A stretch of 10,620 nucleotides of DNA from Methanospirillum hungatei. Its GTDB lineage: Archaea > Halobacteriota > Methanomicrobia > Methanomicrobiales > Methanospirillaceae. The stretch lies in the NCBI RefSeq assembly GCF_020216685.1, contig NZ_JAIWNS010000100.1:1-10620 (forward strand), written 5' to 3'. Of the stretch, positions 1-10,620 are shown piece after piece. Position 1 is the first letter of the stretch. Each line of letters begins with the position of its first letter. The notes below the pieces were generated by a model that did not search any database, was not told the DNA's origin, and was given only the letters and a program-made list of their open reading frames with translations. A program made the translations under genes and the position numbers.

Positions 1-254
1 TGCAACGGGTGGCCATCGGAAGGGCATTGATCAATGATCCAAAGATCATTCTCGCTGATGAGCCTACCGGCAATCTTGACAGTCACACCGCTGAGCAGAT
101 GTACGGGATATTTGAGGAACTGGTAAAGCGAGAATATACCGTAATTATTGTCACTCACAATACTGAACTTGCCCATCGGGCACACCGGGTAATCCGTCTA
201 CGGGATGGACATTTAGAGCCGGATGAAACTTGTATTTGTCAGGATAATACCTGA
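1..254 (+). CDS. ABC transporter ATP-binding protein, LolD/MacB type (3' part only)
   Basis: This is the C-terminal part of an ABC ATPase that powers a membrane transporter or lipoprotein/efflux-type permease from the cytoplasmic face. The gene begins before the window. The frame is already open at base 3 and reads QRVAIGRAL, the stretch that directly follows the LSGG signature in this family, so the GTG at base 9 is not the true start. Walker B with its glutamate and the D-loop are visible as [11 protein letters not shown], and the switch histidine as VTHN. The [10 protein letters not shown] wording is typical of the LolD/MacB/FtsE branch. Walker A, the Q-loop and the signature lie outside. 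About 83 residues are visible, ending at TGA 252-254 after a short polar tail. The substrate cannot be inferred because no permease is in view. The next gene is convergent. Confidence 0.93.
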
Positions 255-255
255 C

Positions 256-283
256 CAGATTCTTTTCTTTATAACCGAATCTG
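256..283. terminator. Possible hairpin terminator between convergent genes
   Basis: A perfect 7-bp inverted repeat (CAGATTC 256-262, GAATCTG 277-283) with a 14-base pyrimidine-rich spacer starts one base after the stop of the ABC ATPase. Its place between converging genes, and the T-rich run TTCTTTTCTTTAT at 260-272, suit an archaeal 3' end. No U-tract follows the stem, so the T-rich spacer may matter more than the hairpin. Confidence 0.35.
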
Positions 284-324
284 CCCTGCAAAAATCTTGC
301 TGGAAATGAAAGAAAGAAGGTGAA

Positions 325-1317
325 TTAAAAGTCAGCAAAGGGAGTCAGATCACATCCAGTGCAGGGAAGGCACATCGTTTTTGCATGAAGGGGGGATATA
401 CCATACCTGCTCATTTCAGCTTTTGCATGATAACCAAGACGGAGCAGGCGGTCTGCTGATGGTCTTTCTGTGCCAGGCATTGGACGAGACGGGTGAATCA
501 CAACCGGGCGAAGAACCGGGATGACGCCTAAAGACGCAAGTTCTGAAACACTGGAGATGACCGTTTGATCATCTTCCCCAAGACCGATGATCATATTGGA
601 ACTCACATGATTTTTTCCAAATATACGAGCCGCATCTTTCAGCGCATTCAGAATATAATCCAGGTTTTGATCAGGACATATGGCAGGGAAGAGAGCTCTG
701 TCCATGGTTTCAACATTATATTTTACCTCATCAGCCCCTGCTGCATACATCCGTTGAGAACTGTCATGTGTCGGATACACAGAAACCCCGATGGGAACAT
801 CAAACTCTTTTCGAAGTATTTTAACAATCCCTTCCATCCTGGTGACTTCATGTTCAGGCGAGATCTCAATACCGGTGGTGAGAGAAATCGCCTGAAGGAA
901 CCCTCGTGAATTGACTTCATGGATAAGGCTGAAAACCTCTTCTGGTGACTTCACCGGTCCCTGGATTTGATGGACCGGACAGAATGCACACCGGAATATG
1001 CACCGCTCTGAAACGTTGATATATGCCTGATTGGGACAATGAGCACCGACAGGCTCTAGAAAGCCCCGTGCGATACAAGATCCTTCATGCTCGATAAGGA
1101 CACCATCCCCATCCGATCTCATTAAAATAGGGCTGTTATCCCGAATTGATAGTCGTACCCGGCGCGAGTCAGCAGAAAAGAAGACAGATCTTCCTCCGGC
1201 ACCCGGACCTGCAGTGGATCTCCCTACATACTCAGGACGTTCCAGGGCGGGATCCAGCCTGACTGAGCCGATACTGATTAATTTTGCTTTTATTTCTGCA
1301 GTAAATAAATCATCCAT
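325..1317 (-). CDS. Radical SAM protein, biotin-synthase-like archaeal group, with C-terminal CxxCxxC
   Basis: A radical S-adenosylmethionine enzyme, cytosolic, substrate unknown. The longest frame starts at GTG 1326 (333 residues). I prefer ATG 1317 (330 residues) because AGGTGA lies five bases upstream of it, while the GTG has no ribosome site. In the 333-residue numbering, the cluster-binding CX3CX2C is C109, C113, C116 (CIFRCAFC), placed after an unusual N-terminal domain of about 100 residues. The TIM-barrel region follows, including SLTTGIEIS and a SNMIIGLGED stretch that is typical of biotin-synthase-like enzymes. Three more cysteines (C319, C322, C325, MCLPCTGCDLTPF) close the protein and could bind a second Fe-S cluster. 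It resembles the biotin-synthase-related archaeal family (COG2516-like); that assignment is inference. It is a single gene, convergent with the ABC ATPase. A methanogen maturase role is possible but unsupported here. Confidence 0.9.
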   Translation of the reverse strand: MDDLFTAEIKAKLISIGSVRLDPALERPEYVGRSTAGPGAGGRSVFFSADSRRVRLSIRDNSPILMRSDGDGVLIEHEGSCIARGFLEPVGAHCPNQAYINVSERCIFRCAFCPVHQIQGPVKSPEEVFSLIHEVNSRGFLQAISLTTGIEISPEHEVTRMEGIVKILRKEFDVPIGVSVYPTHDSSQRMYAAGADEVKYNVETMDRALFPAICPDQNLDYILNALKDAARIFGKNHVSSNMIIGLGEDDQTVISSVSELASLGVIPVLRPVVIHPSRPMPGTERPSADRLLRLGYHAKAEMSRYGISPLHAKTMCLPCTGCDLTPFADF

Positions 1318-1342
1318 ACCTTTCACCTGAAACTCAAGGTCC

Positions 1343-1368
1343 CTCTCATATCACTTTCGAGATGAGAG
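1343..1368. repeat. Inverted repeat in the radical SAM leader
   Basis: CTCTCAT (1343-1349) and ATGAGAG (1362-1368) form a perfect 7-bp inverted repeat with a 12-base spacer. It lies between the putative TATA box (about 1382-1390) and the start codon of the minus-strand radical SAM gene, near the expected transcription start. It could be an operator or a leader hairpin; no regulator is visible nearby. Confidence 0.35.
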
Positions 1369-1381
1369 ATTGGTATGTTGC

Positions 1382-1390
1382 CATATAAGG
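1382..1390 (-). promoter_or_regulatory. Putative TATA box of the radical SAM gene
   Basis: On the minus strand the sequence reads CCTTATATGG, close to an archaeal TATA element. A start about 25-30 bases downstream would fall near 1357, giving a leader of about 40 bases before ATG 1317. No clear BRE was recognised. Confidence 0.35.
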
Positions 1391-1477
1391 TAAGAATCAG
1401 GAATGCGGCAATTCATGCCGGAACCTGGTTTCAATCCATATCGTCGTGGGAAAAAAAAGAATTTCAGCCGGGGTTTT

Positions 1478-1756
1478 TTAGGGAGCCATATATTCTTGTG
1501 GAGAATCACCAGGCTCAATATCATTATTTTTTATCTTTTGAACCAGTATGTCAAAGTTCTGTATGATATTATCCTGACCGGTAAGATAGCGATCCCCCAT
1601 CAGGACAAATGGTACATGAACATGACCAAGAGATTTTTGCAATTGAGCAAATTTTTGTGCACTGGAGTTGTCTGAACCAATATTATAATAGGCTACAGAG
1701 ATATCTGATGAATTGGATTCATACTGCTCAATAAATGGAATAAACGAATTGAGGAG
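1478..1756 (-). pseudogene. 5'-truncated thioredoxin/glutaredoxin-fold protein (relic)
   Basis: A minus-strand frame is open for 92 codons (stop TAA 1480-1478) but has no start codon near its upstream end, where TAG 1759-1757 closes it. The product looks like real protein: LLNSFIPFIEQYE, then SVAYYNIGSD, then VPFVLMGDRYLTGQDNI. The VPF cis-proline and GDxxLxG pattern is that of the second half of thioredoxin-fold disulfide or glutaredoxin-like proteins. In that family LLNSFIPFIEQYE would directly follow the catalytic CxxC helix, so the redox site and everything before it are missing. No CxxC is found in the adjoining sequence, which runs into the divergent TRIC-type gene 12 bases on. An oligo-T run on the minus strand (1458-1451) lies just past the stop and may be the old terminator. 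Plus-strand ORFs here are shadows of this relic. Identity to a specific subfamily is inference. Confidence 0.68.
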
Positions 1757-1768
1757 CTAAAACCTTTC

Positions 1769-2458
1769 ATGGATCCTGAAATCACCGACATGGTTCTTCT
1801 ATTTCAGACCGTCATACAATGGATTGCAATAATGCTTTCTGCATCCACAGGTGTGTATGATGCACGAAGAAACGGGATGGACTATTTTGGTGCCCTTGTC
1901 ATCGCAGTAATAGTCGCTGTCGGGGGTGGAACGATCCGGGATCTGTTACTCGACAGGTACCCTCTCTTCTGGCTGGCTGATCCAATTTATCTTATCAGCA
2001 TCTTCATCGTGGGAATAATTGGCATTATTCTCATTCCAATATCAAGGACAGATGTCCCTTGGGATCAGAAACATTCTTCTGGGTTTTTACAATCGATTGT
2101 CAGACTGATCTTTGGAACTTCAGGGACCTTTGCCTTTATTGATTCGTTCGCTCTTGGTATGTGGGCATACCTTGGCACCATGTATGCACTTACCAGTGGA
2201 ATACCCCCCATCATTGCCCCCATCATGGGAGTAATCACCGCTTCTTTCGGAGGAGTCCTCCGGGATATATTGTTTGCAAAAATTCCTGAACTCTTTAAAC
2301 CAAGCCAGTTCTATGCCATAGCATCTTTTGCTGGTGCAACAGCATATGTGCTGATGTCCATAGCAGGATTTTCAGGTACTGATGGATTTATCATATGCAT
2401 GATCGTCACCGTTTTTGTGCGTATGACATCAATACGGTACAATATTACCAGTTTTTAA
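1769..2458 (+). CDS. TRIC/YicG-type (UPF0126) membrane protein
   Basis: An integral membrane protein of the TRIC cation-channel/UPF0126 family (Pfam PF03458). Family members are trimeric monovalent-cation channels in animals and in some archaea and bacteria; the bacterial YicG branch has been linked to glycine. The 229 residues hold about seven hydrophobic segments arranged as two repeats. The repeat signatures are GGGTIRDLLL (52-61) and GGVLRDILF (161-169), each at the break of a membrane helix as expected. The N-terminal DARRNGMDYFGA (31-42) is also typical of the family. A linker at 91-107 is longer than usual, making the protein slightly longer than the common 200-210. Start ATG 1769 follows GAGGAG (1751-1756) at a somewhat long spacing of 12 bases; CAATAAATGG (1730-1739) could be its TATA element. 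No partner gene is evident, so the transported ion is inferred from the family only. Confidence 0.9.
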   Translation: MDPEITDMVLLFQTVIQWIAIMLSASTGVYDARRNGMDYFGALVIAVIVAVGGGTIRDLLLDRYPLFWLADPIYLISIFIVGIIGIILIPISRTDVPWDQKHSSGFLQSIVRLIFGTSGTFAFIDSFALGMWAYLGTMYALTSGIPPIIAPIMGVITASFGGVLRDILFAKIPELFKPSQFYAIASFAGATAYVLMSIAGFSGTDGFIICMIVTVFVRMTSIRYNITSF

Positions 2459-2651
2459 TGTGAAAGGCCTATACAGCGGTGAAAAAAATACGTGTGGATG
2501 ATCACTTTTCATCCAGATCAAATGTCGAAAGAGGTGTTCATCGTCAACCCCAGGTTAGTTCTCAACTCTATTGGGATGCTCATGAGAAGGAAAGGAGTTC
2601 CTTGGTGGAACAGATGAGGTTTACATTTTTGAAAAAAACTGTACCAAAGGC
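2459..2651. other. Gene-free stretch before the moaD relic
   Basis: No intact gene is recognised. One plus-strand frame is open for about 63 codons (2463 to the TGA at 2652-2654) but has no start and no family I recognise. It may be eroded coding sequence from the same decaying locus or chance. A 6-bp inverted repeat GGATGA/TCATCC (2496-2501, 2509-2514) lies about 40 bases after the TRIC-type gene and could mark its 3' end, though no T-run follows. Confidence 0.4.
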
Positions 2652-2931
2652 ATGAAAATTCATTATCAGACATATGCATGATTTGTTGAATTCCTTGGAA
2701 AAGAAGGCGACATTGAAATTACACCAGGAACAACAATACATGGATTTCTCAAACTCATTACAGGGGAGGATGAAAAGAAACAATTACTGCTCTTTGATGA
2801 GAACGGAGTAGTACGAAGGTATGTTAGTATCCTTAAAAATACAGACACAAAGATCAAATCCTGAACAAAGAAACAGCTTCCTTCAGGATACGAATGAACA
2901 TATATTGTACCCGCCTGTTTCCGGAGGCTGA
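2652..2931 (+). pseudogene. moaD: moaD relic: molybdopterin synthase small subunit / sulfur carrier, nonsense codon plus frameshift
   Basis: A decayed ubiquitin-like sulfur carrier of molybdenum/tungsten cofactor synthesis. From ATG 2652 the frame reads MKIHYQTYA, then TGA (2679-2681), then FVEFLGKEGDIEITPGTT, later LLLFDENGVVRRYVSILKN. This follows archaeal MoaD closely (KxFAxFREILG at the N-terminus, then LFDENGxxRxYVxILxN). The TGA sits where the family often has Arg, so a single CGA-to-TGA change explains it. The frame stops again at 2862-2864. Continuing in the +1 frame gives DTNEHILYPPVSGG and TGA 2929-2931, the canonical MoaD C-terminus with terminal Gly-Gly. Total length, about 92 residues, fits the family. 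There is thus one nonsense mutation and a net +1 shift between about 2853 and 2887. The moaE relic follows with no gap, as in intact moaDE operons. Confidence 0.8.
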
Positions 2932-3129
2932 ATGATTCACATAAAAAAAGAACCGACAGATACCTTACACCTGTTGATCTTAACGATGATTGCTGTCGCT
3001 GCAGGCCACCGGAATGAAGCATTTTTAGCGGCACGATACATCATCGATGAATGAAAAACCCGGGTGCCAATCTGGAAAGCAGACGTTTTCAACGACAAGG
3101 TCACATGGATCCATGGAGAAAAAGAATAA
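2932..3129 (+). pseudogene. moaE: moaE relic: molybdopterin synthase large subunit, internal deletion plus nonsense codon
   Basis: MoaE is the catalytic subunit of molybdopterin synthase and partners MoaD. The ATG at 2932 abuts the moaD stop (TGAATG). The frame reads MIHIKKEPTDT, like a MoaE N-terminus, then jumps to MIAVAAGHRNEAFLAARYII, the conserved HRxxAF region, so some 70 residues are missing (MoaE is usually near 140). After DE comes TGA (3052-3054), then KTRVPIWKADVFNDKVTWIH and GEKE, ending at TAA 3127-3129. The family has DxLKxRxPxWKxE here, so the stop replaces the Leu of LK, a one-base change from TTA. The His-Arg pair and the PIWK lysine are still present. The reading frame is otherwise kept across 66 codons, so decay looks recent. 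It overlaps the longest reading of the next gene. Confidence 0.82.
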
Positions 3130-4285
3130 TCCTGATACTATTCAGAACTCAATTATTTATGCGAATAATGCTGCAACGACATGGCCAAAACCGCCATCAG
3201 TCTTAGCCGCGGTATATAAGGCAGCAGCCGGACCCTATCTTGAACAGGGGAGAACCACTGTACAGGATGTACCCGACTACCTGTTCGAGACACGAAGAAG
3301 ACTTGCCAACTTTTTCAATACCAGAGATCCTGATGCATATGTTTTTACGGCACATGCCACGGATTCACTCAATCTCCTGATACACGGATTTGCTCGCCAG
3401 GAGAAAGGACCCTTTCATGTCATCACCACGTTATTTGAGCATAATTCGGTAATCCGCCCCCTTTATGAGTTGCAAAAAACGGGTCGGATATCGCTGACCG
3501 TCATTCCTCCAAATGCAGAGGGGATAATCGATCCTGACGATGTGAGCGGGGCTCTACGGGATGATACAAAACTTGGGATATTCTCACATGCAGGGAATGT
3601 AATCGGAACGGTCCAGGATATCTCCGAGATCACCCGGATTATGGATGAAGCTGACATTTTCTCCATCATTGACGGAGCACAGAGTGCCGGGCAGATCCCT
3701 ATCGATCTCTCACGGATACTGTGTGATGCATTTGTCTTTACCGGTCACAAGTATCTCTTTGGAGTTCCAGGAACAGGGGGGTTCTTTCTCAGAAGTCCTG
3801 ACCAGATCTACCCGGTACGACAGGGAGGGACCGGGATTGATTCGTCCTCACCTGTTCAGCCTGAATCAATGCCTGAACGATTTGAGGCAGGCACACCAAA
3901 CTTCCCCGGCATAGCAGGACTTGGAGCAGGGATTGCATATGTTCAGGATATCGGGATAGAGGCCATACAAACGAAGACGATGGGGATGATCTCTGACCTG
4001 ATTCAGAAGTTGCAGGAGATCAACGGGGTATCCATACTCCATGAACACCCGCAGACCCCCCTTGTGTCATTTCAGATTCCCGGGCTCGATCCTGATGACA
4101 TCGGGTACATCCTTGCCAAAGCGTACCGGATCATCACACGGAGTGGTCTCCACTGCGCTCCGTGGGTTCACTCCCGCCTTACAGAGGGAAAAGGTGCTGT
4201 GCGTATCAGTTTGTCATACATGAACACCTTTGAGGAGTGTGCTCAGATCGCTGATGCAATCAACGCACTATGCCAGTCAGAATAA
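3113..4285 (+). CDS. Cysteine desulfurase family protein, EF2568 type (class V aminotransferase)
   Basis: A PLP enzyme expected to take sulfur from cysteine, forming a persulfide and alanine, in the cytosol. From ATG 3113 it has 390 residues. Motifs: N-terminal YANNAATTWPKP (16-27), typical of the TIGR01977 branch; H110 in FEHNS; cofactor-binding D188 in IIDGAQSAGQ; Schiff-base lysine K213 in TGHKYLFGVPGTGG; and catalytic C348 in RSGLHCAPWVH. An ATG at 3047 would add 22 residues (MNEKPGCQSGK...), but these are the moaE relic read in another frame, so 3113 is preferred. Neither start has a strong ribosome site. The gene follows the decayed moaDE pair and precedes the sulfur carrier and NcsA genes, pointing to sulfur delivery for cofactor or tRNA thiolation. 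EF2568-type genes elsewhere occur with selenium or molybdenum-hydroxylase genes, so the acceptor is open. Confidence 0.9.
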   Translation: MEKKNNPDTIQNSIIYANNAATTWPKPPSVLAAVYKAAAGPYLEQGRTTVQDVPDYLFETRRRLANFFNTRDPDAYVFTAHATDSLNLLIHGFARQEKGPFHVITTLFEHNSVIRPLYELQKTGRISLTVIPPNAEGIIDPDDVSGALRDDTKLGIFSHAGNVIGTVQDISEITRIMDEADIFSIIDGAQSAGQIPIDLSRILCDAFVFTGHKYLFGVPGTGGFFLRSPDQIYPVRQGGTGIDSSSPVQPESMPERFEAGTPNFPGIAGLGAGIAYVQDIGIEAIQTKTMGMISDLIQKLQEINGVSILHEHPQTPLVSFQIPGLDPDDIGYILAKAYRIITRSGLHCAPWVHSRLTEGKGAVRISLSYMNTFEECAQIADAINALCQSE

Positions 4286-4506
4286 CATACCGGTAAAGGT
4301 GCAACAATCACTCATAAAATAAGGAATACATCCCTCCATGCTGATATTGTTTTATCCTGCACCGGACTGCGTTTAGTGTACTCTTAAAAGATCTTCCAAT
4401 CCCAAGGATCATGAATAACAGGAAGCCATAATTATCATCCTACCGTTCCATCAGATGTACTCCTATTGTTCTTTGGTATATTTAGTCATCAAGTAACCGG
4501 CAATTT

Positions 4507-4559
4507 TCAGGTTTTCTGATAAAAAACATCCGGGATTTTATCCCATGAAAAAACCCTGA
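4507..4559. repeat. Nested inverted repeats upstream of the sulfur-carrier gene
   Basis: An inner hairpin GGGAT-TTT-ATCCC (4532-4544) sits inside an imperfect outer stem TCAGGTTTT (4507-4515) with AAAACCCTGA (4550-4559, one bulged base), followed by ATTTTT. It lies just upstream of the putative TATA box. It could be a terminator of an upstream transcript, a small RNA or a regulatory site; the sequence alone does not decide. Confidence 0.35.
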
Positions 4560-4567
4560 TTTTTCAC

Positions 4568-4591
4568 AATAAACTTTATGATGATATACAT
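4568..4591 (+). promoter_or_regulatory. Putative promoter of the sulfur carrier-ncsA operon
   Basis: The AT-rich run holds AATAAACTTTATG and GATATACAT, both TATA-like. Initiation 25-30 bases downstream would fall at about 4598-4615. That is compatible with a near-leaderless message from ATG 4598, or with a leader of 55-70 bases before ATG 4670. Confidence 0.35.
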
Positions 4592-4669
4592 AAGATCATG
4601 CAATCCCTGATCGATTTTTTGCCGGCATCATCAAACCTATCATCAAATAACGCTATAACTCATCCACGA

Positions 4670-4864
4670 ATGAGACTTATGCTCCCGGATCAATCAGTGA
4701 TTGAGGTATCGGTCGAAGGAAGAACAATCGAAACGATACTAAACAGCCAGGGAATTGATCCGCTGACGACCTTGATCTCACGGGAGGATGAGATCATCCC
4801 GGAAGATACCATCCCTGATGAGGAGGATGTTATCAGAGTCATTCGGATCTCCCATGGCGGATAA
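4670..4864 (+). CDS. ThiS/MoaD-like ubiquitin-fold sulfur carrier (SAMP2-like)
   Basis: A small beta-grasp protein whose C-terminal glycine is adenylated and thiocarboxylated to carry sulfur; archaeal SAMPs can also be conjugated to proteins. From ATG 4670 it has 64 residues: MRLMLPDQSVIEVSVEGRTI, then ETILNSQGIDP, ending DVIRVIRISHGG. The strand-helix-strand pattern and the terminal Gly-Gly fit haloarchaeal SAMP2, which works with NcsA in tRNA thiolation. The frame opens at ATG 4598, adding 24 Ser/Asn-rich residues that do not fit the family, so I prefer 4670; no good ribosome site supports either. It overlaps the next gene by 11 bases, the terminal Gly-Gly codons containing the ncsA start, so the two are surely co-translated. 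No E1-like (UbaA/MoeB) activating gene is in the window. Confidence 0.83.
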   Translation: MRLMLPDQSVIEVSVEGRTIETILNSQGIDPLTTLISREDEIIPEDTIPDEEDVIRVIRISHGG

Positions 4865-5780
4865 GAAGATACACTGTGAACAGTGTAACAAGCCCGCAGT
4901 CTACCTTGACCGGGAACAAGGAGTTCATCTCTGCAGAGACCACCTGAAAGAATCTGTAGAGAATGAAGTGCGAAGGTACCTGAAAACGAAAAGCCTCCCT
5001 GAGACACTCGGCGTTGCTTTTTCAGGAGGGAAAGACAGTACTGCCTTACTTAAGGTGCTGAGTGAGATCAGGAGTGAACTCCCCTGTAGTATAATCGCAC
5101 TCACCGTTGATGAAGGAATAGAAGGATATCGTCAGGATACAATCCGGGCAGCGACAGAAACATGTCTGACGCTTGAAATACCTCACAAGATCATCAGGTT
5201 TCAGGACCTGTATGGATACTCCCTGGATCATCTGGTATCAGGATCAGAGCGAAATGCCTGCACCATCTGTGGAATCCTTCGCCGTCGGGCACTCGAAGTT
5301 CTGGCACAAAAGCATTCGATCTCCATGATTGCGACCGGGCATAACCAGGATGACCATGCCCAGACCACTTTGATGAATGCCATTTCAGGAGATGTGAGAA
5401 AGGTCTTTTCCGGGTACGGACCGTCATCATGGTATGCACACCGAATCAAACCATTTGCCAGGGTAAGCGAGAAAGAAGTAACCCTTTACGCTCTCCTAAG
5501 CGGATTATTTAAAGATCTGCCGGAGTGCCCATACGCAGTATCTTCACTTCGGGGAGAGGTCAGAACCCTCCTGTACCAGTATGAACAAAAACATCCCGGA
5601 GCAATGAGAAATGCTGCCCGGTGTGAAGAAGAGATCAGGGAAAGATTAGGAGGAACGTATCATCCGGAAGAATATAAGGCCTGTTCAGTCTGTGGGTGGC
5701 CGGGTTCGGGAACCATCTGTCAGGTGTGTATGGTTCTCGGCAAGGATATCCCCCATCACAACACTGTGACAAAAGAATAA
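4854..5780 (+). CDS. ncsA: tRNA 2-thiolation protein, NcsA/TtuA/Ncs6 family
   Basis: An ATP-dependent tRNA uridine 2-thiolase: it adenylates the uridine C2 oxygen and replaces it with sulfur. From ATG 4854 it has 308 residues, and all family marks are present. The N-terminal zinc site is C8, C11, C27, H30. The PP-loop is FSGGKDSTALL (56-66). C136 and C139 (ACTICG) with C225 (PECPY) are the three ligands of the TtuA/NcsA [4Fe-4S] cluster. TGHNQDDHAQT spans 161-171. A C-terminal zinc site is C277, C280, C289, C292. An upstream in-frame ATG (4788) would add 22 residues read from inside the carrier gene, so 4854 is chosen. Only a weak GGAT-type ribosome site is seen, and the overlap with the carrier gene suggests translational coupling. 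The target could be U34 or U54; sequence alone does not say. The iscSU pair downstream could supply its cluster. Confidence 0.92.
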   Translation: MADKKIHCEQCNKPAVYLDREQGVHLCRDHLKESVENEVRRYLKTKSLPETLGVAFSGGKDSTALLKVLSEIRSELPCSIIALTVDEGIEGYRQDTIRAATETCLTLEIPHKIIRFQDLYGYSLDHLVSGSERNACTICGILRRRALEVLAQKHSISMIATGHNQDDHAQTTLMNAISGDVRKVFSGYGPSSWYAHRIKPFARVSEKEVTLYALLSGLFKDLPECPYAVSSLRGEVRTLLYQYEQKHPGAMRNAARCEEEIRERLGGTYHPEEYKACSVCGWPGSGTICQVCMVLGKDIPHHNTVTKE

Positions 5781-5841
5781 TGAGCATACCATTGCAGACA
5801 CACCTCATCTACTAGTACCACAAACATATACGCACGATACC

Positions 5842-7038
5842 ATGGCCAGTCAAAAGAGCATTTACATGGATCACAGTGCCACCACTGCCACCGATCCAGC
5901 AGTTGTAGAGGCCATGCTCCCCTGGTTCTCGATCAATTATGGAAATCCCTCATCCCTCTATCGTCTTGCACGAGATTCCAAAGCCGCGATCGAGGATGCA
6001 CGAAAACGGGTTGCAAACGCCATCGGAGCAAAACCTGAAGAGATATACTTTACTTCCGGAGGAACCGAGTCAGATAACTGGGCACTGAAAGGTGCTGCAT
6101 TCGCCCTTCAAAAGAGAGGCAATCACATTATTACATCCGCGATTGAACACCACGCGATCCTGCATACCTGCCAGTATCTCGAGAAACACGGCTTTCAGGT
6201 CACCTATCTTCCGGTTGATGAGTTCGGACAGGTCCGTATCGAGGATCTCAGGGCTGCGGTCACTGATAAGACCATCCTGGTCTCGGTGATGTTTGCCAAT
6301 AATGAGATCGGGACCATTCAGCCCATTCCGGAGATAGGAGCGTTCTGCAGAGAACGGGGGATTCTTTTCCACACTGATGCGGTTCAGGTTATTGGCAACC
6401 TCCCCGTTGATGTTGCAGCGATGAACATTGATCTGTTATCACTCTCTGCTCACAAGTTTTACGGCCCAAAAGGAATAGGAGCGCTCTATATAAGGAAAGG
6501 AGTCCGTATTGATAACTACCTTCATGGAGGCGGACAGGAGCACAGGAAACGGGCGGGCACAGAGAATGTACCCGGAATTGTAGGTCTTGGCGTTGCAATC
6601 GAGAAGGCCGTTGTTGATCTTGAGGTGAAAACATCACGAATACGGGCCCTTCGCGATGTATTACTCGATCGGATCCTCCATGAGATACCAAATACCCGCC
6701 TGAACGGGCACCGGACCATGCGACTCCCAGGGAATTTGAATGTCAGCTTTGAGTTCATCGAGGGTGAATCACTATTGCTCCTCCTTGACCATGCCGGAAT
6801 CGCTGCATCGACCGGGAGTGCCTGTTCATCAGGATCGCTTGAGCCCTCCCATGTATTACTCGCAATAGGTCTGCCGGCAGAAGTAGCCCATGGTTCTCTG
6901 CGGCTCACCCTTGGAGTGGAAAATACACAAGAGGATGTGAACTACGCATGTGATGAAATTAAAAAAGCAGTCGAACGATTACGAGCGATGTCACCACTCT
7001 ATGTTGATTACCTGAAAAAGAGGTCATGCAATGTATAG
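5842..7038 (+). CDS. iscS: Cysteine desulfurase, IscS/NifS type
   Basis: A PLP-dependent cysteine desulfurase giving persulfide sulfur for Fe-S clusters and probably other thio-acceptors. The 398 residues match the family length. Visible are MDHSATTATDPAVVEAM (9-25), the YGNPSSLY loop (33-40), TSGGTESDN (71-79), H104 in IEHHAI, D179 in FHTDAVQ, Schiff-base K205 in SAHKFYGPKG, RAGTEN (237-242), and catalytic C328 in TGSACSSGS on the flexible loop. Start ATG 5842 leaves eight residues before the conserved strand. No Shine-Dalgarno is visible, so the message may be leaderless or coupled to ncsA 61 bases upstream. The 3' end overlaps iscU by eight bases, the usual desulfurase-scaffold arrangement. 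This is the second desulfurase of the island and is of a different subfamily from the one at 3113. The roles of the two are probably distinct, which is inference. Confidence 0.95.
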   Translation: MASQKSIYMDHSATTATDPAVVEAMLPWFSINYGNPSSLYRLARDSKAAIEDARKRVANAIGAKPEEIYFTSGGTESDNWALKGAAFALQKRGNHIITSAIEHHAILHTCQYLEKHGFQVTYLPVDEFGQVRIEDLRAAVTDKTILVSVMFANNEIGTIQPIPEIGAFCRERGILFHTDAVQVIGNLPVDVAAMNIDLLSLSAHKFYGPKGIGALYIRKGVRIDNYLHGGGQEHRKRAGTENVPGIVGLGVAIEKAVVDLEVKTSRIRALRDVLLDRILHEIPNTRLNGHRTMRLPGNLNVSFEFIEGESLLLLLDHAGIAASTGSACSSGSLEPSHVLLAIGLPAEVAHGSLRLTLGVENTQEDVNYACDEIKKAVERLRAMSPLYVDYLKKRSCNV

Positions 7039-7462
7039 CGAAAAAGTAATGGATCATTTCATGAACCCCCGCAACCAGGGGGAAATACCAGACGCAGACG
7101 GTGTCGGAGAGGTAGGAAACCCCACCTGCGGGGATATTATGCGAATTTTTCTCACGGTGAAGGATAATATCATCACCGATGTAAAATTCCAGACTTTTGG
7201 ATGTGGAGCAGCGATTGCATCCAGCAGTATGGCAACCGAACTTATCAAAGGGAAAACCCTCGAAGAAGCCTGGGAAGTATCAAATAAAGCGGTTGCCGAG
7301 GCACTTGAGGGGCTCCCTCCGATAAAGATGCATTGTTCAGTTCTTGCAGAAGAAGGGATTCACAAAGCAATCAACGATTACCGGATAAAGAACGGATTAG
7401 AACCCTGGGAAGAAAAAGGCGGGCACACCCACAGTCATGATGACCTGACCGATGAAGAGTAA
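7031..7462 (+). CDS. iscU: Fe-S cluster scaffold, IscU/NifU N-terminal type, with His-rich tail
   Basis: The scaffold on which Fe-S clusters are assembled from IscS sulfur before transfer to target proteins. It has 143 residues. The three ligand cysteines are C33 (NPTCGD, with D35), C58 (FGCGAA) and C102 (KMHCSV); the N-terminal VMDHFMNPRNQG is diagnostic. The C-terminus extends beyond the normal fold with the charged, His-bearing tail GGHTHSHDD (130-138). Such a tail might bind metal, but that is untested. GAGGT (7019-7023) lies seven bases before ATG 7031, one of the clearest ribosome sites in the window, so translation is not solely coupled to iscS, which it overlaps by eight bases. It lacks the fused C-terminal Nfu and ferredoxin-like domains of full NifU. 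Last gene of the island; the next gene is convergent nine bases away. Confidence 0.95.
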   Translation: MYSEKVMDHFMNPRNQGEIPDADGVGEVGNPTCGDIMRIFLTVKDNIITDVKFQTFGCGAAIASSSMATELIKGKTLEEAWEVSNKAVAEALEGLPPIKMHCSVLAEEGIHKAINDYRIKNGLEPWEEKGGHTHSHDDLTDEE

Positions 7463-7471
7463 CCCGGATAA

Positions 7472-8767
7472 TCATTTTTTGAGCATTTCTGCATATTCGT
7501 ACGCAGGCATTACCTGGATGATCTTATCATCAACCGTTAACCTTTCTGAATCATTCATAGTGAGAATGTATCCGGGAACTCCGGGGTGCGAATCCATGGC
7601 CTCGATTAATCCACGAATTTCACGATTTCGTACATCAGAATTTTCCAAAGATGTACATACCTGAATGGCGCTAACAATCCGATGATTCTCCTGGATTAAA
7701 AAATCACATTCATATCGTACCCGGTGATAAAAAACAGAAGACTCTTTCTTGCGGATAAGTGTAGTAAATACGTAGTTTTCCAGAATTTTTCCGGCATTCT
7801 CTGAAAATTTAAATGATACTGCATTTATCAGACCCGTATCAATGCAATAGAGTTTTTTCATATTATAAAGTTGCTTCTTTACTGAAGGATCATATTTCAG
7901 AACCGGATAGAGGAGATATGCATCATAGGCACATTCAATATACTCACGTACCGTATCCGTTGAGATTCCAATCTGTTCACCAAGCCGTGTATATGAAAGC
8001 AGATTTCCAGTGTTGGAGATGAGAAAATAGAGAAGATCCACAAGATATGCAGGACTCCTGATGTTATGTGCCATCATAATGTCTTTAAGATAGATAGTTT
8101 CGTAATACGATGTGAGCAGATCATGTCGAAGAGAGATATCTGATTCCACGGTAATACGGGGAAATCCCCCATACTTCAGATAATTTTCAAAAAGTTGGTT
8201 CTTCCTTGTAATACTTACCCTTGTTTCTCCCAGAAATGAAAGGTACTCTTCAAAAGAAAGTGGATATACAGTAATTGAAAGATACCGGCCAGATATCTTC
8301 GTTGCCAGATTTCGTTTCAAAAGAGAGGAGGTGGAACCGGTGAGAATCCATTTGATGTGAGGTTTTGTATCATATGAAACCTTTATTGCCCCTACCCATT
8401 CTTCATAATTCTGTATTTCATCAATAAAGATAAAATAATGGGGTTTATTTATTTTTTCAAGGTATTCTTCAATGAGTTCATTGAGAAAACCTGGATCATG
8501 CATCCATCCGGTGAAGAGTGGTTCATCAAGATTGATATAAAGTATTGAATCAGGATCAGTTCCCTGATGTATGAGATACTCCACCATCTGAAACATCAGG
8601 GTGGATTTTCCGCTTCTCCTGACTCCCTGAATAAACAAAATTTCCCTTGCGTCAAGATACCGGATTAATTCAGGATATGAACCGAGCCGGTTCTGCCCCG
8701 TGTTATAGGTACGTCCAAACCACCAGGGATTCTGCCTGTCAAGGACTGCCTGGATTCTTCGATCCAT
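7472..8767 (-). CDS. AAA ATPase with DUF4143 C-terminal domain
   Basis: A predicted cytosolic ATPase of the AAA_14/DUF4143 family, common and multi-copy in archaea. Its function is poorly known; toxin, mobile-element or DNA-related roles have been suggested. The 431 residues are the usual length. Walker A is GVRRSGKST (48-56), Walker B FIFIDEIQ (112-119), the sensor strand ILTGSTSSLL (141-150), then ISGR (158-161) and PLSFEEYL (169-176). A winged-helix segment covers about 255-290 (RLGEQIGISTDTVREYI). The DUF4143 part has YCIDTGL (307-313) and E330. The PD-(D/E)XK-like motif runs CDFLI (354-358) to AIQVC (367-371), where a cysteine stands at the usual lysine, so nuclease activity is doubtful. 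It looks more AT-rich than the sulfur island and carries its own promoter, consistent with an independently acquired gene. It is convergent with iscU. Confidence 0.9.
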   Translation of the reverse strand: MDRRIQAVLDRQNPWWFGRTYNTGQNRLGSYPELIRYLDAREILFIQGVRRSGKSTLMFQMVEYLIHQGTDPDSILYINLDEPLFTGWMHDPGFLNELIEEYLEKINKPHYFIFIDEIQNYEEWVGAIKVSYDTKPHIKWILTGSTSSLLKRNLATKISGRYLSITVYPLSFEEYLSFLGETRVSITRKNQLFENYLKYGGFPRITVESDISLRHDLLTSYYETIYLKDIMMAHNIRSPAYLVDLLYFLISNTGNLLSYTRLGEQIGISTDTVREYIECAYDAYLLYPVLKYDPSVKKQLYNMKKLYCIDTGLINAVSFKFSENAGKILENYVFTTLIRKKESSVFYHRVRYECDFLIQENHRIVSAIQVCTSLENSDVRNREIRGLIEAMDSHPGVPGYILTMNDSERLTVDDKIIQVMPAYEYAEMLKK

Positions 8768-8782
8768 TTGTTAAATATAATT

Positions 8783-8804
8783 GATGATTCATGATAAAAT
8801 CATC
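8783..8804. repeat. Inverted repeat at the AAA ATPase transcription start
   Basis: GATGATT (8783-8789) and AATCATC (8798-8804) are a perfect 7-bp inverted repeat with an 8-base spacer. A further GATGAT lies at about 8815. The repeat sits between the TATA box and the start codon, near the predicted transcription start, so it could be a repressor operator or a leader hairpin. Confidence 0.4.
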
Positions 8805-8822
8805 GACTACATCTGATGATCC

Positions 8823-8832
8823 TATATAAAAT
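8823..8832 (-). promoter_or_regulatory. Putative TATA box of the AAA ATPase gene
   Basis: On the minus strand the sequence is TTTTATATAG, a near-consensus archaeal TATA element. Initiation about 25 bases downstream would be near 8800, leaving a leader of roughly 30 bases before ATG 8767. The neighbouring minus-strand MFS gene ends at 8879, just upstream. Confidence 0.5.
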
Positions 8833-8878
8833 CAGCAATCGTAATCGAGATTTTCAGATGAGACCAACATAAAAATAA

Positions 8879-10276
8879 TTAAGACCGGACATTTCCCCTG
8901 ACCATCGAGAAGAATATCCCGATAAAACACATCACAGAAAAGATAACAAACCCAATATTCATCGCACTCATGAGCTCATCTGACACATCAGGGGTTATGT
9001 CTACTTTTCCGACCACAATAGCGATAATCATCATCGCGATTCCCATCGAGAGCATCTGACCCAATAGCCGCATCGTCCCCAAGGTTCCGGATGCGATGCC
9101 ATAATATCGCTTCTCCACCGAGCTCATGATTGCATTGGTATTTGGTGATGAGAAGAGAGCAAAGCCAAATCCGAGGACTGCCAGGATAACCATCAGCTCG
9201 ATCATGGACGTATCCGGAGAGAGAAAGCTTAAGGAAACAAGCCCCAGAGCAATGATCCCCATACCAAGCGAGGATATTTTCGCAGGTTCAATCCGATCTG
9301 AAAGACCCCCGGCATATGATGAGAAGATTGCCTGCACTACCGGCTGGGTGACAAGAATAAACCCGGCCTCCTGCGGGTCAAAACCTCTGATGTATTGTAA
9401 ATATAAGCTGAGAAAGAACGTTATCGCGAAAGTTGAGCCGTAATTTATCAGAGCAGCAACATTTGAACAGGCAAACACCCGGTTTGTTCTGAACATGGAC
9501 ACCCGAATCAGCGGATACCGTTCCCGGTGCTCAAGCCAGATAAAGAGTGCGAGCAGGGTGACTCCCAAACCAAGAGCAAAAAATCCGGCGAGATGGGGGA
9601 TCTCGGAAAAACCGATCATCACCGCAGTAAGGCTGCTTCCATAGATGAGGGCTCCTTTCAGATCAAACCGCTCACCAGCTGCATCAGCCCATTCTCCTTT
9701 TAAATAGAAGAGGATAAGGGCAATGATGAGGATGCCAATCGGGACATTAATCAGGAAGATACTTCTCCACCCAAAGTCATCAGTCAGAAAGCCTCCGATA
9801 AAGGGGCCTGCTGAAAGACCGAGGTACACTGATGTGGTGTAGATGCCAAGTGCCTGGCCCCGTCGTGTGGGTTCGGTCACGGATGTCAGAATTGCCACGG
9901 CGGTTCCAAAGATCATCGAAGCCCCGATACCCTGAATCAGGCGGAAACCGATGAGCATAAGAGACGAGGCTGAGAAGATCATCCCCACAGAAGCCAGGGT
10001 AAAGAGGGCTACTCCACCGGTCAGGATCTTCTTTCTCCCGAAGATATCACCAATTCTCCCAAACGGAACAAGGAAGGCTGCTGATGCCAGAAGATACGCA
10101 CTGCTGACCCAGCTTAATTCAATGGCATCAAGAGAAAATTCACTGGCAATCGTCGGAAGCGCAATATTTACTGCAGAGAGATCAAACGGAGTTAAAAACC
10201 CGCAGCATACAGCGATAATTAGGGTACTAAGGGAGATGCCAGGGACCTTCATTGAGGAATGAAGATATTCCTCCAT
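8879..10276 (-). CDS. MFS transporter, DHA2 (EmrB/QacA) type
   Basis: A proton-coupled drug/metabolite exporter in the cytoplasmic membrane, by family. The 465 residues contain about 14 hydrophobic segments. Family motifs are FDLSAVNIALP (31-41, motif D1), GRIGDIFGRKK (73-83, motif A), RLIQGIGAS (112-120, motif B region), and GLSAGPFIGGFLTDDFGWR (153-171, motif C and the following loop). The longest start is ATG 10276; ATG 10252 is an equally good candidate and would drop eight polar residues. The GGAGG at 10274-10270 lies too far (17 bases) from 10252 and within the longer reading frame, so the start is undecided. It lies 33 bases after the thiM stop on the same strand, so co-transcription is plausible. 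A thiamine-related substrate is only a guess from that position. Confidence 0.92.
   Translation of the reverse strand: MEEYLHSSMKVPGISLSTLIIAVCCGFLTPFDLSAVNIALPTIASEFSLDAIELSWVSSAYLLASAAFLVPFGRIGDIFGRKKILTGGVALFTLASVGMIFSASSLMLIGFRLIQGIGASMIFGTAVAILTSVTEPTRRGQALGIYTTSVYLGLSAGPFIGGFLTDDFGWRSIFLINVPIGILIIALILFYLKGEWADAAGERFDLKGALIYGSSLTAVMIGFSEIPHLAGFFALGLGVTLLALFIWLEHRERYPLIRVSMFRTNRVFACSNVAALINYGSTFAITFFLSLYLQYIRGFDPQEAGFILVTQPVVQAIFSSYAGGLSDRIEPAKISSLGMGIIALGLVSLSFLSPDTSMIELMVILAVLGFGFALFSSPNTNAIMSSVEKRYYGIASGTLGTMRLLGQMLSMGIAMMIIAIVVGKVDITPDVSDELMSAMNIGFVIFSVMCFIGIFFSMVRGNVRS
10254..10273 (-). repeat. Hairpin over the MFS translation start region
   Basis: GAGGAAT (10254-10260) and ATTCCTC (10267-10273) pair perfectly over 7 bp with a 6-base loop. 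In the minus-strand message, the stem would include most of the only strong Shine-Dalgarno-like sequence (GGAGG, 10274-10270) and end one base before the inner ATG (10252-10250). It could modulate translation of the exporter. Confidence 0.4.
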
Positions 10277-10309
10277 TCCCCATGAAGGTTATGTAATTGA
10301 TCGCTCTGT

Positions 10310-10620
10310 CTATACTGGCCGAATCCGGGCATACCGGTCAAGATCATCAGGGGTGACCGATGCCATACTGTCAAAGAGGCGATATTTAAACGATCCCGGA
10401 CCTGCAGCATCCACAGCAGCCCGCTCTCCTGCAATCCCAAACGAAGCAACCCCTGTGGCGGATGCAGAAAGATAGTCCTGTGTGACTGCTGCACATGAAC
10501 CGATAACCGATGCCGCCATACAACCGGTCCCTGATATCCTTCCCATGTACGGGGATCCGTTCTCACAAAGAAAAGTCCGGGAACCATCGCTGATGATGTC
10601 GGTGGGACCACTCATAACGA
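10310..10620 (-). CDS. thiM: Hydroxyethylthiazole kinase (C-terminal part)
   Basis: ThiM phosphorylates 4-methyl-5-hydroxyethylthiazole for thiamine salvage. Only about the last 103 codons are visible; the gene starts beyond the right edge. The frame continues upstream of the internal ATG at 10615 (GTT ATG reads as VMSGP), matching the family's VxVTGPxDxIxDG. Other marks are [19 protein letters not shown], where the GTGC holds the catalytic-loop cysteine in the anion hole, then [20 protein letters not shown], and the final [11 protein letters not shown]. The stop is TAG at 10312-10310. The MFS gene follows 33 bases downstream. No thiE or TPP riboswitch is visible in the window. Confidence 0.92.

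Follow-up and report, generated by a model that had tools for sequence, protein, structure and literature searches.

The closest described counterparts of the locus analysed here are the MoaD/MoaE molybdopterin synthases of known structure (PDB 1fm0, 2qie, 2q5w), the sulfur carriers of Thermococcus kodakarensis and prokaryotic pseudogenes. In T. kodakarensis, several MoaD-like ubiquitin-like sulfur carriers share cofactor and tRNA thiolation tasks, and according to the available part of PMC11323500 all three carriers are functional, whereas in the locus described here one carrier has been lost. Prokaryotic pseudogenes, as far as the accessible text of PMC522871 describes them, retain a recognisable gene with stops, shifts and deletions. 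We propose that a stretch in Methanospirillum is, very probably, a second molybdopterin-synthase operon (moaD2-moaE2) that was lost as dispensable and persists as a non-functional relic. It resembles those pseudogenes in its lesions and in the lost codon bias of moaD. It differs from them, within the same available text, in that adjacent genes of one functional set decay together around a retained gene, csd2. The corresponding genes of the relative G003 are like the known molybdopterin synthases, whereas in the copy described here 67 MoaE residues are missing and the MoaD frame is not open. Among the papers listed by our literature search we saw nothing on this locus, the available portions of PMC2948915, PMC522871 and PMC11323500 included, and no paper joining Methanospirillum, CysE and cysteine desulfurase.

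The window, i.e. the whole stretch of 10,620 nucleotides that was analysed, is the entire contig C124 of genome G000 (300 contigs; 3,005,800 bases; 90.36% complete). The relics of moaD and moaE lie in the gene-free stretch between a TRIC-type gene and csd2. Family searches stand behind the names of csd2 and of the ThiS-like and TtuA/NcsA-like genes, while the remaining gene names in the window were taken from translations. The features are:

1769-2458: TRIC-type gene, named from its translation
2508..2518, no strand: deletion junction A, an 11-base near-repeat TTCAT C/T CAGAT found on both sides in G003 (10/11 alike)
2508..2656, plus strand: csd1 fragment, from a SufS-type cysteine desulfurase, the intact G003 gene of which encodes 393 aa
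2652..2931, plus strand: moaD relic, with TGA at codon 10 (2679-2681), an 8-base gain and a 7-base loss (net +1)
2932..3129, plus strand: moaE relic, with an in-frame loss of 67 codons (break near 2982-2987) and TGA at 3052-3054 in the DELK motif
3047..3112, plus strand: putative in-frame upstream extension of the csd2 frame, 22 codons, its start use predicted at most
3113..4285, plus strand: csd2, intact class-V aminotransferase/cysteine desulfurase of 390 aa, listed as protein P0058
4270..4314, plus strand: small-gene stub overlapping the csd2 end, MPVRITYR (eight codons) followed by a stop; 110 aa in the sisters
4319..4419, minus strand: 3' end of cysE, reading VIHDPWDWKI with a stop soon after
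4598-4864: ThiS-like gene, weak family match (16.2 bits)
downstream of the ThiS-like gene, in order: a TtuA/NcsA-type gene, nifS, nifU, an ATPase gene and an MFS gene

G003 has the ATPase gene (7472-8767), whereas in G001 nifU and the MFS gene have no such gene between them. No plasmid record matched the window, and no Rfam non-coding RNA family was found in it at gathering scores.

The frame from the ATG at 2652 reads MKIHYQTYA*FVEFLGKEGDIEI..., and the end YPPVSGG* falls in the +1 frame. Compared with two single-contig relatives, the sisters G001 and G003, the moaD relic has 8 bases extra and 7 missing. The stop, the net shift and the YPPVSGG end had been described in a sequence-only reading of this DNA, and all three are seen in the sequence and in the sister alignment. 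The moaE relic abuts the moaD stop (TGAATG) and measures 198 bases compared with 399 in G003, an in-frame loss of 201 bases. The missing part, put at about 70 residues by the same reading, thus amounts to 67 codons; the TGA in DELK and the retained motifs GHRNEAF and KTRVPIWK are as it had stated. In both sisters moaD and moaE are whole, in the same place and in the same order, as the strain comparison that had been called for now shows. Together with a Pfam MoaE match, these intact genes bear out that the abutting order is not due to chance. By blastn, 2652-2982 matches G001 at 83.2% (E 6.9e-100 to 1.5e-98) and G003 at 82.0% (E 2.1e-94 to 3.9e-93), and the part from ~2987-2989 through csd2 at 87.8% and 89.9%, respectively. 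The stretch thus has clear homology to intact genes at the orthologous place, as in a pseudogene. Over almost their entire length, the intact genes of G003 match the two families (Pfam PF02597/ThiS, PF02391), and its MoaD ends in GG. The proposed profile search succeeded for one relic only: the moaE tail alone scores 24.4-26.7 bits against a Pfam MoaE cut-off of 23.4, its match being confined to profile positions 89-114, whereas the first-frame moaD piece alone matched no MoaD/ThiS Pfam family (sole match unrelated, 13.5 bits) and the moaD relic was not among the matches of a ThiS search of the G000 genome. The identity of moaD therefore rests on DNA homology and position.

The pair is disabled by two stops, the net +1 shift and the 201-base loss; the MoaE domain is partial and the MoaD frame to GG is broken. 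Since 67 MoaE residues are missing and the MoaD frame is closed, the window copy cannot give the enzyme. Methanogens are known for recoding and both disabling stops are TGA, so UGA read-through combined with frameshifting could be invoked to have the pair still made into protein. However, the residues replaced by the two TGA codons are R and L in both sisters and not Cys, the shift and the 67 missing internal codons come in addition to the stops, the sequence preceding the moaD start has been replaced relative to the sisters (junction B), and six neighbouring genes tested contain no in-frame stop. We give recoding practically no chance.

The distribution of substitutions points to the same non-functional state of moaD. 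The relic differs from G003 at 35 of 272 compared bases (12.9%), spread as 12/10/13 over the codon positions. In five pooled neighbouring genes the window-G003 differences are 71/37/269 over 1465 codons, i.e. 3.7% of the sites at positions 1+2 and 18.4% of those at position 3 (p = 8e-5 for the codon-position spread of moaD against these neighbours). Differences in moaD are thus even over the positions, without the codon-position bias of its neighbours. Between the relic and G003, dN is 0.112 and dS 0.231 (ratio 0.49), while dN is 0.0119-0.056 in TRIC, csd2, ttuA, nifS and nifU and 0.0125 in the ATPase gene, and dS of these six neighbours ranges from 0.116 to 0.351. The ratio between the intact MoaD of G001 and that of G003 is also high (0.47), from just 8 changes. 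Assigned to branches, 29 moaD changes are window-only and 6 are G003-only (p = 1e-4; p = 0.036 against four pooled neighbours), and a window-only excess is also seen outside moaD, in csd2 (85 vs 27, p = 4e-8) and nifS (49 vs 30, p = 0.04). From these patterns, moaD appears to have been drifting during much of the period since the window and G003 separated, though not all of it; its dN is only about half of its dS, so the drift was shorter than the whole separation. A copy caught early in decay, as had been suggested, does not agree with the even spread in moaD and may fit moaE, the tail of which keeps its codon bias.

G001 and G003 are the sole comparisons for this locus, because a search of nine other genus genomes with window 1700-7460 found none in which matches connect TRIC with csd2 along a single stretch. 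In the right flank G001 is distant from both the window and G003 (nifS dS 0.74-0.90 vs 0.35 for window-G003), whereas csd2 shows the smallest distance between G001 and G003 (dS 0.21). Recombination between the G001 and G003 lineages has probably affected the block, so “window-only” changes may include some of an older branch. The block and the right flank have different gene trees, so changes can be assigned less clearly to the window branch, and we would put the csd2 excess down to the gene tree of the block. The window-G003 comparison is independent of this question. In a tree of the other, intact MoaE copy (copy 1, see below), G000 groups with G011 and G006 and not with G003 (98/91), whereas the DNA of this locus is most similar to that of G003 (91% over 4428-9423), with G006 at 72%; G003 was taken as the nearest relative for this locus.

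The tail of moaE (~40 codons) is the best preserved part of its relic. It shows only 8 differences from G003 in 124 bases, of which 2 fall at positions 1+2 and 6 at position 3 (dN 0.011, dS 0.256). The 5' moaE block differs at 10/44 bases (p = 0.008 against the 3' block), and at positions 1+2 the tail differs at 2/83 sites compared with 22/181 in moaD (p = 0.010; p = 0.08 over all bases); these contrasts have few counts and are post hoc and uncorrected. Either moaE would have been lost later than moaD, or the tail would serve csd2. The latter gene matches Pfam PF00266 (E 8.8e-72, 3047-4282), and its dN/dS of 0.154 against G003, compared with 0.176 between the two sisters, indicates that this intact gene is still under purifying selection. 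The idea that csd2 is the next gene to die was rejected on these ratios. A service to csd2 could consist of a leader with start signals or of an N-terminal extension from the ATG at 3047. The less diverged 3' block would be in line with it, and so would the finding that one and the same base makes the moaE TGA and removes the TAA closing the csd2 frame in both sisters (MN*KPG in G003, TN*KFG in G001, MNEKPG in the window). Through this base, 22 codons are open upstream of the csd2 start. In the sisters the csd2 start overlaps the moaE end, and P0060, the csd2 protein of a relative, is 400 aa long and starts with 10 other residues. On the other hand, besides the limits of the contrasts named above, 6 of the 8 tail differences fall at moaE third positions and fit a late-translated moaE equally. 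A protein search with the csd2 upstream region gave four matches, namely the window's own protein (390 aa), two of 390 aa and P0060, and the 22-residue extension is in none of the four, the window's own protein being called without it. No good ribosome-binding site was seen before 3047 (by eye only). Preservation of the tail for csd2 is, on balance, unlikely, and it is compatible with the loss of a dispensable operon that we favour.

The description of two relics was correct and incomplete, as the debris is wider than had been noticed. In G001 and G003, moaD and moaE stand with two cysteine desulfurases, fdhD and cysE. The window locus has lost metX, a nadA and an fdhD, and retains csd1, the small gene and cysE only as pieces. 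The csd1 fragment (149 bases) matches L026 4489-4638 by blastn (82%, E 2.6e-36) and G001 at 82.7% (E 5.3e-38), and its translation shows 63% identity over residues 30-70 (E 3.3e-9); the family match of the intact G003 csd1 is below the SufS cut-off. At junction A about 2.8 kb with metX and nadA are absent compared with G003. In both sisters csd1 lies upstream of fdhD, and after the csd1 piece about 3.2 kb are missing relative to G003 (the rest of csd1, fdhD and a sulfonate-type binding protein), while the gap relative to G001 is about 1.9 kb and does not include the binding protein. Of cysE about 900 bases are missing, with homology resuming at 4428. In the rest of G000, which is 90.36% complete so that absence is no proof, cysE was not found and only the CBS part of metX was matched. 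The remaining nadA is only 43.5% identical to the lost one, and the two remaining fdhD-type genes are 34-35% identical to the lost fdhD. We propose several separate loss events, named here in no more than a tentative order: the upstream part underwent large deletions, one of them between short direct repeats; moaD received a stop and two indels, and moaE an in-frame deletion and a stop. The gene csd2 was retained.

G000 is a 300-contig, incomplete assembly. Of 20 contigs sampled from it, 6 have a length of exactly 10,000 bases, which makes it probable that contigs had been split. The genes might accordingly be whole in the organism, with the lesions stemming from a mixed or faulty metagenome assembly or consensus. 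However, TRIC, csd2, ttuA, nifS, nifU and the ATPase gene are open end to end, and errors would need to be crowded into csd1, moaD, moaE, the small gene and cysE. The even spread of the 35 moaD differences is a pattern of drift and not of assembly error. Coding density (ORFs of at least 100 aa; 20 of the 300 G000 contigs and ten 20-kb stretches each of G003 and G001) is 0.902 in G000, similar to 0.915 in G003 and 0.872 in G001. An artefact is highly improbable. By the same crude measure there is no sign of genome-wide decay, and this idea was dropped.

An intact moaD-moaE pair elsewhere in the genome had been predicted, and it was found at C242:7315-7904. MoaD1 (C242:7315-7566, E 3.2e-8) and MoaE1 (C242:7581-7904, E 4.1e-31) have no stop; MoaE1 reaches 108.8 bits with the Pfam MoaE profile, and MoaE chains of known structure match it with a best E of 7.6e-18. 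The pair adjoins genes which, from family knowledge, we take to be ycaO-, tfuA- and moeB-like. Between this copy 1 of G000 and copy 2 of G003, protein identity is 40% for MoaD and 37% for MoaE. In a tree of 74 MoaE proteins, copy 1 (n=12) and copy 2 (n=5) of the genus lie on separate branches with 100/99 support each, in an alignment of 139 columns with long branches flagged by the program. By identity and tree, the two copies are to be regarded as old paralogues, and a recent duplication of moaD-moaE as the source of the relic is ruled out. The term redundant copy used in the sequence-only reading is plausible in this sense of an old paralogue. Copy 1 is present in 12/12 genus genomes, and copy 2 without a stop in 5/12 (G001, G002 at a contig edge, G003, G004 and G008), with the relic in G000; copy 2 is therefore the dispensable one. 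Among 81 sampled genomes of the family, at least 57% identity to copy 2 was found only in those five and in the relic tail. A scan of a genome collection for MoaE2 gave 10 loci, all bacterial, with 34-53% identity and none from the genus, the near genomes of which the collection may leave out. We hypothesize that the operon became dispensable in this lineage as the paralogous moaD1-moaE1 encodes both subunits: MoaD1 and MoaE1 would make molybdopterin, and this redundancy would have permitted the loss. Two MoaD-MoaE lineages are thereby separated in one methanogen genus, one in 12/12 genomes searched and one optional, which makes the purpose of the second set a testable question.

The sulfur genes of the locus follow a similar distribution. 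Genes of the csd1 type (at least 56% identity) and cysE above its cut-off occur in the same 7/12 genomes (G001, G002, G003, G004, G005, G007, G008), and moaE2 in 5 of these 7, in counts that ignore kinship; moaE2 was not found in G005 and G007, which are 67% and 64% complete. None of the three was found in G009 and G010 (99% and 96% complete) or in G006 and G011 (84% and 75%). This pattern suggests an optional gene set that comes and goes together, with G000 in between. More specifically, and tentatively, cysE, the SufS-type csd1, fdhD2 and moaD2-moaE2-csd2 may form one optional unit, half-way lost in G000, in which the moaE tail would have been kept as the csd2 start region. As read here, the half-way state comprises dead csd1, moaD2, moaE2 and cysE and a csd2 that is still selected. 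We regard the locus as an ordinary case of gene loss, in which the disappearance of a redundant sulfur/molybdopterin gene set is seen part-way through, and thus as a half-finished example of an archaeon shedding a redundant sulfur-transfer/molybdopterin operon, whose debris can go unnoticed between intact genes. MoaE matches containing stops are also present in other genomes of the family, at G042:C191:12365-12646, G017:C31:3820-4200 and G058:C9:2290-2682; these are possibly further relics, or the stops lie outside the gene.
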